Shown here: piece by piece, positions 1 to 64,000 of the stretch | Numbering within the stretch: the stretch's first letter is position 1 | Layout of the letters: each line of letters begins with the position of its first letter | Assembly (NCBI GenBank): GCA_028875225.1 | Contig: JAPPFB010000012.1 | Coordinates: 356,985-420,984, forward strand | Direction of reading: 5' to 3' | Source of the DNA: Chloroflexota bacterium | GTDB lineage: Bacteria; Chloroflexota; Dehalococcoidia; Bin125 | Length of the DNA stretch: 64,000 bases | Translations under genes and position numbers: made by a program | The notes under the pieces: model-generated | Told to the model about the DNA's origin: nothing | Databases searched by the model: none | What the model saw: the letters and a program-made list of their open reading frames with translations, nothing else

Positions 1-1610
1 GCCACCTCGTAGAAGACCGATTCCGCGCCCAACCAGGTGAGTTGAATCGATCCGACCTGGCGCGTCTCTTTCACTTCGAGTCTGCCCTGCAATGCTCGGT
101 CCGGTTCGGCGCCCTGATAGGTCAGGCTGATGCCGCTGCTCAACACGACCGTTTCGCCGACTGACAGCAGGCCACGATCGACCTCTCGTTGCTGGGAGTA
201 ATAGAAAAACCCTTCACCGGCTTCAGCGTCGCGCAGACCGACCAACAGCAGTTCGTCCTCTGTCAGCGGCAATGCGGAAAGCATCGCCTCGCCCTCTGCC
301 TGGTCGAGGGAGACGACCCCTTCGAGCAGCGTTTGATCTCCGACTGCCAGGACCAGGCGTGGACCAAGCGGCGGATCCTGGCCAACGCCAAGCTCGGCGA
401 AGGTCAGTCCCGATGCCGTGGCCGGAGTTGGTATGACCCGGTACCAGAACTCATAGCCCTCCCGCTCGGGCACCAGGGTGACGGCCAGCGAACGAGCGCC
501 ATCCAGCGGGATCAAGGTGTAGCCGGAGAGTCGGACATCATCGGACTCCTCGTCCAACACCTCGTCGGCCACCTGATGTTGCAGCGAAATCACTTCCTCC
601 GAAACGACCGCGCCGCCTCGTTCGACACGAATTCGCGGTCCGACAATCTGCTGGTCGAGGAAATGCGTCTCCGAGTAGAGCAGTTGTCCCGATGAGTGGT
701 CGAACACGCGCAGTTCCGCACCGTGCTCCCAATAGGCCGCCTGATGGACGCGGTAACCGGCTGCGTGAACGGGTCCGTTGACCGTGACCTCGCCGCCGCC
801 GACCTCCTGTCCGCCCTCGGCAACGCGGACGAAGCTGCGGAAGTCCAGCGCCTGGCCGTTATCGGCGAAGCGCGCCACGGCGTCGTCGACAATGATCTGC
901 ACCTGCGCTCGGTCGGCGCCGGGCGGGAAGAGTATGTGCGACTCGCCCTCGGCGACCCAGAACTGGTACTCCTCGCCGGCGAACTTGGTCACCAGTGTCG
1001 CGCCAAGCAGGAGCAATAGCGCGAGATGGGTGACGAACGTCGCCAGCTGCGCCCAGCCGTAGCGATCGGCGAAGAGCATCACTTCACCATCGTTGGAACT
1101 CACCTCTTCGACGCGATAGCGCGCGGATCGAAGGCGGGCCTCCAACTGATCGCGAGCGGATCCCTGGCGCTCGCTCTCTCCAATCGCGGCCGAGGCGCGA
1201 TGCCGGGCGCGGTCGAAGTAGGCCGCGTTGACCCGCTTCGGCGGACGCCGGACGGTGCGCCAGATCGGCGGCGCGCGGCTGACCGTGCAGACCGAAATCG
1301 CCAGCGCGACGAGCGCCACGACGGCGTACCAGTAAGGCTGCTTGTAGAGGTTGAAGACGCCGCCGTTGGTCTCGTAGAACCAGGGGAATTCGGCCAGCAC
1401 GTCGGTGAACCCGCCCCAGGTCGGACGCTGCGCCTCGATATGGATCTCGACCTGCTCGGGGATGTCGGCCAGTTGCGGCGGGACCTGCGGGATGACCACG
1501 CCGACGGCCGAGAACAGCGCCGCCGCGAGAATCAGTCCGATCGCCCACTTGACCGACGTCAGCCGACGCCAGATCCACCAGGCAGGGTCGGGCCACGCTT
1601 CACGCCGCAT
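1..1610 (-). CDS. resB: ResB/Ccs1-like cytochrome c biogenesis protein (partial, C-terminus off the window)
   Basis: ResB proteins work with ResC/CcsA at the membrane to deliver haem to apocytochromes c. I translated this strand directly: from the ATG at 1610 the frame stays open for 536 codons to the window edge. The N-terminus (MRREAWPDPAWWIWRRLTSV) is followed by a hydrophobic segment, an extracytoplasmic stretch rich in Pro and Gln, a second segment around YWYAVVALVALAISV and a third around ATFVTHLALLLLLGATLV. A long, mostly beta-type extracytoplasmic part follows. That topology is typical of ResB (usually 450-600 residues), so only a short tail is missing. It starts 5 bp after the stop of the upstream threonine synthase paralogue and is probably cotranscribed with it. 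The ResC/CcsA partner would be expected to the left, outside the window. Confidence 0.75.
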   Translation of the reverse strand, partial: MRREAWPDPAWWIWRRLTSVKWAIGLILAAALFSAVGVVIPQVPPQLADIPEQVEIHIEAQRPTWGGFTDVLAEFPWFYETNGGVFNLYKQPYWYAVVALVALAISVCTVSRAPPIWRTVRRPPKRVNAAYFDRARHRASAAIGESERQGSARDQLEARLRSARYRVEEVSSNDGEVMLFADRYGWAQLATFVTHLALLLLLGATLVTKFAGEEYQFWVAEGESHILFPPGADRAQVQIIVDDAVARFADNGQALDFRSFVRVAEGGQEVGGGEVTVNGPVHAAGYRVHQAAYWEHGAELRVFDHSSGQLLYSETHFLDQQIVGPRIRVERGGAVVSEEVISLQHQVADEVLDEESDDVRLSGYTLIPLDGARSLAVTLVPEREGYEFWYRVIPTPATASGLTFAELGVGQDPPLGPRLVLAVGDQTLLEGVVSLDQAEGEAMLSALPLTEDELLLVGLRDAEAGEGFFYYSQQREVDRGLLSVGETVVLSSGISLTYQGAEPDRALQGRLEVKETRQVGSIQLTWLGAESVFYEV

Positions 1611-1615
1611 GAATC

Positions 1616-2680
1616 TCAGCGTATCGGCGGCTGCTTCAATCCCGATCCGGTCAGCGGCACCAACACGCGGTCGTCTTCGGCGAGCATGCCTCGCTCCAAC
1701 AGGCGCCTCAGGGCTGCCAGCGGAACGGCCGAGGTTGGCTCGACGAACAGGCCGCGCTGCGCGATCGTGGTCCGCGCCATCTCGATCTCCAACTCCGATA
1801 CGACGCCGGCCGCGCCTCCGCTCTCACGGATCGCTTCGAGCATCTGCGCCAGACGCGGCGGGTTCGCGACCGCGATCCCGTCGGCGATCGTCGGCTCAGG
1901 GTCGCGCGGCTCGTGGTTGCGGAACGCCGATGCGAGCGGACTGACGTTGATCGCCTGGATTGCGAACAGTCGCGGCATCCGCTCGATTTGTTCCAGATGG
2001 ATGAGTTCCTGGAAACCGCGATGCAGACCGATCAGCAGTGAACCGTTGCCTACTGGCAGGACAATCGCGTCGGGCAGGCCGTGCTCTGCGATCTCTTCGG
2101 CGGCCGACTTCATACCCTCGCTGAAGTACGGGCTGCGGTTGTGCGAGAGGTAGGGGATGCCCTGCTCCTGCGAGTACTGCTCGGCCGCCTGGGCGACGGC
2201 TTCGCGGTCGCCGTCCACGAGATGAATGTTGCCGCCGACGGCAGTGATCTGCGCCTGCTTGGTCTCCGGGGCGTCGGCGGGGACGAAGATCTCGGCCGAC
2301 ATCCGGGCAGCGGCGGCGTAGGCGGCGAGCGCCGCGCCGGCGTTGCCGGATGAGTCCTCGACAAAGGCCGACGCGCCGCCGCTCCAGGCAGCAGAGACGA
2401 GCATCGCCGCGCCCCGATCCTTGAAGGAACCGGTCGGTGAGAGGAACTCGAGCTTGAGCTCGAGCCGCAGCCGCAGCGCGTCGGGCCAGTCGAAGCTGAT
2501 CGTCGGCGTATTGCCCTGACCCAACGGCAAGGCGGTCAGCGGCAGGCGGATGCCGCCCTCAGGTAGCCGCGGATAATCGATCTCATAGAGTCCGCCGCAG
2601 CGTTCGCAGGCGAGATCCAGCGAGGCCGGGGCCAGGGCTTCACAGTCGAGACAGCGCAGGTGGTGTCGGACGACCGGCAT
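1616..2680 (-). CDS. Threonine synthase-like PLP enzyme
   Basis: This 354-residue protein belongs to the fold-type II PLP family of threonine synthase and threonine dehydratase. An N-terminal zinc-ribbon-like motif (Cys10, Cys13, Cys25, Cys28) precedes the PLP-lysine motif SPTGSFKDRG, with Lys87 as the expected Schiff-base residue. A Ser/Gly-rich phosphate-binding loop (EDSSGNAGAA) and a glycine-rich loop near PVGNGSLLIG follow. It is shorter than the second copy at 7428-8678, which sits beside a NIL protein and is the better candidate for the biosynthetic enzyme. This copy may have a different substrate, such as another hydroxy- or phospho-amino acid. Its ATG overlaps the epoxide hydrolase stop by one base (TGATG), suggesting translational coupling. 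Confidence 0.8.
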   Translation of the reverse strand: MPVVRHHLRCLDCEALAPASLDLACERCGGLYEIDYPRLPEGGIRLPLTALPLGQGNTPTISFDWPDALRLRLELKLEFLSPTGSFKDRGAAMLVSAAWSGGASAFVEDSSGNAGAALAAYAAAARMSAEIFVPADAPETKQAQITAVGGNIHLVDGDREAVAQAAEQYSQEQGIPYLSHNRSPYFSEGMKSAAEEIAEHGLPDAIVLPVGNGSLLIGLHRGFQELIHLEQIERMPRLFAIQAINVSPLASAFRNHEPRDPEPTIADGIAVANPPRLAQMLEAIRESGGAAGVVSELEIEMARTTIAQRGLFVEPTSAVPLAALRRLLERGMLAEDDRVLVPLTGSGLKQPPIR

Positions 2681-3870
2681 CAGGCGAAGAATTTTCGGAT
2701 GTCATCGAGCAGCAGGTCGGGCACTTCCATCGCCGGGAAATGTCCGCCCTCGGGGAACTCGGTCCACTGGACGACGTTGAAGGCACGCTCGCACCATGAT
2801 TTCGGCGGCAGCGGCGTGCCTCGCTTGAGCTTGATGAATCCGGTCGGGACTTCGGACCGTTCGCCTTCGCGCAGCCGCACCTGGCCGCCAATCTCAGCCT
2901 CGATCTCCGCCGGCGGCCGCGTCGCCTCGTGGTAGATCCGCATCGCCGACGACTGCGTCAGCGTGAACCAGTAAATCGCGACGGTCGCCAGCAGTTCGTC
3001 TTTCGTGAAGCGGCGATACAGGTCGCCGCCGCGCGGGCGTTCGTCCTCGCGCATGATGTCGGCCAGGATCCACCACTTGTCGACGATCCAGGCCAGCAGA
3101 CCAACTGGCGAGTCTTCGAGGTGAAACGCCATCGTCTGGAACTTGGTCCCGTGGATGCCACGGTGCGCCGCGTCGTCGCGGACATAGGGTTCCTGCTCCT
3201 CGGCGAAGAACCGGCGTTCCTCTTCGCTCTGGGGAGCAGCCGCCGATCCTCCCGGAGGCAGCGCTGCCATGGTCATGTGAATCCGGGGAATCCGCTCGGG
3301 ATGGCGCAGCGCCAGCTGTCCACCGATCGCGGCGCCCCAGTCGCCGCCGTGATAGAGGAACTCGTCGTAGCCCAGCCGCGACATCAGCTCGACCCACATG
3401 TCGGCGATTGCCGCAGGGCCGTAGCCCATCTTGACCGGAATGTCCGACCAGCCGTAACCGGGCAGCGACGGCGCGACCACGTGGAAAGCGGGAGCGTCTG
3501 GGTCGGACGGTTCGGCCAGCTCGTCGATGACCTTGTGGAAGTCGTAGACGGTCGATGGCCAGCCGTGCTGGATCATCAAGGGCCGCGCGTCTGGTCGCGG
3601 GCTGCGTCGATGGATGGAGTGAATGCCCAGCGACTCGCCGTTCCAGGCGGTCAGCGTTGTCCTGAACTGCGGGAACTTGTTGAGCTGCGATTCGATGGAG
3701 CGCCAGTCGAACTCGTCGGCCCAGTACGACGCCAGGTCCTGCGTGAAGCCGAGATCAATGCCGTAGAGCCAGCCTGATCCCGGCACTTCGTCCAGCCAGC
3801 GGGTGTCGCGCAGGCGGCTGCGTAGCTCTGTGAGCTCGGCTTCAGGGACCGCGATCTGAAACGGTTGCAT
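2680..3870 (-). CDS. Epoxide hydrolase, EHN family (copy 1)
   Basis: This 396-residue protein is an alpha/beta-hydrolase with the N-terminal epoxide hydrolase (EHN) domain. Microsomal-type enzymes of this family open epoxides to diols. Visible signatures are the EHN start (QIAVPEAELTELRSRL), the oxyanion-hole motif HGWP at 102-105, the nucleophile elbow HGGDWGA with Asp177, and the C-terminal EGGHFPAME with His377. It is more divergent than the next two copies, which resemble each other closely. All three are in the same orientation, and this copy is last before the threonine synthase paralogue. The substrate cannot be read from sequence. Confidence 0.85.
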   Translation of the reverse strand: MQPFQIAVPEAELTELRSRLRDTRWLDEVPGSGWLYGIDLGFTQDLASYWADEFDWRSIESQLNKFPQFRTTLTAWNGESLGIHSIHRRSPRPDARPLMIQHGWPSTVYDFHKVIDELAEPSDPDAPAFHVVAPSLPGYGWSDIPVKMGYGPAAIADMWVELMSRLGYDEFLYHGGDWGAAIGGQLALRHPERIPRIHMTMAALPPGGSAAAPQSEEERRFFAEEQEPYVRDDAAHRGIHGTKFQTMAFHLEDSPVGLLAWIVDKWWILADIMREDERPRGGDLYRRFTKDELLATVAIYWFTLTQSSAMRIYHEATRPPAEIEAEIGGQVRLREGERSEVPTGFIKLKRGTPLPPKSWCERAFNVVQWTEFPEGGHFPAMEVPDLLLDDIRKFFA

Positions 3871-3883
3871 TGGCGCCGCCTGG

Positions 3884-3978
3884 CCCTCACCCTAACCCTC
3901 TCCCTCAGGGAGAGGGGATCAAACCAGAGACGTTCCCCACTTGCTCCCTCTCCCTCTGGGAGAGGGCTGGGGTGAGGG
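3884..3978. repeat. REP-like double hairpin element (family C)
   Basis: The element begins CCCTCACCC and ends GGGGTGAGGG. It contains two copies of a hairpin of the form CCCTCTCCCT/AGGGAGAGGG at 3896-3916 and 3946-3966, so its two halves face each other. It fills the gap between epoxide hydrolase copies 1 and 2. Similar short palindromic elements are common between genes in many bacteria. Confidence 0.7.
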
Positions 3979-3988
3979 TCCCCGCCCG

Positions 3989-5146
3989 CTACCGCAACGG
4001 ACGGAAGAAGTCGCGGATGTCCTGGACGAGAAGGTCCGGCTCCTCCAGCGCGGCGAAGTGGCCGCCCCGGTCATGCACCGACCAGTGCGTGATGTTGTAG
4101 GTCTGCTCGCACCAGCTGCGCGGCGCCGTGATGATCTCACCCGGGAAGACCGAGATGCCAACCGGCGACTCGACCCGGCCGGGGACGAAGTTCTCGGCCT
4201 GGTTCTGGCGCATCTCGTAGTAGTAGCGGGTCGACGAGTTGATCGTCTGGCCGAACCAGTAGATCGAGATGTTGGTCAGGATCTCATCCTTGGTGAAGCG
4301 CTTCTCGATGTCGCCGTCGCAGTCCGACCAGGAACGCCATTTCTCCGTGATCCAGGCGGCAAGACCGGCCGGCGAATCGGTCAGGCCGTAGGCCAGCGTC
4401 TGCGGCTTGGTCCCCTGGATCGCCTGATAGCCGGTCTCCTGCTCTTGCCACTGGGCCATCTTGCCCGCCACGGCTTTCTCCTCGTCCGTGAACTCCTCGG
4501 GCGACTTGTCCGCGGGCGGGCGGCCGATCGGCATGTTGACGTGCGAGCCGATGCAGTGTTCAGGGTGCTGGAAGGCGACCTGCGAGGTGACGATCGAACC
4601 CCAGTCGCCGCCCTGCGCGCCGTACTGCTCGTAGCCAAGCTGCTCCATCAGCGCGCCCCAGAGCAGCGCCGTGCGCTTCTGGCCGAATCCGCCCGAGGTC
4701 GGAATCTGCGAGAAGCCGTAACCCGGCAGCGACGGCGCGACGACCGTGAACGCGTCCGCCGGGTCGCCGCCATGCGCGGCGGGATCGGTCAATGGACCGA
4801 GGATCTTGACCACCTCGTAGAAGGTGCCCGGCCAGCCATGCGTGAAGACCAGCGGTATCGGGTTGGGACCGTTGCCCTCCTGGTGGACGTAGTGAACCGT
4901 GTAATCCTCGACCCCGTCGGCCGAGACCTGCGTCGTGAACTGCGGAATTCGGTTCAGGTAGGTCTCCTGCACTCGCCAGTCGTACCCCGTTCGCCAGTAC
5001 TCGCAGAGTTCCTGCATGTAGGCCAGGTTGGAGCCGTACTGCCAGCCGGAATCGGCCACTTCCGAGGGCCAGCGGGTCTGCGCTAGTCGCCGCTTGAGGT
5101 CACGAATTTCAGTGTCGGGCACGTCAATCTTGAATGGCTCGGGCAT
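3989..5146 (-). CDS. Epoxide hydrolase, EHN family (copy 2)
   Basis: This 385-residue alpha/beta-hydrolase has an EHN domain. Motifs seen are THGWPG at about 102-107, APSLPGYGFS, the nucleophile motif QGGDWG with Asp181, and RGGHFAALEEPDLL with His363. The frame is open further upstream, but the ATG at 5146 is preferred because GGAGGAG lies just before it and the product then aligns end to end with copy 3. A segment around LTDSPAGLAAWITEKW is identical in copies 2 and 3, pointing to recent duplication. The gene is flanked by a REP-like element on each side, so the three hydrolases may not form one continuous transcript. Confidence 0.86.
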   Translation of the reverse strand: MPEPFKIDVPDTEIRDLKRRLAQTRWPSEVADSGWQYGSNLAYMQELCEYWRTGYDWRVQETYLNRIPQFTTQVSADGVEDYTVHYVHQEGNGPNPIPLVFTHGWPGTFYEVVKILGPLTDPAAHGGDPADAFTVVAPSLPGYGFSQIPTSGGFGQKRTALLWGALMEQLGYEQYGAQGGDWGSIVTSQVAFQHPEHCIGSHVNMPIGRPPADKSPEEFTDEEKAVAGKMAQWQEQETGYQAIQGTKPQTLAYGLTDSPAGLAAWITEKWRSWSDCDGDIEKRFTKDEILTNISIYWFGQTINSSTRYYYEMRQNQAENFVPGRVESPVGISVFPGEIITAPRSWCEQTYNITHWSVHDRGGHFAALEEPDLLVQDIRDFFRPLR

Positions 5147-5271
5147 CGTTCTCCTCCGTGTGAGGGTTAGTGCAGCGTCTTCCAGTCCGCCGGTCAGTAT
5201 CGCACGAACTCCCGGAGTTTCTGGACTCCGCGACCTGTTGGTCCCCTGGAGCGAAGAAGCAGCCAAACGCT

Positions 5272-5365
5272 GTCATACCCGCGCTTGCCGCGGGTATCTC
5301 GACGCGACCAGCACGTACGCTAGTGCCCATCACAGCGAGATTGCCGCGGCAAGCGCGGCAATGAC
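5272..5365. repeat. Dispersed palindromic repeat, family A copy 1
   Basis: The element is bounded by GTCAT and ATGAC. The left half folds as ACCCGCG-CTTGC-CGCGGGT and the right half as ATTGCCGCG-GCAAG-CGCGGCAAT, with a variable spacer between them. The same arrangement recurs at 35983, 42086 and 60751, and in degenerate form at 51213. It lies in the 257-bp gap between epoxide hydrolases 2 and 3. Confidence 0.8.
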
Positions 5366-5403
5366 GTGCCCTGCTGGCCGAGTTTGGTCTGTGGGGCCAA
5401 GCC

Positions 5404-6561
5404 CTACCGTAACGGTCGAAAGAACTCCCGAATGTCGCCGACCAGCAGGTCCGGCTCTTCCATCGCGGCAAAGTGACCGCCGCGGTCGTGGACGGACCAC
5501 TGGGTGACGTTGTACTCGGCTTCGACCCAGTGTCGTGGCGGACCGAAAATCTTTCTGGGGAAGACCGAGAATCCGGCCGGCGTCTCTAGCCGACCCGGCA
5601 GGGCGTTTGCCCGGTCGTGTTGGCGGCGTTCGTAGTAGTAGCGCGTCGCCGAGTTCATCGTCCTGGTGAACCAGTAGATCGAGATGTTGGTCAGGATCTC
5701 GTCCTTGCTGAATCGTGTCTCGATGTCACCGTCGCAGTCGGACCAGGAGCGCCATTTCTCGGTGATCCAGGCGGCCAGGCCGGCGGGCGAGTCGGTCAAG
5801 CCGTAGCTCAGCGTCTGCGGACGTGTTCCCTGGATCCACTGATAGGCGGCTTCCTTCGACTGCCATTCCCGCATTCGAGCGATGATGGCGCGTTCCTCGT
5901 CGCTCCATGCCTCCTCAGGATGGTCGGCGGGAGGCTGGCTGTTGGGCATGTTGATCTGCGCGCCAATGCAGTGCTCAGGGTCTTCGTACGCGGTCAACGC
6001 CGAGACCCGCGCGCCGATGTCGCCGCCCTGGGCGCCGTAGCGCTCGAATCCCAGCTCCGACATCAGGGCCACCCACATGCGAGCGGCCCGCATGTGTCCG
6101 AATCCTCCCGACGTCGGGATCTCCGAGAAACCGTAACCCGGTAACGACGGAGCGACGACCGTGAAGGCGTCGGCCGGATCGCCGCCGTGCGCGGCGGGGT
6201 CGGTGAGCGGTCCGAGGATCTTCAACACCTCAATGAACGATCCCGGCCAGCCGTGCGTGAAGACCAGCGGCAACGGATTCGGGCCAACGCCCTCCTGCAT
6301 GATGAAATGGACGGTGTAGTCCTCAACTCCGTCCGCAGAGACCTGGGTGGTGAACTGCGGGAACCGGTTCAGCCGAGCCTGCTGCGCCGACCAGTCGAAC
6401 TCGGTGCGCCAGTACTCGCAGAGTTCCTGGACGTAGGCCAGATTCGAGCCGTATTGCCAACCGGAATCGGTCACCTCCGACGGCCAGCGCGTCTGCGCGA
6501 GGCGCCGCTTGAGGTCGCGGATTTCAGAGTCGGGGATGTCGATCGTGAATGGGTCGGGCAT
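5404..6561 (-). CDS. Epoxide hydrolase, EHN family (copy 3)
   Basis: This 385-residue paralogue of copy 2 has the same length and near-identical blocks (MPDPFTIDIPDSEIRDLKRR, THGWPG, APSLPGYGFSEIPTSGGFG). The nucleophile Asp181 lies in AQGGDIGA, so the usual Trp after the aspartate is replaced by Ile. His363 lies in RGGHFAAMEEPDLL. It starts only 6 bp below the stop of the Uma2 gene at 6568, so the two may share a transcript. The family hydrolyses epoxides; a change next to the nucleophile could alter substrate range, but that is inference. Confidence 0.86.
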   Translation of the reverse strand: MPDPFTIDIPDSEIRDLKRRLAQTRWPSEVTDSGWQYGSNLAYVQELCEYWRTEFDWSAQQARLNRFPQFTTQVSADGVEDYTVHFIMQEGVGPNPLPLVFTHGWPGSFIEVLKILGPLTDPAAHGGDPADAFTVVAPSLPGYGFSEIPTSGGFGHMRAARMWVALMSELGFERYGAQGGDIGARVSALTAYEDPEHCIGAQINMPNSQPPADHPEEAWSDEERAIIARMREWQSKEAAYQWIQGTRPQTLSYGLTDSPAGLAAWITEKWRSWSDCDGDIETRFSKDEILTNISIYWFTRTMNSATRYYYERRQHDRANALPGRLETPAGFSVFPRKIFGPPRHWVEAEYNVTQWSVHDRGGHFAAMEEPDLLVGDIREFFRPLR

Positions 6562-6567
6562 GGCCGA

Positions 6568-7128
6568 CTAGGACTCGAACAAGGGGCTCACCGCGCAGGT
6601 GAATCCCGGCAACACATCCATACCGTCGAGTTCATCTTCATCCCGGTAGACGGCGACGCCTTGGTCGGCGTGATGCGCTTCGACGGTTCGCTCCTCGGGA
6701 TAGACGAGCCAGACCAGGCGGACGCCGTGGCGCAGCCACATCTGCGCCTTGTCGTAGAGCGTCCAGCGTCCATCGTTCGGTGATTTCACTTCGACGACCA
6801 ACTCTGGCATCACCTCGGAGTAGCCAGGAATGCGTTGGTCAAGCGGCAGTCGACTAGCTGAGATAAAGGCGACGTCCGGCGCGCGCACTGTATCGGGGTC
6901 GCTTTCGACCTTGATGCCGGGATCACCTACCAGCACGCGCCCCGATCGGAGAGGCTTGAAAAAGCTTCGGAGTTCACCCGAAATCTCCGCGGCAATCTGC
7001 GCGTGGTCAACACCAGGAGGCATGGCTTCGCAGAGTATCCCGCGGATCAGCTCGCCGCGAAACCCCTTGCTCGAGAGGTCCAGGAGCTCGTCTGCAGTCA
7101 CCAGTTCAGCAGGAGACTGGGTCGCCAT
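6568..7128 (-). CDS. Uma2 family PD-(D/E)XK endonuclease-like protein
   Basis: This 186-residue protein has the Uma2 (DUF820) fold, a restriction-endonuclease-like domain that is strongly expanded in Cyanobacteria and Chloroflexota and whose role is mostly unknown. The N-terminal LVTADELLDL element is typical. The likely active site is Asp85 in APDVAF followed by Glu113 and Lys115 in PELVVEVKSPND, and a conserved RLVWLVYPEERTVE strand follows. All catalytic positions are intact. A second, only distantly similar copy lies at 8865-9500, on the other side of the thrC pair. Confidence 0.82.
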   Translation of the reverse strand: MATQSPAELVTADELLDLSSKGFRGELIRGILCEAMPPGVDHAQIAAEISGELRSFFKPLRSGRVLVGDPGIKVESDPDTVRAPDVAFISASRLPLDQRIPGYSEVMPELVVEVKSPNDGRWTLYDKAQMWLRHGVRLVWLVYPEERTVEAHHADQGVAVYRDEDELDGMDVLPGFTCAVSPLFES

Positions 7129-7182
7129 AATCGATCTGCTCCAGTTGCCGCGTCGTGCGTGACCGCAAACTCAGAGTATCGG

Positions 7183-7425
7183 CTAGCTCTCGACGACGTC
7201 TCCCGCGACGGGGTCGATGCGCACGCCCTTGGCCTCGACCCAGGCGAGCGCGCGGTCGATCTCGTCGTGGTCGCCATCCAACTCCAGCACGACCCAGCCG
7301 AAATCGTGCTCGACATCGGCCATGCGGATGTTGGTGACCACCTCGAACTCGTGCCCGACCAGATAGATCACCGGCTCCTTGACGGCGTCGCCCTCGAAGG
7401 TGAATCGGACTCGTCGGGTCGCCAT
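7183..7425 (-). CDS. NIL domain (ferredoxin-like/ACT-like) protein
   Basis: This 80-residue protein matches the stand-alone NIL domain, a small ferredoxin-like fold related to ACT domains (MATRRVRFTFEGDAVKEPVI at the start, then a VTNIRMADV helix and a GWVVLELDG strand). Such proteins are often encoded beside threonine synthase or methionine-related genes and are suspected amino-acid sensors. Here it starts 2 bp after the thrC stop, so it is almost certainly translated from the thrC message. Whether it binds threonine or regulates ThrC is not shown by the sequence. Confidence 0.75.
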   Translation of the reverse strand: MATRRVRFTFEGDAVKEPVIYLVGHEFEVVTNIRMADVEHDFGWVVLELDGDHDEIDRALAWVEAKGVRIDPVAGDVVES

Positions 7426-7427
7426 GT

Positions 7428-8678
7428 CTAGCCTCCCACGCCGACTGCTTGCGGCGCCTCGGCAAAGGCGTCTTCGAACGACTGCAGCGTACCTTCGACC
7501 GGGATCGGCTGGGTCACGTGTTCGACCACGGCGTCGGCCGTCTTCAGCCCGCCGCCGGTAATGAATGCCACGGTGGTCTCGTCTGGATCGATCTGGCCGG
7601 TCTCAATCGCTTGTCGCAGCCCGGCAATCGTGACGCCGCCGGCGGTCTCGGCGAAGACCCCCTCGCACTCGGCCAGCATCTGGATGCCTTCGACGACCTC
7701 TGGATCGGTCACCGCCGTCGAGCCGCCGTCGGTGCGCTTCATCGTCTTCAGCGCGTAGTAGCCGTCAGCCGGGTTGCCGATTGCCAGCGACTTGGCGATC
7801 GTGTTCGGCTTGACCGGCCGGATGTTGGTCGTCTCGTTGCGCCAGGCCGTCGTGATCGGCGAGCAGCCCTCGGCCTGGGCGCCGATCATGCGGACCGGGG
7901 ATTCCTCGATCAGTCCGTATTCCTGGAACTCCTGGAAGCCCTTGTGGATCTTGGTGAAGAGCGAACCCGACGCCATCGGCGCGACCACCTGTCGCGGCGC
8001 GCGCCAGCCGAGCTGCTCCGCCACCTCGTAGGCCAGGGTGCGAGAGCCCTCGGCGTAGTAGGGACGCACATTAATGTTGACGAACGCCCAGTGGCGATTG
8101 TCCGCCAGTTCCGAGCAGAGCCGGTTGACGTCGTCGTAGGAGCCGTTGACCGACACGATCGTCGGGTTGTAGACGGCCGAACCGAGCACCTTGCCCGCCT
8201 CGAGGTCGTGGGGAATGAACACGATTGCTTCCATGCCCGCGCGGGCCGCGTGCGCCGAGACCGAGTTAGCCAGGTTGCCGGTCGAGGCGCAGGCCAGCGT
8301 CTGGAATCCCAGCTGGCGAGCCCGCGAGGAAGCCACGGCCACTACTCGATCCTTGAAGGACCACGAAGGATTGCAGGTGTCGTTCTTGATCCACAGTTCG
8401 CGCATACCCAGACGCTCGGCCAACCGATCCGCCTTGAGCAGCGGCGTCCAGCCGACGTTCAGGTCGACGATGAAGTCCTCGTCGACGGGCAGCAGATCGA
8501 TGTAGCGCCAGATCGAGCGCGGGCCGGACTCGATCCGCTCACGTGTGATTTTCGATTGGATGCCGTCGTGGTCGTACGCGACTTCCAGCGGGCCGAAACA
8601 GAAGTCGCAGACATGCAGGGGTTCGAGCGGGAACTCGCGGCCGCACTCACGACAGGCGAGGCAGGTGGCGTAGGTCAT
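7428..8678 (-). CDS. thrC: Threonine synthase
   Basis: The enzyme converts O-phospho-L-homoserine to threonine with PLP in the cytosol. The 416-residue protein has an N-terminal zinc-ribbon-like cluster (Cys6, Cys9, Cys12, Cys24, Cys27) and the PLP motif NPSWSFKDR with Lys109. It also has the STGNLANSVSAHAARAG phosphate-cup region and a C-terminal AFITGGGLKTADAV motif. This is the usual architecture for the short threonine synthases of Chloroflexota, cyanobacteria and archaea. Adjacent translation with the NIL protein supports the biosynthetic assignment over the paralogue at 1616. A short upstream reading frame with Thr, Val and Met codons (8765-8836) could act in attenuation. Confidence 0.87.
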   Translation of the reverse strand: MTYATCLACRECGREFPLEPLHVCDFCFGPLEVAYDHDGIQSKITRERIESGPRSIWRYIDLLPVDEDFIVDLNVGWTPLLKADRLAERLGMRELWIKNDTCNPSWSFKDRVVAVASSRARQLGFQTLACASTGNLANSVSAHAARAGMEAIVFIPHDLEAGKVLGSAVYNPTIVSVNGSYDDVNRLCSELADNRHWAFVNINVRPYYAEGSRTLAYEVAEQLGWRAPRQVVAPMASGSLFTKIHKGFQEFQEYGLIEESPVRMIGAQAEGCSPITTAWRNETTNIRPVKPNTIAKSLAIGNPADGYYALKTMKRTDGGSTAVTDPEVVEGIQMLAECEGVFAETAGGVTIAGLRQAIETGQIDPDETTVAFITGGGLKTADAVVEHVTQPIPVEGTLQSFEDAFAEAPQAVGVGG

Positions 8679-8764
8679 GGTCGGATGGGTCTTTCGCTGG
8701 CGGGGGACGGGCGGCGGAGCGGGAACGTGTCGGTCCTCCCTCGCCGCGCTCGTTCCAGGAGGCG

Positions 8765-8836
8765 CTAGCGAGGCAGGACCTCAGGCATCGCCATGCGGCC
8801 CAGCATCATCACGTCAACGGTCACACGCGTGGTCAT
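8765..8836 (-). other. Possible thrC leader peptide (23 codons)
   Basis: A 23-codon frame begins MTTRVTVDVMMLGRMAMP and ends in TAG 86 bp before the thrC ATG. It holds three Thr, four Val and five Met codons. There is no clear Shine-Dalgarno sequence, but TACGAT lies 7 bp before the ATG, as expected for a leaderless start from a TANNNT -10 box. A GC-rich segment with CCTCC and GGAGG complements lies between it and thrC. It may be an attenuation leader, or merely a chance frame. Confidence 0.3.
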
Positions 8837-8864
8837 CACCCGAATCGTACAACAGCCGGACTGA

Positions 8865-9500
8865 TCAATCCCAGACCCGCGACATATCGATTACAAGTCC
8901 GCTACAAACATCCTCGCCTGAGAGTTCCGTGGGGTCGTCCAGCTCCTCCACCTCGCCGTTCCCTAGATAGATCCAGACCTTCCGCTCAAAGGGGTCGATC
9001 AGCCATCCGAGCCGCACACCGCCTTCGATCCATTCCACCATCTTCTCCTGTTGCTGCCGAACCGATTGACCTGGCGATCGAACCTCGAAAATCAGATCTG
9101 GGACGATGTCGTACTTCTTGCGCCAGGGCCGAGGGTCAGGTGGCATATTCCCAGCCGACAGCCAAGCGCCGTCAGGATACTTACGGAATCCCTGAGGCAA
9201 GTCATACGCCGCAGCGCTCTCCAACGCAACTCCGGATCCACTTTCGAGAATCCACTGTATGAGCTGGAAGTTGATCATTGTCGTGATCAAAGAGCCTTCA
9301 GTCGAAACCATTCGCGCGCGCAGCTCCCTCGTTGGTAGGAGATCAATCCTGACGTGCCTGTTCGATTCGAAGAGGTCCTCCCACCACTCCTCGCTGATCT
9401 CAAAACCCTCCGGCAAGTCGATCCGGAGTTGGCCGTCGAACTCGTCAGGGATCGTCGGCGACCAGCCGTAGACGGCCGTCGCTTCGTTGACTTCGGTCAT
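8865..9500 (-). CDS. Uma2 family endonuclease-like protein
   Basis: This 211-residue protein belongs to the Uma2 (DUF820) group. The recognisable part is YDIVPDLIFEVRSPGQS, where Asp, Glu and Arg occupy the PD-(D/E)XK positions, so the usual Lys is replaced by Arg. A GVRLGWLIDPFERKVWIYL strand-helix unit follows, typical of the family. The N-terminal 90 residues are richer in charged residues than in the copy at 6568 and the two are not close relatives. It lies 17 bp after the start of the plus-to-left run from the molybdopterin oxidoreductase gene and may be cotranscribed with it. Confidence 0.75.
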   Translation of the reverse strand: MTEVNEATAVYGWSPTIPDEFDGQLRIDLPEGFEISEEWWEDLFESNRHVRIDLLPTRELRARMVSTEGSLITTMINFQLIQWILESGSGVALESAAAYDLPQGFRKYPDGAWLSAGNMPPDPRPWRKKYDIVPDLIFEVRSPGQSVRQQQEKMVEWIEGGVRLGWLIDPFERKVWIYLGNGEVEELDDPTELSGEDVCSGLVIDMSRVWD

Positions 9501-9517
9501 GACGACTCCAGCCGGAC

Positions 9518-10138
9518 TCAGCCGTAGCGCTCCTCAAGCCACGGATCGCCGTGCATGTGGTAACCGTACATTTCCCAGAATCCCGGCGCGTTGCGGTTCA
9601 TGAACTCCAGGCCACCCACCCACTTGGCCGACTTCCAGAAATAGAGCGAGGGAATCACCGCCCGCACGGGCCCACCATGCATCGCGTCCAGCGGCTTGCT
9701 GTCGTGCGCGATCGCCAGCATGGCGTGATCGTCCGCGCGGATATCGGCCATCGGCACGTTTGCCGTGTAGCCGCCATAGCAGTGGAACATTACGTGCGTG
9801 GCGGAGTCCTTCACGCCCAGCGCCTCGAACAGGTCGGTCAGCAGTACGCCGTCCCAGGTGTTGTCATAGCGCGACCAGTGCGTCACGCAATGAATGTCGT
9901 TCTTCTTCTCCGAGACGCCGATCTCGGTGAACTGCTCGTAGGAAAGAATCCGCTCCTGCTCGACTTCGCCCCAGACCTGCAGATTCCAGTCCTTGAGTTC
10001 GACCATCGGCGTGCCGCCGTAGGTCAGCACCGGCCACTCGCGGATCAGCCGCTGGCCCGGCGGCAACCGATCGTGTCCGGTCTCCTTGCGCCGACGCTGC
10101 AACTCCGAAAACGGCACTCCGGTCAGAATCTCGCTCAC
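9518..10138 (-). CDS. Molybdopterin-dependent oxidoreductase, sulfite oxidase-like domain
   Basis: This 206-residue protein consists of a single sulfite oxidase-type molybdopterin domain (Oxidored_molyb). The motif NDIHCVTHWS supplies Cys84, which would ligate molybdenum, and the block HCYGGYTANVPM and the motif HGGPVRAVIPSLY bind the cofactor in the family. No Tat or Sec signal is visible, so it is probably cytosolic, unlike MsrP (YedY). It begins with GTG. Family members oxidise sulfite or reduce oxidised substrates; the actual substrate here is unknown. The gene is divergent from lspA, with 87 bp between them. Confidence 0.8.
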   Translation of the reverse strand: MSEILTGVPFSELQRRRKETGHDRLPPGQRLIREWPVLTYGGTPMVELKDWNLQVWGEVEQERILSYEQFTEIGVSEKKNDIHCVTHWSRYDNTWDGVLLTDLFEALGVKDSATHVMFHCYGGYTANVPMADIRADDHAMLAIAHDSKPLDAMHGGPVRAVIPSLYFWKSAKWVGGLEFMNRNAPGFWEMYGYHMHGDPWLEERYG

Positions 10139-10225
10139 AGGCTTGCTCTCCCGATCACACCCTCGTGCGGCGCACGACCTCCCCAGATTATCCGAATCCC
10201 TCCGCTCCGCGTGTAATCTCGACGT

Positions 10226-10858
10226 ATGGCCAGTTCGAGTCCCGACTCGCCCGAATCCGCGCTGCCCTCTCCCCCCGCTGCGCAGGACGAAGCGCCGGAT
10301 GCAGACACTCTCTCTTCTCCCCCCGCTGCGCGGGGGGAGATGCCGAAGGCAGAGGGGGGCAGCCCGCCTCCGTCAACACCGCCCAAACCCCGCCGCTCCC
10401 ACCGCCGCTTCGTCCTGCTGGCTGTGCTCGTGGTGGTCTTCGACCAGATCACGAAGGTCATTCTTCGGGAGACGTTGGAACTCGGCGACCGCGAGTGGCT
10501 GGCCGAGTTCTTCGCCTTTTCGCACATCGCCAACGATGGCGGCGCCTTCGGCGTCTTCGGCGGCCAGAACACGGTGCTGGCCGTGTCAGCCGTCGTGGCG
10601 ATCGGCGTGGTCGCGATTTACTACTTCTTCCCGCCGATGAACCATTGGCTGGTTCGCAGCGGTCTCGCCCTGATCCTCGGTGGGGCGATCGGCAACCTGC
10701 TCGACCGGATCTACCAGGGACACGTCACCGACTTCATCGATTTCATCCACTTCCCCGCGTTCAATGTCGCCGACGCAGCGATCAACGTCGGCGTGGCGGC
10801 AATTGTCATCGCGCTGCTGTTCAGCGACTTGCTCAAACGCAACCCCCGATCGCCATGA
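10226..10858 (+). CDS. lspA: Lipoprotein signal peptidase (signal peptidase II)
   Basis: LspA cleaves the signal peptide of lipid-modified prolipoproteins in the membrane. The 210-residue protein has four hydrophobic segments and the aspartate dyad, Asp160 in GGAIGNLLDRI and Asp183 in FNVADAAIN, together with the FDQITK motif near residue 72. The first 60 residues are a Pro/Ala/Ser-rich cytosolic extension absent from standard LspA (about 160 residues). Most of it is encoded by a palindromic repeat (10266-10371). It overlaps rluD by ATGA, the classic lspA-rluD arrangement. Many lipoprotein substrates are encoded in this same window. Confidence 0.9.
   Translation: MASSSPDSPESALPSPPAAQDEAPDADTLSSPPAARGEMPKAEGGSPPPSTPPKPRRSHRRFVLLAVLVVVFDQITKVILRETLELGDREWLAEFFAFSHIANDGGAFGVFGGQNTVLAVSAVVAIGVVAIYYFFPPMNHWLVRSGLALILGGAIGNLLDRIYQGHVTDFIDFIHFPAFNVADAAINVGVAAIVIALLFSDLLKRNPRSP
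10266..10371. repeat. REP-like element inside the lspA reading frame (family D)
   Basis: Two copies of a CTCCCCCCGCTGCGC-type arm occur here. The second forms a tight hairpin, CTCCCCCCGC/GCGGGGGGAG, at 10316-10339, and GGCAGAGGGGGGC closes the right side. It encodes roughly residues 14-48 of LspA without breaking the frame. It resembles the intergenic C-rich hairpins elsewhere in the window but is a different sequence family. Confidence 0.55.
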
Positions 10859-11901
10859 CCGATCACGTGACGCCGGCGCTGGAATTGATGGCCGACCAGG
10901 ACGGCGAACGCCTCGACCAATTCCTCGCACGTCGGCTCGACGGCGCCTCTCGCACCCAGGCCAGACAGCTCATCGACGATGGGCTCGCGCGCGTCGACGG
11001 CTCCCTGGAGCGGCCCGCCTACAAGCTGCGTTTCGGCGAGTTGGTCGCCATCTATCCCCGGCAATCGAGTCCGCTCGAAGCGCCGCTGGAGGTCGAGCTG
11101 ACGGTCGTCTACGAGGACGAGCACCTCGCCGTGATCGACAAACCGGCCAACCTGACCGTCCATCCCGCGCCGGGTGAGACGCAACCCACTCTGATCGGCG
11201 CAATCCTGCATCGCTGGCCGGAAGTCGCCAGGATCAGCGAGGACGATCCCGAAGCCGACCCGCTTCGTCCGGGCCTCGTCCACCGACTCGACCGCGACAC
11301 GACGGGCCTATTGATGATCGCCAAGAGTGCCGCATCGCTTCAATCGCTCCGAGATCAGTTGCGCGAACGAACGATGGACAAGCGATACCTTGCCGTGGTT
11401 GTCGGTTCGCCAGACCCGCCCGCCGGACTGATCGACGCGCCAATTGGCCGCGACCCCGCCGATCCGCGGCGCATGGCGATCCTCGACCGGGCCCGTCCCT
11501 CGCAGACCGGCTACGAGACGGTCGAGCGGTTCTCCGACGCCGCCCTCCTGGAATGCAAGTTGATCACCGGACGCACGCACCAGATTCGCGTCCATCTGTC
11601 GGCCGTCGGACATCCAATCGCCGGCGACAACATGTACGGTCTGCCCACGCCGCTGATCGATCGTCAGGCCCTGCACGCCGCCCGGCTCACGATTCAACAT
11701 CCTGCGACCGATGACCCGCTGACCCTGGAGGCCGATCCCCCGGCAGATTTCCGCAGGCTGCTCAGCCATCTGCGCGAAGGCGAACTCCTGCTCGGCGATC
11801 AACCCATGCCTAACACGCCGCGATCTTCCGCAGACCCGCCCAAGCGACGCTCACGTTCCGGGAGTCGCAGTCGACGGCGGCGCACCCAGCGCATTCGCTA
11901 G
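10855..11901 (+). CDS. rluD: 23S rRNA pseudouridine synthase, RluD/RluA family
   Basis: This 348-residue enzyme isomerises uridine to pseudouridine in large-subunit rRNA. An N-terminal S4 RNA-binding domain (about 14-75, LDQFLARRLDGASRTQARQL) is followed by the catalytic domain. Asp146 lies in the HRLDRDTTG motif, and ITGRTHQIRVHL marks the family's third conserved block. The C-terminal 25 residues are Ser/Arg-rich and basic, perhaps aiding RNA binding. The start at 10855 is chosen because it overlaps the lspA stop (ATGA) and places the S4 domain at the N-terminus; the frame is open further upstream but lies inside lspA. Confidence 0.9.
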   Translation: MTDHVTPALELMADQDGERLDQFLARRLDGASRTQARQLIDDGLARVDGSLERPAYKLRFGELVAIYPRQSSPLEAPLEVELTVVYEDEHLAVIDKPANLTVHPAPGETQPTLIGAILHRWPEVARISEDDPEADPLRPGLVHRLDRDTTGLLMIAKSAASLQSLRDQLRERTMDKRYLAVVVGSPDPPAGLIDAPIGRDPADPRRMAILDRARPSQTGYETVERFSDAALLECKLITGRTHQIRVHLSAVGHPIAGDNMYGLPTPLIDRQALHAARLTIQHPATDDPLTLEADPPADFRRLLSHLREGELLLGDQPMPNTPRSSADPPKRRSRSGSRSRRRRTQRIR

Positions 11902-12306
11902 CGTCTGTTCGGCAACATTGGCGCCTGCCTGTCTGACGCCGCAGTCGAGTACAGTCAGAACATATGCGCATTGCAACCCCGGATGCCGCCAGGATGCCGC
12001 CAGGATGCCGCCAGGATGCCGCCAGGATGCCGCCAGGATGCCTCAGCCGACAACCTCATCCAGACCGCTCACCAGCCGCACGCGGCCGTCCAAACGCCGT
12101 CCGAATCCGAACACAATCGTCCAGGATCGAACAAATCCGAACAAATCCGAACATCCTGCTCAACAAAACGACGCCAAAACCATGCCAGAATTGTCCCAAA
12201 CTGCCCACACACAACGCGCGATCTCCAGCAATTCACTGGATTTCCGCGCGAATCTGTCCGCAACAGAACAATTCCTCGAATCACCACCCACGCTGGAGAC
12301 CCACCC
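11902..12306 (+). promoter_or_regulatory. Long leader of gltX with shared 16-mer and direct repeats
   Basis: This 405-bp stretch has no convincing gene. It holds GTCAGAACATATGCGC (11954-11969), which recurs exactly, in the matching orientation, upstream of the halogenase gene (22915-22900). TACAGT (11950-11955) could be a -10 box. Further down are an 11-bp tandem repeat (11981-12042) and 10-bp direct repeats of the type AAATCCGAAC (about 12106-12155). An out-of-frame reading frame begins at the ATG within the 16-mer (11964) and runs into gltX. I found no T-box core. The function is unknown, but placement suggests control of gltX. Confidence 0.45.
11981..12042. repeat. Tandem repeat, 11-bp unit ATGCCGCCAGG, five full copies
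   Basis: Units start at 11983, 11994, 12005, 12016 and 12027, with a partial sixth at 12038, and all full copies are identical. The unit length is close to one helical turn. It is not a CRISPR array because there are no spacers. It lies in the gltX leader. Confidence 0.95.
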
Positions 12307-13767
12307 ATGAATGTCCGCGTCCGTTACGGCCCCTCGCCCACCGGCGAACCGCACGTCGGCAACATCCGCACGGCCCTGTTCGACTGGCTGCTCGCGCGAC
12401 GCTTCGGCGGTCAGTTCATCGTCCGCATCGAGGACACCGACCAGTCCCGCGCCGTCGAGGGCGCGGAACAGCTGATCCTCGACGCGCTCACCTGGCTTGG
12501 ACTCGACTGGGACGAGGGACCCGACATCGGCGGACCCTACGCTCCCTATCGCCAGTCGGAGCGGCTGCCGATGTACGTCGACGCCGCCCGGCGATTGATC
12601 GACGAGGGCAAGGCCTATCGCTGCGTCTGCAGCCCTGAACGCCTCGACGCCGTACGCAAATCTCAGCAGAAAGCGAAGCAGCCGCCCGGCTACGACCGTC
12701 TCTGTCGCGACCTGAACTGCTCCGCCGACGATCCGCATGTCGTCCGGCTCGCCATGCCGCTGGACGGCGAAACGATCGTCAACGACTATCTGCGCGGCGA
12801 TGTCTCCTTCCAGAACGCTCTCCTTGACGATCACGTCCTGCTCAAGCGCGATGGCTTTCCGACCTATCACCTCGCTTCGGTCGTCGACGACCACCACATG
12901 CAGATCACCCATGTCATTCGCGGCGAGGAATGGCTCTCCTCCGCCCCGCGTCACGTCCAGACCTACGCTGCGCTCGGCTGGGACGAACCCGCCTGGGTCC
13001 ATATCCCGATCATCCGCGGACCGGACAAGGGCAAGCTCTCCAAGCGACACGGCGCGACATCAATCCGCCAGTACGCCGAGGAAGGCTTTCTGCCCGAGGC
13101 GCTGCTCAACTTCCTCGCCCTGCTCGGCTGGTCGAAGGACGAGAGCACCACGATCATGTCTTGTGAGGAGATCACGGAGGCGTTCGACCTCGACGGTCTC
13201 GGCCTCTCCTCGGCCATGTTCGACATCGAGCGCCTGCGCGAGATGAACGCCCGCTACATCCGCGATCTCGACCCCGCCGATTTCCTGCGCCGCGGACGGC
13301 CGCACCTGGAGGATCGAGTCGGCAGGCCCATTGCCGATGACGAACTCGATCGCCTGCTGACCATTGCGACGGCGATCCAGGAGCGGGTCAAGCTGATGCC
13401 TGAGTTCGCCGACTACACCGACTTCTTCTTTGCCGAGGGCCCGCTCGAGTACGCCAACGCCGACCTCATGGGACGGGCCTACAAGAACAAGCCGTGGGCA
13501 GCATTGGAGTCGGTCGAAGCCTCGCTCCGGGCTCTGCGCAGCGTCGACGAGGCCGGATGGACGACGCCGGCGCTCGAGTCCGCACTGCGAGACCTCGCCG
13601 AGGAGCGCGGCGAGAAGCCGGGCGCCGTCTTCACCCCGATCCGCGTCGCCGCCACCGGCAAGCGAATCGCCCCGCCGCTCTTTGAAACGCTGGAAACACT
13701 TGGCCAGGAGTTAACGGTCGAGCGGCTCAATGCGGCGGCCGAACGGCTCGCCAGACCCGACGACTAG
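12307..13767 (+). CDS. gltX: Glutamyl-tRNA synthetase
   Basis: GluRS charges tRNA-Glu and, in organisms without GlnRS, also tRNA-Gln. The 486-residue protein begins MNVRVRYGPSPTGEPHVGN, with the class I HIGH-type motif as PHVGN (15-19). The KMSKS-type motif is KLSKR at 243-247. The Cys-containing insertion KAYRCVCSPERLDAVRK is also typical, and a C-terminal anticodon-binding region completes the enzyme. The frame is open far upstream, but the ATG at 12307 matches the family start. Two tRNA genes, for Gln and Glu, follow within 120 bp in the same direction, so the enzyme and its likely substrates may be transcribed together. Confidence 0.95.
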   Translation: MNVRVRYGPSPTGEPHVGNIRTALFDWLLARRFGGQFIVRIEDTDQSRAVEGAEQLILDALTWLGLDWDEGPDIGGPYAPYRQSERLPMYVDAARRLIDEGKAYRCVCSPERLDAVRKSQQKAKQPPGYDRLCRDLNCSADDPHVVRLAMPLDGETIVNDYLRGDVSFQNALLDDHVLLKRDGFPTYHLASVVDDHHMQITHVIRGEEWLSSAPRHVQTYAALGWDEPAWVHIPIIRGPDKGKLSKRHGATSIRQYAEEGFLPEALLNFLALLGWSKDESTTIMSCEEITEAFDLDGLGLSSAMFDIERLREMNARYIRDLDPADFLRRGRPHLEDRVGRPIADDELDRLLTIATAIQERVKLMPEFADYTDFFFAEGPLEYANADLMGRAYKNKPWAALESVEASLRALRSVDEAGWTTPALESALRDLAEERGEKPGAVFTPIRVAATGKRIAPPLFETLETLGQELTVERLNAAAERLARPDD

Positions 13768-13788
13768 AGTGATACGCTGAGGCTCCGT

Positions 13789-13862
13789 TGGGGATTGGTC
13801 TAGTGGTAGGACGACTGACTCTGGATCAGTTAGCGGGGGTTCGAATCCTCCATCCCCAGCCA
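13789..13862 (+). tRNA. tRNA-Gln (anticodon CTG)
   Basis: The acceptor stem TGGGGAT pairs with ATCCCCA. The anticodon arm ACTGA-CTCTGGA-TCAGT gives anticodon CTG (reads CAG), and the T arm has the standard GGTTCGAATCC. The 3' CCA is encoded. It lies 21 bp after gltX. Confidence 0.95.
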
Positions 13863-13883
13863 ATCAAAGTCGTCAACCTGCGT

Positions 13884-13960
13884 GGGGCATTCGTCTAGCG
13901 GCCAAGGACACCGCCCTCTCAAGGCGGAGATCAGGGGTTCGAATCCCCTATGCCCTACCA
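13884..13960 (+). tRNA. tRNA-Glu (anticodon CTC)
   Basis: The acceptor GGGGCAT pairs with ATGCCCT, with a G-U first pair. The anticodon arm CCGCC-CTCTCAA-GGCGG gives anticodon CTC (reads GAG), and the T arm is AGGGGTTCGAATCCCCT. The 3' CCA is encoded. It lies 21 bp after tRNA-Gln and looks cotranscribed with it. Confidence 0.95.
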
Positions 13961-13984
13961 CCCAAGACAACATCAAGAACCGTT

Positions 13985-14007
13985 GCGGCGAACACGAGGT
14001 TCGCCGC
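13985..14007 (+). terminator. Hairpin after the gltX-tRNA unit
   Basis: GCGGCGAAC and GTTCGCCGC form a perfect 9-bp stem with a 5-base loop, 24 bp after tRNA-Glu. No T-run follows, so it could end transcription only weakly or act in processing. The remaining bases to 14119 show nothing else. Confidence 0.55.
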
Positions 14008-14119
14008 TTGAACCGGTCGTGGTCGCGCCCACGCTCGACCGGTGGATACCGCGACAGTCGAGGAGCGTCAGTATCCGTGACGCCCTGCGTGGCGTCGCGT
14101 CGACTGCCGCGAGCGGGTT

Positions 14120-15427
14120 CTACTCCGCGACGCTGAACGACTCGGCCGGCGGGTCGGGGAAGTCCTCGGGCCAGAGCAGGCGGGCCAGGTCTTCGGCACC
14201 GCGGATGTTCCAGAAGGAGAGCGTCGTGAAGTGCTTGCTCTCGACCACGTGCACGGCGCCGTCGCGGATGGCGGGCACTTCGGCCAGCGCCTCGTTGTCG
14301 AGCAGGCTCTGGCGGAACTCCTCGGCGCCGAACTCGAGCGGCTGGGGGATGATGATGACTGACGGCGCCATCGCGATCACGCCCTCGAGACTGGTGGTCT
14401 GATTGCCCTGAATGCCGGCGGCCTCGGCTGCATTGACGCCGCCCGCCGCGACGATCACGCCGCCTTCCGTTGAGTTGCCTCCCGCCACCCAGAGCGTGTC
14501 GGAATATTGAGTCAACGCCAGGACACTCGGCTGGGGTGACTTCGAGCTCGTGATCGCGATGAGCGCTTCATAGCGCGCCTGCACCTCGTCCGCGAACTCG
14601 AAGGCGCGCTCTTCTTCGCCGAAGATGTAGCCCATTAGCAGGATGCTGTCGATCCGCGCCTGGGGACTCTGGACCAGCTCGGTCTGGACCACGACGATGC
14701 CGACCCGTTCCAGCGCATCGATAGCCTCGACCGGGAAGTACGGGCTGGTCACGACGACATCCGGTGATTGCGCGACGATCACCTCAGGATCGCGGGAGAT
14801 CTCCGGCTTGTCCTGAACCATCGCAGCGATGTTCGAATAGGTCGCGTTCCTGCTCACGCCGCCGACCGCAACGAGGCGCTCGTTGGGCACCAACGCCAGC
14901 GTGACCTCGTCGTGTCCGATGGATGCGGTGATGATTCGCATCGGCTTGGCCGGGATGGTGACGATGCCGTTCAGACCCTCGACCTCGCGCGGCCAGCCGT
15001 TGTTGCTCGGATCGACGATGCCGCGCACGCCTTCGAGCGTCCTGCCGGTCGCCGGCGAGGATTGGGCCTGCTGCGCTGCCGCTTGCTGCTCGGCCGGTGC
15101 CTGTGCAGCGGTCTGTTGCTCCTGCGCGGCCTGTTCCGTCGTCTCAGCCTCGGCCTGCTGCCGCTCTGCGGCTTGCTGCGCCTGGGCGACTGCGGACTCC
15201 GCCGGTTGTTGCTCAGCTTGCGCTTGCGGCTGTTCGACCGCCTCAGGTTCCGGCTCGTCTTGCGCGTGATCCCGTGCCTGTTGTTGCTCGCTCTGTTCGG
15301 CCGCGCTCCGCGGCTCAGACTCCGCCTGCTGCGGGTCGTCCGCTGAGCAGGCAACCAGGAACAATCCGACGACCAGAATCGCCAGCCATCCGACCAAACG
15401 CCACGAACACGAGGATGATGCCAACAT
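14120..15427 (-). CDS. Cobalamin-type ABC transporter binding lipoprotein (BtuF-like)
   Basis: This 435-residue periplasmic-binding-protein type 2 family lipoprotein binds cobalamin or a related metal complex for import. The lipoprotein signal ends in LVAC, followed by a Glu/Gln/Ala-rich spacer of about 110 residues. The binding domain then starts near VEGLNGIVTIPAKPMRIITA, the usual first strand of BtuF/FepB-type proteins. AAGGAG lies 6 bp before the ATG at 15427, so this start is preferred over the upstream TTG. A cobalamin riboswitch precedes the gene and strongly supports cobalamin or corrinoid as cargo. No permease or ATPase partner lies nearby. Confidence 0.85.
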   Translation of the reverse strand: MLASSSCSWRLVGWLAILVVGLFLVACSADDPQQAESEPRSAAEQSEQQQARDHAQDEPEPEAVEQPQAQAEQQPAESAVAQAQQAAERQQAEAETTEQAAQEQQTAAQAPAEQQAAAQQAQSSPATGRTLEGVRGIVDPSNNGWPREVEGLNGIVTIPAKPMRIITASIGHDEVTLALVPNERLVAVGGVSRNATYSNIAAMVQDKPEISRDPEVIVAQSPDVVVTSPYFPVEAIDALERVGIVVVQTELVQSPQARIDSILLMGYIFGEEERAFEFADEVQARYEALIAITSSKSPQPSVLALTQYSDTLWVAGGNSTEGGVIVAAGGVNAAEAAGIQGNQTTSLEGVIAMAPSVIIIPQPLEFGAEEFRQSLLDNEALAEVPAIRDGAVHVVESKHFTTLSFWNIRGAEDLARLLWPEDFPDPPAESFSVAE

Positions 15428-15527
15428 ACCCAACTCCTTCGGCTCCGCCGGAGGGCTGGGGTTCGACCTGACCGGAGCATGCGCCCGGAGATCGAGGGAC
15501 CTCTCTGAAGCGGAGAGTTGTCACCTC

Positions 15528-15726
15528 TCGTCCAGGCAGGTCTCCTGGCTTGCGGGTGGAGGTCCTGGCCGAGCCCTTCCCATCGACGCCTGGGCGGTCG
15601 CCCTGGCGCTCAACAGTGGGCGTCGGCTCTCCTTGCTGCTCACTCGAAGGAGCGAGCCCCGCTTACAGTGGCGCTACCGCGTCGGAATCTCACCGACTTC
15701 CCTATTCTCCCGGGACGGGCACCTGG
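15528..15726 (-). ncRNA. Cobalamin riboswitch
   Basis: Read on the minus strand, the leader contains GGTGAGATTCCGACGCGG and then GCCACTGTAAGCGGGG. It ends with the B12-box sequence GCAAGCCAGGAGACCTGC at about 15536-15553. These are the conserved core blocks of the class, in the right order and spacing. A weak hairpin (CTCTC/GAGAG) lies between it and the start codon and could mask the ribosome-binding site when the ligand is bound. It controls the BtuF-like lipoprotein gene. Ends are approximate. Confidence 0.9.
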
Positions 15727-15843
15727 ACGAAAACTGCTGCGACTGAGCCTATCACCGGCCCTCTTCGCGTCACAGTCAGGGCGGCGCCACGACAACGCGG
15801 TCGGCCGGCAGAACTGCTGGCCCCACCCGGTGATGTGCAGCGC

Positions 15844-16527
15844 CTACTCCGGTTCGCTCGCGGATTGTTCCGCCGTCGAACGCTGATCGGTCTGAGTTCG
15901 GGATTCTGCAGCGCCGAGTCGGCGGCGGACAATCGTGCTTCTGATCAGCACCAATCCCGCCATGATCGTCAGACCCGCAACCAGTTCGATCTCGTGGTTG
16001 GAGGAGACGAGGGGTTCGATGTCGAACGCCAGACCCAGGCCCAGCATGAGCAAGTATCCGGTGCAGATGCCCCAGGCGGATCGGAGCCGGTGCTGGCGCA
16101 ATAGAAGCACCGTACCGACGCCAACGACCGCCGCCAGCGCGGTCAGGACCGGAACCAGCGCCAGGCTCACGCCGATCAGCGGTGTCATGCCGTCGCCGCC
16201 CTTGAAGGACGAGAAGACCGACGCCCAGTGCCCGACGATGGCAGCGGCGGCGGCGAGCAGAGTCAGCGGCGCCTCGATCCCTAGCGCCCAGGCCACGGCC
16301 ACCGCTGCAGTCCCCTTGCCCACGTCGCCCGTGAACACGAGCAGTCCACTGCGCCGACCCACGTTCCAGAACACATTGGCCGTCCCGCCCAGCGTGGTGC
16401 CGGTGCGGTAGATGTCGACGCCTTCAAGGCGACGGCTGACCAACTGGGCAAAAGGAAGCGAACCCAGCAGATTGCCGACCACCGCGGAGGCGATCAGCAG
16501 CACAACGTCCAGTGGTCCGTCAAGCAT
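15844..16527 (-). CDS. plsY: PlsY-like glycerol-3-phosphate acyltransferase
   Basis: PlsY is a membrane enzyme that transfers an acyl group from acyl-phosphate to glycerol 3-phosphate. The 227-residue protein has about five hydrophobic segments. Its recognisable motifs are GSLPFAQLVSRRLEGVDIYR, a variant of the first signature, and FTGDVGKGTAAV and FKGGDGMTPLIGV, which match the phosphate-binding blocks. The canonical SGNIGATN motif reads TTLGGTAN here, and FKGGKG reads FKGGDG, so activity should not be taken for granted. The hydrophilic tail of about 30 residues is Ser/Gln/Glu-rich. It may be a divergent paralogue with a changed substrate. Confidence 0.72.
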   Translation of the reverse strand: MLDGPLDVVLLIASAVVGNLLGSLPFAQLVSRRLEGVDIYRTGTTLGGTANVFWNVGRRSGLLVFTGDVGKGTAAVAVAWALGIEAPLTLLAAAAAIVGHWASVFSSFKGGDGMTPLIGVSLALVPVLTALAAVVGVGTVLLLRQHRLRSAWGICTGYLLMLGLGLAFDIEPLVSSNHEIELVAGLTIMAGLVLIRSTIVRRRLGAAESRTQTDQRSTAEQSASEPE

Positions 16528-17409
16528 GCCGCTCTTCCTGTCCCGCCGAGGCTACCCGGCGGCGCGGCGGCGCGAATCGGGGCTCATCCGACGCCAATCG
16601 TATTCTCGCCCGACTGCAGGTCTGCGACGGCAAGCGGCAATCGGATCGTGATGGTCGCGCTACGTCCCGGCTCCCCGCTCAACGGACCGACCTCGCCGCC
16701 GTCAGAATCTCCCGATTCTCCACCGCGTACCCGCGCCTCGTTATGTTGCCTCCCCGTGCTCGTTCTTCGCCGCCTGGCGCACGGCCCTGTTCCTGGTTTC
16801 GATCATGTTCTCCTTTCGAACGGTCGTCCGCGCGTTCGGACGTGTCTTGCCTGACCACCGAAGGATCGTTGCTTGGACCAACGTTGGAACGCGAAGCGCA
16901 GCCGACCAGGACTGCTCCGCTCACCACGGCTCTGAGAATCGGTCCGACCAGGACGATCTGCTTCAGCAGCTTCGCGAGTGTCGTTGCGCTCTCCCTTCAT
17001 GAGATTGCTGTGTTGACAGTCACGATCGCGAGGAACTGTTGCGCAAATGTGACGGAGTCCAGCGGATTTCGGGAGCGATCGCTTGCCGCTGCTGCCATCC
17101 GGTGACGCGACATGGAGCACGCGGCCCGACCGCTGTTCGGCTCGTCAGTCCAAGCGCGAGAGTCGCGGATTACCGTAGTGGTTGCGCTCCGGAACGGCTG
17201 ACTGGTCCACCGAGTCGGTCAAACCAGGCTGCTACTTGACCGCTTCTTCAGGACCACACGTCCTGTGCACGGATACCGCCGTTCATCAGTGCGCGGACTA
17301 CACAGCGGCTGGAAGACACTGACATCCAAGTCTGAACTGTCGTCCAGAGCCGCTGCGGCGTTCGCAGCGACTTCAGCAGGAGACGGTCGGTTCCAGACCG
17401 AGTCGGTCC
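16528..17409. other. 882-bp stretch without a convincing gene
   Basis: The frames open here have Ser/Arg-rich, low-complexity translations typical of non-coding frames. A minus-strand frame at 16679-16927 starts with a hydrophobic run ending in GC, but it lacks a proper signal peptide and start codon. I saw no tRNA, riboswitch core or terminal inverted repeat. Confidence 0.5.
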
Positions 17410-17583
17410 ATGTTTGAGCTGTTCCTCGTTCTACTCGTTGTCACCTGGCTGGGATTCGGATCCGCAGCACTGCTCCGGCTGAACGGGCACCTGCATATTC
17501 TGCGTCCGGCAGACATCGCCCTGCTGACGCTTGGACCGATGGGGCTCATGGTCGCGCTCGTGGCCAGGCCGTGGCTTCAATGA
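17410..17583 (+). CDS. Small two-helix membrane protein (57 aa)
   Basis: The frame encodes MFELFLVLLVVTWLGFGSAA at the N-terminus, a short polar turn, then a second hydrophobic segment around LLTLGPMGLMVALVA. I do not recognise a family. It resembles the 55-residue protein at 17869 in length, two-helix layout and the block LGP-x-GL near the end of helix 2, so the two are likely paralogues. No clear Shine-Dalgarno sequence is seen. It is first in a compact run of small frames on the plus strand. The paralogy is the main evidence that it is real. Confidence 0.5.
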   Translation: MFELFLVLLVVTWLGFGSAALLRLNGHLHILRPADIALLTLGPMGLMVALVARPWLQ

Positions 17584-17867
17584 CTACGCAGCCTCCAACC
17601 CTGCCAGGAAGTGCAAAGCGTGGTGACTGCCCGGCAGAACCTGACAGACTCCCACGCTCCCGCCGGTGGTCGAGCTCCGCGGTGACAGTGAGATTGCACC
17701 AGAACTACACGAAGTATCGTGACTGCCAGCACGGGAGTTACATAAGTCCGCTGAGAGTATTGCGCGGATGGCGACTGGCAGCAACAGACAGCGGGGGGCG
17801 GGATGTGAGAACGCAGGGCGCCGAGCGATCGGAAGCGTCGTTCGCCCGCGCTTCCGGGCAGTTCTGA
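17580..17867 (+). CDS. Doubtful 95-aa frame between the two small membrane proteins
   Basis: The frame overlaps the upstream stop (ATGA) and ends one base before the next ATG, which is how a translationally coupled gene would look. The composition (Ser, Arg, Thr, Pro, no recognisable fold) looks like a chance frame in GC-rich DNA. I list it because of the junctions only. Confidence 0.2.
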   Translation: MTTQPPTLPGSAKRGDCPAEPDRLPRSRRWSSSAVTVRLHQNYTKYRDCQHGSYISPLRVLRGWRLAATDSGGRDVRTQGAERSEASFARASGQF

Positions 17868-17868
17868 C

Positions 17869-18036
17869 ATGCATGATGCGCTGCTGGTAGCGGCCGTCGC
17901 GTTGTGGATTGGCGCCGCGCTGAGCGCTGCGCTGATCGCCGGGCGACAGGCGCTGAGCATCTCGATTCTCGCCATGCTGCTCGTGCTCGGTCCTCTGGGA
18001 CTGGTCTTTGTGATCAACCTGCGATTCCGAGGATGA
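17869..18036 (+). CDS. Small two-helix membrane protein (55 aa)
   Basis: The protein starts MHDALLVAAVALWIGAALSA and has a second helix around ILAMLLVLGPLGLVFVI, ending in a basic tail (LRFRG). It is similar in layout and in the LGP-x-GL block to the 57-residue protein at 17410. Its stop overlaps the next start (ATGA). The family is not recognised. Small paired membrane proteins of this kind may form a complex, be transporter subunits, or sense membrane state; the sequence does not decide. Confidence 0.5.
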   Translation: MHDALLVAAVALWIGAALSAALIAGRQALSISILAMLLVLGPLGLVFVINLRFRG

Positions 18037-18107
18037 CTCGACTTCTGATCGTGCTGGTTGTAACTCTGCTGGCCGCAGCGGCGGCACTGTTACTGCGTAC
18101 CTGCTGA
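18033..18107 (+). CDS. 24-aa single-helix membrane peptide
   Basis: The frame encodes MTRLLIVLVVTLLAAAAALL plus four residues ending in Cys. It starts inside the previous stop codon (ATGA) and ends 7 bp before the next gene. A basic residue, one uninterrupted hydrophobic helix and tight coupling argue for a real small protein, but a 24-codon frame is weak evidence alone. Confidence 0.4.
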   Translation: MTRLLIVLVVTLLAAAAALLLRTC

Positions 18108-18114
18108 GGAGATC

Positions 18115-18399
18115 ATGGTTGACCGAGAATCCGACGATGCTGCCGCGGCGCCGAGATCGGACGCGTACCGCGAGCGTCTGGTTTCCCGGCTGCCATCCAC
18201 GCTGGACGACGTTGATCGACGCGTCTACATCGCCGTCATCGATGTGTTCCTGCCCGAGCTGATCGAAATGCGGACCGAGTTGACCGCGCTGCGCGACGAG
18301 ATTCAAGGGACGCGCCGTGGCATGTCGTCAATGGAAATCCGCTTTGGACTCGTCGAGGCAAAGTTCAACGACTTCCTCGACCGCTTCACACCGGACTGA
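18115..18399 (+). CDS. Small acidic helical protein of unknown function (94 aa)
   Basis: This soluble 94-residue protein has no recognised domain. The first 15 residues are disordered-looking and acidic. The rest is predominantly helical with heptad-like spacing (ELIEMRTELTALRDEIQ, then SSMEIRFGLVEAKFNDFLDR), suggesting a short coiled coil. A good ribosome-binding site (GAGGAG) precedes the ATG at 18115. It follows the small membrane proteins by only a few bases and converges on the kinase gene at 18456, so it probably belongs to the small-protein operon. A coiled-coil adaptor for a membrane partner is one possibility. Confidence 0.6.
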   Translation: MVDRESDDAAAAPRSDAYRERLVSRLPSTLDDVDRRVYIAVIDVFLPELIEMRTELTALRDEIQGTRRGMSSMEIRFGLVEAKFNDFLDRFTPD

Positions 18400-18455
18400 C
18401 GAACACTCCCGGAACGATCTCCTGCGGCGCTGAGCAACCCGGCGTTGACCGTCGC

Positions 18456-20876
18456 CTACTCCGGCTCTGAACCGGGCTGATCCGGCTTCGCCATTCGGTA
18501 GCCGACACGAGGCTCGTTGAAGATGTACGCGGGACGGTCGGCATCCTCGCCCAGTTTGCGGCGCAGCTGTTTGACGACCGTTCGCACGGCGCCGGAGCGG
18601 CCGGGATGCGCGGGCCCCCAGACCGCTCGCAACAGCTCGGCGTGGGTACGCACCCGGCCCGCGTGCATACAGAGTTCAACCAACAACCGGTACTCAAGAT
18701 CGGTCAAGCGCACCGGCAGGCCGGCAAGCGAGACGCGGCGCTCCGCGTAGTCGACGAGGAGGTCGCCCGTGGTGAATGGCTCGGCCGGTTCGCTCGTTGC
18801 GCTGGTCGTCCAGCGGCGCAGCACCGTCTGAATCCGGGCGACGAGTTCCGTCGGCGAGAATGGTTTGACGATGTAATCGTCGGCCCCGTGTTCCAGGGCC
18901 CGAGCGACCCGCCGATCGCCGCCGTAAGCCGAGAGAAAGATCACCGGCAGTTCTTGCATCTCCGGGACCAGCTCCATGAGCTCGATTCCGTCCACCTCCG
19001 GCAGCATCAGATCCAGCAGGACGAGGTGCGGTCGTCGTTCGACGATCAGCCGCCACACGGCGTCGGGGTCACCGGTCAGGATTGGCTCATAGCCCGCCTT
19101 GGTCAGCGAGTCGCGCACATGCAGCAGCGTCTGCGGGTCGTCGTCCACGGCGAGGATCCGGACGCGCCGTTTCGCGCCGTGCTCCAGTTCCGCCCCGACC
19201 GGCGGCGTCGCAACCGGTTCGGGCGTGCCGGGAGTCTGAGTCGCGGGCAGCGTAAAGCTGAACTGCGCGCCGTAGCCCAGGCCGTCGCTTTCGGCCCGGA
19301 TGCGTCCGCCATGCGCCTCGACGAGTCCTTTGCAAATGGCAAGGCCCAGGCCCGACTCAGCCGCGGCAATGCCGGATTCGGCCGGGGAGCGTGAGAACTT
19401 GCGAAACAGCCGGGGCAAGTGCTCTGCCGAGATCCCCTCGCCCCTGTCGGTGACCCGGATCTCCACCTGGACGCCAACCGATTGCGCGGACACCTGGACG
19501 GGCGAGCCATCGGGAGAGTGGCGCACGGCGTTGGACAACAGATTGAGCAGTACCTGGGTGATGCGGCGCCGATCGGCCATCACCGGCGGCAAATCGGGCG
19601 GCAGGTCGATCTGGACGTTGCCGCCGCCATCCGGGCTGAGCAGCGAACTGCGTGCTGCTTCGATCAGTTCGCCAATCTCGACCGGCTCCGGCAAGATCGC
19701 CAGCGAACCGGCCTCGATCCTGGCGACGTCGAGCAGGTCCGTGATCAGTTCCTGCATGTGGTCGGCTTGCTGTTCAATGATTCGGTGGAACTGGGTCGCG
19801 GCGGCCGGGTCGAGCGTGACTCCCGACTGGACGAGGGTGGCGGCAGAGCCCTTGATCGAACTCAGCGGGGCGCGCAGCTCGTGGCTGATCATGGCCAGAA
19901 AGTCTGCTCGCATCTGCTCCAGCTGCTGCAGCGACGCGAGGTCCTGGAGCGTCACCACGACCGACACCACCTGGCCGTCGTCGGAGTGAATCGGCGTGGC
20001 GTTGATGATCGTGCTGACCTCACGTCCGTCGGGCGCCTGAAGCACGATCTCTTCTGCCCGCACTGTCTCCCCCGTGGTCAGCGAGCGTGTGAGCGGGAAC
20101 TCGGCCACGCTCAACTGGCGCCCGTCGCCGCGCCGATAGGAGAGTATGGGCAACAAGTCCTCGGGCGTCTGATCCGGGTCGCGCAGCCCATCGATGATTC
20201 TTCGCGCTTCGCGGTTGATTGAGATCGGCCTGCCGCCCTGGGCGTCGAACAGCACGACGCCGACCGGCGAGGTGTCGATCAATGTCTCCAGGTCTGCCCG
20301 GGCGCGCTGCTCGTCCCGCAGCCGGCGCGCGTTAGAGATTGCCATGGCCGCCTGAGAGGCGAACAGGCTCAACGTCTCCTCATCGTCGGCGCTGAACTCC
20401 GCGCCACCCTCTTTGTCGGCGAGATAGATGTTGCCGACGTGTTGTCCGCGGTGGCGAATCGGCGTGTAGAGAAAACTGCCCAGGGGCATCGGCAGCTCGG
20501 CAATGCCCAGCGAAATGAAATGCCTTGATCCATCGGCGACTCTGAGCGGTTCAGGGATCGCGGTGAGGTACTCGAAAAACTCCTTGCCATTGGGGAGGTC
20601 AAGGAGCGTCTGGTGATCCTGTTCGCTCAACCCAAAGGAAATGAACTCGAGCGAGCCTCCCGACTCATCCAATAACGTCATGCCGCCGCGTGTGGCCGCG
20701 GTCAATGAACGCGCGGCATCCAGCACTTCGCGCAGGACCACATCAAGTTCAAGATCCTCGCCGATCCGCAGGGCCGCATCGGTCAGCCGCGACAGACGCT
20801 CGCGCAACATGGCGTTTTCGCGTCTGAGCGCATCATCATTCTGCAAGTGTTCACTCCACTCCGAGCTGAACCTCAC
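18456..20876 (-). CDS. Histidine kinase fused to receiver and OmpR-type DNA-binding domain
   Basis: This 806-residue protein holds a whole two-component system. In order it has an N-terminal coiled coil, a GAF domain (about 40-185), a PAS domain (195-315) and HisKA with His332 in SHELRAPLSS. HATPase_c follows (435-545; Asn449, GESG-like GLGLAICKG). Then come a receiver domain (572-688) with Asp622 in LLDLMLPEVDG and Lys671, and a winged helix (700-796) ending in NEPRVGYRM. There is no membrane segment, so a cytosolic or diffusible signal is expected. It starts with GTG, and all catalytic residues are intact. The target is unknown; convergent neighbours are the small-protein operon and the halogenase gene upstream. 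Confidence 0.9.
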   Translation of the reverse strand: MRFSSEWSEHLQNDDALRRENAMLRERLSRLTDAALRIGEDLELDVVLREVLDAARSLTAATRGGMTLLDESGGSLEFISFGLSEQDHQTLLDLPNGKEFFEYLTAIPEPLRVADGSRHFISLGIAELPMPLGSFLYTPIRHRGQHVGNIYLADKEGGAEFSADDEETLSLFASQAAMAISNARRLRDEQRARADLETLIDTSPVGVVLFDAQGGRPISINREARRIIDGLRDPDQTPEDLLPILSYRRGDGRQLSVAEFPLTRSLTTGETVRAEEIVLQAPDGREVSTIINATPIHSDDGQVVSVVVTLQDLASLQQLEQMRADFLAMISHELRAPLSSIKGSAATLVQSGVTLDPAAATQFHRIIEQQADHMQELITDLLDVARIEAGSLAILPEPVEIGELIEAARSSLLSPDGGGNVQIDLPPDLPPVMADRRRITQVLLNLLSNAVRHSPDGSPVQVSAQSVGVQVEIRVTDRGEGISAEHLPRLFRKFSRSPAESGIAAAESGLGLAICKGLVEAHGGRIRAESDGLGYGAQFSFTLPATQTPGTPEPVATPPVGAELEHGAKRRVRILAVDDDPQTLLHVRDSLTKAGYEPILTGDPDAVWRLIVERRPHLVLLDLMLPEVDGIELMELVPEMQELPVIFLSAYGGDRRVARALEHGADDYIVKPFSPTELVARIQTVLRRWTTSATSEPAEPFTTGDLLVDYAERRVSLAGLPVRLTDLEYRLLVELCMHAGRVRTHAELLRAVWGPAHPGRSGAVRTVVKQLRRKLGEDADRPAYIFNEPRVGYRMAKPDQPGSEPE

Positions 20877-21073
20877 GGTCCCGAAGACGACCCGTGCGGA
20901 TTCAGCGGATCCAGCCTCCAGCGACCGTCAGGTGCAGCGTTTCGCCCGCCACACGGCAGTTGCATGACGCGACTGCGCGATTCGCACGAAACGTGCATAC
21001 CGAATCATAGAAGAACGGGTTGCTCGCCGGTTTGCAGCCAGTGGCAGTCATCGCGTCGGCTGCGCGGGCTGGG

Positions 21074-22579
21074 TTAACTCCGATACGCCCGATTCAGCGC
21101 CTGCCTCATCTGCAGGGTCTGCGAGGCCGCGACGGCGTTGGATTTGCGGTACTGGTCCCAGCGTTCGCGTTCGCGGCGGGACAGCTGCGGCTTCAACGAA
21201 GTCGGGACTCTGAGGCCGAGCAGCATCGAAGCGTAGCCGGCGTAGCCGAAGATCGTGGCGTTCGAGGTCAGCCGCGCCAACAGCCGTGATGGACCGACCT
21301 CGGCATAGCAGTCGACCATGTCCTGGATCTGGCCGAGCGGAGACTCGGCGCGGCAATGACGCCAGAACGGCGTGTCCTGGTGCTCGTTGAACTTGTAGTG
21401 CAACGCGAGGAAGTCGCGGACGTCGTCCCAGGTCGAGGCGAAGCGCTCGTTAAGCAGGTAGCGCAAGGAGTCGGTGAGGATTCGGTCGGAATCGGTCAGC
21501 GCCCAGGCCAGGTTATAGAGCTGTTCGATGATGAGGTGCAGCGAGGTCGCCTCGAGCGGTTCGACGAAGCCGGAGGCGTTGCCGACCGCGACGACGTTCT
21601 CGACGACGTATCGCTCGCGCCGTCCGGATGGGAACTTGAGCAAACGCAGATCCGCGCCGGCGAGCTGCGGCTGCAGCGCGCGCAACTCGAACTCGGCTTC
21701 TTCCTCGGAGCAGAACCGCGACGAGTACACGTAGCCGCGGGTGACCTGATCCTCGAAGTCGATTCGCCAGCACCAGCCGTGCTTCATCGTCGTCATCGTC
21801 GTGTAGGGGCGAATTGTGTCGTCCTCGGGGAAGTCGGCCCGCGACCAGGAGCCGACCACGGCGCGGTCGCAGTACAGCGCGTCGCGGTAGGAGATGTAGG
21901 GTTCGTCGAGCGCCTGGCCCAACAGCAGCGAGCCGAAGCCGGAGCAGTCGACGAACAGGTCGGCCTCGAGCTCGCGACCGCTGGCCAGCTTGAGCGACTT
22001 GAGCCCGCCGGACTCGTGGCGTTCGACGCTGACGACCTGGTCGGCGATCAGTTCCGCTCCCGAGGCGGCGGATTTCTGCTCGAGGTAGTCGATGAACGAG
22101 GCGTTGGGGATGTGGTAGGTGGCGCGCGGGTCGAGCGAGAGGCGGCCGTTGCGGATGTTCGCCGGGGAGCGGTCGCGGTCCATGATCGCGTTGAAGGGGC
22201 TGGCGTCGCGCATGTCGTGGAGGCAGTAGAAGGCGTTCCAGCGGGAGAGGCCTTCGATCCGCTGATCGAGATACTTGTCAAAGGTGTAGTTGAAGTGGGG
22301 CACGTCCTTGGCGCCCCACTCGAAGCGCAGGCCCAGCTTCCAGCTGGGGCGGACTTCGCGATGGAACTCGTTGCGGTCGATGCCCAGGTGCTCGTGCAGG
22401 TGGACGGGCACGGCGGGGGTGGTCGACTCGCCGACGCCGATGATCGGGATGTCGGGCGAGTGGACGACGGTCAGCTTGACCTGGGGCAGCATCCGCCGAA
22501 ACGTCAGGGCGGCGAGGAATCCGGCGCTTCCGCCGCCGACCACGACGGCGCTGCGGATCGGTGCGGGCTCGGCGCTCAT
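21074..22579 (-). CDS. Flavin-dependent (tryptophan halogenase-type) monooxygenase
   Basis: These enzymes use FADH2 and oxygen to make hypohalous acid and chlorinate or brominate an aromatic substrate. The 501-residue protein has the FAD-binding start VVVGGGSAGFLAAL, the GVGESTTP motif, and Lys81 in SWKLGLRF at the place of the catalytic lysine. The diagnostic WxWxIP motif appears as WCWRID (269-274), with the last residue changed. The catalytic glutamate block reads VEPLEATSLHLI (Glu343). Length and domain order match known halogenases. No flavin reductase or biosynthetic cluster is adjacent, so the substrate is unknown. The frame opens upstream, but the ATG at 22579 places the Rossmann motif correctly. 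Confidence 0.82.
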   Translation of the reverse strand: MSAEPAPIRSAVVVGGGSAGFLAALTFRRMLPQVKLTVVHSPDIPIIGVGESTTPAVPVHLHEHLGIDRNEFHREVRPSWKLGLRFEWGAKDVPHFNYTFDKYLDQRIEGLSRWNAFYCLHDMRDASPFNAIMDRDRSPANIRNGRLSLDPRATYHIPNASFIDYLEQKSAASGAELIADQVVSVERHESGGLKSLKLASGRELEADLFVDCSGFGSLLLGQALDEPYISYRDALYCDRAVVGSWSRADFPEDDTIRPYTTMTTMKHGWCWRIDFEDQVTRGYVYSSRFCSEEEAEFELRALQPQLAGADLRLLKFPSGRRERYVVENVVAVGNASGFVEPLEATSLHLIIEQLYNLAWALTDSDRILTDSLRYLLNERFASTWDDVRDFLALHYKFNEHQDTPFWRHCRAESPLGQIQDMVDCYAEVGPSRLLARLTSNATIFGYAGYASMLLGLRVPTSLKPQLSRRERERWDQYRKSNAVAASQTLQMRQALNRAYRS

Positions 22580-22915
22580 GGCGCGGACACCCTTCGCAAG
22601 CCGGGACTCGGGTCCCAAGCTGGTTCTCTCCCCCGATCTCGCCCGCGGCGAACTCCGGGAAGGGGATCGGGGCTGGGAACGGGGAGGTTTTCGGGGGCTG
22701 TGGCGTGGTCTCCCGGCGAGGACTGCGGATCGTGCGTTTTGGCGTCCGGATTTGTCCAGATTTGTCCAGATTCTTCTGGATTGGTCCAGATGTGGCTCAG
22801 TTTGGTCAGGTTTTGACCAAGGAATTCCTGGAAATCGCAGGAATATGCAGTTCCGGGGGACGGTCCTCGGAGTTCGTCCGTCGTGGCCGGGTTGTGTGAG
22901 CGCATATGTTCTGAC
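22580..22915 (-). promoter_or_regulatory. Long leader of the halogenase gene, counterpart of the gltX leader
   Basis: Read on the minus strand, GTCAGAACATATGCGC (22915-22900) is identical to the 16-mer upstream of gltX, and TAACGT lies 8 bp before its ATG, as TACAGT does there. Direct repeats of the type AAATCTGGAC follow (about 22795-22740). A 109-codon frame starts in the 16-mer and ends in the ATGA of the halogenase start. Both possible upstream peptides contain Q-I-x-T-N-P. The rest of the gap, to 23039, shows nothing I can name. Confidence 0.45.
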
Positions 22916-23039
22916 GTTATCGGGGATGTGGTTCGGGTGGGGAGGGTGAGACCCGGCCGTGGACGCCGCCAGAATAGTCGGCGCTTGATGGGCTCGTCCT
23001 CTCGTGGACCGTTGCGACTGGGTGTGGTCAGCGGGGCAG

Positions 23040-23068
23040 TTGAGACCTCAAGGTCAAAGCACTAGCCT
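23040..23068 (+). promoter_or_regulatory. Putative promoter with palindromic operator
   Basis: TTGAGA (23040-23045) and TAGCCT (23063-23068) are separated by 17 bp, a good sigma-70 layout. The spacer carries the inverted repeat GACCT-CA-AGGTC (23044-23055), which overlaps the -35 box and could be an operator. It lies 81 bp before the ATG of the binding-protein gene that opens the catabolic operon. Confidence 0.4.
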
Positions 23069-23148
23069 CACGGCGTCCGAATCCGAGCAGCCTGGTGACG
23101 CAATCCTGTCTCCGACCGCTTGCGACGGACGGAAGGAGACGGCACTCA

Positions 23149-24255
23149 ATGCCAAGACTGCGAACCTCACACCTTGTCTATCTGATCGCTTCCCTGTTCA
23201 TTGTCCTCGGAGGAGTCCTTGCCGCCTGCGGCGGCGACGACGAACCTGAGGGACCGGCAGACGACGTCAAGATCGTCTTGCAGTGGGTTGTCCAGGCCCA
23301 GTTCGCCGGGTACTACGTGGCGCTGGAGAAGGGCTTCTACGAGGAGGAGAACCTGAACGTCGAGATTCAGCCCGGCGGCCCCGACATCCTGCCAGTGCAG
23401 CTGGTCGCGGCGGGCGCGGCGGAGCTGGCGGTGCAGCCGTTTGCGGTGGTGTTGTCGGCGCGTGACCAGGGCATCGACGTGGTGGCCGTGGCGCAGGTCT
23501 TCGAGCGCTCCGGCTACCGGCTCGTCTCCTGGGCCGACGACGGGATCACCTCGCCCGAACAGTGGGGCGGCAAGAAGCTCGGCGTGTGGGCCGGACACGA
23601 GATGGTCTCGGCCACGATCAACAAGTACGGCCTGACCGAGGGTTCGGGCGACGACCAGGTCGAACTGGTCGGCCAGGGCTTCGACATGCAGCTCTTGCTG
23701 GAGCGCCAGGTCGATCTCGCCTCGGCGATGATCTACAACGAGTTCGCACAGTTGATTGCGGCCGGCAACCCGGTCAGCGACTTCCGTGTGGTCGACTTCG
23801 GCGACCATGACACCAACACCCTTGAAGACGCGCTGCTGGCGCGCGGCGAATGGCTCGAAGACGAGGACAACCAGGACATCGTGACTCGCTTCCTGCGCGC
23901 TTCAGCCAGGGGCTGGGCGGTCTGCGCCGACGATCCCGAGGAGTGCGTTGAGATCGTGCTCAAGTACGGTCCAGCGCTGCCGCGGGCGCACCAGACCTGG
24001 ATGATGAACGAGATCAACAAGCTGATGTGGCCGTCGTCCAAGGGTTGGGGCGTGATCGACCACGAGTCGGCGTCGCGAACCGCCGACATCATGCTGGAGT
24101 ACAACGTGATCTCCGAGGCCGCCGACCTGGATGCGGCGTACACCAACGACTATGTCGAAGCGGCGTTGGAGGACTTCTCTGACGACGACCGATTCCGCAA
24201 TGATTACGATCCGCTGGATCTCGACGTTGAGGATCTCCTGCCCGACGACAGTTAA
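23149..24255 (+). CDS. NMT1/THI5-type substrate-binding lipoprotein
   Basis: This 368-residue periplasmic binding lipoprotein belongs to the family that binds thiamine pyrimidine precursors, pyrimidines, taurine or related small molecules. The signal peptide ends in the lipobox LAAC, followed by a short acidic linker. The fold begins at VKIVLQWVVQAQFAGYYVAL and includes PGGPDILPVQLVAAGAAELA, typical of the group. AAGGAG lies 11 bp before the ATG at 23149. It is the first gene of an operon with two SsuC-type permeases and an ATPase at 29538-32070 and hydrolytic ureide enzymes between, so the cargo is probably the substrate of dihydropyrimidinase or a precursor. Unlike the family-5 binding proteins in this window it lacks a Gln-rich spacer. 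Confidence 0.85.
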   Translation: MPRLRTSHLVYLIASLFIVLGGVLAACGGDDEPEGPADDVKIVLQWVVQAQFAGYYVALEKGFYEEENLNVEIQPGGPDILPVQLVAAGAAELAVQPFAVVLSARDQGIDVVAVAQVFERSGYRLVSWADDGITSPEQWGGKKLGVWAGHEMVSATINKYGLTEGSGDDQVELVGQGFDMQLLLERQVDLASAMIYNEFAQLIAAGNPVSDFRVVDFGDHDTNTLEDALLARGEWLEDEDNQDIVTRFLRASARGWAVCADDPEECVEIVLKYGPALPRAHQTWMMNEINKLMWPSSKGWGVIDHESASRTADIMLEYNVISEAADLDAAYTNDYVEAALEDFSDDDRFRNDYDPLDLDVEDLLPDDS

Positions 24256-24265
24256 TCCGAATGGG

Positions 24266-24292
24266 CGGCGGCCGACCGAATCTCGGCCGCCG
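24266..24292 (+). terminator. Intra-operon hairpin after the binding-protein gene
   Basis: CGGCGGCCGA and TCGGCCGCCG form a 10-bp stem with a 7-base loop 11 bp after the stop. No T-run follows. Such hairpins often protect the binding-protein message or reduce read-through, giving more binding protein than enzymes. Confidence 0.6.
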
Positions 24293-24318
24293 TCTGACCC
24301 TGACAGAGGCGGTGAACC

Positions 24319-25152
24319 ATGTCCCGAATTGTCCGAGCCGCGCTGATTCAGACCGAGGGTCTGACGCCCGTCGAGAAGATGGTCGAGCGACAGATCGCGC
24401 TGATCCATCAAGCCGCCGAACAGGGCGCGCAGATCACGTGTCTGCAGGAGCTGGCGACCGGCCCTTATTTCTGTCAGGAGGAGGACAAGCGCTGGTACGG
24501 CCTGGCCGAACCGGTGCCGGACGGCCCGACCGTGCAGCGGATGCAGGAGGTCGCGGCCGAGACCGGCATGGTGCTGATCGTGCCGGTCTACGAGATTGAG
24601 TCGCCCGGCTTCCTCTACAACTGCGCGGCGGTGATCGACTCCGACGGCTCCTATCTGGGCAAGTACCGCAAGACGCATATCCCGCACTCGGACAACTTCC
24701 TCGAGAAGTACTACTTTCGACCGGGGAACCTGGGTTATCCGACGTTCGATACCAGCGTGGGGCGGATTGGCGTCTACATCTGCTACGACCGGCACTTCCC
24801 CGAGGGGGCGAGAGCGCTGGGCCTGAATGGCGCTGAGATTGTCTTCATCCCATCGGCCACGGCGGGTCATTCACGGGTGTTGTGGGACGTGGAGCAGCGC
24901 TTCCACGCGATCGCCAACGGCTACTTCGTCGGGACGATCAACCGGGTCGGCACGGCGCTGAAGCCCGACGTGCATTTCTACGGGCACAGCTATTTCTGCA
25001 ATCCGAGCGGCGAGGTGCTCGCGCAGGCCGACGACCAGGAGGCGGTGATCGTGGCCGACCTGGACCTGGACCAGCTCTCGGAGGCGCGGGCCGAGTGGCC
25101 CTTCTACCGCGACCGGCGTCCCGACATGTACGAACCGCTGGTCAAGCCCTAA
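24319..25152 (+). CDS. Beta-ureidopropionase / N-carbamoyl amidohydrolase (nitrilase family)
   Basis: The enzyme cleaves N-carbamoyl-beta-alanine (or a similar N-carbamoyl amino acid) to the amino acid, CO2 and ammonia. The 277-residue protein has the nitrilase triad Glu44 (LQELATGPYF), Lys118 (GKYRKTHIPH) and Cys155 (ICYDRHFPEGARALGLNGAE). The residues after the cysteine closely match beta-ureidopropionases and N-carbamoylputrescine amidases. The binding residues around GTINRVGT are also conserved. Its place next to dihydropyrimidinase makes step 3 of reductive pyrimidine breakdown the best reading; N-carbamoylputrescine is the main alternative. Confidence 0.85.
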   Translation: MSRIVRAALIQTEGLTPVEKMVERQIALIHQAAEQGAQITCLQELATGPYFCQEEDKRWYGLAEPVPDGPTVQRMQEVAAETGMVLIVPVYEIESPGFLYNCAAVIDSDGSYLGKYRKTHIPHSDNFLEKYYFRPGNLGYPTFDTSVGRIGVYICYDRHFPEGARALGLNGAEIVFIPSATAGHSRVLWDVEQRFHAIANGYFVGTINRVGTALKPDVHFYGHSYFCNPSGEVLAQADDQEAVIVADLDLDQLSEARAEWPFYRDRRPDMYEPLVKP

Positions 25153-25192
25153 ACGCTCGAATGGGTAACGGGATGCGCGAAGGAGGTACGAG

Positions 25193-26629
25193 ATGGCCTC
25201 AGTTCTGATCACCGGCGGAACCGTCACGACCGCGAGCGAACAGTACGTCGCCGACGTCTTCCTCGACGACGGCGTGATCGTGCAGATCGGCGCCAATCTC
25301 CAGGTCGCCGCGGACACGGTGGTGCAAGCGGAGGGCCAGTACGTGATCCCCGGCGGGATCGACGTGCATACGCACCTGGGCGAGACCGTGTTCCGGACGA
25401 TCACCGCCGATAGGTGGAATCCGGGGGGGGGGGGGGCCGCCTTGGGGGGCACGACGACAGTCGTCGATTTCGCGCGGCAAGAGCGCGAGGGCATGTCGCC
25501 GATCGAGGCGATCGAACACCGCCGCCGCCAGGCCGAGTCTCAGGCGGTGATCGACTACGGATTCCACCTGATGGCGACCAATCTGGATTCGCAGGAATAC
25601 CTGGAGGAGTTGGCGGCGCTACCGGGCGAGGGCGTGACCAGTTTCAAGCTACTGATGGCCTATCCCGGGACGATGATGGTCGATGACCTGACTATCTTCC
25701 GGGCGATGCAGGTTGCGGCTGATACCAATGCGATCGTGACGCTACACGCCGAGAACGGTCACGTGATCCAACAGATCACCGATCAGTTCGCCGAGCAGGG
25801 CCGGGTGCAGGAGCACATGCACATGCATGCGCATCCGCACCTGGTCGAGGGCGAGGCGACGCACCGCGGGATCGCGATGGCCGAGATGGCCGGTTCGGCG
25901 GTGTATATCGTGCATCTCTCCAGTCGCACGGCGTTGACCGAGGTCGAGGCGGCCAAGGCTCGCGGCCAGGCCGTGTACGCGGAGACCTGTCCGCAGTACC
26001 TGTTCGCCGCGTACGAGGACTACGAGAACGCCGGCTTCGAGGCGGCCAAGTACATTTGCTCGCCGCCGATTCGCGAGCGGGCCAATCAGGACGAGCTCTG
26101 GCGGGGGATCGAGACGGGCGCGCTCTCGGTGATCGCGACGGACCACTGCACCTTCCGGATGCAGGACGACCTGGCCGAATTGCCGCCGCAGAAGCCGATG
26201 GGCAAGGGCGACTTCCGTTACATCCCCAACGGCGTGCCCGGCGTCGAGAACCGGATGCACCTGATGTACGAGGGCGGCGTCGTTGAAGGGCGCTTCGACA
26301 TGATGCGCTTCGTCGACCTCAACTGCACGATGCCGGCCAAGCTGTTCGGCCTCTATCCGAGGAAGGGGATCATCGCCATCGGCGCCGACGCCGACATCGT
26401 GGTCTGGGATCCGAACGCCGACTACACCATTGAAGCTGCGACGCACCACATGCGCGTCGACTACAACCTGTATGAGGGAATGAAAGTCAGCGGGCGTCCG
26501 AGCACGGTGATCTCGCGCGGCGAGATCATCGTCAGCGGCGAGGAGTTCCTGGGAGCGCTTGGTCGGGGACAGTACATCCGACGGTCGACGCCGTATGTGC
26601 TGGACCATCCTCAGAGCGTCACGGCCTGA
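25193..26629 (+). CDS. Dihydropyrimidinase / D-hydantoinase
   Basis: This zinc-dependent cyclic amidohydrolase opens dihydrouracil, dihydrothymine or hydantoin rings. The 478-residue protein has the metal ligands His59 and His61 (VHTHLGE), the carboxylated Lys152 (SFKLLMAYPG), His185 (HAENGH), His241 (VYIVHLSS) and Asp317 (ATDHCTF). All are in the family order, and the length is normal. AAGGAGGT gives a strong ribosome-binding site. Around residues 75-82 the usual sequence is replaced by WNPGGGGA, encoded by a run of 14 G. The alignment length is kept, so this is either a sequence artefact or real drift in the loop that carries a substrate-lid segment. It is followed one base later by the aminotransferase. 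Confidence 0.88.
   Translation: MASVLITGGTVTTASEQYVADVFLDDGVIVQIGANLQVAADTVVQAEGQYVIPGGIDVHTHLGETVFRTITADRWNPGGGGAALGGTTTVVDFARQEREGMSPIEAIEHRRRQAESQAVIDYGFHLMATNLDSQEYLEELAALPGEGVTSFKLLMAYPGTMMVDDLTIFRAMQVAADTNAIVTLHAENGHVIQQITDQFAEQGRVQEHMHMHAHPHLVEGEATHRGIAMAEMAGSAVYIVHLSSRTALTEVEAAKARGQAVYAETCPQYLFAAYEDYENAGFEAAKYICSPPIRERANQDELWRGIETGALSVIATDHCTFRMQDDLAELPPQKPMGKGDFRYIPNGVPGVENRMHLMYEGGVVEGRFDMMRFVDLNCTMPAKLFGLYPRKGIIAIGADADIVVWDPNADYTIEAATHHMRVDYNLYEGMKVSGRPSTVISRGEIIVSGEEFLGALGRGQYIRRSTPYVLDHPQSVTA
25423..25436 (+). repeat. Homopolymer run of 14 G inside the dihydropyrimidinase gene
   Basis: Fourteen consecutive G residues occur in coding sequence, with six more 13 bp later. A change of one base would shift the frame. 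It encodes four glycines where family members have a Thr-Gly-Thr-Val-Ala-type stretch. Confidence 0.9.
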
Positions 26630-26630
26630 G

Positions 26631-27974
26631 ATGACCAGCGAACGCGCGGTCTCCGGCGCCAGCGCCGAAGAGATCCTCGACCTTTGCCGCGAGTACACGC
26701 TGTACGAGTGGGGCACGCAGGAGCAGATCAACCCGATCCCGTTTGTCCGCGCCAAGGGTATCTATCTCTGGGACGCAGACGGCAAGCAGTACCTCGACTT
26801 CAACTCGCAGGCGATGTGCGTCAACATTGGCCACGCCGACGATCGGGTCGTCCAGGCAATCGCCGAGCAGGTCGCGGAGCTGCCCTATGTCATCCCCGCT
26901 CACGCAACCGAGGCGCGAGGCCGGCTGGGCCAGGAACTGGCGCGGATCTCGCCGGAGGGTTTGAACAAGTCGTACATCACCCTGGCCGGCGCCGATGCGA
27001 ACGAGGCGGCCGTCCGGATCGCGCGGCTCTACACGGGCAGGCACAAGATCCTGACTCGCTACCGCTCGTATCACGGCAGCAGCCAGGGCGTGATGTACGC
27101 CTCGGGCGACTTCCGCCGGATGCCTTCGGAGGAGGGGATGACCGGCGTCGTCCGGATCCTCGATCCCTACCTGTATCGCAGTCCGTTGGCCGTGAACGAG
27201 GAGGATTTCGTCCCGGCCTACATGCAATATCTCGAGGATGTGATCCAGCGCGAAGGTCCAGAGACGATCGCGGCCATCCTGCTGGAGCCGATCACCGGCA
27301 CCAACGGGATTATTGTGCCGCCGGAAGGCTGGTACCGGGGCATCCGCGAGTTGTGCGACCGCTACGGCATCCTGCTGATCGATGACGAGGTGATGGCGGG
27401 ATTCGGTCGGACCGGCAAGTGGTTCGCGATTGAGCACGAGGACGTCGTCCCCGACATGATGACGATGGCCAAGGGATTGACCAGCGCGATCGTGCCGCTG
27501 GGCGCCGTGATGGTCAACGACCGGATCGCCGAGCACTTTGAGCAGAATCCGCTGGGTCACGGGATCACCTACGGCAGCCACACGGTCGGCTGCGCGGCCG
27601 CGATTGCGACGCTGAAGGTCTACGAAGAGGACAACCTGATCGAGAACGCGGTGCGGATGGGCGAGATCATGCAGGCCGAGTATGCCGCGATGAAGGAGCG
27701 GCATCCGTCGATCGGCGAGGCGCGCGGACGCGGACTGTTCACTGTCCTCGAACTGACGTCTGACCGCGCCACCAAGGCGCCGTTGCTGTCGGTCGATCCC
27801 GAACTCACCGGCCGCGTCGATCGGTTCTTCCGTGACGAAGGCATGTTCGTCAACGTGCGCGGCGACTTCATCTTCGGCAACCCGCCGCTCTCAATCACGG
27901 AAGACGAGCTTCGCTGGGCGCTGTCGGTCGTGGATCGGGCGCTCGACATCACCGATGCCGCCGTCCATTCTTAG
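26631..27974 (+). CDS. Class III aminotransferase (beta-alanine/taurine:pyruvate type)
   Basis: This PLP enzyme moves the amino group of an omega-amino acid to pyruvate or 2-oxoglutarate. The 447-residue protein starts near the family block YEWGTQEQINPIPFVRAKG, which resembles taurine:pyruvate and beta-alanine:pyruvate aminotransferases. It has YLDFNSQAMCVNIGH, the cofactor aspartate motif LLIDDEVMAGFGRTGKWFA and the Schiff-base Lys281 in MTMAKGLTSA. The start is chosen at 26631, one base after the dihydropyrimidinase stop; the longer frame lies inside that gene. In context it would take beta-alanine from the ureidopropionase to malonate semialdehyde. Confidence 0.86.
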   Translation: MTSERAVSGASAEEILDLCREYTLYEWGTQEQINPIPFVRAKGIYLWDADGKQYLDFNSQAMCVNIGHADDRVVQAIAEQVAELPYVIPAHATEARGRLGQELARISPEGLNKSYITLAGADANEAAVRIARLYTGRHKILTRYRSYHGSSQGVMYASGDFRRMPSEEGMTGVVRILDPYLYRSPLAVNEEDFVPAYMQYLEDVIQREGPETIAAILLEPITGTNGIIVPPEGWYRGIRELCDRYGILLIDDEVMAGFGRTGKWFAIEHEDVVPDMMTMAKGLTSAIVPLGAVMVNDRIAEHFEQNPLGHGITYGSHTVGCAAAIATLKVYEEDNLIENAVRMGEIMQAEYAAMKERHPSIGEARGRGLFTVLELTSDRATKAPLLSVDPELTGRVDRFFRDEGMFVNVRGDFIFGNPPLSITEDELRWALSVVDRALDITDAAVHS

Positions 27975-28027
27975 GACGGCCGACGGATCGTGAATCAGAC
28001 CGGCTGGAGAACGAAGGGATTTTCATC

Positions 28028-28432
28028 ATGACCGACTACCACGACAGTGACCGCTACCAACAGGGCGTCGGGCTGATGGAAAGCATCAGCATGAACCCGG
28101 CGGGGATGGACGCGATCGCCGCCGCGAACGGCGAGGTGGGTGAGGACGTCGCGCGGATGCTGGGCGAATTCTGCTTCGGCGACGTCTGGACGCACGGCCC
28201 GCTCGATCTGCGGACCAAGCGGGTGATCACACTGGCCACGATCTCGGCGCTGGGCCGCGAGCGCCAGCTGCGCGGTCACATCGCCGGCGCGCTGGCGCAA
28301 GGGTTCACGCGCGAGGAAATCCAGAGTATTTTCGTGCACCAGTTTGCCTACGGCGGCTTCCCGATGGGTTTGTCGGGATTGCAGGTTGCGGCGGAGGTCT
28401 TCGCCGAGATCGACGCGCAGGATGACGACTAG
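28028..28432 (+). CDS. Carboxymuconolactone decarboxylase-like protein
   Basis: This 134-residue all-helical protein of the CMD/AhpD superfamily contains the recognisable core FGDVWTHGPLDLRTKRVITLA followed by LRGHIAGALAQGFTREEI. The AhpD-type CxxC redox motif is absent, so it is more like the true CMD branch or an uncharacterised subfamily. CMD-like proteins can act as decarboxylases, lactonases or isomerases. Here it sits between the aminotransferase and the LLM oxidoreductase in the same operon, so it may process a product of the ureide pathway. No close functional match can be given from sequence alone. Confidence 0.75.
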   Translation: MTDYHDSDRYQQGVGLMESISMNPAGMDAIAAANGEVGEDVARMLGEFCFGDVWTHGPLDLRTKRVITLATISALGRERQLRGHIAGALAQGFTREEIQSIFVHQFAYGGFPMGLSGLQVAAEVFAEIDAQDDD

Positions 28433-28479
28433 AAGCTCGCGACCGCGTTGCATCTGGATCAGGGGATGGAGCAGGGACC

Positions 28480-29487
28480 ATGAAACTCGGATTGATGTCG
28501 GGCATCGACCATCCACGAGACATCATTGACCAGGCTCAATGGGCCGAGGACCAGGGATTTGAAACGGTCTGGGTCGGTGAGGGCCGGCTGACGCGCAACG
28601 CCGTCGTGCATATGACTCTGGCTGCGGCCAACACCGAGCGGATCACCATCGGCAGCGGCATCTTCCCGTTCCGCACGCGCAGCGTGGGGCTGCTGGGCAT
28701 GACCGCGCGCACCCTCGACGACATGGTGCCCGGGCGGATCAAGCTCGGCCTGGGAGCGTGGTGGGAGCCGCTGGCGACGCGCAACGGTCTGCACACGGCC
28801 AAGCCGCGCACGGCGATGAAGGAGATCATCCTCGCGCTCAAAGACCTGCTGGACGGGAAGTCGGTGACCTACCAGGGCGAGTACGTCGACATTGATCAGA
28901 TCAAGTTCGACACGCCCGAGGACGACGACAACCCGTCCTATCCGGTCCCGATCTACATCGGCGCGGTCCGGTTGCGGATGATGGAGCTGGTCGGCGAGGT
29001 CGCCGACGGCGCACTGATGGACTTCCTCGTCCCGCCCGAGTACACGGCGCTCTCGGTCGATCACATCAAGATCGGCGCAGACCGCATGGGACGCTCGATG
29101 GACGAGATCGACTGTCCCCAGCTGCTCGGCGTGGCCGTCGACGACGACAACCCGCAGGCGGCGGTCGACGCCTGTAAGAAGTTCCTGACCCAATACATCG
29201 GTCAGCAGCCGCACATCACCGAGAACTGCGGCGCGACGGAGGAGCAGATTGCCGGCGTCAAGAGCGTCATGGGCTGGCCCGCCACGCAGGAGCAGATCGA
29301 AGCAGCGATGCAGTTCATCCCCGACGAACTGGTTCGGGACGTCTGCTGCTGCGGCACGACCTCGGAGACGATCGAGCGAATTGAGGCCTTCGTGGCGGCC
29401 GGCTGTACGGAGCCGGTGCTCACTCCGCTGGGCGACTACCAGGGCACCGTTGAGAAAATTGCCGGCGCGGTTCGGCAACGCGGATGA
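28480..29487 (+). CDS. LLM class (F420- or FMN-dependent) oxidoreductase
   Basis: This 335-residue TIM-barrel protein of the bacterial luciferase-like family has the N-terminal strand MKLGLMSGIDHPRDIIDQAQ, the WVGEGRLTRNAVVHMTLAA region and IGSGIFPFRTRS. The block GRIKLGLGAWWEPLA then matches F420-dependent members such as methylene-H4MPT reductase-like enzymes. F420 or FMN use cannot be settled from motifs. The operon has no dihydropyrimidine dehydrogenase, so this enzyme is a candidate for the missing redox step, either ring reduction or an oxidative opening like RutA. It ends 50 bp before the first permease gene. Confidence 0.83.
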   Translation: MKLGLMSGIDHPRDIIDQAQWAEDQGFETVWVGEGRLTRNAVVHMTLAAANTERITIGSGIFPFRTRSVGLLGMTARTLDDMVPGRIKLGLGAWWEPLATRNGLHTAKPRTAMKEIILALKDLLDGKSVTYQGEYVDIDQIKFDTPEDDDNPSYPVPIYIGAVRLRMMELVGEVADGALMDFLVPPEYTALSVDHIKIGADRMGRSMDEIDCPQLLGVAVDDDNPQAAVDACKKFLTQYIGQQPHITENCGATEEQIAGVKSVMGWPATQEQIEAAMQFIPDELVRDVCCCGTTSETIERIEAFVAAGCTEPVLTPLGDYQGTVEKIAGAVRQRG

Positions 29488-29537
29488 GCGGCTGGACGGC
29501 CGAGCGGAATCTACGCCGAAAGTGAGTTCGTCGAGCG

Positions 29538-30413
29538 ATGAGCGCCAGCGCCGGTCCGGAGGTTGCAGCCCAATTCTCTGCACGTGAGCGCTGGCTGACG
29601 GACGAGCGCGCTGAACGGCTGCGTTCCGCTTCGGCCAGGATCACGCTGGTCCTGATCCTCGTTGGCCTGTTCCTTGGCGGTTGGGAGTTCCTCAAGTGGG
29701 CGACCGAGGCGCCGCGCACCACGCTGCCTCATTTCCATGAGGTCGTCGACTACCTGTTCAGCATCAACTCGCAAGGCGACGTGGTCTGGCTGGCGATCGG
29801 GCGCAACCTGCGGCTCACGTTCATCGAGGCGCTGAGCGGACTGTCGGTGGCGATCGTGGCCGGGTTCGCCGCCGGCACGTTGATGGCGCTGAGCCGCTGG
29901 ACGGGTCGCGGGATTATGCCCTTCGTGATCGGCGCGCAAACCGTGCCGATCGTCGCGATCGCGCCGGCGCTCGTGATCTGGCTGGGCACCGGCTGGGAGA
30001 CCAAGGCGTTGATCGCCGGGTTCCTCGCCTTCTTCCCGATCGCGGTGACCAGTGCCCGTGGCATCGGCGACGTCTCGCAGGACAGCCTCGACCTGATGGC
30101 CTCCTACGGGGCGTCGCGCACCGAGGTGTTCTTCAAGCTGCGCTTGCCCAGCGCGCTGCCTTACATCTTCACCGGTCTTGAGGTCGCCGCGGCGTTCAGT
30201 GTGATCGGTGCGATCGTGGCCGAGTTGCCGGTCGGCTCGCAAGAAGGCATCGGCGTCGTGATTCTGACGTCCCAGCAGTACTTCAGCCTGCAGCCCGAGT
30301 CGTTGTTTGCCGCGATCGGCGGCGCATGCCTGCTCGGCGGCGCCATGGTCGGGATGGTCCGCATCATCCAGATCGTGTTCCTGCGCGGCCACCGTGCGCA
30401 GGAATTGAGTTAG
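29538..30413 (+). CDS. ABC transporter permease, SsuC/ThiX type (first)
   Basis: This 291-residue inner-membrane permease has about six hydrophobic segments. After a charged N-terminus of 30 residues, the first helix is ARITLVLILVGLFLGGWEFL. The cytoplasmic coupling loop with an EAA-type motif is around LDLMASYGASRTEVFFKLRL. A second permease lies at 31252, and the two share the same architecture but differ in sequence, so a heterodimer is likely. The binding protein at 23149 and the ATPase at 30425 complete the importer. Confidence 0.88.
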   Translation: MSASAGPEVAAQFSARERWLTDERAERLRSASARITLVLILVGLFLGGWEFLKWATEAPRTTLPHFHEVVDYLFSINSQGDVVWLAIGRNLRLTFIEALSGLSVAIVAGFAAGTLMALSRWTGRGIMPFVIGAQTVPIVAIAPALVIWLGTGWETKALIAGFLAFFPIAVTSARGIGDVSQDSLDLMASYGASRTEVFFKLRLPSALPYIFTGLEVAAAFSVIGAIVAELPVGSQEGIGVVILTSQQYFSLQPESLFAAIGGACLLGGAMVGMVRIIQIVFLRGHRAQELS

Positions 30414-30424
30414 GAAGGCGGGCC

Positions 30425-31255
30425 ATGACCACACCAGACACTTCCCGTCAGGCGGCCCCGAGCGGGACACAGACCGCGATTGCATTCCAGGGCGTGCGCA
30501 AGGAGTTCGGCAACGGAGCGAATGCGACGCTCGCCATTGAGTCCGTGGATCTTGATATCGCCGAGCGTGAGTTCGTCTCATTGATCGGCCCTTCGGGCTG
30601 CGGCAAATCGACATTGTTGCGTCTGGCCGCCGATTTGATTGAACCCAGCGGCGGATCGGTCCTGGTCAACAACAAGACGCCCCGGCAGGCCCGGCTCGAC
30701 CGCGATTACGGCTTCATCTTCCAGGCGCCGACCCTGTTCGACTGGCGCACGGTCTGGAAAAACGTCGCCCTGCCGCTCGAGATTATGAAGATTTCCGGCA
30801 TGTCCAGGGAGAAGAAGGACGAGGAGATTGAGCGATTGCTCAGCATGGTCGGTCTGGACGGTTTCGAGAGCCACCATCCCTACCAGCTCTCCGGCGGGAT
30901 GCAGCAGCGCGTTTCGCTGGCGCGAGCACTGGTCTTCCGGCCCTCGATTCTGCTGATGGACGAGCCCTTCGGCGCGCTCGACGAGATCACGCGCGACCGG
31001 ATGAACCTCGAGCTGCACCGAATCTGGGAAGAGACGAACACCACGATCCTGTTCGTCACCCACAGCATTCCCGAGGCGGTGCTGCTCTCCGGCCGGGTCG
31101 TCGTCATGACGGCCCGGCCCGGCCGCGTGCAGGAGGTCATCCCGATTGACCTGCCCTATCCCAGGACGACCGAGGTCGAGGAGTCGACTCGCTACTACGA
31201 GCTGGTGACGGAAGTCAGGGAGTCGCTGGGACGGGCGATGGCAGGCGGACTGTGA
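30425..31255 (+). CDS. ABC transporter ATPase, SsuB/ThiZ type
   Basis: This 276-residue ATP-binding subunit has the Walker A motif GPSGCGKST (55-63), a Q-loop around FIFQAPTLFDWRT, the signature LSGGMQQRVSLARAL and the Walker B motif ILLMDEPFGALDE. The H-loop is FVTHSIPEAVLL. The upstream-open frame lies within the permease; the ATG at 30425 follows it by 11 bp after GGAAGGCGG. Its stop overlaps the next start (GTGA). It is the only ABC ATPase gene in the whole window. Confidence 0.92.
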   Translation: MTTPDTSRQAAPSGTQTAIAFQGVRKEFGNGANATLAIESVDLDIAEREFVSLIGPSGCGKSTLLRLAADLIEPSGGSVLVNNKTPRQARLDRDYGFIFQAPTLFDWRTVWKNVALPLEIMKISGMSREKKDEEIERLLSMVGLDGFESHHPYQLSGGMQQRVSLARALVFRPSILLMDEPFGALDEITRDRMNLELHRIWEETNTTILFVTHSIPEAVLLSGRVVVMTARPGRVQEVIPIDLPYPRTTEVEESTRYYELVTEVRESLGRAMAGGL

Positions 31256-32070
31256 CGACTGCGGACCCAACCCTCGAAGCCGGCGCCGAACCGACGCGCC
31301 AGTGGAGCCGCCATGCCGGCGTAGTCGTCCCGCCGTTCCTGGTCTTCGTGGCCGCGATCGGACTGTGGGAGTTGATCGTCGAGGCCTTCGATATCCAGCG
31401 CTTCCTGCTGCCCCGCCCCAGCGAGATCGCCAGCCTGTTCGTCGAGGATTTCGGCCGACTCATCCGCCAGGGACGCAACACGCTGGGCGTCGCCGGCCGC
31501 GGGCTGTTGCTGGGCGGCGGTATCGGCGTTGGCCTGGCCGCAATCACCTTCCGCACCCGCTGGATGGCGGAGGGTATTGGCATCTATGCGGCGGTACTCA
31601 AGGCGGTGCCGGTGATTTCACTCGCTCCGCTGACCGTCGTCTGGTTCGGGATCGAGGCGGGATCGAAGATCGCCACGGTGAGCATCGCGACCGCGCCGAT
31701 CCTGTTCACCTACACGCTGGTCGGGCTACGCAGCGCCGACGCCAACGCACAGGAGCTGATGCGCTCGTACGCCGCCGGACACTTCCGCACCTTCTGGAAC
31801 CTGCACGTTCCCTACGCGCTGCCGTTCTTCTTCTCCGGCCTGAAGATTGCCGTCACGATTGCAATGATCGTCGCGATCATCTCCGAGTACTTTGGCGGCA
31901 GCTTCGAGAACCTGGGCGGCTACATCCGCAACGAGGCGAACAACGTCCACACGGTCGAAGTCTGGACGGCGATCGTGATGGCCTGTCTACTCGGCATTAG
32001 CCAGTACATGATCGTGGCCGCCATCGACCGCTACGTCCTCCGCTGGCACCCCTCGAAGCGCGGCAACTGA
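31252..32070 (+). CDS. ABC transporter permease, SsuC/ThiX type (second)
   Basis: This 272-residue permease starts with GTG inside the ATPase stop codon. The first membrane helix is VVVPPFLVFVAAIGLWELIV. The block FDIQRFLLPRPSEIASLF is very typical of SsuC/TauC/ThiX permeases, and the EAA-like loop lies near ANAQELMRSYAAGHFRTFW. It closes the operon that begins at 23149. The next gene has its own promoter. Confidence 0.88.
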   Translation: MTTADPTLEAGAEPTRQWSRHAGVVVPPFLVFVAAIGLWELIVEAFDIQRFLLPRPSEIASLFVEDFGRLIRQGRNTLGVAGRGLLLGGGIGVGLAAITFRTRWMAEGIGIYAAVLKAVPVISLAPLTVVWFGIEAGSKIATVSIATAPILFTYTLVGLRSADANAQELMRSYAAGHFRTFWNLHVPYALPFFFSGLKIAVTIAMIVAIISEYFGGSFENLGGYIRNEANNVHTVEVWTAIVMACLLGISQYMIVAAIDRYVLRWHPSKRGN

Positions 32071-32097
32071 CTCCCTGACCGACCGGGTTGACCAGAG

Positions 32098-32126
32098 TTG
32101 CAAACGCAATTTCGCGTAGGCATACT
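32098..32126 (+). promoter_or_regulatory. Shared promoter type TTGCAA-17-CATACT (cassette 1)
   Basis: TTGCAA (32098-32103) and CATACT (32121-32126) are 17 bp apart, 47 bp before the ATG. The flanks, GTTGCAAACGCAATTTC and GTAGGCATACT, recur almost unchanged before the binding-protein gene at 58407 and partly before the one at 53280. Conservation at three unlinked sites makes this a strong promoter call and suggests common control. Confidence 0.8.
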
Positions 32127-32173
32127 TTCTACACTCGCATAGCGCCCAGACGGGTTAGTTGGAAGGGGTTGCT

Positions 32174-33946
32174 ATGAGCGACCGAAACTATTGGCAACGG
32201 CTAAAGAAACGGCAGTACAGCAGGCGGTCGCTGCTGCGAGCCTCGGCTCGTGCCGGGCTTGGCGCGAGCGCGATTGCCCTGATCGGCTGCGGAGACGATG
32301 ACGACGACGGCCAGCAGCAGGCTGCCGCGCAGGCGCAGGCGCAGCAGCAACAACAGCAGCAGGCAATGCAGCAGCAGGCTCAGGAAGAGCCTGAGCAACA
32401 GGCGATGCAGCAGCAGCAAGAGCAGGCCGCCGTTGCTCAAGCGCAGCAGGCCGATGACGGGCCCAAGATGGGCGGCAGGATCGTCGCGGCCGACGCTGCC
32501 ACTCCCGAGACCTTCAGCGGAACCACAGGACCGTTCGCGGTCGGCAGAGGCGATGCGACCGAGGGGTGGACGATCGGCATGTGGGACTGCCTGATGCGGC
32601 GCCGCGAAGGCAACGGCGGCGATGCCGAGCCACGGCTGGCGGAATCGTGGCAGCAGAACGCCGACGCCACAGCCACGGAAGTCACGCTGCGTGAGGGCAT
32701 CGAGTTCCACAGCGGCAAGCCGATCAACGCGGAAGCGGTCAAGGCGACGTTCGAAGTGATCGCCAATGTGGATGTCTCCAACTCCAGCCAGGTCAGGGGA
32801 CTGATCGCCAACTATCTCGAATCGATTGAAGTGATCGATGATCGCACATTGATGTTCAACCACCCAATCTGGCCGGGCGACATCATCTTCGACATGTTCC
32901 ACTTCGCGCAAATCCACGACGCGGACGAGATTGAGGCGTACAACGCCGTTGAGTCCTTTGGGGGCTGCAGCGGCCCCTTCATGTGGGACTTCGACCAGTA
33001 CGAGCCCAGTGAGCGGTACACCGTGGTCCGCAACGAGAATTTCTACCGCGATGTCCACCTCGACGCGATCGAGGTCCGCACGATCGCGGACGAGGACACC
33101 AGGGCGCTGGCCCTCGAGGCTGGGGAAGTTGACTTTGCGACGGTCAACCCTGATCAATATCTGCGACTCGGAGAGATGGACCACCTCACCCAGCTGGAGG
33201 GACCAGCTGCCGGGATGTGGGTCATGGGGCCGGTCCAGACACACCTTGGGGGCGGACATCCGGCGAACGACGATCCACGGTTCCGGCTTGCCTTGCACAA
33301 GGCGATCGACCGCGAGCGGCTGCACGAGGATGTGTTCCAGGGGATCGGCATGTCGACCAATCAGATGTGGCTGTCGAACTCGCCTGCTTATGACGCAGCC
33401 TTCGACAAGGACCCGTTCGACCCTGAAGGCGCCGCTGCACTCGTGGTGGAGTCGGGCTGGGAGGGCGTCGAGATGGACCTGTTCGTCTCCAACACGTTCT
33501 CCCATCAGGTGATCCCCGAGATTCTGCAGGCGAACCTGAAGGACGTTGGCATCAACATCACGATCGTCAAGCAAGAGGTCGCGGAGTGGGTCGACTTCTT
33601 CCTGACCGGCACCTTCCCCGGCCTCTATGTGGCGGGCACCGGCTTCTTCTGGATGGCGCCGGAAACCCTGCCGAACATGAACTTCCAGTTCCGCTTCCCG
33701 GAGAACGCCGTGGCGTCGGTGACCGGCGAGTACAAGCGGATCGTCGAGGGATTCGGCTCGCAGCCGACGCCGGCGGAACGCCTGGAACTGTTCAACGACT
33801 GGAACGAGCTCTGGGCAGAAGGTCCCTGGTTGCTTCCCTACCACACAATCAACAACACGACGGTCGTCAACAGCCGCGTGCACGGAGAGACGTGGCCGAG
33901 TCAGATCTTCACGTTCACGGAAGAGTGGTGGGTAGAAGACGTATAG
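32174..33946 (+). CDS. Family-5 ABC substrate-binding lipoprotein (cassette 1)
   Basis: This 590-residue oligopeptide/nickel/glycoside-type binding protein (SBP_bac_5) starts MSDRNYWQRLKKRQYSRRSL. It carries a twin-arginine motif (Arg17, Arg18) and a lipobox ending in Cys39 (IALIGC), so export by Tat followed by lipidation is expected. A run of Asp and a Gln/Ala-rich spacer reach to about residue 100. The binding domain then contains EIDFATVN-like and FHSGKPINAEAVKATFE blocks of the family. GGAAGGGG precedes the ATG. The two permease genes follow. The ligand cannot be predicted; two paralogues with the same leader lie at 51295 and 56521. Confidence 0.9.
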   Translation: MSDRNYWQRLKKRQYSRRSLLRASARAGLGASAIALIGCGDDDDDGQQQAAAQAQAQQQQQQQAMQQQAQEEPEQQAMQQQQEQAAVAQAQQADDGPKMGGRIVAADAATPETFSGTTGPFAVGRGDATEGWTIGMWDCLMRRREGNGGDAEPRLAESWQQNADATATEVTLREGIEFHSGKPINAEAVKATFEVIANVDVSNSSQVRGLIANYLESIEVIDDRTLMFNHPIWPGDIIFDMFHFAQIHDADEIEAYNAVESFGGCSGPFMWDFDQYEPSERYTVVRNENFYRDVHLDAIEVRTIADEDTRALALEAGEVDFATVNPDQYLRLGEMDHLTQLEGPAAGMWVMGPVQTHLGGGHPANDDPRFRLALHKAIDRERLHEDVFQGIGMSTNQMWLSNSPAYDAAFDKDPFDPEGAAALVVESGWEGVEMDLFVSNTFSHQVIPEILQANLKDVGINITIVKQEVAEWVDFFLTGTFPGLYVAGTGFFWMAPETLPNMNFQFRFPENAVASVTGEYKRIVEGFGSQPTPAERLELFNDWNELWAEGPWLLPYHTINNTTVVNSRVHGETWPSQIFTFTEEWWVEDV

Positions 33947-34095
33947 CCGATTCGTACACTCCGCGAAGCGCATTCGGAGACCGCTCAACCCGGTTCAATT
34001 GGCGCGGCGCGAGGGGTCGCCGCATGGTTCCCGGCGGGCGTAGGCCCCGCAGCTTGCAGTAGGCCGCCTGGCCAGCTCGCAAAGGAGCGCCATTC

Positions 34096-35040
34096 GTGGG
34101 TTCGTTCCTGATCAGCCGGTTCGGCCAGGGCCTCGCGGTGGTGCTGCTGGCCAGCATCCTGGTGTTCCTGGCCATGCGGCTGATTCCGGGCGACCCGGCG
34201 GCGCTGCTGGCAGGACAGGATGCGACCCCCGCTGACGTCGAGGCGGTCCGCGAACGGCTCGGACTGAACGACCCGCTGGTCGAGCAGTACGCCAACTGGC
34301 TGGGCGGCGTGCTGCAGGGCGACTTCGGAGAGTCGTACTCTCGCCGAATCTCGGTTGACAGGCTCATTGGCGCTGCTGTTCTGCCCAGCGCGGAGCTCGC
34401 GGTCGCGGGCTACTTCTTTGCGCTGGTCATTGGCATTCCGCTGGGTATCTTCGCCGGTTTGAGACCCGGCGGCGGACCCGACTACGCCGCGACCGGTTTC
34501 ACGATGTTCACCCTGGGCATCCCGAACTTTGTACTGGGCATCCTTCTTCTGTGGGTCCTTGGCGTGATCCTGGATGTGTTGCCCATCACGGGACGAGTTG
34601 CGATCGATGAGGATCCACTCGAGGCGATCAAATTCCTGATCATGCCGATGATTGCCGTGGGCGCCGGATCGGCGGCGGTGCTGGCCCGTTTTGTTCGGGC
34701 CTCGATCATCGAGACCTTGAGCCAGGACTTTGTGCGAACCGCGCGCGCCAAAGGGTTGCAAGAACGAACCGTCGTGCTTCGACACGCGATGCGTAACGCC
34801 CTGATCCCGGTGATCACCGTTGCGGCACTGCAGATCGGCTTCCTGATTTCCGGCGCGGTGATCGTTGAGGTCGTATTCGCGCGTCCTGGCTTCGGCGCAC
34901 TGATTATCTCCGGCGTCCAGAGCCGGGACTACCAGCTCATCCAGGGCATGCTCGTGATACTGGTGACGGTGTTCGTGGTGGTCAACACCCTGGCCGATGT
35001 GGCCTACGGCCTCGTCGATCCTCGGATTCGGGTGCGCTAA
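34096..35040 (+). CDS. ABC permease, DppB type (cassette 1)
   Basis: This 314-residue inner-membrane permease is the DppB/OppB partner of the oligopeptide family. It opens MGSFLISRFGQGLAVVLLAS with the first helix and has the expected large extracytoplasmic loop containing GDPAALLAGQDATPADVEAV. The coupling loop is FVRTARAKGLQERTVVLRHA. It starts with GTG after AAAGGAG. The 149-bp gap after the binding-protein gene holds no gene. The stop overlaps the next start (TAATG). Confidence 0.9.
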   Translation: MGSFLISRFGQGLAVVLLASILVFLAMRLIPGDPAALLAGQDATPADVEAVRERLGLNDPLVEQYANWLGGVLQGDFGESYSRRISVDRLIGAAVLPSAELAVAGYFFALVIGIPLGIFAGLRPGGGPDYAATGFTMFTLGIPNFVLGILLLWVLGVILDVLPITGRVAIDEDPLEAIKFLIMPMIAVGAGSAAVLARFVRASIIETLSQDFVRTARAKGLQERTVVLRHAMRNALIPVITVAALQIGFLISGAVIVEVVFARPGFGALIISGVQSRDYQLIQGMLVILVTVFVVVNTLADVAYGLVDPRIRVR

Positions 35041-35960
35041 TGGCTGACCTCGGGCCAACGCAGCCGGTCCTCCAGCGCGAGCGATTCCGCCTGCGCATTC
35101 TGACCTGGCGGCAGCAGTCTCAGTGGTTCGACGTCAGCTATCGGGTCGCGCGTGAGCGTCGGGGGCAAATCGCGATCGTGATCCTGGGGATCTTCGTCGT
35201 GGCGGCGATCTTCGCCGACCAGATTGCTCCGTATCACTACGAGACCCAACTGCGAGGCTCGCGCCTCCTCGCGCCGTCCTGGTCGCACCCGTTCGGCACG
35301 GACGAGGTCAGCAGAGATCTGCTCAGCCGCATGATCTACGGCCTGCGCATCTCGCTGCTCGTCAGCCTGGGCGCGGTCGCAATCGGTTTGCCGATTGGCG
35401 TCGCCATCGGCTACACCGCCGGCTACATCGGCCGCTGGGTCGACGCAGTGCTGATGCGACTGGTGGACACGATGCTGGCCTTCCCCGGCATTCTGGTGGC
35501 GTTGGTGATACTCACCGTTTTGGGAACCGGTACCAGGGAAGTGGCAATCACGTTGGGAATCGGGGCGATCCCAATCTTCGGCCGTCTGGCACGCGGGCAG
35601 ATGTTGCAGGAGAAGGAGCGCGACTATGTGATGGCGGCGCGTACCCTCGGCTCGGGTCCGGTGCGGATCATCATGCGTCACGTCGCGATCAATACGTTGC
35701 CGCCGATCATGATCCAGGCGGCGCTGGTCATGGCCTTCGCAGTGATCGCCGAAGCGTCACTGAGTTTCCTCGGCCTGGGCGCCTCTCCGCCGACGCCGAC
35801 AATCGGGCTGATCCTCAACGCGGCTCGTGAATTCCTGATTATTGGCGCCTGGTGGTTCGCGCTGATGCCGATCGCGGCGCTTGCGTTGATGTTGATCGCG
35901 CTGAACTTCCTCGCCGATGCGATCCTTGAGGCGACCAGCCCCTACGTGCGCAACAAGTGA
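35040..35960 (+). CDS. ABC permease, DppC type (cassette 1)
   Basis: This 306-residue DppC/OppC-type permease has an N-terminal cytosolic segment, a first helix around GQIAIVILGIFVVAAIFA, and the family block HPFGTDEVSRDLLSRMIYGL. The coupling loop is DYVMAARTLGSGPVRIIMRH, and a conserved LSFLGLGASPPTPTIG follows near the C-terminus. It pairs with the DppB-type subunit one base upstream. No DppD or DppF ATPase gene follows; the next feature is a dispersed repeat. Confidence 0.9.
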   Translation: MADLGPTQPVLQRERFRLRILTWRQQSQWFDVSYRVARERRGQIAIVILGIFVVAAIFADQIAPYHYETQLRGSRLLAPSWSHPFGTDEVSRDLLSRMIYGLRISLLVSLGAVAIGLPIGVAIGYTAGYIGRWVDAVLMRLVDTMLAFPGILVALVILTVLGTGTREVAITLGIGAIPIFGRLARGQMLQEKERDYVMAARTLGSGPVRIIMRHVAINTLPPIMIQAALVMAFAVIAEASLSFLGLGASPPTPTIGLILNAAREFLIIGAWWFALMPIAALALMLIALNFLADAILEATSPYVRNK

Positions 35961-35982
35961 CTGATCGACCCTCATAAGTCCC

Positions 35983-36075
35983 GTCATACCCGCGCTTGTC
36001 GCGGGTATCTCGACTCAGGCCGCGCGGTTGCCCTTCGCAACGCAGCGAGATTGCCGCGGGAAGCGCGGCAATGAC
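35983..36075. repeat. Dispersed palindromic repeat, family A copy 2
   Basis: The element is bounded by GTCAT and ATGAC, with the same left hairpin (ACCCGCGC...GCGGGT) and right hairpin (ATTGCCGCG...CGCGGCAAT) as copy 1 and an unrelated spacer. It lies between convergent genes and may double as a transcription end. Confidence 0.8.
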
Positions 36076-36113
36076 GGGCTCTGTGGCAAGGTGTTCATCA
36101 ATATCGACAGACC

Positions 36114-36851
36114 CTACTTCGGCGAATCAATTCCGAGCGACTGGGCCAGGCTGGCGACCGGCGCTGCCGCCTGTTCGACGGCCGATTCCATGGCCTGTTG
36201 CCAGAACTGTGCGACCGGTTCCAGCTCTTCCTCGTTGAAGCGGCACTCACGCACGGCGAACGAGTCCGAGGGGTAGACCACGGCGTCGACCGGCGGGCCG
36301 ACGTCGGCCGAACTTGCCTCGGTCGAGTGGAAGGAGAGCACGCCCAGTCGCAGGGCCTCCTCCAGGGAGGCCTCATAGCGCAGCGCGCGGTCGAGGATCG
36401 GTTTGCCGAATCGGGTCTCGCCGATGATCAGGTACGGGGTACCTCTCGAGACCTCAACCCAGTTGCCCTGGGGATAGAGCAGATAGAGATGCGGTTCATC
36501 GTCTTCGGGCATCTGGCTGCCGACGATGCAATGCAGATCGAAGTGCAGTCCGGCCTTGATCAGCCAGTCGTTGTCCTCGGTGTAGACGCGGCGGATCTCC
36601 TCCGCCAGAGCGTTGACCGCCTGGTACGAGCGCGGGAGATTCGTGCCGTTCAGCCGCAGGCGCTCCTCGAAGTAGGTGATCGCCTTGTCGCGCACCGAGC
36701 GCAGGCCGCTGGAGAGCACGAACATGGAGTGCCGTTCGCCCTCGTGAACGGCGATCTTCTTGGCCGTCGAGACCTCGGAGCCGCTCGTGATCCTGGTGTC
36801 GGCGATCGCGACGAGGCCATCCTGGCACTTGATGCCCACGCAGAACGTCAT
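36114..36851 (-). CDS. Anbu-type bacterial proteasome-like peptidase
   Basis: Anbu is an Ntn-hydrolase that assembles into open, helical proteasome-like particles. The 245-residue protein starts MTFCVGIKCQDGLVAIADTR, placing the predicted nucleophile Thr2 directly after Met1, with the Asp and Lys of the Ntn site in ADTRITSG and AKKI. The frame continues upstream, but only the ATG at 36851 exposes Thr2 after Met removal. It follows the alpha-E gene by one base and the ATP-grasp gene beyond it, the known Anbu neighbourhood. The C-terminal tail (VEQAAAPVASLAQSLG) is helical. Substrates of Anbu are not established. Confidence 0.87.
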   Translation of the reverse strand: MTFCVGIKCQDGLVAIADTRITSGSEVSTAKKIAVHEGERHSMFVLSSGLRSVRDKAITYFEERLRLNGTNLPRSYQAVNALAEEIRRVYTEDNDWLIKAGLHFDLHCIVGSQMPEDDEPHLYLLYPQGNWVEVSRGTPYLIIGETRFGKPILDRALRYEASLEEALRLGVLSFHSTEASSADVGPPVDAVVYPSDSFAVRECRFNEEELEPVAQFWQQAMESAVEQAAAPVASLAQSLGIDSPK

Positions 36852-36852
36852 C

Positions 36853-37854
36853 TCAGTTCTGGTCAATTCCGGTTGCGGTTTGGCTCTGACGCTGGAATCG
36901 ACCCACGCCCGGCTCCGCATCAGGCACAGCGCGGAAGATATCGTCCGTGATCGCCTGGTCGATATCGATCAGGCGCTTCTGGAAGAAGTCGAGAAACTCG
37001 TGCAGGCCCTCTTCGACGAGCTGTTCCATGTCCATGACGCCGATGTCGAGGTGTAGCAGGGCGATGCCTCGCTCGGCGGCAGCCCGGCGTCGATTGGGCG
37101 TCTCCGCGGTCGCCAGTTGACAGTGACGCTGCAGCGCCTGCACGCAAAAGGCAAGGCTGCGCGGGAACTCCTGGGAGAAGATCAGTAGTTCCGCCACCTT
37201 GATGCCGTCGACCTCGCTGTTACCCGTTCGGCGGTATGCCTCGCGGGCAGAGGCGGAGCGCAACACCGCCGTCCACTGGAAGCGGTCGAACGGCCCGCCG
37301 ACCGAGTCGCCGCCGGGTAGGAGGATGTGATACTTCGCGTCGATGATCCGGCTGGTCATGTCCGCACGCTCGAGGTACATGCCGCAGCGGAACCACTCGC
37401 GTCCTTCGTCGCGGAGCACGGTGTTGTCATACAGGCCGAGGATGGTCTGCGTGCGTCGCTGGGTCTCGGTGCAGAACTCGTGAATGTCCCGAGCGATGTA
37501 TTCCTTGCGCAGTGCGAGGAAGAGATACAGCGCATTGATCTCTTCCCAGACCTCGCGCGAGATGTGTTCTCGCAGGCCGCGCGCCAGCTCCCGCGCTCGG
37601 ACCAGGGTGGCACGCAGGGAGGCCGGGTTCTGCATCGTGTAGATCAGAAACTCGGAGTGGGTCAGGTCGGGCGACTCGACCAGTTGGTCCCAGAACAGCT
37701 GATTGGAGGCCGTGGTGCTGACCAGGCTGTGCCAGATCTCCTGGCCGCTTTCGAGCATGACCTCGTGCTCCACGCGAGCCATGCGCGCGATGTTCTCGGC
37801 GCGCTCCAGATAGCGCCCCAGCCAGTAGAGGTTCTCGGCCACGCGGCTCAGCAT
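36853..37854 (-). CDS. Alpha-E domain protein (DUF403)
   Basis: This 333-residue all-helical alpha-E protein starts MLSRVAENLYWLGRYLERAE, the highly conserved family signature. Further blocks are WFRCGMYLERADMTSRIIDA and NRRRAAAERGIALLHL. Alpha-E proteins nearly always occur beside circularly permuted ATP-grasp enzymes and often beside Anbu and a transglutaminase-like peptidase. They have been proposed to take part in making and processing a peptide tag or small peptide. Here its start overlaps the ATP-grasp stop (TGATG) and its stop is one base from Anbu, so the three are translated as a unit. No biochemical role is known. Confidence 0.88.
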   Translation of the reverse strand: MLSRVAENLYWLGRYLERAENIARMARVEHEVMLESGQEIWHSLVSTTASNQLFWDQLVESPDLTHSEFLIYTMQNPASLRATLVRARELARGLREHISREVWEEINALYLFLALRKEYIARDIHEFCTETQRRTQTILGLYDNTVLRDEGREWFRCGMYLERADMTSRIIDAKYHILLPGGDSVGGPFDRFQWTAVLRSASAREAYRRTGNSEVDGIKVAELLIFSQEFPRSLAFCVQALQRHCQLATAETPNRRRAAAERGIALLHLDIGVMDMEQLVEEGLHEFLDFFQKRLIDIDQAITDDIFRAVPDAEPGVGRFQRQSQTATGIDQN

Positions 37855-39314
37855 CAGCCGGGCTCCTCGTTCAGCACCCAGGTGTCCTTGCTGCCGCCGC
37901 CCTGGGAGGAGTTGACGATATACGAACCCTCGCGCAAGGCGACCCGCGTCAGGCCGCCGGGAATCACCCAGGTGTCCTGTCCCGAGAGGACGAAGGGGCG
38001 CAAATCCGCCCGGCGCGGCTTCAACCGGTCGCCGTCGAAGGTCGGAATCGTGCTGAACTGGAGCAGCGGCTGAGCGATCCAGTTGCGCGGATCTTCCTTG
38101 ACCTGGGTCAGCGTGTCCTCGAGCTCGGCATCCGACGCCTGCTCGCCGATCAGGACGCCGTAGCCGCCCGACTCGTTGGCGGGCTTGATCACCAGTTCCC
38201 GCGCGCGGGCGCAGATGTGGTCCAGTTCGGCCGGCACCAGCGGCGAGAAGGTCTCGACGTTGGCAAGGATCGGATCCTCGTCCAGATAGAAGCGGATGAT
38301 CTCGGGCACCCAGCGATAGACGACCTTGTCGTCGGCGACGCCGGCGCCGGGAGCGTTGACCAGCGTCACATGACCGTTGAGATATGAACGCATCAACCCG
38401 GGCACGCCCAACAGCGAGTCGGACCGGTAGACCAGCGGATCGAGAAAGTCATCGTCGATCCTGCGGTAGACGACATCGATCCGCTCGAGCCCGGAGGTTG
38501 AGCGCAGGTAGACGACATCATCGTCGCCAACGGTGAGATCCGGCCCTTCAACGAGCGGGATGCCCATCTGATTGCTGAGGAATGAGTGCTCGAAGTAGGC
38601 CGAGTTGTAAATCCCCGGCGTCAGGAGCACGGCGCGAGGCTGATCGCCGCTGTCGTTCGGACGCACCGAGAGCAGCATGTTCAAGAGCTGGTTGGGATAG
38701 TCGGCGACGGCCCGCACGCCCCAGCGAGGGAACAGATCGGGCACGACCCTGAGCATCACCGTCCGGTTCTCGAGCACGTAGGAGACGCCCGATGGAGTCC
38801 TGAGATTGTCCTCGAGCACGACCATGCCGCGTTGATCGTCGCGGACCAGGTCGCAACCGGCGATGTGCGCGTAGATGTCGAGCGGCGGCCGAAAGCCCGC
38901 CATTTCGGGCCGGTATCCGGGAGAACTCAACACGATCTCCGCCGGCACGACGCCGTCCTTGATGATCCGTTGGTCTCCGTAGACGTCGAGCAGGAACAGG
39001 TTGAGCGCCCGGAGTCGCTGTTTGAGTCCTGCTTCAACTCGCGACCACTCCTGCGCTCCGACGATCCGTGGGATCAGGGAAAACGGGAAGATCCGCTCGG
39101 TGCCCTCGTCTTCGGAGTAGACATTGAAGGTGATGCCCGCGCTGAGCAGGGCCAGGTCGGCGCGCTCCTCGCGTTGCAGGTGGTCGTCGAGCGTCCAGCC
39201 CTGCAACATCTCGCCCAGCTCTCGATAGTCGTCTCGGAAGGCGCCGGTTTCGTCGAACATTTCGTCGCTCGACGGACCGCTGTCCTGATAGTCGTGCAGG
39301 AATTCGTTGGCCAT
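37854..39314 (-). CDS. Circularly permuted ATP-grasp type 2 protein
   Basis: This 486-residue putative ligase joins a carboxylate to an amine using ATP. The family signature runs through YRPEMAGFRPPLDIYAHIAG, GMVVLEDNLRTPSGVSYVLE and, near the C-terminus, RARELVIKPANESGGYGVLI and FVLSGQDTWVIPGGLTRVAL. The ATG at 39314 is preferred over the TTG 21 bp upstream. It is the first gene of the Anbu set. The transglutaminase-like gene that often accompanies these three genes is not found in the window. The 199 bp upstream show no clear promoter or gene. Confidence 0.88.
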   Translation of the reverse strand: MANEFLHDYQDSGPSSDEMFDETGAFRDDYRELGEMLQGWTLDDHLQREERADLALLSAGITFNVYSEDEGTERIFPFSLIPRIVGAQEWSRVEAGLKQRLRALNLFLLDVYGDQRIIKDGVVPAEIVLSSPGYRPEMAGFRPPLDIYAHIAGCDLVRDDQRGMVVLEDNLRTPSGVSYVLENRTVMLRVVPDLFPRWGVRAVADYPNQLLNMLLSVRPNDSGDQPRAVLLTPGIYNSAYFEHSFLSNQMGIPLVEGPDLTVGDDDVVYLRSTSGLERIDVVYRRIDDDFLDPLVYRSDSLLGVPGLMRSYLNGHVTLVNAPGAGVADDKVVYRWVPEIIRFYLDEDPILANVETFSPLVPAELDHICARARELVIKPANESGGYGVLIGEQASDAELEDTLTQVKEDPRNWIAQPLLQFSTIPTFDGDRLKPRRADLRPFVLSGQDTWVIPGGLTRVALREGSYIVNSSQGGGSKDTWVLNEEPG

Positions 39315-39513
39315 GAACAGATCCTGTCGGCGCAAAGGGTATCGCAGCGATCTCGTGGGCTCGGATGCGGGTCAGTCCCCGTCTTCGACCCGCACGGTCA
39401 CGATGTCGACCCGGTGGAACGTTTGGTGCCGCACCGAGAGTCGCACGAGCCGAAGACCTCGCCGCATGAGTCGACATCGGGCCTCTATTCGACGGCGGCC
39501 AGATGGCGCTCGA

Positions 39514-39912
39514 TTAGTGCGACGGCGATCCCAGGTAGCTGGAGCGGAACTTGACGCCCCAGTGGCCGTCCTGGTTGGTGACGATCCAGAACGTGTCGAA
39601 CTCGTGATAAGCGGCGCCGTCGGCGCGGCAGCGATGATTGACCAGCGCGCAATGTGCCTTGTCCGGTCCCTGCTGGACAACTTCCATCGACACCGTGTCG
39701 GTGTGATGCCAGCCTTCAGCCTCAAGTTGCGGTTGTCCACGCCGGCTGATCGCGGCGAACTCCTCCGGCGTCTCGATCGTTGTGAAGACGCCGTTCCAGA
39801 GCCGCACATGTGGATAGTTGAGCGCCGCCGCCAGGCGTTCGTGGTCCTGGGCGTTGAACGCGTGCTGGAATGCGTCAACCGCTGCTCTCGCGTGATCGGT
39901 GATATCGGACAT
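39514..39912 (-). CDS. SnoaL-like / NTF2-fold protein
   Basis: This 132-residue protein has a cone-shaped NTF2-like fold (ARAAVDAFQHAFNAQDHERL, then LWNGVFTTIETPEEFAAI and a C-terminal FWIVTNQDGHWGVKFRSSY). Such proteins are polyketide cyclases, isomerases or simple binding domains. AGGAG precedes the ATG at 39912; the longer upstream frame is low in coding character. It is divergent from the esterase gene at 40010, with 97 bp between them. No catalytic residues can be assigned with confidence. Confidence 0.7.
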   Translation of the reverse strand: MSDITDHARAAVDAFQHAFNAQDHERLAAALNYPHVRLWNGVFTTIETPEEFAAISRRGQPQLEAEGWHHTDTVSMEVVQQGPDKAHCALVNHRCRADGAAYHEFDTFWIVTNQDGHWGVKFRSSYLGSPSH

Positions 39913-40009
39913 GTGAGTCTCCTGCGCAGATCGCAACGCATGGCGGTCGCGCCGCACCACAACGGTAGTCTGCAGTTGCACGAACGCGATACGACGAGGA
40001 GACAATCCG

Positions 40010-40984
40010 ATGACCACTCCCGCTCTCGACATTGAGGCATACATGGACGCCGAGCACCTGGCGGTGCTGCAAGCGATGCCGGTGCGGTTGGACCTGTCCG
40101 ACATTCCCGCCACGCGCGCCGGGATGGAGGATCTGCGCGGCATGTTGGCGGCCGCGCCCTTGCCGGACAATGTGTCCGTCGAGGATCACATGGCGCCAGG
40201 CCCGGAAGGCGCGCCCAATGTCATGGTCCGCACGTATCGCCCGGCGTCATTGCCCGCTAATGCCCCGGCGCTGTACTGGATCCACGGCGGCGGCATGGTG
40301 CTGGGCGATGTGGCGATGAACGACCCATATTGCGCCAACGTGGCCGACCAGCTGAACGTAATGGTGGCGTCGGTTGAATATCGGCTCGCGCCCGAGCACC
40401 CGTTCCCCGCACCGATCGAAGACTGCTACGCCGGCCTGCGCTGGTTCGCATCGTCCGCCGACGGGTTCGGCATCGACCGCAACCGGATCGCGATCGGCGG
40501 CGGCAGCGCCGGCGGCGGGCTGGCGGCCGGTCTGGCGCTGGTCGCCCGCGACCGCGGCGAGGTCGACGTGTGCTTCCAGCTGCTCGTCTTCCCGATGCTG
40601 GACGACCGCAACATCACCCGCAGCAGCGAGGCGATCGTTGACGAACGCGTCTGGAATCGAGCCGCCAACCTGGCCGGCTGGGACGCCTACCTCTCGGGCA
40701 ACGCCGGCGGCGGCGATGTCTCGCCCTACGCCGCGCCGTCGCGCGCCACCAACCTGGCCGGACTGCCGCCCGCCTACATCAACGTGGGCACGCTCGACCT
40801 GTTCGTCGACGAGGACATCGCCTACGCGCAGGCGCTGCTGGCCGCCGACGTGCCCGTCGAGTTGCACGTCTACCCGGGCGCATTCCACGGCTCGAATGCG
40901 ATGGTTCCGGACTCGGAGATTTCCCGGCGCTGGAACAGTGACGAACTGGCGGCGCTCGATCGCGCCCTCAACGGACCACGCTAG
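40010..40984 (+). CDS. Alpha/beta-hydrolase, HSL-type esterase
   Basis: This 324-residue esterase of the hormone-sensitive lipase group has the oxyanion-hole motif HGGG (92-95, in YWIHGGGMVLGD). The nucleophile elbow is GGGSAGGG with Ser166, where the usual GDSAGG has Gly for Asp. An acidic residue and a histidine in VYPGAFHGSN (near the C-terminus) complete the triad. There is no signal peptide, so it is cytosolic. It may hydrolyse acetylated or short-chain esters. The next gene downstream is an LLM oxidoreductase 50 bp away in the same direction. Confidence 0.85.
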   Translation: MTTPALDIEAYMDAEHLAVLQAMPVRLDLSDIPATRAGMEDLRGMLAAAPLPDNVSVEDHMAPGPEGAPNVMVRTYRPASLPANAPALYWIHGGGMVLGDVAMNDPYCANVADQLNVMVASVEYRLAPEHPFPAPIEDCYAGLRWFASSADGFGIDRNRIAIGGGSAGGGLAAGLALVARDRGEVDVCFQLLVFPMLDDRNITRSSEAIVDERVWNRAANLAGWDAYLSGNAGGGDVSPYAAPSRATNLAGLPPAYINVGTLDLFVDEDIAYAQALLAADVPVELHVYPGAFHGSNAMVPDSEISRRWNSDELAALDRALNGPR

Positions 40985-41034
40985 CCGCCTGCAGCGAGTC
41001 ACCTGGCCAATCATTGATGATGGAGACCGCGTCC

Positions 41035-42072
41035 ATGGATTGTGGAACGTTCCTGTTGCTCCAGTCGCCCAGCGCCCAGGACCACGCCGAAGTCTTCGCG
41101 CGCGCGACCGAGATGGCCCAAGTCGCGGACCGGCTGGGCTTCGACAGCATCTGGTGCGCGGAGCATCACTTCTCGACCTATGGCTACCTGTCCCGTCCGC
41201 TGATGTTCTCGATGCACCTCGCGGCGCATACGGAGCGGATTCGCGTCGGCTCGGCCGTGGTCGTGCTGCCGCTGCATCATCCGCTGGTCGTAGCCGAGGA
41301 GATCGCCACCGCCGACCTGCTCAGCGGCGGCCGGCTCGATGTCGGGCTGGGACGCGGCTATCAGAAGTACGAGTTCGAACGGCTGGGACACACGCTCGAT
41401 GAGAGCCGAGAACGCTTCGACGAGTCGGTCGACATCCTGCTCAAGGCGTTCGAGGGCAAACCGTTCGCGCACGAGGGCAAGCACTACTGCTTCGACGAGA
41501 CCAGCATCTTTCCGATGCCCGTGCAACAGCCGCATCCGCCGTTCTGGATGGTGGGCCAGAGCCCGGAATCGATCGTCGCCACGGCGAAGCGGGGCTTCAA
41601 TCTGATCTCCGGCGGCTTCGGCATCCCGATCGAGCGGTTGGCCGAGTTCCGCCAGGAGTTCGACCGGGCGATCCCGGACCAGGCGCAGCGAAACTCCATC
41701 CGGGTCAGCACCCAGCGTCCGGTCTACGTCACGCACGACGAGTCAGAGCTGCCCGAGATCGTCGAACAGGCCCGCTGGAACATGCGCGTGACCCTGAGTC
41801 TCCGCCAGGGTCTGGCGCGGGTCGATCACGGCCGAGCCGTGGCCATTCCCTTCGACAAGGAACCCAGCGTTGACGATCTGCTCGACCGCTATTTCGTCGT
41901 CGGCACGCCGGACACCTGCATCGCCAAGATCAGGCAACTGCGAGAAGTCATGGGCATCGACCACTTCAACGCCAACTTCTGGTTCGGCGACCTCTCGCAA
42001 CAGCAGATTCTGAACTCGATGAATCTATTCGCCGAAGAAGTCTTGCCGCTGATGAAGTCGGGCGAGATTTAG
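41035..42072 (+). CDS. LLM class flavin-dependent oxidoreductase
   Basis: This 345-residue luciferase-like TIM-barrel monooxygenase starts MDCGTFLLLQSPSAQDHAEV. FDSIWCAEHHFSTYGYLSRP is the conserved block of the alkanal monooxygenase-type branch, which usually uses FMNH2. SAVVVLPLHHPLVVAEE and GGRLDVGLGRGYQKYEF follow. GGAG lies 9 bp before the ATG at 41035; three in-frame starts lie just upstream (41014-41020) and cannot be excluded. It differs clearly from the F420-like protein at 28480. The substrate is unknown, and there is no adjacent flavin reductase. Confidence 0.83.
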   Translation: MDCGTFLLLQSPSAQDHAEVFARATEMAQVADRLGFDSIWCAEHHFSTYGYLSRPLMFSMHLAAHTERIRVGSAVVVLPLHHPLVVAEEIATADLLSGGRLDVGLGRGYQKYEFERLGHTLDESRERFDESVDILLKAFEGKPFAHEGKHYCFDETSIFPMPVQQPHPPFWMVGQSPESIVATAKRGFNLISGGFGIPIERLAEFRQEFDRAIPDQAQRNSIRVSTQRPVYVTHDESELPEIVEQARWNMRVTLSLRQGLARVDHGRAVAIPFDKEPSVDDLLDRYFVVGTPDTCIAKIRQLREVMGIDHFNANFWFGDLSQQQILNSMNLFAEEVLPLMKSGEI

Positions 42073-42085
42073 CAACCTGTACCAC

Positions 42086-42230
42086 GTCATACCCGCGCTT
42101 GCCGCGGGTATCTCGCATTGGTCCGTACATGGTTCATGCGGCCAGAGGAATCCTCGAACAAAGACCCTACTCACTGAACCATTGGACCAGCCGCTGGCGT
42201 CGAGATTCCCGCGGCAGGCGCCGGAATGAC
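42086..42230. repeat. Dispersed palindromic repeat, family A copy 3
   Basis: The left end GTCATACCCGCGC matches copy 1 with the full ACCCGCG hairpin. The right end has degenerated to CGAGATTCCCGCGGCAGGCG, closing with ATGAC. The spacer, about 85 bp, is the longest of the set. It lies between convergent genes. Confidence 0.75.
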
Positions 42231-42269
42231 GAATCGGGGTGCGGGGCAGTCGACTGTTGCGCCCAGGCC

Positions 42270-43055
42270 CTACGCCCCGCCGGTGACGTCGATCGTGACG
42301 CCGGTGACGAAGTCGGCGTGGGATGAGGCGAGGAAACAGACGACGTTGGCCTGGTCGATGGGCTCGGCGATCCGGCGCAGCGGGGTGCCGGCGAGCACCT
42401 GCTGGCGCTGTTCGTCGGTTCGATTCTGCCAGTGCCGGCGGATGCGGTTGGTCAGGGTCGCCGACGGCGCGATCGCGTTGACATTGATCCCGGACGGGCC
42501 GAGTTCCAGGGCCAGCTTGGTCGTCATGGCGATGATCCCACCCTTTGCGGCGGAGTAGGCGCTGGAACTTGTGGCGCTCTTGCCGCGACCGGCGATCGAA
42601 GCGAAGTTGACGATCTTGCCGCTGCCCTGCCGCTTCATGTGCGGAACCACCGCGTTGCAGAAGAGGAACGTGCCGCTGAGGTTGAAGTCGAGCACCCGCT
42701 GCCATTCCTCCATGGTCAGCTCGTCGATCGTGGCGCCCGCGTTGGCGATGATCGTCGAGCCGCCGACCCCGTTGATCAGGATGTCGATCCGGCCATAGCG
42801 ATCGATCACGTCCGAGACGACCGCGTCGACATCATCCTGTTGCAACGAGTTAGCGCAGTAGGCGAGGTGCTCGCCACCGCCGATCTCGGCGAGCGTTTGC
42901 ATGGCGCCGTCGAGCAATTCCTGGTTGATATCGACGGCCGCGACGGTGCCGCCCTCGGCCGCGATGATCTCGGCGCTGGCGCGGCAGATGCCGTCGGCCG
43001 CGCCCGAGATCAGCGCCACCTTGCCGCGAAATCGAGCGAATGATTGATCGGTCAT
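42270..43055 (-). CDS. Short-chain dehydrogenase/reductase
   Basis: This 261-residue classical-type SDR has Ser153, Tyr167 and Lys171 at the catalytic positions (FASIAGRGKSATSSSAYSAAKGG). The cofactor loop reads SGAADGICRA, with Cys replacing the last Gly of the usual TGxxxGIG, and NNAG reads INGVGG. These changes are unusual but do not remove catalytic residues. GGAGGAG precedes the ATG at 43055; the longer frame upstream belongs to another gene's shadow. The enoyl-CoA hydratase gene lies 41 bp upstream in the same direction, so both may act on a CoA-linked or ring-cleavage intermediate. Confidence 0.85.
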   Translation of the reverse strand: MTDQSFARFRGKVALISGAADGICRASAEIIAAEGGTVAAVDINQELLDGAMQTLAEIGGGEHLAYCANSLQQDDVDAVVSDVIDRYGRIDILINGVGGSTIIANAGATIDELTMEEWQRVLDFNLSGTFLFCNAVVPHMKRQGSGKIVNFASIAGRGKSATSSSAYSAAKGGIIAMTTKLALELGPSGINVNAIAPSATLTNRIRRHWQNRTDEQRQQVLAGTPLRRIAEPIDQANVVCFLASSHADFVTGVTIDVTGGA

Positions 43056-43096
43056 TGCTACTCCTCCAGTGGAAGGCAATCGAACAGTCTTTGTTG

Positions 43097-43954
43097 CTAG
43101 CGGCCGGCGAAGTCCGGATCGCGGCGCTCGCGCAGGGCGGCTCGCGCCTCGTCGGCGTCTTCCGACGTGGCCAGTATCGGGGACGCGTTCGAGGTCAGCA
43201 CCGCAGTGGTTTCCAGGGTGCTGTCCATGGCCGCGCGGATGACGCGCTTGTTGATCCAGGTCACCAGCGGCGGGTTGCGCATGATCCGGGCGCAGAGGGC
43301 GCGGACCTCTTCCTCCAGCTCGTCCGACGGCACCAGCCGGTTCAGCACGCCCCATTCTGCCGCCGTCGGCCCGTCGAGGTGGCCGGTGAAGGCGAACTCC
43401 AACGCCCGCCCGAGTCCGGCCAGCCGGGACAGGTAGTAGGCGCCGCCGTTTTCGATGATCTGGCCGACCTGCTGGTAGGCGATGAAGCGAGTCTTCTCAC
43501 TGCCATAGCGGATATCGCATTGGAGGGCCATGTCCATGCCGAATCCGGCCGCGACTCCGTTGACCATGGCGACCGTCGGCTTGCGCACGTAGGAGATGTC
43601 GCGCATCAGCTTGGTCAGGCCGTAGTAGAAGCGCTGCCGGGTCGCGTCGAGTCCGCCTGCCTCATACGGTGCGTTGCCGAGATAGTGGTCGTTCGGCTCG
43701 AAGTCGCCGAGGTCCGAACCCCGCACGTCTGCGCCGGCGCAGAAGCCGCGGCCGACGCCGGTCAGGACGATCACCTTGACATCCGGATCGTCGTCTGCGG
43801 CGCGCATGTACTCGCCGACCTTGGCCAGCGTGCCGGTCCGCTCGGCGCCGCCGACGGCGGCGTTGAGCTTCTCGGGCCGGTTGAACTTGATCCAGAGGAT
43901 CCCGTTGTCCTCCTTCTCGTAGAGCAGATAGGGGACGAGCTCGAGCTGCTGCAT
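43097..43954 (-). CDS. Enoyl-CoA hydratase/isomerase family protein
   Basis: This 285-residue crotonase-fold protein begins with the strand LLYEKEDNGILWIKFNRPEKLNAA. It has the first oxyanion-hole loop (GRGFCAGADVRGSDLG) and the second (PTVAMVNGVAAGFGMDMALQ). The catalytic glutamates of true hydratases are not obvious, so an isomerase, a ring-opening hydrolase or another crotonase activity is possible. The residues GSDLGDFEPNDHY between the loops are longer than usual. It likely shares a transcript with the SDR downstream. Confidence 0.83.
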   Translation of the reverse strand: MQQLELVPYLLYEKEDNGILWIKFNRPEKLNAAVGGAERTGTLAKVGEYMRAADDDPDVKVIVLTGVGRGFCAGADVRGSDLGDFEPNDHYLGNAPYEAGGLDATRQRFYYGLTKLMRDISYVRKPTVAMVNGVAAGFGMDMALQCDIRYGSEKTRFIAYQQVGQIIENGGAYYLSRLAGLGRALEFAFTGHLDGPTAAEWGVLNRLVPSDELEEEVRALCARIMRNPPLVTWINKRVIRAAMDSTLETTAVLTSNASPILATSEDADEARAALRERRDPDFAGR

Positions 43955-44020
43955 GTGAACCTCCTCAGGACTCGCGACGAGACTAGCGCTCTGCTGAAGA
44001 GGAGTCGGACGATTGGCTTG

Positions 44021-45367
44021 TCAGTCGAGCACGGCGACGGATGCGCTGCGGCCCTCGAGCGCTTGCCGCATCCGCCGCCGCTCCACCGCCTCCACACGCT
44101 TGGGGAAGCGAACGAACAGAGCCAGCGGAGCCATGCAGACGACGGCCATGCCCAGGTAGAGCAAGGCGTCCGCAACGGCGACGCCTTCCGCTCGGAGCAG
44201 GAAGCCCGCGGCGACCGCCCCCGCGTTGCCGCCCGCTCCGACGATCCCGGCCACCGCGCCCAGCGCCCGCTTGTTGATGAACGGAACCACGCCGAAGGTC
44301 GCGCCCTCGGTCATCTGTACGCAGATGCTGAACACGATCAGCATCGGAATGGCGAGGATCAGCACGTCCATCCGCGAGAACGCGATCAACGCGAGGCCCT
44401 CGAGTAACAGCACACTGCCCATGAAGAGCGTGCGGCCGCGCAGCCCGCCGCGGATGCCGAATCTGTCGGAGAGGATGCCGCCCGTCGTGCGGGCGAAGAT
44501 GTTCATCAGTCCGAACAACGAGGCGATCACGCCGGCGAGGACGATGTCGAGTCCGAAGTTGTCCTGGAAGTAGAGCGCGGCCATGCCGTTGATCGTGAGC
44601 TCGATCCCGAAGCAGCCCCCATAGATCACGAAGAGCAGCCAGACCCGCGGATCGCGGGCGGCGCTGGCGAACGCGCCCGGCTCGGACTGCCTGGTCACTT
44701 TGCCTTGCGCGCGCAGGTCCTGGAAGTCGCCCTCCGGCGCGTCCTGGGTGAACCGGTAGTAGACGATGCCCATCAGGAACAGCGCGACGCCGGGAATCAC
44801 CATCGCGACCCGCCAGCCGAGTTCCTCGTTGGCGACGAAGAAGAGCACGCCGGTCATCACCAGCGGCATCACGAGCTGGGTCACACCGCCGCCGAGATTG
44901 CCCCAACCGGCGGTGGTTGCGTTGGCCGTGCCGACCACATTCGGCGCGAACATTACCGAGGTGTGGTACTGGGTGGTCACGAACGATGCGCCGATCACGC
45001 CAATCAACAATCGGAAGATGACGAAGGTCTCGAAGTTCTGCGAGAGGCCAATCAGCATGACCGGGAACGAGCCGAGGATCAGCAGTCCGGTGTAGGTGCG
45101 ACGCGGCCCCACCCGATCGAGGATCCAGCCGATGGCGACGCGGGCGAAGATGGTGATGAACACCGAGGCGATCAGCGATGTGAACACCTGGGACTTGGTC
45201 AGGCCCAGATCGTCGCGAACCTCACCAAGCAACGGAGCGATCCCAAACCAGCCGAAGAAACAGAGAAAGAACGCCAGCCAGGTGAGATGGAAGGTGCGCA
45301 TGTGCGGAGAGGCAAGGCTCCTGAGTTTGATCGAGGTCGCCTTGCCGCCCAACTCATTCTGATTCAC
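44021..45367 (-). CDS. narK: Nitrate/nitrite transporter, NarK/NrtP family
   Basis: This 448-residue major-facilitator protein has about 12 membrane helices. The nitrate-signature regions are visible: TTAGWGNLGGGVTQLVMPLV in helix 5 and GIVGAGGNAGAVAAGFLL in helix 11. LGEVRDDLGLTKSQVFTSL and the loop ARVAIGWILDRVGPRRTYTG are MFS hallmarks. GGAGGT lies 6 bp before the GTG at 45367. It is third in the nirA-narB-narK set, separated from narB by a 175-bp gap that may hold its own promoter, though I find no clear one. Its job is uptake of nitrate or nitrite for assimilation. Confidence 0.88.
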   Translation of the reverse strand: MNQNELGGKATSIKLRSLASPHMRTFHLTWLAFFLCFFGWFGIAPLLGEVRDDLGLTKSQVFTSLIASVFITIFARVAIGWILDRVGPRRTYTGLLILGSFPVMLIGLSQNFETFVIFRLLIGVIGASFVTTQYHTSVMFAPNVVGTANATTAGWGNLGGGVTQLVMPLVMTGVLFFVANEELGWRVAMVIPGVALFLMGIVYYRFTQDAPEGDFQDLRAQGKVTRQSEPGAFASAARDPRVWLLFVIYGGCFGIELTINGMAALYFQDNFGLDIVLAGVIASLFGLMNIFARTTGGILSDRFGIRGGLRGRTLFMGSVLLLEGLALIAFSRMDVLILAIPMLIVFSICVQMTEGATFGVVPFINKRALGAVAGIVGAGGNAGAVAAGFLLRAEGVAVADALLYLGMAVVCMAPLALFVRFPKRVEAVERRRMRQALEGRSASVAVLD

Positions 45368-45542
45368 GGCGCACCTCCAACGTTTTTCTCTCAGGCCAAC
45401 ACCAACGACGCTATGAAGCACCAGTTACGCGCGGATTGCGCCATGTTTCCGTGGAATGTCGAGGACGTTGCCGCCAGGTGACTCAAGGCGTCAGAGCAGG
45501 ATTGGTGTCAACCGGGCGACGTGAAGCAAATGCGAAGTCGGA

Positions 45543-47693
45543 TCAACCGATACTGACCGGCTCAATTCGAACCGCCGCGAACTTCAGCTCAGGCTGCTTT
45601 GAACGAGGATCGACGGCGTCGCTGGCGGACGCGTTGGGAGGCCCATCGTCTGACCACAAGGATCCCCAGTGGAACGGGGCGAACACGGATCCGGCCCGGA
45701 TCGCGTCGCTGACCCGCACCGTGGACTCGAACCGCCCTCGCCGAGATACGATCCGCACCCGATCACGATCGCCGATGCCCAGGCCGATCGCGTCGGACGA
45801 GTTGATCTCCAGGAACGGCTGCTTCTCCGACTTGAGCAGCTTGGCCGACCGCCCCGTGCGCGTCATCGTGTGCCATTGATCCTTGACGCGGCCAGTGATC
45901 AGGGCGAAGGGATACTCGTCGGTGACCGCCTCGGCCGGCGACATCCACTGCGGCACGTGCATCTGGGCACGGCCGTCTGGAGTCTGGAAGCGTCCGTCCT
46001 CAAACAGGCGACGGCCTTCCGGCGGAGGGCCGGAGCGTGCCGTGGTGGGATACGGCCACTGGATCCCGGCGCGGTGCTGGGCCAGCAGCGGGTACGAGAT
46101 GCCGGTGATGTCCATGTCGCGGCCGCGCGAGAGCTCGCGGTACTCGTGGAAGATCTCCTCCAGGCCGTCGTAGCGGAACGCATCGCCGAAGCCCAGGGCC
46201 TCGGCCATGCGACAGATGATCTGCCAGTCCGGCAACGCCTCGCCCGGAGGTTGCGAGACCTGCTCCAGCAGGCAGATCCGCCGCTCGGAGTTGGTCATCG
46301 TGCCGCCCCGCTCCGACCACTGTGCGGCCGGCAGGAGGATGTCGGCGACCTGCGTGGTCTCGGTCGGTTGATAGGCATCCTGGACGATCACAGTCTCTGC
46401 CCGCTCGAACGCGCGGCGGACGCGGTCACTGTTGGGCAGCGAGGCGACGGGATTAGTCGCCGCGACCCAGACCACTTTGATCTCGCCCCGTTCCAACCGT
46501 TCGACCATCTCGATCGCCGTCACGCCCGGTCGGTCGGAGATGCTTCCCGGCGGGACGCCCCAGGCCCGTTCGACCTCCGCTCGATGAGCGGGATTCGCGA
46601 CCAGTCGGTGACCGGGCAGCGTCGTCGCCAGCCCACCCTGCTCGCGTCCGCCCATCGCGTTGGGCTGGCCGGTGAGCGACATCGGACCAGCGCCCGGCTT
46701 GCCGATATTGCCGGTCGCCAGCGAGAGATTGATCAGCGCGAGATTCTTGTCGACGCCCGACATCGACTGATTCACGCCCATCGTCCAGAAGGTCAGCATC
46801 GGTCCGTTGTGCGCGATGATCCGCGCCGTTTCAAGGATGTCGACCGCGTTCAGTCCCGTGACCTCGACCGCCCGCTCGGCCGACCACCCGTTGAGCGATT
46901 CCGCCACCTGCTCCCAGCCTGTGGTGTGATTCTGCAGAAATCCCTCGTCAAGACCCCCGGCGAGCCGGACTTCGAACAGGAGCGACTGCAGCAGGGCAAC
47001 ATCCGTGCCCGGCCTCAGGGCCAGATGAATGTCGGCATTCTCCGTTGTTCTGGTCGCCCTCGGATCGACCACGATCACCCTGACCCGGTCTTTGGCCGCC
47101 CGTTTTCTCGCCTTGATCCGTTCGAACAGGATCGGGTGGCAGGCCTCCATGTTGGCGCCGACGATCAGGAAGGTGTTCGCCTGCTCGATGTCGGCGTAGC
47201 CGGCCGGCGGGGCGTCGGCGCCGAATGTCATGTTGTACGCGGTCACGGCCGAGGCCATGCAGAGCCTCGAGTTGGTGTCCTGGTTGTTGGTCCCGATGTA
47301 GCCCTTGGCCAGCTTGCCGAACAGGTAGTAGTCCTCGGTCACCAGCTGCCCCGAGCCGTACATCATCACGCTGTCCGGTCCGTGCTCATCAACGGCGCGT
47401 CGAATCGCGCCCGCGGCCCGCTCGATCGCCTCGTCCCACGAGGTTCGGCGCGGCTCACTCTCCTTCGCGTCGCGCACATACGGATGGAGGAGCCGCGCCT
47501 CCTCGACAAAGATGTCGGGCAGCAACGCCCCCTTGGCGCAGAGCTTGCCTCGATTGACCGGGTGATCCTCGTCGCCGCGCACCGCCGACACGACGCCGTT
47601 GCGGGTCTGCACCTTCACCCCGCAGCCGACGCCGCAGTAACAGCAGATGGAGCGCTTCCATCCATCACGTCGAAGCAGGGAGGGTCGAGCCAT
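45543..47693 (-). CDS. narB: Assimilatory nitrate reductase, NarB type
   Basis: This 716-residue molybdopterin enzyme reduces nitrate to nitrite in the cytosol. The [4Fe-4S] ligands are Cys17, Cys20, Cys24 and Cys52 (CCYCGVGC, RGKLCAKG). The likely molybdenum ligand is Cys145 in NSRLCMASAV. The C-terminal MopB domain contains LITGRVKDQWHTMTRTGR, as in NarB and NasA. The length fits the ferredoxin- or flavodoxin-dependent cyanobacterial NarB, as there is no C-terminal BFD-like 2Fe-2S domain. The ATG at 47693 is 7 bp from the nirA stop; an upstream TTG is possible. Maturation genes for the molybdenum cofactor are not in the window. Confidence 0.9.
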   Translation of the reverse strand: MARPSLLRRDGWKRSICCYCGVGCGVKVQTRNGVVSAVRGDEDHPVNRGKLCAKGALLPDIFVEEARLLHPYVRDAKESEPRRTSWDEAIERAAGAIRRAVDEHGPDSVMMYGSGQLVTEDYYLFGKLAKGYIGTNNQDTNSRLCMASAVTAYNMTFGADAPPAGYADIEQANTFLIVGANMEACHPILFERIKARKRAAKDRVRVIVVDPRATRTTENADIHLALRPGTDVALLQSLLFEVRLAGGLDEGFLQNHTTGWEQVAESLNGWSAERAVEVTGLNAVDILETARIIAHNGPMLTFWTMGVNQSMSGVDKNLALINLSLATGNIGKPGAGPMSLTGQPNAMGGREQGGLATTLPGHRLVANPAHRAEVERAWGVPPGSISDRPGVTAIEMVERLERGEIKVVWVAATNPVASLPNSDRVRRAFERAETVIVQDAYQPTETTQVADILLPAAQWSERGGTMTNSERRICLLEQVSQPPGEALPDWQIICRMAEALGFGDAFRYDGLEEIFHEYRELSRGRDMDITGISYPLLAQHRAGIQWPYPTTARSGPPPEGRRLFEDGRFQTPDGRAQMHVPQWMSPAEAVTDEYPFALITGRVKDQWHTMTRTGRSAKLLKSEKQPFLEINSSDAIGLGIGDRDRVRIVSRRGRFESTVRVSDAIRAGSVFAPFHWGSLWSDDGPPNASASDAVDPRSKQPELKFAAVRIEPVSIG

Positions 47694-47700
47694 TCGGCGC

Positions 47701-49239
47701 TCAATCCGCGAGCACCGACTCGGGTCGGTCAATCAGAGCGCCGCTGCCTCGCACAGCGCGAATCTGCTCGGCGACGGCATCCGGCAAATCAACGGTTGGC
47801 ACCGCCGCTGCCGTCACGTCGCCGAGTAACGGATCCTCGCCCAGGCGGCCGCCCGTGAAGATGTCGGCGACGTCGATGATCTCGCCATCGACTCGCTTGC
47901 GACCGCCCAGCAACCCGACCTCGCCTGCCCGATGTTGCCCGCAGGCGTGCGGGCAGGCCGACATCTGGATGCGAACTGGCTCGGCGCCGGGCGCGATTTC
48001 GTAGCGTTCCTCCAGCGCTGCCGCCAGCTTCGTCGCTTCGCCCTTGCTGTCGATCAAGGCGAACGCGCAGAAGTCGTTGCCGGTGCAACTGACCATCGCC
48101 CGGAGGAACGCCGACGGCGTGGGCGAATACGTCTGCAGCACCGGCTCCTGCAACAGCGAGTCAATCCGTTCGCTCGGCACATTGGGAATCAGGATGTTCT
48201 GCTGGACCGTCAGTCGCAGCTCCGCCGTCCCGTACTCCCTGGCCAGCCGACCAAACTCGATCAGCGCGTCGCCCGTGATTCTGCCGACGGGCACCAAGCA
48301 TCCGACTGTGCGCCGGTCGGGATCACGCTGGTTCGTGAGACCGATGTGATCTCCGCCATGCCGCGTGGTCAGCGACTGACCGGCCCGCGCCAGCGGGCGT
48401 CCAAACTGCGCCTCGACGGCGTCGCGGAATCGATCCATGCCCCATTCGCGCAGCAACCACTTGAGACGCGACTGTTTGCGCTTCTCGCGCAGGCCGTGGT
48501 CGCGATAGACCTCGAGAATGCCGACCGCCAGCTCCACCGCGTCGTCGACGTTGACGAAGGCGTCCAGCGGCCGCGCATACTCCGGCGTCATCCCGCCCAG
48601 CGCGCCGCCGACGAGCACGTTGAAACCGGTCTCGCCCTCCCTCTGCGCCGGAACGAAGGACAGGTCGTGGACCTGGGCGTGGCCGCAATCGTCGCGGCAG
48701 CCGGTCACGGAGAGGTTGAACTTGCGTGGCAGATTCGAGAATCGTTTGCCGCCGACGATCGCCTGCTGCATCCGGGTCGCCAGGACACGGGTGTCGATCA
48801 CCTCGTCCTCGGTCAGACCCGAGAGCGGACAGCTGACCACGTTGCGCACGTTGTCCATGCCCGACTGCTGCGTCGTAAGTCCCGCGGCGGAGAGCCGCTG
48901 CAGCACCCAGGGCGCGTCGGCGATCGTGATCCAGCGGAGCTGGATGTTCATCCGCGAGGTGATGTCGGCCTGGCCGCGCCCAACCGCATTGGAGATCTCG
49001 CCGATTGCCGCAATCTGCTCGGCGTTGAGCACGCCGCCGGGAATCCGCATGCGCAGCATGTAGTGGCCCGGCGTGCGTTTGCGATGGAAGAGTCCGTACC
49101 ACTTCAGCCGCTCGAAGTCCTCAGCCGGAATCTGCGGATCCTCGCCCGCCGCCTCCAGCGCCGCGTAGCGATGCAGGTCGGGCAGGACGTCAAGGCCGTC
49201 CCTGGCCGACTTGAGCACTTCGATCTTGTTGACGACCAC
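47701..49239 (-). CDS. nirA: Ferredoxin-nitrite reductase
   Basis: This 512-residue sirohaem and [4Fe-4S] enzyme reduces nitrite to ammonia with six electrons from ferredoxin. The cluster ligands are Cys385, Cys391, Cys429 and Cys433 (VSCTGNDFCAF and SACPHACGQHR). The repeated NiR/SiR domains appear as MLRMRIPGGV, VRNVVSCPLSGL and TGCRDDCGHAQVHD. The length is that of cyanobacterial NirA rather than NADH-type NirB. It starts with GTG 7 bp after GGAG. It is first in the assimilation operon, before narB and narK. A related sulfite reductase cannot be fully excluded, but the neighbours make nitrite the substrate. Confidence 0.9.
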   Translation of the reverse strand: MVVNKIEVLKSARDGLDVLPDLHRYAALEAAGEDPQIPAEDFERLKWYGLFHRKRTPGHYMLRMRIPGGVLNAEQIAAIGEISNAVGRGQADITSRMNIQLRWITIADAPWVLQRLSAAGLTTQQSGMDNVRNVVSCPLSGLTEDEVIDTRVLATRMQQAIVGGKRFSNLPRKFNLSVTGCRDDCGHAQVHDLSFVPAQREGETGFNVLVGGALGGMTPEYARPLDAFVNVDDAVELAVGILEVYRDHGLREKRKQSRLKWLLREWGMDRFRDAVEAQFGRPLARAGQSLTTRHGGDHIGLTNQRDPDRRTVGCLVPVGRITGDALIEFGRLAREYGTAELRLTVQQNILIPNVPSERIDSLLQEPVLQTYSPTPSAFLRAMVSCTGNDFCAFALIDSKGEATKLAAALEERYEIAPGAEPVRIQMSACPHACGQHRAGEVGLLGGRKRVDGEIIDVADIFTGGRLGEDPLLGDVTAAAVPTVDLPDAVAEQIRAVRGSGALIDRPESVLAD

Positions 49240-49355
49240 TGCCCCGCTCCTGTCTCAGCCACCCTATGAGCGGCCGATTGCAGGCAGGTTGCCCTCAATG
49301 AACAGCATATGAACGGTGACCCGGCCTGTGTCGGACTTGGCTGAGGGAGACGAAC

Positions 49356-50249
49356 CTAGCGAAGGTTGCGCAACCGAGGATCGAGCGCGTCGCGCAGCCA
49401 GTCGCCCATCAGGTTGCCGGTCAGCGAGATGATCAGCAGGGTCAAACCGGGCAGCCAGATTGGCCACCAGGCGACGTTCATCGTGTCGCGGCCCTCGGTG
49501 ATCATCCGACCCCAGGACGACGTTCCCGGCGGCACGCCGACGCTGAGGAAACTGAGCGCGGCCTCGGCCAGGACCACCAGCGCAACCTCCAGGGTCATCA
49601 CGATCACGATGGTGTTGAGCACATTGGGCAAGAGGTGCTTGCGCATAATCCACCAGGGGGCGGCGCCCACCGAGCGCGAGGCCGTGACAAAGTCACGCTC
49701 ACGCAGCGACAGCACATCGGCGCGAACCAGACGCGAATACGACGGCCAGGTCCAGAACAACAGGATCACGATCACGTTGGTCAGGCTCGGACCCACGAGG
49801 CTGGCCATGAGTACGGCAAACAGGATCGCCGGCAGGGCCAGCTGCAGGTCGACCACCCGCATCAGGATCTGCCCGGTCATCCCGCCGACCCAGCCGGAGA
49901 CCAGCCCGATCAGCGTGCCGAACAGCGCGGCGCCCGGCACAACAATGCCGACAACGATCAACGACACCCGTGCGCCGTGCAGCAACCGGCTGTAGATGTC
50001 GCGCCCGAGCTCGTCGGTCCCCAACGGATGCGCCCAGGTGCCGCCATCGAAGACCGGCGGCGCCAGGCGTGCGGCGAGGTCGATGAACTCGGGATCGTGC
50101 GTCTGCAGCAACTCAGCGAACACGCCGGCCACGATCACGACCAGGGCGATCAGGGCGGGAACAGACAGCCCGATGTATCGCCGCCAACGAATTCGTCGAC
50201 GGCGAATACCCGGCTGGAACTCGACCGCGTCCGCGGCGCCGGCTGCCAT
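49356..50249 (-). CDS. ABC permease, DppC type (cassette 2)
   Basis: This 297-residue DppC/OppC-type permease has a charged Arg-rich N-terminal tail (GIRRRRIRWRRYIG), then helix 1 at LSVPALIALVVIVAGVFAEL. HPLGTDELGRDIYSRLLHGA and the coupling loop DFVTASRSVGAAPWWIMRKH are standard for the family. LSFLSVGVPPGTSSWG near the C-terminus is the usual DppC block. Its start overlaps the DppB-type stop (TGATG). It is the last gene of cassette 2, and no ATPase gene follows. Confidence 0.9.
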   Translation of the reverse strand: MAAGAADAVEFQPGIRRRRIRWRRYIGLSVPALIALVVIVAGVFAELLQTHDPEFIDLAARLAPPVFDGGTWAHPLGTDELGRDIYSRLLHGARVSLIVVGIVVPGAALFGTLIGLVSGWVGGMTGQILMRVVDLQLALPAILFAVLMASLVGPSLTNVIVILLFWTWPSYSRLVRADVLSLRERDFVTASRSVGAAPWWIMRKHLLPNVLNTIVIVMTLEVALVVLAEAALSFLSVGVPPGTSSWGRMITEGRDTMNVAWWPIWLPGLTLLIISLTGNLMGDWLRDALDPRLRNLR

Positions 50250-51187
50250 CAGGCCTCTCCAGCCCGAATCCGCGGATCGATGAAGCGGTAGGAGACATCC
50301 ACGAAGAGATTGACCAGCGCAATCGACGCGGCCAGCACGATGATCGCCGCCTGCACCATGGGGAAGTCGTTCTTGAGGATCGAGTCAATGATCAATCGTC
50401 CGACGCCGGGCCAGGCGAAGACCATCTCGATGATCACCGTGCCGCCGATCAGTCGGCCCAGCGAGAGGCCGAGCATCGTCACCACCGGCAGCAGCGCATG
50501 ACGCACGCCGTGACGCCAGATCACGGTCCGTTCGCTGAGACCCTTGGCCCTCGCCGTGCGGACGAAGTCCGTGTCCATCACTTCGATCATCCCCGAGCGG
50601 GTCAACCGCATGATCGCGACCAACTCGAACAGACCCAGCGCGATCGCGGGCAGGATCAGCGATCGGAAGCCGTCCTCGGCGCCTCCGGTCGGGAACCAGC
50701 CAAGCTGCACGGAGAAGAAGAAAATCATCATCAGCCCTAGCCAGAAGCTCGGTGTGGCTTGTCCGATGACGGCGACAAATCGCGCCAGCCAATCGACGGT
50801 GGTGCCCCGTCTGAGCGCAGCGATGATGCCCAGTGGCACCGCCAGTGCAAGCGCGAAGACCACGCCCGCCACTCCCAGCTTGACGGTGTTGAGCGCTCGA
50901 TCACCGATTGCGTCCAGCGTCGATGTGCCGCCGCCGCGCCAGGAGGTGCCAAAATCGCCCTGTCCCAGGTCGATCAGGAAGTTGCCGTACTGGATGTGGA
51001 GCGGGTCGTTCAGACCGAGCAGTTCGCGGAAACGCTCCTTGTCCTCGGTGCTGGTCACCAGCGGCGGCAGCATGGTTTCTTCGGGATTGCCGACGAGGCG
51101 CGAGACGAAGAAGACAATGGTGACGACCAACAACGTGACAAAGATCGCCTGAATCAGCCGGATGATGAGGTAGTTCCAGAACTGCAT
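50249..51187 (-). CDS. ABC permease, DppB type (cassette 2)
   Basis: This 312-residue DppB/OppB-type permease starts with helix 1 (LIIRLIQAIFVTLLVVTIVF) followed by the extracytoplasmic loop with GNPEETMLPPLVTSTEDKER. The coupling loop is FVRTARAKGLSERTVIWRHG, nearly the same as in cassette 1, and IEMVFAWPGVGRLIIDSI is the last conserved block. It lies 107 bp after the binding-protein stop, a gap filled by a degenerate family A repeat with a hairpin. Confidence 0.9.
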   Translation of the reverse strand: MQFWNYLIIRLIQAIFVTLLVVTIVFFVSRLVGNPEETMLPPLVTSTEDKERFRELLGLNDPLHIQYGNFLIDLGQGDFGTSWRGGGTSTLDAIGDRALNTVKLGVAGVVFALALAVPLGIIAALRRGTTVDWLARFVAVIGQATPSFWLGLMMIFFFSVQLGWFPTGGAEDGFRSLILPAIALGLFELVAIMRLTRSGMIEVMDTDFVRTARAKGLSERTVIWRHGVRHALLPVVTMLGLSLGRLIGGTVIIEMVFAWPGVGRLIIDSILKNDFPMVQAAIIVLAASIALVNLFVDVSYRFIDPRIRAGEA

Positions 51188-51212
51188 CGCTCAACCAGCC
51201 GCCACAGAACTC

Positions 51213-51277
51213 GTCATTGCCGTGCTGCCGCAGCAGCCTGCCCCCGCACCTGATGTGGGGGCAAGCGCGGGTATGAC
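51213..51277. repeat. Degenerate palindromic repeat, family A copy 4
   Basis: GTCAT and ATGAC ends remain, with right-hand motifs GTCATTGCCG and GCAAGCGCGGGTATGAC in inverted order relative to copy 1. The middle is a different hairpin, TGCCCCCGCACC and its complement (51229-51253). It sits between the binding-protein and permease genes of cassette 2, where it may cap the first message. Confidence 0.65.
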
Positions 51278-51294
51278 GAATCGAATCAGTCGAC

Positions 51295-53280
51295 TCAGGT
51301 CTTGAGCCGCTGGATCGCGAAGGTCATCAGGAAGTTCAGATTTCCGACCCGGCCGCCCTTGGGATAGTTGACGTCGGCTCGGGTGACCACCGTGTCCGGC
51401 GGCTCGACGATGAAGATGAAGGTCGCCTGACGGGTGTGCTCGAGCAACAGCTCCGAAATGATCTCGAGTCGCCGGTCGGGATCCTGCTCCACCCGCTGCT
51501 CCAGGTAGAGCTCCTGCAGGCGCGGATCCTGAGGCGGGGAGATGGTGAAGAAGCCATCGGCGCCGCCGCAGCATTCCCACATCGAGCCGATGTCGGGGAC
51601 GGCGTTGGCGTAGAACCAGTACAGGCCCCAGGGGGCCGCATCTCTGCCCGAGGAGTACTGCGGAGTGAAGTACTCAGAGCCCAGCGTCGGCACCGGCGTG
51701 ACGCGAATGCCAATCTGAGCGAGGTCCTGGGACGCCACCAGCACCAGATCGGCGACCACATCGCCGCCCCAGTCCGGCGTGTAGTACAGCGGGACATCGA
51801 AGCCGTCCTCATAGCCGGCCTCGGCCATGAGTTGCTTCGCCTTCTCCACGTTGTAGTCGAAGACCACTTCCGCCTTTTGCTCCGGGCTGGGATAGCCGGG
51901 CACGCCGCTGTAGACGAGCATCGACATATCGCCCACGCCGAGGAACAGGTTGTCGATGATCGCGCGGCGGTTGATCGCATGGTTGGCGGCCTGGCGCACG
52001 CGGATATCGAGGAAGGGATTGGGATCGCCGTCAGGCGTGGTCTCCTGCCAGAGGTTGGGGTAAATGTTGTGCACCGACCAGCCGGCGCCCGGCTGGAACT
52101 GGACCGTGAAATTTGGATCATCGATGTAGGGCTTGGCGGCGTTGACGCCGACGCCCTCGTGGATCACGTCAATCTCGCCCGCTTCCAGGCCGGCGAGGCG
52201 CGACTGCAGTTCAGGCCGTACCAGGCCAGTCAACCTCCTGTGGTGGGGTACGTGCGAGACACGCACTGGGTAATCGATTGGGTTGTAGTGATCGTCGAAG
52301 CGCTCGAAGATGAAGTTCTCGTCGTCCGTGTGGCCGACGAAACGGAAGGGACCCGTGCCCATTGGCTCCTGGTCCAGGGCGAGATCGCCGCGGCCTTCGG
52401 TGTCCGCCTGCGAGTGGATCGTCACCTCGCCGGAGCCGTCCATGTTTACGGTCAGGAAACCCGCGTCAGGCGCCGGCAGCTCGATCGACCAGGTGCGGTC
52501 GTCGGGCGCTTCATTGCGGACCCAGTTCAGCGCGCTTCGGGCCGGGTAGGCCGGCACCCAGCCGCCGGGGTGATCCGACGTTTCGCCGCCCTGGTGATAT
52601 TCGGCCAGGCCGCCCATCCGGTCGTAGCTGAAAACCATGTCCCCGGCGACCAGCGTCGAGCCGTCGTGGAACTTGGCCGGGATGATGTCGAGTCGCAGGG
52701 TGACAGGATCGATCCACTCCGGCGTCGCCAGGCCGGCATACATGGAGTTGTCGCGCGGATCGCGATCGAGCGGACCGCTGTAGACGGCGCCGTGGCTGAT
52801 GTAGTTCTGCGCGCTGCCGGTCCGGTGATGGTCCAGCCCGCCGGAGTCGGAGCCCACGGCGATCACAATCTCGGCGTCCAGATCGACCTCGTCGAGCGGA
52901 CGCGGCATCGACCATTCTTCTTCGGCCTCGCCGACCCCCTCGGCAATCTCTTCCGCCACCTCTTCCTGCTGCGTGGCGGCCTGGGCCTGCTGCTCGGCCT
53001 GTTGCTGCTGCATGGCCTGCTGCTGTTGTTGCTGCTGAGCCTGCTGCTGCATGGCCTGCTGCTGTTGCTGCTGGTCGGCCTGTTGCTGCATCGCCTGCTG
53101 CTGCTGTTGGTCTTGCTGCTGCGCCTGAGCGACGGACTGCTGACCGTCGTCATCGTCGTCGCCGCAACCAACCAGCGCCAGACCGGTCGCACCAACGCCA
53201 GCCCGGGCCGAAGCCCGCAGCAGCGACCGTCTACTCAGCTGTCGACGCTTCATCCGTTGCCAATAGTTTCGGTCGCTCAT
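51295..53280 (-). CDS. Family-5 ABC substrate-binding lipoprotein (cassette 2)
   Basis: This 661-residue SBP_bac_5 protein shares with cassettes 1 and 3 the leader MSDRNYWQRMKRRQLSRRSL, the twin Arg17-Arg18 and the lipobox Cys39 (LALVGC). A run of Asp follows. It has the longest Gln-rich spacer of the three, roughly residues 46-110, built from irregular QQQ-AMQQQ units. A short acidic stretch precedes the binding domain. The domain has GLDHHRTGSAQNYISHGAVY and a C-terminal TRQATFIFIVEPPDTVV. The ATG at 53280 follows GGAAGGTG. It is first in cassette 2. Its ligand is unknown. Confidence 0.9.
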   Translation of the reverse strand: MSDRNYWQRMKRRQLSRRSLLRASARAGVGATGLALVGCGDDDDDGQQSVAQAQQQDQQQQQAMQQQADQQQQQQAMQQQAQQQQQQQAMQQQQAEQQAQAATQQEEVAEEIAEGVGEAEEEWSMPRPLDEVDLDAEIVIAVGSDSGGLDHHRTGSAQNYISHGAVYSGPLDRDPRDNSMYAGLATPEWIDPVTLRLDIIPAKFHDGSTLVAGDMVFSYDRMGGLAEYHQGGETSDHPGGWVPAYPARSALNWVRNEAPDDRTWSIELPAPDAGFLTVNMDGSGEVTIHSQADTEGRGDLALDQEPMGTGPFRFVGHTDDENFIFERFDDHYNPIDYPVRVSHVPHHRRLTGLVRPELQSRLAGLEAGEIDVIHEGVGVNAAKPYIDDPNFTVQFQPGAGWSVHNIYPNLWQETTPDGDPNPFLDIRVRQAANHAINRRAIIDNLFLGVGDMSMLVYSGVPGYPSPEQKAEVVFDYNVEKAKQLMAEAGYEDGFDVPLYYTPDWGGDVVADLVLVASQDLAQIGIRVTPVPTLGSEYFTPQYSSGRDAAPWGLYWFYANAVPDIGSMWECCGGADGFFTISPPQDPRLQELYLEQRVEQDPDRRLEIISELLLEHTRQATFIFIVEPPDTVVTRADVNYPKGGRVGNLNFLMTFAIQRLKT

Positions 53281-53334
53281 AGCAACACCTTCCTGCAAGC
53301 ACGTTCCCGTGCTAATGCGTACGCTTCTCGCGGG

Positions 53335-53363
53335 AGTATGCCAAGCCAGATGTGCGTTTGCAA
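53335..53363 (-). promoter_or_regulatory. Shared promoter type TTGCAA-17-CATACT (cassette 2)
   Basis: On the minus strand, TTGCAA (53363-53358) is followed after 17 bp by CATACT (53340-53335). The conserved flank is GTTGCAAACGCA. The start codon is 54 bp downstream, with a small hairpin (GCACG/CGTGC) in between. Confidence 0.75.
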
Positions 53364-53475
53364 CCGTGCTCAGCCGAGACCGCGCCCGACCGGGAAACCC
53401 CGTTGAAATCCTGGACCGCCAAACCTACGCTCGCCGCACAACCCGAATGACCGATCGCGAGCAGGAGTAGCCGCC

Positions 53476-54258
53476 ATGGAACTTCAGGGCAAGAACGCAG
53501 TCGTGACCGGCGCCGGACGAGGCATAGGACGGGCCATCGCCCTCCAACTGGCCGACGCCGGAGCCCGTGTTGCCGCCGCCGACATCGATCCCGACCACGC
53601 CGACGACACCAGCGCCGCCATTCAGGAGTCGGGCGGTGAGAGCCTCTCGATCCACGCCGACGTGGGCGACCTCGCCGCCATCAACCGGATGATCCTGGAA
53701 GCCCGCGACGCCTTCGGCCGCATCGACGTCATCGTCAACAACGCGGGCGTAACCCGATTCCTGGACATCATGGATGTCGAGGAGGCCGACTGGGACCGCA
53801 TCCACCGAGTCAACGCCAAGGGCGTCTTCTTCTGCATGCAGCGCGCCGCGCGGGAGATGATCGACCAGGGCGACGGCGGCCGGATCATCAACATCGCCTC
53901 GATCGCGGGCAAGGGCTACGCCGGCACGTCCAACGCCGCCTACGCGGCCAGCAAGGGCGCGGTGATCTCGATGACGATGATCGCCGCCCATCAACTCGGC
54001 AAACACAACATCAACGTCAACGCCATCTGTCCCGGCGTCACGATGACCGACCTGTCAATCACCAACATGCATCAACGCGCCGAGCGTACGGGCGTGAGCA
54101 TCGACGAGATGCGAGCGGCCCGCGACCGCCGCATCCCGATCGGCCGCGCCAACGAGCCCGAGGACATCGCCGACATGGCCCGCTTCCTCGCCGGCCCCGG
54201 CGCCCGCAACATCACCGGCCAAACCCTCAACGTCGACGGCGGCCTGATCATGCACTAA
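53476..54258 (+). CDS. Short-chain dehydrogenase/reductase
   Basis: This 260-residue classical SDR has an intact cofactor loop (TGAGRGIGRA, 11-20), NNAG near residue 88, and the catalytic Ser142, Tyr156 and Lys160 (YAASK). Asp36 after the second strand (AAADID) favours NAD over NADP. The ending ITGQTLNVDGGLIMH is typical of sorbitol, xylitol or acetoin dehydrogenase-like members. It is divergent from cassette 2 and followed by a palindromic repeat and the convergent cassette 3. The substrate is not identified. Confidence 0.87.
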   Translation: MELQGKNAVVTGAGRGIGRAIALQLADAGARVAAADIDPDHADDTSAAIQESGGESLSIHADVGDLAAINRMILEARDAFGRIDVIVNNAGVTRFLDIMDVEEADWDRIHRVNAKGVFFCMQRAAREMIDQGDGGRIINIASIAGKGYAGTSNAAYAASKGAVISMTMIAAHQLGKHNINVNAICPGVTMTDLSITNMHQRAERTGVSIDEMRAARDRRIPIGRANEPEDIADMARFLAGPGARNITGQTLNVDGGLIMH

Positions 54259-54292
54259 CAGGCGGGAACCTGCGAGCAACACACTCAGAATT

Positions 54293-54360
54293 CGCCCCCG
54301 CGCAGGCGGGGGCGCCTCAGTCAGCCTGGAGCTACCCACCCCCACCTGCGCGGGGGCGAC
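54293..54360. repeat. Palindromic repeat, family B copy 1
   Basis: The left hairpin is CGCCCCCGCGCAGGCGGGGGCG. The right arm is CCCCACCTGCGCGGGGGCGAC, which repeats the left sequence in opposite orientation. It is related to the copy at 56336. It lies between convergent genes. Confidence 0.75.
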
Positions 54361-54405
54361 TTTGGTTGGTGCCCGCGCTGCTATCGGGACAGGAATCGAC
54401 GATGA

Positions 54406-55332
54406 TCAGCGAATGTTGCGCAGCCGCGGATCCATGGCGTCGCGCAGGCCGTCGCCGACGAAGTTGAAGCTGACCACCATCAGCACGACGGCAATTCCCG
54501 GCGCAGCGATCGGCCAGGCCGAGCGGAAGAGATTCGAGTAACCCTCAAAGACCATCCCGCCCCAGGCCGGCGTCGGCTGCTGCACACCCGCGCCAATGAA
54601 GCTGAGACCAGCCTCAACCAGGATGATCGCCGCCGCCGACAGCGAGGCCAGCACCACGACCGGCGCGACCACGTTGGGCATCAGGTGGCGCAGGATGATC
54701 CGTCGCGGTCCGGCGCCCATGCAGCGCGCCGCGTCGACGTAGGGTTCCTGCATGATCGACAGCACGACCCCGCGCGTGAGCCGGGCGTAGCCGGCAGACC
54801 AGACGATGCCGATGATCATCATTGTGTTGATGATGTTGGGGCCGACCGCGGCCGTCATTGCCAGGATCAGGATCAACGCCGGCATCGCCATGAGCGCGTC
54901 GACAATCCGCATGATCAGCAGTTCGTCCAGCTTGCCGCCGACGTAGCCCGCAACCAGACCGGTCGGCACGCCGATGCAGATCGCCACGCCGATCGCCACA
55001 ACCACGACCTGCCAGGCGATCCTGGCGCCGAAGATCGTACGGCTGAGCACGTCGCGTCCGAGCACGTCCGTGCCGGCGACGTGGTCCAGGGTCGGCGCCT
55101 GGAACACGCATTCACTGCAGAGGTCGGCCTTGAGCGGGTCGTAGGGCGCCACGATTGGCGCAAAGGCCGCCACGATGCCGAGTCCGAAGAGGATGACCGC
55201 GCCAAACACCGCCGGTCGGTTGCGCACGTAAATGCGCAGCACGCGCAGCGCGAGCTCGACCCGCGGGCTGTCCCGCCAGGATTCCCGAGCGGCAATCTGG
55301 ACCGCATCCGTCGTCGGTTCGGCAAGGCTCAT
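54406..55332 (-). CDS. ABC permease, DppC type (cassette 3)
   Basis: This 308-residue DppC/OppC-type permease has helix 1 around PAVFGAVILFGLGIVAAFAP, then a loop with two cysteines (DLCSECVF) unusual for the family, and the block GTDVLGRDVLSRTIFGARIA. The coupling loop is PYVDAARCMGAGPRRIILRH. LSFIGAGVQQPTPAWG is the conserved C-terminal block. The start overlaps the DppB-type stop (ATGA). It is last in cassette 3. Confidence 0.9.
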   Translation of the reverse strand: MSLAEPTTDAVQIAARESWRDSPRVELALRVLRIYVRNRPAVFGAVILFGLGIVAAFAPIVAPYDPLKADLCSECVFQAPTLDHVAGTDVLGRDVLSRTIFGARIAWQVVVVAIGVAICIGVPTGLVAGYVGGKLDELLIMRIVDALMAMPALILILAMTAAVGPNIINTMMIIGIVWSAGYARLTRGVVLSIMQEPYVDAARCMGAGPRRIILRHLMPNVVAPVVVLASLSAAAIILVEAGLSFIGAGVQQPTPAWGGMVFEGYSNLFRSAWPIAAPGIAVVLMVVSFNFVGDGLRDAMDPRLRNIR

Positions 55333-56285
55333 GCGCTGATCCCCTGCCTGATGCGCGGGTCAATCAGCGGATAAGTCAAATCGACCAACAGGTTGACGGC
55401 GACCGTGATGATCGCGAAGAACATGACCAGGTTTTGCACCACGGAGTAGTCCTGGACCTGCACGACCGATTGCACGAACAGCCGGCCCATGCCGGGAATG
55501 GCGAAGACCTGCTCGGTGATCACCGCGCCACCGAAGACCACGCCGACCTGGAACCCGAACACGGTGATCACCGGGATCATTGCGTTGCGCAGCCCGTGGC
55601 GGATGATCACAGCCCGGTCGCGCAGACCTTTGGCCCGGGCGGTGCGAATGTAGTCGTCCTGCAGCACGTTGATCATGGCCGAGCGGGTCTGCCGCATCAC
55701 CAACGTGGTCGAGATCAGCGACAGCGCGATCACAGGCAGCACCATGTGTTTCAGACTCTCGATCACGTCCTCGCTTAACGGCACATAGCCGCTGCGCGGC
55801 AACAATTCGAGCTCGAAGCCGACGATGTAGACCAGGGCGATGCCGCTGAGATACTCGGGAATCGACGCGCCCACAATCATCGTGGTGCTGGCTGCCACCT
55901 CAGTCTTGGAGCCCGGCCGCAGCGCGGCCAGCACGCCGACCGGGATCGAGAGACTGAGCACCACAATCAGGGCGAGAATGCCCAGTTGCATGGTTGGGAC
56001 GAGCTTCTCCCGGAACAGCTCGGTGATTGGGATTCTGGATGTCAGCGCCAGACCGAGGTCGCCCTGGAAGGCGTTGTAGATCCAGTGCGCATAGCGCTCG
56101 TGCAGGGGTTTGTCGAGGCCGAGACTGGCCCGCACGGCCGCGAGCCTCTCCTCCGTCGCGTTGAGCTCCAGCATCGCCCGGGCCGGGTCGCCCTCAACCA
56201 CGTTCATCAAGACGAACGCAACCACACTGACAATGAAGAGGACCAACAGCGACGAGAGAAGGCGCGCCCCGATGTAGCTGATCAT
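55329..56285 (-). CDS. ABC permease, DppB type (cassette 3)
   Basis: This 318-residue DppB/OppB-type permease begins MISYIGARLLSSLLVLFIVS with helix 1, followed by VVEGDPARAMLELNATEERL in the extracytoplasmic loop. The coupling loop is DYIRTARAKGLRDRAVIIRH, and VITEQVFAIPGMGRLFVQSV is the final conserved region. It lies 235 bp after the binding-protein stop; the gap holds a hairpin (56474-56514) and a family B repeat. Together with the DppC-type gene it completes cassette 3. Confidence 0.9.
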   Translation of the reverse strand: MISYIGARLLSSLLVLFIVSVVAFVLMNVVEGDPARAMLELNATEERLAAVRASLGLDKPLHERYAHWIYNAFQGDLGLALTSRIPITELFREKLVPTMQLGILALIVVLSLSIPVGVLAALRPGSKTEVAASTTMIVGASIPEYLSGIALVYIVGFELELLPRSGYVPLSEDVIESLKHMVLPVIALSLISTTLVMRQTRSAMINVLQDDYIRTARAKGLRDRAVIIRHGLRNAMIPVITVFGFQVGVVFGGAVITEQVFAIPGMGRLFVQSVVQVQDYSVVQNLVMFFAIITVAVNLLVDLTYPLIDPRIRQGISA

Positions 56286-56335
56286 CGGCCGGACTCCAGG
56301 GCTTCCCGCTTAGCAGACCTGCACGTAACTGAGTT

Positions 56336-56411
56336 GAAGTCGGCCCTGCGCAGGCGGGGCCTGTTGGCGGCTATCTGGTAGCGCTGCCCCCGCCTGCGCG
56401 GGGGCGACTTC
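56336..56411. repeat. Palindromic repeat, family B copy 2
   Basis: The element is closed by the inverted repeat GAAGTCG/CGACTTC. It contains GCCCTGCGCAGGCGGGGC on the left and GCCCCCGCCTGCGCGGGGGC on the right. It lies in the cassette 3 gap between the binding-protein and permease genes. Confidence 0.75.
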
Positions 56412-56473
56412 GTCTGGGGGTTATGCACAAGTCTGCTCAGGAAGACGTCTCCCGTTCAAGCAGCAGGGAGATC

Positions 56474-56514
56474 GCGGCGTGTCTGACTCCCGGACGGGAG
56501 ATCCTCCACGCCGC
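56474..56514 (-). terminator. Two-tier hairpin after the cassette 3 binding-protein gene
   Basis: On the minus strand an outer stem GCGGCGTG/CACGCCGC encloses an inner stem CTCCCG/CGGGAG. It begins 7 bp after the stop codon. There is no T-run, so it is more likely a message-stabilising or partial termination element than a full terminator. Confidence 0.6.
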
Positions 56515-56520
56515 ATCTAC

Positions 56521-58407
56521 CTATGTATCCACCTTGTAGACCCCAGCCAGCATGTCGGCCGTCCCTCCGATTCCGTCGCAGCCTCGGAACAGACTGTTGA
56601 TGTCGCCGGTATGTCGCACGCCCGGTGAGAGTCCGTAGTTGAGCGGATAGTGAATGATCGGCACGGTGTACGCGCCTTCGACATAGACCTCGAAGAACTC
56701 GGCGTAGCGTTTCACCCGTTCCTCGAAGTCGGTCGTGCGTGCCGTCAGGTCTTGTAGGCGTGACGCTTCCTCCAGACCGACCTCATACTCGCTGCCCGAC
56801 GCCAACAGTTCGTCGTACTGCTCTCGCCCACCGCTGTAGAACCACTCCCGCAGACCATTCATGCTCGGCCGCAGGATCTGATCCGGGTCGAATGGCGACT
56901 CCCAACTGAGTACGGCGATGGCGTAGTCCTCCGCCTGGAAGAGGCGGTCGACGATGCCGGCGATCGTGCCCTCAACCAGGTTGAAGTCCATTCCCACCTC
57001 CGCCAACTGAGCGTGCATGGGACGCGTGCCCAGATACAGCGGGTCGATGCTGTACGTCATCATGTCGCCGGTCACCTGACCGGTGTAGCCGGCGGCGTCG
57101 ATCAGCTTGACGGCTTCGGCCGGGTTGGGCGAGTCGTCGTACCAGTCGACATCCTTGGGCAACAGCGGTGTGGTGACTCCGATCGGTGCCCTCGAGGCCG
57201 CGCCGGTGCCACTGAAGGCGGCGTCGTTGATCGCGTGCCGGTCGGTCGCCAGGTTGATGGCGTGCCGCATGCGCGGGTCGCGCCAGATCGTCAGTTCCTC
57301 CGGTCCGCTGGGATTGGTGTTGAACCAGGTCTGAACGAACACGCTCGAGACGTCGCCCAGTACGACGAAGCCGTCGTCTTCGATGTCTGCCATCTGGTCG
57401 GCGTCGGCAGCCAGCGATCCGGGAACACGAACGACATCGTGGTCGCCGCCGAGGAAGGCCAACCACTGCGTGTTCGAGTCCGGCAGGATCTCAAAGCTGT
57501 AGTTGTCGAAGTAGATGTTCTCGGCATTCCAGTAATCCGGGAACCTGGTAGCGGTCAGTTCTTGACCCTCGATGTAGTTGTCAAAAGTGAAGGGACCGGC
57601 CCCGACCGGATGAGTGACGGCAGTGTCGAACGAGTTCGGCGCGATTGGCGCGATGCCCGGCGGTTTGCCGTAGAACAACGACAGCGTCGGCGCGAACACT
57701 TCGTTGGCCACGTAGCGCCAGGTCACCTCGTCGATCGCCTCCGAGTTGGCCATCGTCTGACCCAGCGTCACCGCACGCTGATTCGGCGTCGCCTCGACGC
57801 TTTCCTCCTCGATGTTGACGATCCGGTCCATGTTGGTCTGAATCGAGGCGGCGTCAACGGCCGTGCCATCGTGATAGGTCAAGCCCGGTCGCAGGCTGAA
57901 CACGTAGGTCACGTCATCGGGGATCTCCCACGCCTCGGCCAACATCGGCAACGCCGCGCCCTGCTCGTCATAGTTGAGCAGGCGGTCGTAGAAGATTGGG
58001 ATCGACTGGTAGTGGTCGCCGCCCGAGGGCGTGACCAACGGGTCGAATCCCCACTGTGGCGCGAACGCATCGGAGATGCGCCAAGTGCCGCCGCGCAGGG
58101 CGTCCGATGCCGCCTGCGCCTGCTGTTGCTGCTGCGCCTGGGCGACAGCGGCTTGCTCCTGCTGTTCCTGCTGGGTCTGTTCCTGCTGCTCCTGCTGCAT
58201 CGCCTGCTGCTCGGCGGCCTGTTGCTGCTGTTCGGCTTGCTGTTGAGTCTGAGCCGCGGCCTGCTGCCCATCGTCGTCGTCATCGCCGCCGCAGCCAACC
58301 AGCGCCAGTCCGGCCGCGCCGACTCCGGCACGGGCGGAAGCGCGCAACAGGGACCGCCGGCTCATCGTTCGGCGCCTCATTCGCTGCCAGTAGTTGCGGT
58401 CACGCAT
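56521..58407 (-). CDS. Family-5 ABC substrate-binding lipoprotein (cassette 3)
   Basis: This 628-residue SBP_bac_5 protein has the leader MRDRNYWQRMRRRTMSRRSL, which keeps the twin Arg17-Arg18 and lipobox Cys39 (LALVGC). An Asp run and a Gln/Ala/Glu spacer to about residue 100 follow. The binding domain includes FDPLVTPSGGDHYQSIPIFY and the family block TYVFSLRPGLTYHDGTAVDA. The upstream frame is open, but the ATG at 58407 aligns all three paralogues and lies 56 bp from the shared promoter. The mature domains of the three differ much more than their leaders, so different ligands are likely. Confidence 0.9.
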   Translation of the reverse strand: MRDRNYWQRMRRRTMSRRSLLRASARAGVGAAGLALVGCGGDDDDDGQQAAAQTQQQAEQQQQAAEQQAMQQEQQEQTQQEQQEQAAVAQAQQQQQAQAASDALRGGTWRISDAFAPQWGFDPLVTPSGGDHYQSIPIFYDRLLNYDEQGAALPMLAEAWEIPDDVTYVFSLRPGLTYHDGTAVDAASIQTNMDRIVNIEEESVEATPNQRAVTLGQTMANSEAIDEVTWRYVANEVFAPTLSLFYGKPPGIAPIAPNSFDTAVTHPVGAGPFTFDNYIEGQELTATRFPDYWNAENIYFDNYSFEILPDSNTQWLAFLGGDHDVVRVPGSLAADADQMADIEDDGFVVLGDVSSVFVQTWFNTNPSGPEELTIWRDPRMRHAINLATDRHAINDAAFSGTGAASRAPIGVTTPLLPKDVDWYDDSPNPAEAVKLIDAAGYTGQVTGDMMTYSIDPLYLGTRPMHAQLAEVGMDFNLVEGTIAGIVDRLFQAEDYAIAVLSWESPFDPDQILRPSMNGLREWFYSGGREQYDELLASGSEYEVGLEEASRLQDLTARTTDFEERVKRYAEFFEVYVEGAYTVPIIHYPLNYGLSPGVRHTGDINSLFRGCDGIGGTADMLAGVYKVDT

Positions 58408-58462
58408 AACAAACCCTTTCGCCAGACCTCTCTGTGCTGTAGAAGGACGGCTTGGTGGCGCA

Positions 58463-58491
58463 AGTATGCCTACGAGAAATTGTGTTTGCAA
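58463..58491 (-). promoter_or_regulatory. Shared promoter type TTGCAA-17-CATACT (cassette 3)
   Basis: On the minus strand, TTGCAA (58491-58486) and CATACT (58468-58463) are 17 bp apart. The flanks, GAGTTGCAAACACAATTTC and CGTAGGCATACTT, match cassette 1 almost base for base. The remaining sequence up to 58695 shows no other feature. Confidence 0.8.
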
Positions 58492-58695
58492 CTCAAGTAG
58501 ACGCAGGCGGTGAGAGCCAGGCGCCACATCGACTCTGAGGAGTCGAGGAAGACTGGATCAACGGGCTATCCAAACCTGCTAGCGGCAGCAGGTGGAGCGC
58601 CTGGACTCAGAGCGCAACAGCGGATGCGGGGAGAGGTCCCAGCTCAGAGGCGGGGACGGAACGGGACTCAGCTTGAGGCTTCGACAAGGGGGGAG

Positions 58696-58869
58696 ATGTC
58701 ATCCAGTTCGGTCGTCGCCGAGCCGCTCCGCGAAGAGGTAGAGTCGAGCGGTCGCATCAGACGCTGGGGCATCGCACCTGAGGTTGGTGGTCGGATCGTG
58801 CGAGTGGTACTCTCGGCCAACGGCGAGACGGTGCACACTGCATTCGTCGACGGGAGATTCAGGCCATGA
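58696..58869 (+). CDS. Small hypothetical protein paired with a DUF2283-like gene (57 aa)
   Basis: The 57-residue frame ends in IVRVVLSANGETVHTAFVDG, a strand pair resembling the C-terminal part of DUF4258-type small proteins. The N-terminal half expected for that family is missing or unrecognisable, so it may be a remnant. A purine-rich AAGGGGGGAG lies directly before the ATG; the frame is open further upstream. It overlaps the next gene by ATGA. DUF4258 and DUF2283 genes are often paired and suspected to be toxin-antitoxin-like, but no function is established. Confidence 0.5.
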   Translation: MSSSSVVAEPLREEVESSGRIRRWGIAPEVGGRIVRVVLSANGETVHTAFVDGRFRP

Positions 58870-59072
58870 AGCGCTTTTGCGCCAAGGACACGGACACCCT
58901 CATGTCTGTCTTTCGCGACGTCAGCGCAGGGGAAGAGTTGGATCATGTTGACCTCGACGACGATACGTCGCTGGAACTGGACTGCGACGGCTACCCCGTC
59001 GGGTTAACCATCGAGTTCGCGAAGAAGCGCGGCATCCTCCCCGAACACGCGACCGAGCAAATTCCCGCCTGA
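58866..59072 (+). CDS. DUF2283-like small protein (68 aa)
   Basis: The pattern DTLMSVFRD...ELDHVDLDDDTSLELDCDG followed by YPVGLTIEFA matches the DUF2283 layout, in which a strand with an acidic DxDxDG turn precedes a G-x-x-I-E element. It is short, acidic and cytosolic. It is coupled to the previous gene by a 4-bp overlap. The role is unknown; being the second gene of a small overlapping pair suggests a partner or antidote role, which is inference only. Confidence 0.6.
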   Translation: MKRFCAKDTDTLMSVFRDVSAGEELDHVDLDDDTSLELDCDGYPVGLTIEFAKKRGILPEHATEQIPA

Positions 59073-59149
59073 CAGCGCAAGCCGTCGCTCGGCTCGGTTG
59101 GAGGCCTCCCGCCGATCGGCCGCGTCTCAGACATCTGTGGTCAATACAG

Positions 59150-59839
59150 CTAGCCCTCGAGGATGAGGCGGGTGACCTCATCGGGGGTGCTGAGCATGGG
59201 GTAGTGGCCAGTGTCAATCTCGTGCCAGCGGGCGCCGAGATGCTCGGCGCAGCGGCGCTGATGGGCTTCTCCCGGATTAGGCGCCTGCCGGCACCAGATC
59301 ACGGTCGCGTCCCAGGACTGGTCCCAGAACGAATCGAGTTCCACCGGTTCGCTGAACACGGCCACCGGGTGCAGGCCGAATCGCTCCGAGGCCCAGGCGG
59401 CCAGGTCGGCGTCCATGCTCGCCTGCAAGGCCTCGAGCATCGCGCCGGGAGCGGGGCCGGTCGCCACCTCGGAGGCGTCCACAGCGGCTCCGCTGACGAT
59501 GTCGCGGATCCGCTCGCCGTGATACAGCGCCAGCGCATCGACGAAGACGATCCGTTGGATCCGCTCGCGGGCGATCTCCGCAACCCGCGTCAAGACCATC
59601 CCGCCCGACGATGTCCCGACCAGCACGACGTCACCCAGATCCTCGTATCGCATCAGCTCGACAATCTCGTCGGCCTGCGTCTCGGTCGTAATCCCGGGCC
59701 GGACCTGCACCGAGCGCTCGGCGCAACCGTCGAGCGATGGCGCATAGACAATGTGACCGGCGGCTCGAAGTTGAGCTGCGACGGGCGACCAGATCCAGCC
59801 GCCCTGGTATGCCCCGTGAATCAGTACGAACGTCGCCAT
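59150..59839 (-). CDS. Alpha/beta-hydrolase (methylesterase/RsbQ-like)
   Basis: This 229-residue serine hydrolase opens MATFVLIHGAYQGGWIWSPV, the oxyanion-hole start typical of plant-type methylesterase and salicylate esterase relatives. The nucleophile elbow is VGTSSGGMV with Ser78. His212 lies in DTGHYPMLSTPDEV near the C-terminus. The acid is probably the Asp or Glu before the AVFSEPVELDS region. It has no signal peptide. The ThuA-like gene lies 48 bp upstream in the same direction. Confidence 0.83.
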   Translation of the reverse strand: MATFVLIHGAYQGGWIWSPVAAQLRAAGHIVYAPSLDGCAERSVQVRPGITTETQADEIVELMRYEDLGDVVLVGTSSGGMVLTRVAEIARERIQRIVFVDALALYHGERIRDIVSGAAVDASEVATGPAPGAMLEALQASMDADLAAWASERFGLHPVAVFSEPVELDSFWDQSWDATVIWCRQAPNPGEAHQRRCAEHLGARWHEIDTGHYPMLSTPDEVTRLILEG

Positions 59840-59887
59840 GCCAAACCTCCTCGCTCCCTGTTGAGGCTACGGCAAACCAACGATGCG

Positions 59888-60622
59888 CTAGGCCGCTGTC
59901 AGCGAGCGGTCCGCGCACCAGAGCAGGCCGTTGCGCACCAGCCGGCCGAACGCGGGATGCTCCCAGGTGCGCGGATCGTGGCCGAGCTGCATGCAGAAGA
60001 CGCGCGAGTCGCGGTAGGTCCGGGTCCAGGCCAGGGTTCGCATCGAGTTCGTGTTCTCGGTTGTCAAGAGCACGTCGCAATCGTCGCCGCAGTTGGCGAT
60101 GGCGTAGGTCTCGTCCTGGATCGAAAAGTCCGAGAGTCCGGCAGCGACCGGGTGATCGAGATTGACCTGCACCTCGTATGTGCTCTCCCAGGTGTCGTCA
60201 ACCTCGATCCGGCGGTCGGGCATGCCGATCACCTCCGACCAGAAGCCGCCCACGCCCCAGTTGAGGAGGGCGTGGTGCATGACGAAGATCGGCATTCCCG
60301 AATCGACCATCCGCTCCAGGCTGTCGATCGTCTTCTGGTCCGGCTCGTCGCGGAGCATGGTGTAGAACAGCGTCACGTCGTAGCTGTCGCGCATGTCCTG
60401 GTCGTCCGACGGCGGCTCGGTGATTCCGTGGTCGCGGCGAATGTCCGGCCGGCTGATCCGTAGCCCGTTGTCCATGAAGGAGTCGTTGCCCGCGCCAAAG
60501 AGCCACTGGTCGAAGTGATGCACGTAGGCGTCGATGCCGTCCAGGCCGTTGAAGAAGTCGATGAACGGGCGCACATGGAAGAAGTGGCCGCCGGTCAGAA
60601 CGGCGACAGAGAGGTTGCTCAT
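59888..60622 (-). CDS. ThuA-like domain protein
   Basis: This 244-residue protein has the ThuA (trehalose utilisation) fold, related to class I glutamine amidotransferases but without the catalytic cysteine. Family marks are VAVLTGGHFFHVRPFIDFF at the start, a central MPIFVMHHALLNWG, and the C-terminal FCMQLGHDPRTWEHPAFGRL followed by VRNGLLWCA. ThuA proteins take part in disaccharide oxidation routes, and many have unknown substrates. No sugar genes lie here, so the role is open. It may be cotranscribed with the hydrolase downstream. Confidence 0.8.
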   Translation of the reverse strand: MSNLSVAVLTGGHFFHVRPFIDFFNGLDGIDAYVHHFDQWLFGAGNDSFMDNGLRISRPDIRRDHGITEPPSDDQDMRDSYDVTLFYTMLRDEPDQKTIDSLERMVDSGMPIFVMHHALLNWGVGGFWSEVIGMPDRRIEVDDTWESTYEVQVNLDHPVAAGLSDFSIQDETYAIANCGDDCDVLLTTENTNSMRTLAWTRTYRDSRVFCMQLGHDPRTWEHPAFGRLVRNGLLWCADRSLTAA

Positions 60623-60750
60623 GTGTTGGTCCGTTTCGCTGGAATCGAGTGGTTCTGTTGCAGAAGCTAGCGATTCTATCTCTCGGGCGAGTGAGCGCCG
60701 AGGCGGCGCCAGGATCTGTTCAAACTGCGTCGGTCCTGACGACCAGCTTC

Positions 60751-60869
60751 GTCATTGCCGCGCTTGCCGCGGCAATCTCGCAGCGCTCCCGCGCGGACTG
60801 TCGTCCCGTACGCGGCGAGATACCCCCGTTCAAGCCGGGGGCTGGCTCCGCGACAGGCGCGGGTATGAC
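60751..60869. repeat. Dispersed palindromic repeat, family A copy 5
   Basis: Oriented opposite to copies 1-3, it starts GTCATTGCCGCGCTTGCCGC and ends CGCGGGTATGAC. The middle carries an added hairpin, CCCCCG...CGGGGG. It fills most of the 331-bp gap between the divergent ThuA and dehydrogenase genes; the rest of the gap shows nothing. Confidence 0.8.
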
Positions 60870-60953
60870 GGAATGTTGGAAGGTATTTCGGACCATGTGA
60901 ACAGGCCTTAACTTGCTGAGGACTCCGAGGAGCTAGAGGAAGGATCGGGCGCG

Positions 60954-62039
60954 ATGAGCACCAAGCGAATAGCGGTGATTCCGGGCGACGGGATCGGCAA
61001 GGAGGTCGTGCCCGAGGGCATCCGCGTGCTCGAGGACGCTGCGACGAAGTTTGAGATTGATCTCCAGTTCGACCACTTCGACTTTGCCTCGTGGGACTAC
61101 TACGAGCAGCACGGGCAGATGCTTCCCGACGACTGGCAGGAGCAGATCGGCGGACACGACGCGATTTTCTTCGGCGCGGTCGGCTGGCCCGCGAAGATTC
61201 CCGACCACATTTCGCTGTGGGGATCGCTACTGCAGTTCCGCCGCGAGTTCGACCAGTACATCAACCTGCGACCGGCGCGGCTGATGCCTGGCATCGTCGC
61301 GCCGGTTGTGCGCCGCGACGGCAGCCCGCGCGAGCCGGGCGAGATCGACATGTTCATCGTGCGTGAGAACACCGAGGGCGAGTACTCGAGCATCGGCGGG
61401 CGGATATTCTCGGGCACCGAGCGCGAGATGGTGATGCAGGAGACGGTGATGACGCGGGTCGGCGTCGACCGCGTGCTCAGGTACGCCTTCGAACTGGCCC
61501 AGTCGCGGCCGAAGCGTCACCTGACCAGCGCGACCAAGTCGAACGGGATCGCGATCACGATGCCGTTCTGGGACGAGCGGGTGGAAGCGATGTCGGCGGG
61601 CTATCCCGATGTCGAGGTGGACAAGTTCCACATCGACATTCTCACGGCGCACTTCGTCCAGCGGCCCGATTTCTTCGACGTGGTCGTGGCCAGCAACCTG
61701 TTCGGCGACATCCTCAGCGACCTCGGCCCGGCCTGCACCGGAACGATCGGGATCGCGCCGAGCGCCAATCTCAATCCCGAGGGCGCGTTCCCGTCGCTGT
61801 TTGAGCCGGTCCACGGATCGGCGCCCGACATCGCCGGCCGAGGGATCGCCAACCCGATCGGTCAGATCTGGTGCGGCGCAATGATGCTCGACTTCCTCGG
61901 CCACTCCCGCGCGCACGACGCGATCCTCGACGCAATCGAGACGGTCCTCGACCCATCCAGCGGCGCGCCGCGCACGCCGGACATTGGCGGCAGTGCGACG
62001 ACGGTCGACCTCGGCGCGGCGATCGCAGAGGCGCTATAG
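60954..62039 (+). CDS. Tartrate dehydrogenase / D-malate dehydrogenase family enzyme
   Basis: This 361-residue beta-decarboxylating dehydrogenase of the isocitrate/isopropylmalate group oxidises tartrate or D-malate with NAD. It starts with the family motif IAVIPGDGIGKEVVPEGIRV. FDFASWDYYEQHGQMLPDDW and FFGAVGWPAKIPDHISLWGS distinguish the tartrate/D-malate branch from LeuB. The metal-binding block VVASNLFGDILSDLGPACTG and the nucleotide motif EPVHGSAPDIAGRGIANPIG are intact. It stands alone as a plus-strand gene with its own upstream GGAAGGA. Confidence 0.86.
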   Translation: MSTKRIAVIPGDGIGKEVVPEGIRVLEDAATKFEIDLQFDHFDFASWDYYEQHGQMLPDDWQEQIGGHDAIFFGAVGWPAKIPDHISLWGSLLQFRREFDQYINLRPARLMPGIVAPVVRRDGSPREPGEIDMFIVRENTEGEYSSIGGRIFSGTEREMVMQETVMTRVGVDRVLRYAFELAQSRPKRHLTSATKSNGIAITMPFWDERVEAMSAGYPDVEVDKFHIDILTAHFVQRPDFFDVVVASNLFGDILSDLGPACTGTIGIAPSANLNPEGAFPSLFEPVHGSAPDIAGRGIANPIGQIWCGAMMLDFLGHSRAHDAILDAIETVLDPSSGAPRTPDIGGSATTVDLGAAIAEAL

Positions 62040-62046
62040 CGGCGGT

Positions 62047-62388
62047 TCAGAACTCATCGAGTAGCTGACTGACATCGGCGACCAGAATCGGCACGTGCTG
62101 TTCGATCCGAAGCCAGACCGCTTCGTCGTTCACCTCGCCGTAGCCGTGAATCAGAATGTTGCGGAAACTGATGATCTGACGGTAGTCGGTGATTCGCTCC
62201 GCAGTATCGGGGTCGATCTTCGCCAGTTGCGAAATCGCTTCACCAATCACCGCGAACTGCCATTGAACCCCTGAACGCAACAGTTCATCTTGCAGATACT
62301 CTTCTCGGGTTCGATCGGCAACGAATCGGGTCAACGCCCCTGCAGCGTCACGTACATCAACCAGGTACTTGCCGGTCTCACGCTTCAT
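62047..62388 (-). CDS. hepT: HepT-like HEPN toxin (DUF86)
   Basis: This 113-residue HEPN ribonuclease of the HepT group is the toxin of MntA/HepT modules. The catalytic motif R-x4-H-x-Y is present as RNILIHGY (Arg76, His81, Tyr83). The preceding helix FAVIGEAISQLAKIDPDTAE is the usual DUF86 core. The ATG at 62388 overlaps the antitoxin gene by 11 bp; a longer frame lies within that gene. In this family the partner nucleotidyltransferase AMPylates the tyrosine to silence the toxin. Confidence 0.85.
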   Translation of the reverse strand: MKRETGKYLVDVRDAAGALTRFVADRTREEYLQDELLRSGVQWQFAVIGEAISQLAKIDPDTAERITDYRQIISFRNILIHGYGEVNDEAVWLRIEQHVPILVADVSQLLDEF

Positions 62389-62686
62389 AGAGCCGGGTGC
62401 GGCTCTCTTCAACGGCGGCGCGGAAGTGAGGATTGCGGAACTCCATGTCGAAGACCAAGTCAACCGGTCGCTCGAAGAGCCGCTCCAGCTCCTCTTTCAA
62501 CTGAAAGAACGGTCCGGTGTAGCCCACCTGCGCATCGGCCTCGAACTTCACCAGGAAATCCAGGTCGCTGGTCTGTGGATCAAAGTTCTCAGTGGCCGCA
62601 GAGCCGAACAGATCGAGCTGCGACACGTGATGCCGACGACAGAGTTCGGCGAGTTCGTCAATCTGTTCGGTGAGCAATGTCAGCAC
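62378..62686 (-). CDS. mntA: MntA-like nucleotidyltransferase antitoxin
   Basis: This 102-residue minimal nucleotidyltransferase has the diagnostic G-S-x10-D-x-D motif, visible as Gly28-Ser29 and then SDLDFLVKF (Asp41, Asp43). The N-terminal helix ELAELCRRHHVSQLDLFGSA fits the MNT family. It begins with GTG and overlaps hepT by 11 bp, the usual order of antitoxin before toxin. It would neutralise HepT by transferring AMP from ATP. Confidence 0.85.
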   Translation of the reverse strand: MLTLLTEQIDELAELCRRHHVSQLDLFGSAATENFDPQTSDLDFLVKFEADAQVGYTGPFFQLKEELERLFERPVDLVFDMEFRNPHFRAAVEESRTRLYEA

Positions 62687-62786
62687 AACTGTGGCTCAGC
62701 TCTCTCTGGACTCGCCATGATCTCAGGTTAGCCAGCTCGATCATCGCCCTGGGTGTCGCGCTCACTTCACTTCATGCGTTCAGGCC

Positions 62787-64000
62787 CTACGCGGCACCGT
62801 TGGCTGACTCCTGGGCCAGGGCTTCGCCGGCGGCGTCTTCGACGATGGTTCCTTTGAAGAAGTTTCGGTTGCTGTGGGCGTAGAGGCGGAGCTGGTTGGT
62901 GAAGGCGAAGTCGCGGAAGTCCTCGGGACTGATGACGCCGTTCTCGACCGGCTCGTAGGCTTCGGCGACGGCTTCCGACATGTCGGGCACGTCCCAGTGG
63001 CCGAGGTCGGTGCTCATGAAGGCGCGGATCTTGGCGCCGAACGGGTTGACCTGGTCGTTGAAGGCCCAGGCGGTGATCGGGTCGTCGGCCTCGCAGCCGA
63101 AGTAGAAGGAGGGGACGAAGCGGTCGTAGAAGTCCTCGGCGCGCTCGATGTTCATCTCGCTGAAGTTGTCGCGCAGGCGCTCCTCGATGTCGGGCGCGGT
63201 CATGCCCAGGGTGCGCGGCAGATCCTCGAGCCGACCCTCGGTCAGTTCGCCGCCGTAGCGGGTGAAGAGGTCCTGGGCCAGTTCGATGTCGAGGTTGGAC
63301 GGATCGAGGTGGTGAAGCTGCTCGGGTCCGCGCTTCTCCCAGCGGGCGATGATGTCGGCGTAGATCCGGGCGCCGTGGGCGACGCCGCCCTCGAGCAGGG
63401 CGACGCGCAGCTCGGGGAAGCGGGTGGTGACGCCGCCCATCAGCAGCGACTTGCAGAGCACCTCGCCGGCGGCGGCGAAGTGGCCGATGTGGTTGTACAT
63501 GTAGTTGGAGATCGAGGCGCGGTCGATGAAGCCCATGCCGGAGGAGTGCGAGGCGACGGCGAAGCCGAGGTCGAGGCAGCGCTGCCAGAAGGGATCGTAG
63601 TCGTGCTCGCTGTCGATCGCGAAGGAGTCCAGCCAGGTGACCTGGTTGGCGAGCTCGGGGTACTTCTCGGCGACGGCGGGCACGGGGCGGCGGACGAAGG
63701 CCGGCATCTGGGCGACCTTGAGTCCGAGCGAGTGGGCGTGCTCGAGTTCGGCGATGCCTTCCTCGGGCGTGTGCAGGGGGATCACGGCGGCGACGGTCAT
63801 GCGGTCGGACCACTCGCCGTACTGCTCGGCGGTGAAGTTGTTGAAGGCGCGGCAGACGGCCTGGCGGACTTCGTCGTCCTGCATGTGGGGGAAGCCGAGG
63901 CCGATGGTGGGGTAGAGCACGACGAAGTCCATGCCGACCTCGTCCATGCGCTCGTGCAGGAGTCGGGGAAGCATGGCGGTGGCGCGGTCGAGGGTGTTCT
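62787..64000 (-). CDS. Amidohydrolase family 2 protein (partial, N-terminus off the window)
   Basis: This metal-dependent TIM-barrel hydrolase or decarboxylase belongs to the ACMSD / amidohydrolase-2 group. The frame is open to the window edge at 64000; an internal ATG at 63974 is unlikely to be the true start because the expected N-terminal His-x-His segment would be absent. The visible part has MDFVVLYPTIGLGFPHMQDD, CRAFNNFTAEQYGEWSDRMT, the metal-site His in FAVASHSSGMGF and a late STDLGHWD with a likely catalytic Asp. Related proteins act on aromatic ring-cleavage products. A tail ending LAQESANGAA is low-complexity. Confidence 0.8.
   Translation of the reverse strand, partial: NTLDRATAMLPRLLHERMDEVGMDFVVLYPTIGLGFPHMQDDEVRQAVCRAFNNFTAEQYGEWSDRMTVAAVIPLHTPEEGIAELEHAHSLGLKVAQMPAFVRRPVPAVAEKYPELANQVTWLDSFAIDSEHDYDPFWQRCLDLGFAVASHSSGMGFIDRASISNYMYNHIGHFAAAGEVLCKSLLMGGVTTRFPELRVALLEGGVAHGARIYADIIARWEKRGPEQLHHLDPSNLDIELAQDLFTRYGGELTEGRLEDLPRTLGMTAPDIEERLRDNFSEMNIERAEDFYDRFVPSFYFGCEADDPITAWAFNDQVNPFGAKIRAFMSTDLGHWDVPDMSEAVAEAYEPVENGVISPEDFRDFAFTNQLRLYAHSNRNFFKGTIVEDAAGEALAQESANGAA

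Follow-up and report, generated by a model that had tools for sequence, protein, structure and literature searches.

A flavin-dependent halogenase homologue with an altered WxWxIP motif from a Dehalococcoidia genome groups with MibH

The minus strand of a 64,000-nucleotide stretch of a Chloroflexota genome (hereafter, the window) carries a gene, HAL, whose product resembles flavin-dependent halogenases and reads WCWRID at the WxWxIP motif. The original prediction took this motif to be one that blocks monooxygenase side reactions, and suggested that HAL might halogenate an unusual free or imported substrate or act as a monooxygenase. Is HAL a halogenase, what does its altered motif signify, and on what might it act? 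The features on which the answer turns are these:

21074–22579, minus strand: HAL, encoding a PF04820 flavin-dependent halogenase of 501 residues, plus stop codon
22520–22537, minus strand: GGGSAG dinucleotide (FAD) binding loop, residues 15–20, confirmed from the DNA
22337–22339, minus strand: codon of the catalytic Lys81, within PSWKLG, confirmed from the DNA
21758–21775, minus strand: WCWRID, residues 269–274, with WxWxI retained and proline replaced by Asp274, confirmed from the DNA
21536–21571, minus strand: GFVEPLEATSLH, which holds Glu343 and the halide-loop residues Thr345 and Ser346, confirmed from the DNA

Residues 12–466 of HAL match Pfam family PF04820 with a score of 362.6 bits against a curated cut-off of 21. 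The GxGxxG loop is present as GGGSAG, its Gly15, Gly17 and Gly20 being invariant in an alignment of 46 relatives, and Lys81, Glu343, Trp269, Trp271, Phe338 and Pro341 are likewise invariant in all 46. With the match to MibH described below, these data uphold the earlier identification of a halogenase homologue that keeps its FAD loop, Lys81 and Glu343. The Fx.Px.SxG motif is incomplete: in the sequence FVEPLEATS, the phenylalanine and proline are kept, and serine and glycine are replaced by Ala344 and Ser346, respectively. Alanine occupies the first of these sites in 25 of the 46 rows, and glycine the second in 10. The list of open reading frames allows a longer product of 514 residues from a TTG at 22618; we prefer the ATG at 22579 because the longest possible frame begins correspondingly in four congeners (L119, L121, L122 and L123). 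The source genome, a 3.2-Mb assembly of 29 contigs that is 96% complete, encodes two further PF04820 proteins (contigs C22 and C23), both remote from HAL and with WxWxIP intact.

An AlphaFold2 model of HAL, built from the alignment, has a pLDDT of 93.7 and a pTM of 0.92. The top three rows of a Foldseek search with this model are chains of MibH, the best with an E-value of 9.3e-49, a TM-score of 0.89 and 34% identity; similarity of this order to a solved halogenase rules out chance resemblance. MibH (5uao) is also the best match in the PDB by sequence, at 273.7 bits, and stands low in the ranking when a profile of the whole alignment is run against the PDB. In the VIA-align comparison, the top rows are halogenases: PyrH and AbeH score Z 44.9 and MibH, in seventh place, 44.3, with Xcc4156 and SttH within the same unit. 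Rows within 1 Z of each other count as tied, and by structure alone MibH is therefore not set apart from these enzymes. The comparison with PrnA and RebH that had been proposed as a check gave Z values of 41–43 and showed that the model shares their fold. In the model, residues 268–274 form one strand and residues 278–285 the next. Judging from strand alternation rather than from inspected coordinates, Trp269, Trp271 and Ile273 would share one face of the first strand, with Asp274 pointing the opposite way at its end.

The alteration of the motif is real, and it is milder than had been claimed, since WxWxI is whole and the sole change is that of proline to Asp274. Residue 274 is proline in 25 of the 46 relatives, aspartate in 11, glutamate in 8 and glycine in 2, and in the 19 rows with an acidic residue (D/E rows) residue 344 is alanine in 18 and residue 276 glutamate in 15. 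Three changes at this position suffice on a tree of 91 rows (66 with proline, 19 D/E and 6 with glycine), from which the weak homologues of the C22/C23 type, the orthologue L029 and L032, a fragment at a contig end, were omitted. All 19 D/E rows lie within one clade of this tree, which includes MibH and a Streptomyces protein, L148, with an SH-aLRT support of 99. In a 44-row tree, hand-picked from the 91 for spread (the long branch L037_b being left out) and computed with residue 274 masked, all 15 D/E rows join MibH and L148 at 100/100. Inside that clade the tree gives no firm branching order for Chloroflexota, Verrucomicrobiota, MibH and L034, and a clade of D/E rows on their own is neither rejected (AU p 0.388, 44-row tree) nor demonstrated. 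We conclude from the grouping of the D/E rows that the change in the motif is ancient and characterises a whole branch, and is not the mark of a broken enzyme. Clustering within a non-halogenating clade, which the original prediction had named as the outcome that would count against it, did not occur; the smallest well-supported clade holds MibH. To our knowledge, MibH is the only member of this clade with established activity.

The Verrucomicrobiota members of the branch include tandem halogenase arrays of three (L035:7980–12614), five (L036:1213–9509) and two copies (L037:7734–11028). The first two arrays each contain one long-branch copy of the proline type, the remaining copies being of the D/E type.

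Published work has not always counted the proline as part of the motif. PMC12871659 treats it as WxWxI with the proline optional, which, taken with the residues found in the 91 rows, indicates that the full WxWxIP does not define the PF04820 family. Halogenases lacking the motif are noted in PMC8407142, and the role of certain residues in WxWxIP is called unclear in PMC10696468. The accessible literature on flavin-dependent halogenases yielded no description of the D/E branch, and we found in it no assay of an enzyme with aspartate or glutamate at HAL position 274, MibH having proline there. The branch also offers a natural test of the role of the WxWxIP proline.

Comparison with characterised enzymes bears on the substrate. 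MibH, the tryptophan 5-halogenase that acts in the lanthipeptide pathway of NAI-107 (PMC12615548), shares with HAL its 100/100 clade and a motif that begins GWCW, but it has WCWTIP and a halide loop of ESSG where HAL has WCWRID and EATS, and genes of such a pathway were not seen near HAL. RebH and PrnA, which are 7-halogenases of free tryptophan, resemble HAL in fold, in the catalytic lysine and glutamate and in GxGxxG; they differ in possessing the substrate motif YY..FE.EF.NFW and the proline of WxWxIP, and are 27–31% identical to it. Halogenases of free tryptophan carry a Trp4 motif (PMC8269204), of the form YYxxF..NFW.. or (Y/H)YHG.., which is absent from HAL, where the aligned stretch is YAEVGPSRLLARLTSNATIFGYAGYASM. 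The RebH-like rows L040, L054 and L062 read YYG(N/S)FEAEF(R/K)NFWTNGSYY at this place, and L039 is the same except for NERYY. The orphan enzymes BrvH and Xcc4156 are, like HAL, without the residues that bind free tryptophan, and act on indole and its derivatives and not on free tryptophan (PMC5945002, PMC7336383). The glycine of Fx.Px.SxG is altered in them too, to serine in BrvH and to asparagine in Xcc4156 (PMC5945002, PMC7336383). BrvH is active with T-S in its halide loop and, unlike HAL, keeps WxWxIP (PMC5945002). Neither orphan is among the rows of our trees; in the analysis available in PMC7336383 they do not cluster near MibH.

The sister of MibH in our trees, L148, is a Streptomyces plasmid halogenase (L148:11162–15311) with an alpha/beta hydrolase gene directly upstream and a non-ribosomal peptide synthetase (NRPS) gene directly downstream. 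The same 25 kb also holds genes for a flavin reductase and for a member of the tryptophan 2,3-dioxygenase family.

HAL is present in 9 of the 15 genomes of its genus, the source genome (G000) included. The copy in G012 is a fragment, and the other eight copies are 92–95% identical to HAL; the closest named records, in the same range of protein identity, come from Chloroflexi/Dehalococcoidia metagenome-assembled genomes, among them SB0664_bin_20, bin125 and bins of the RHO2/RHO3 series. At family level the count is 11 of 20 genomes, with the copies in G018 and G019 at 64–66% identity, and in a 400-genome sample of the phylum strong matches were confined to G000 and the distant G383, with 12 weak ones besides. 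Beyond the phylum, the nearest relatives from named genomes are found in Roseovarius (44%) and Verrucomicrobiota (42%), followed by sequences at 38% or less, among the best 80 of 186 relatives; the best-ranked plasmid record is 36.6% identical to HAL. A phage origin was considered and rejected, none of 46 relatives on viral contigs exceeding 34% identity.

The gene is under strong purifying selection: for eight of the nine orthologues in the genus (the G012 fragment being omitted), dN is 0.022–0.050 and dS 0.44–0.70, giving dN/dS ratios of 0.041–0.089 in all 28 pairs. Two changes account for the presence of HAL on a 15-genome tree of neighbouring genes, the deepest branch of which is weak (50/35), and recent transfer among the genomes of the genus need not be invoked. 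The HAL tree and the neighbour-gene tree agree in pairing G014 with G006. G000 groups with G010 at 100/100 in one of the two and the pairing is unsettled in the other, and G012 groups in the HAL tree with G002 and not with G009. The simplest account is that the gene has been passed down within the genus, was lost from part of it and moved once, in the line of G000 and G010. A second halogenase gene, 64% identical, occurs in G005 (L116:7896–15252), flanked by alpha/beta hydrolase genes and followed by SBP_bac_5-like and permease genes.

In the window, HAL is followed after 197 bp by the gene for a hybrid histidine kinase that has GAF and PAS domains and a Trans_reg_C DNA-binding domain. Divergent to HAL, positions 23095–32070 encode an NMT1-type binding protein, a CN hydrolase, a dihydropyrimidinase that exceeds its NCBIfam cut-off, a class III aminotransferase, and an ABC ATPase and permease, a set that looks suited to importing and degrading pyrimidines or hydantoins. 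HAL of G010 occupies the same place, with the kinase 5.4 kb away. This distance, and the existence of close paralogues of the kinase (up to four matches per genome at E 1e-150, and none in 3 of the 15 genomes), led us to reject a conserved operon of HAL and the kinase. Between HAL and the divergent importer gene lies one further element:

22745–22794, no strand: direct-repeat array with a 10-bp period

The repeats sit in a block that is 93% conserved in G010 and have no second match in the window. They are a candidate operator, possibly that of the hybrid kinase. Flavin reductases (PF01613) are encoded in all 15 genomes, with four in the source genome, none of them beside HAL.

Neither an alpha/beta hydrolase gene nor a dipeptide/nickel-type importer gene adjoins HAL in the window, and the earlier statement that no biosynthetic cluster surrounds it is correct there. 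It does not describe the genus, since seven of the nine genomes with HAL share a different gene context. The order in these seven is AFOR, three small genes that match no Pfam family, redoxin, short-chain dehydrogenase (SDR), alpha/beta hydrolase and HAL. The hydrolase stop and the HAL start are 7–8 nt apart in G001, G005, G006, G012 and G014; in G002 and G009 a pair of small genes, BrnT-like at a score below the Pfam cut-off, separates them. A BrnT-like gene and a small partner occur at varying points of the SDR–hydrolase–HAL locus (L119:10782–11296, L120:8571–9175 and L117:7791–8299), and the pair is also found in G003 and G011, which have no HAL. The hydrolase, SDR and redoxin genes are present in all 15 genomes, with or without HAL. 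In the eight genomes that lack HAL at this place, G000 and G010 among them, the hydrolase gene is followed by a convergent quinone-oxidoreductase-like gene, at a distance of about 13–31 bp in five and about 445–654 bp in three.

A dipeptide/nickel-type importer (SBP_bac_5) is next after HAL in G002, G005, G006 and G014, a 90-residue frame intervening in G002 and the end of the contig cutting the G005 copy. It follows after one oxidoreductase gene in G001 and about 6 kb further on in G009; the G012 contig stops inside HAL. At family level, G019 has SBP_bac_5 about 4 kb from HAL, and G018 has none within the 20-kb contig scanned. At least two types of importer, 46–53% alike, occur beside HAL, and such importers are common, the source genome having 27 SBP_bac_5 genes, or by estimate about 1 in 100 genes, so that the link between HAL and the importer may be a loose one. 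The two types, the distances in G009 and G019 and the lack of an importer on the G018 contig weaken the case for the importer as a fixed partner of HAL. Nor did an importer prove characteristic of the D/E branch as a whole, for there is no SBP_bac_5 among the scanned neighbours of its members in Roseovarius (a mechanosensitive channel, RecJ and, about 5 kb away, a TRAP-type binding protein) or in Verrucomicrobiota (an ABC ATPase, a STAS protein, a sigma factor and an ATP-grasp protein). Other orphan halogenases are associated with TonB and SapC.

HAL probably adds chlorine or bromine to aromatic molecules. The reading that we favour, and hold to be rather more probable than its alternatives taken together, is that HAL is an active two-component, FADH2-dependent halogenase of the MibH-related branch whose target is an indole or phenol ring carried by a larger and perhaps imported molecule. 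FADH2 would come from a flavin reductase whose gene lies at another locus of the genome. By the established chemistry of the family, FAD, O2 and halide would give HOX, which would pass to Lys81 and Glu343, both of which HAL possesses. The strand bearing Trp269, Trp271 and Ile273 would still keep the flavin apart from the substrate, with Asp274 ending it. The substrate itself would be an electron-rich indole or phenol ring in a larger molecule, for example an alkaloid or a small peptide, as opposed to tryptophan in free form. Its uptake from outside is possible given the placing of congener HAL genes with SDR, alpha/beta hydrolase and often a dipeptide/nickel-type importer, and is put forward more tentatively. 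As to the unusual free or imported substrate first proposed, the motif for free tryptophan is absent, and import would agree with the importers near HAL in several congeners, which do not prove it. It is conceivable, and on balance doubtful, that the WxWxI[DE] enzymes form a functional class of their own outside biosynthetic clusters, in which Chloroflexota HAL, coupled to Dpp/Nik-type importers and the SDR–hydrolase pair, would halogenate peptides or alkaloids picked up from the host or other microbes, for detoxification, signal defusing or tagging. The lack of SBP_bac_5 beside the D/E relatives in other phyla counts slightly against this view.

The closeness to MibH could also be taken to mean that HAL is a tailoring halogenase of ribosomally made peptides (RiPPs), like MibH or SrpI, the gene for its precursor lying at another site in the genome. 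Sequence, Foldseek and tree all make MibH the nearest characterised relative, and sponge microbiomes are a described source of peptide brominases of the SrpI type (PMC10858898, PMC12615548). We nevertheless think this unlikely. A YcaO match is found in none of the 15 genomes of the genus, and no RiPP family appears in the Pfam matches of the scanned neighbours, a scan that short precursors can escape. A candidate precursor, a 109-residue frame at 22576–22905 overlapping the HAL start, was rejected: it is equally long in G010, but its differences fall 28/21/26 by codon position, against 21/10/119 for HAL, so that it has no codon pattern and is non-coding. A substrate bound to a carrier or conjugate, as is likely in the NRPS cluster of the Streptomyces plasmid, with the alpha/beta hydrolase as releasing esterase, would accord with the position of L148 between an alpha/beta hydrolase and an NRPS and with the hydrolase 7–8 nt upstream of HAL in five congeners. 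No NRPS or carrier protein is, however, among the Pfam matches of the scanned neighbours of HAL; this proposal seems to us quite improbable.

Least probable of all is a flavin monooxygenase, in which loss of the proline would open the flavin pocket and HAL would hydroxylate aromatic compounds, the SDR and a PcaD-like hydrolase completing a catabolic route. Besides the altered motif, this idea could draw on the position of congener HAL after the SDR and a hydrolase whose best NCBIfam match is PcaD-like (116 bits, cut-off 390), and on a weak match to the monooxygenase QhpG. The QhpG score is, however, 31 bits against a cut-off of 240; both tryptophans, the isoleucine, Lys81 and Glu343 are retained under strong selection; and the hydrolase and SDR occur in 15 of 15 genomes regardless of HAL. 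The monooxygenase activity that the motif had been thought to suggest is thus not sustained: an acidic residue at position 274 is a trait of the branch, HAL shares a clade with MibH, the proline is optional in PMC12871659, and halogenases lacking the motif are on record in PMC8407142.

HAL stands as a halogenase candidate of the MibH-related branch, a well-kept enzyme of ordinary fold and probably ordinary chemistry, whose interest lies in its branch, its proximity to MibH and its setting in the congeners. Many halogenases outside clusters, BrvH and Xcc4156 among them, have no known native substrate (PMC7336383). That of HAL can be sought, because the branch has a defined signature, stands beside a characterised peptide halogenase and is represented here in nine related genomes, seven with a common gene context.

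Of the related genomes, bin125 and the RHO bins derive from the marine sponges Aplysina aerophoba and Rhopaloeides, respectively. Corals and sponges commonly harbour Dehalococcoidia, the class to which members of Bin125 are assigned (PMC10608941). Among halogenase fragments from Aplysina, those of clade 4 are distantly related to sequences of Verrucomicrobia and Cyanobacteria, two clade 4 members are correlated with Chloroflexi OTUs, and part of clade 2 is nearest a Dehalococcoidales protein (PMC6644159). There is a likeness here to HAL, whose genome is Dehalococcoidia-like and whose relatives beyond the phylum include Verrucomicrobiota. Should the HAL branch prove to correspond to clade 4, or to those clade 2 fragments that resemble Dehalococcoidales, there would be a genome behind the Chloroflexi link, which for clade 4 rests on correlation. 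The forward primer of the Aplysina survey, the halogenase primer SZ002 (site 22416–22440), has two to five mismatches to the eight genus orthologues tested, some of them near its 3′ end, so that primer-based surveys may under-sample this branch.
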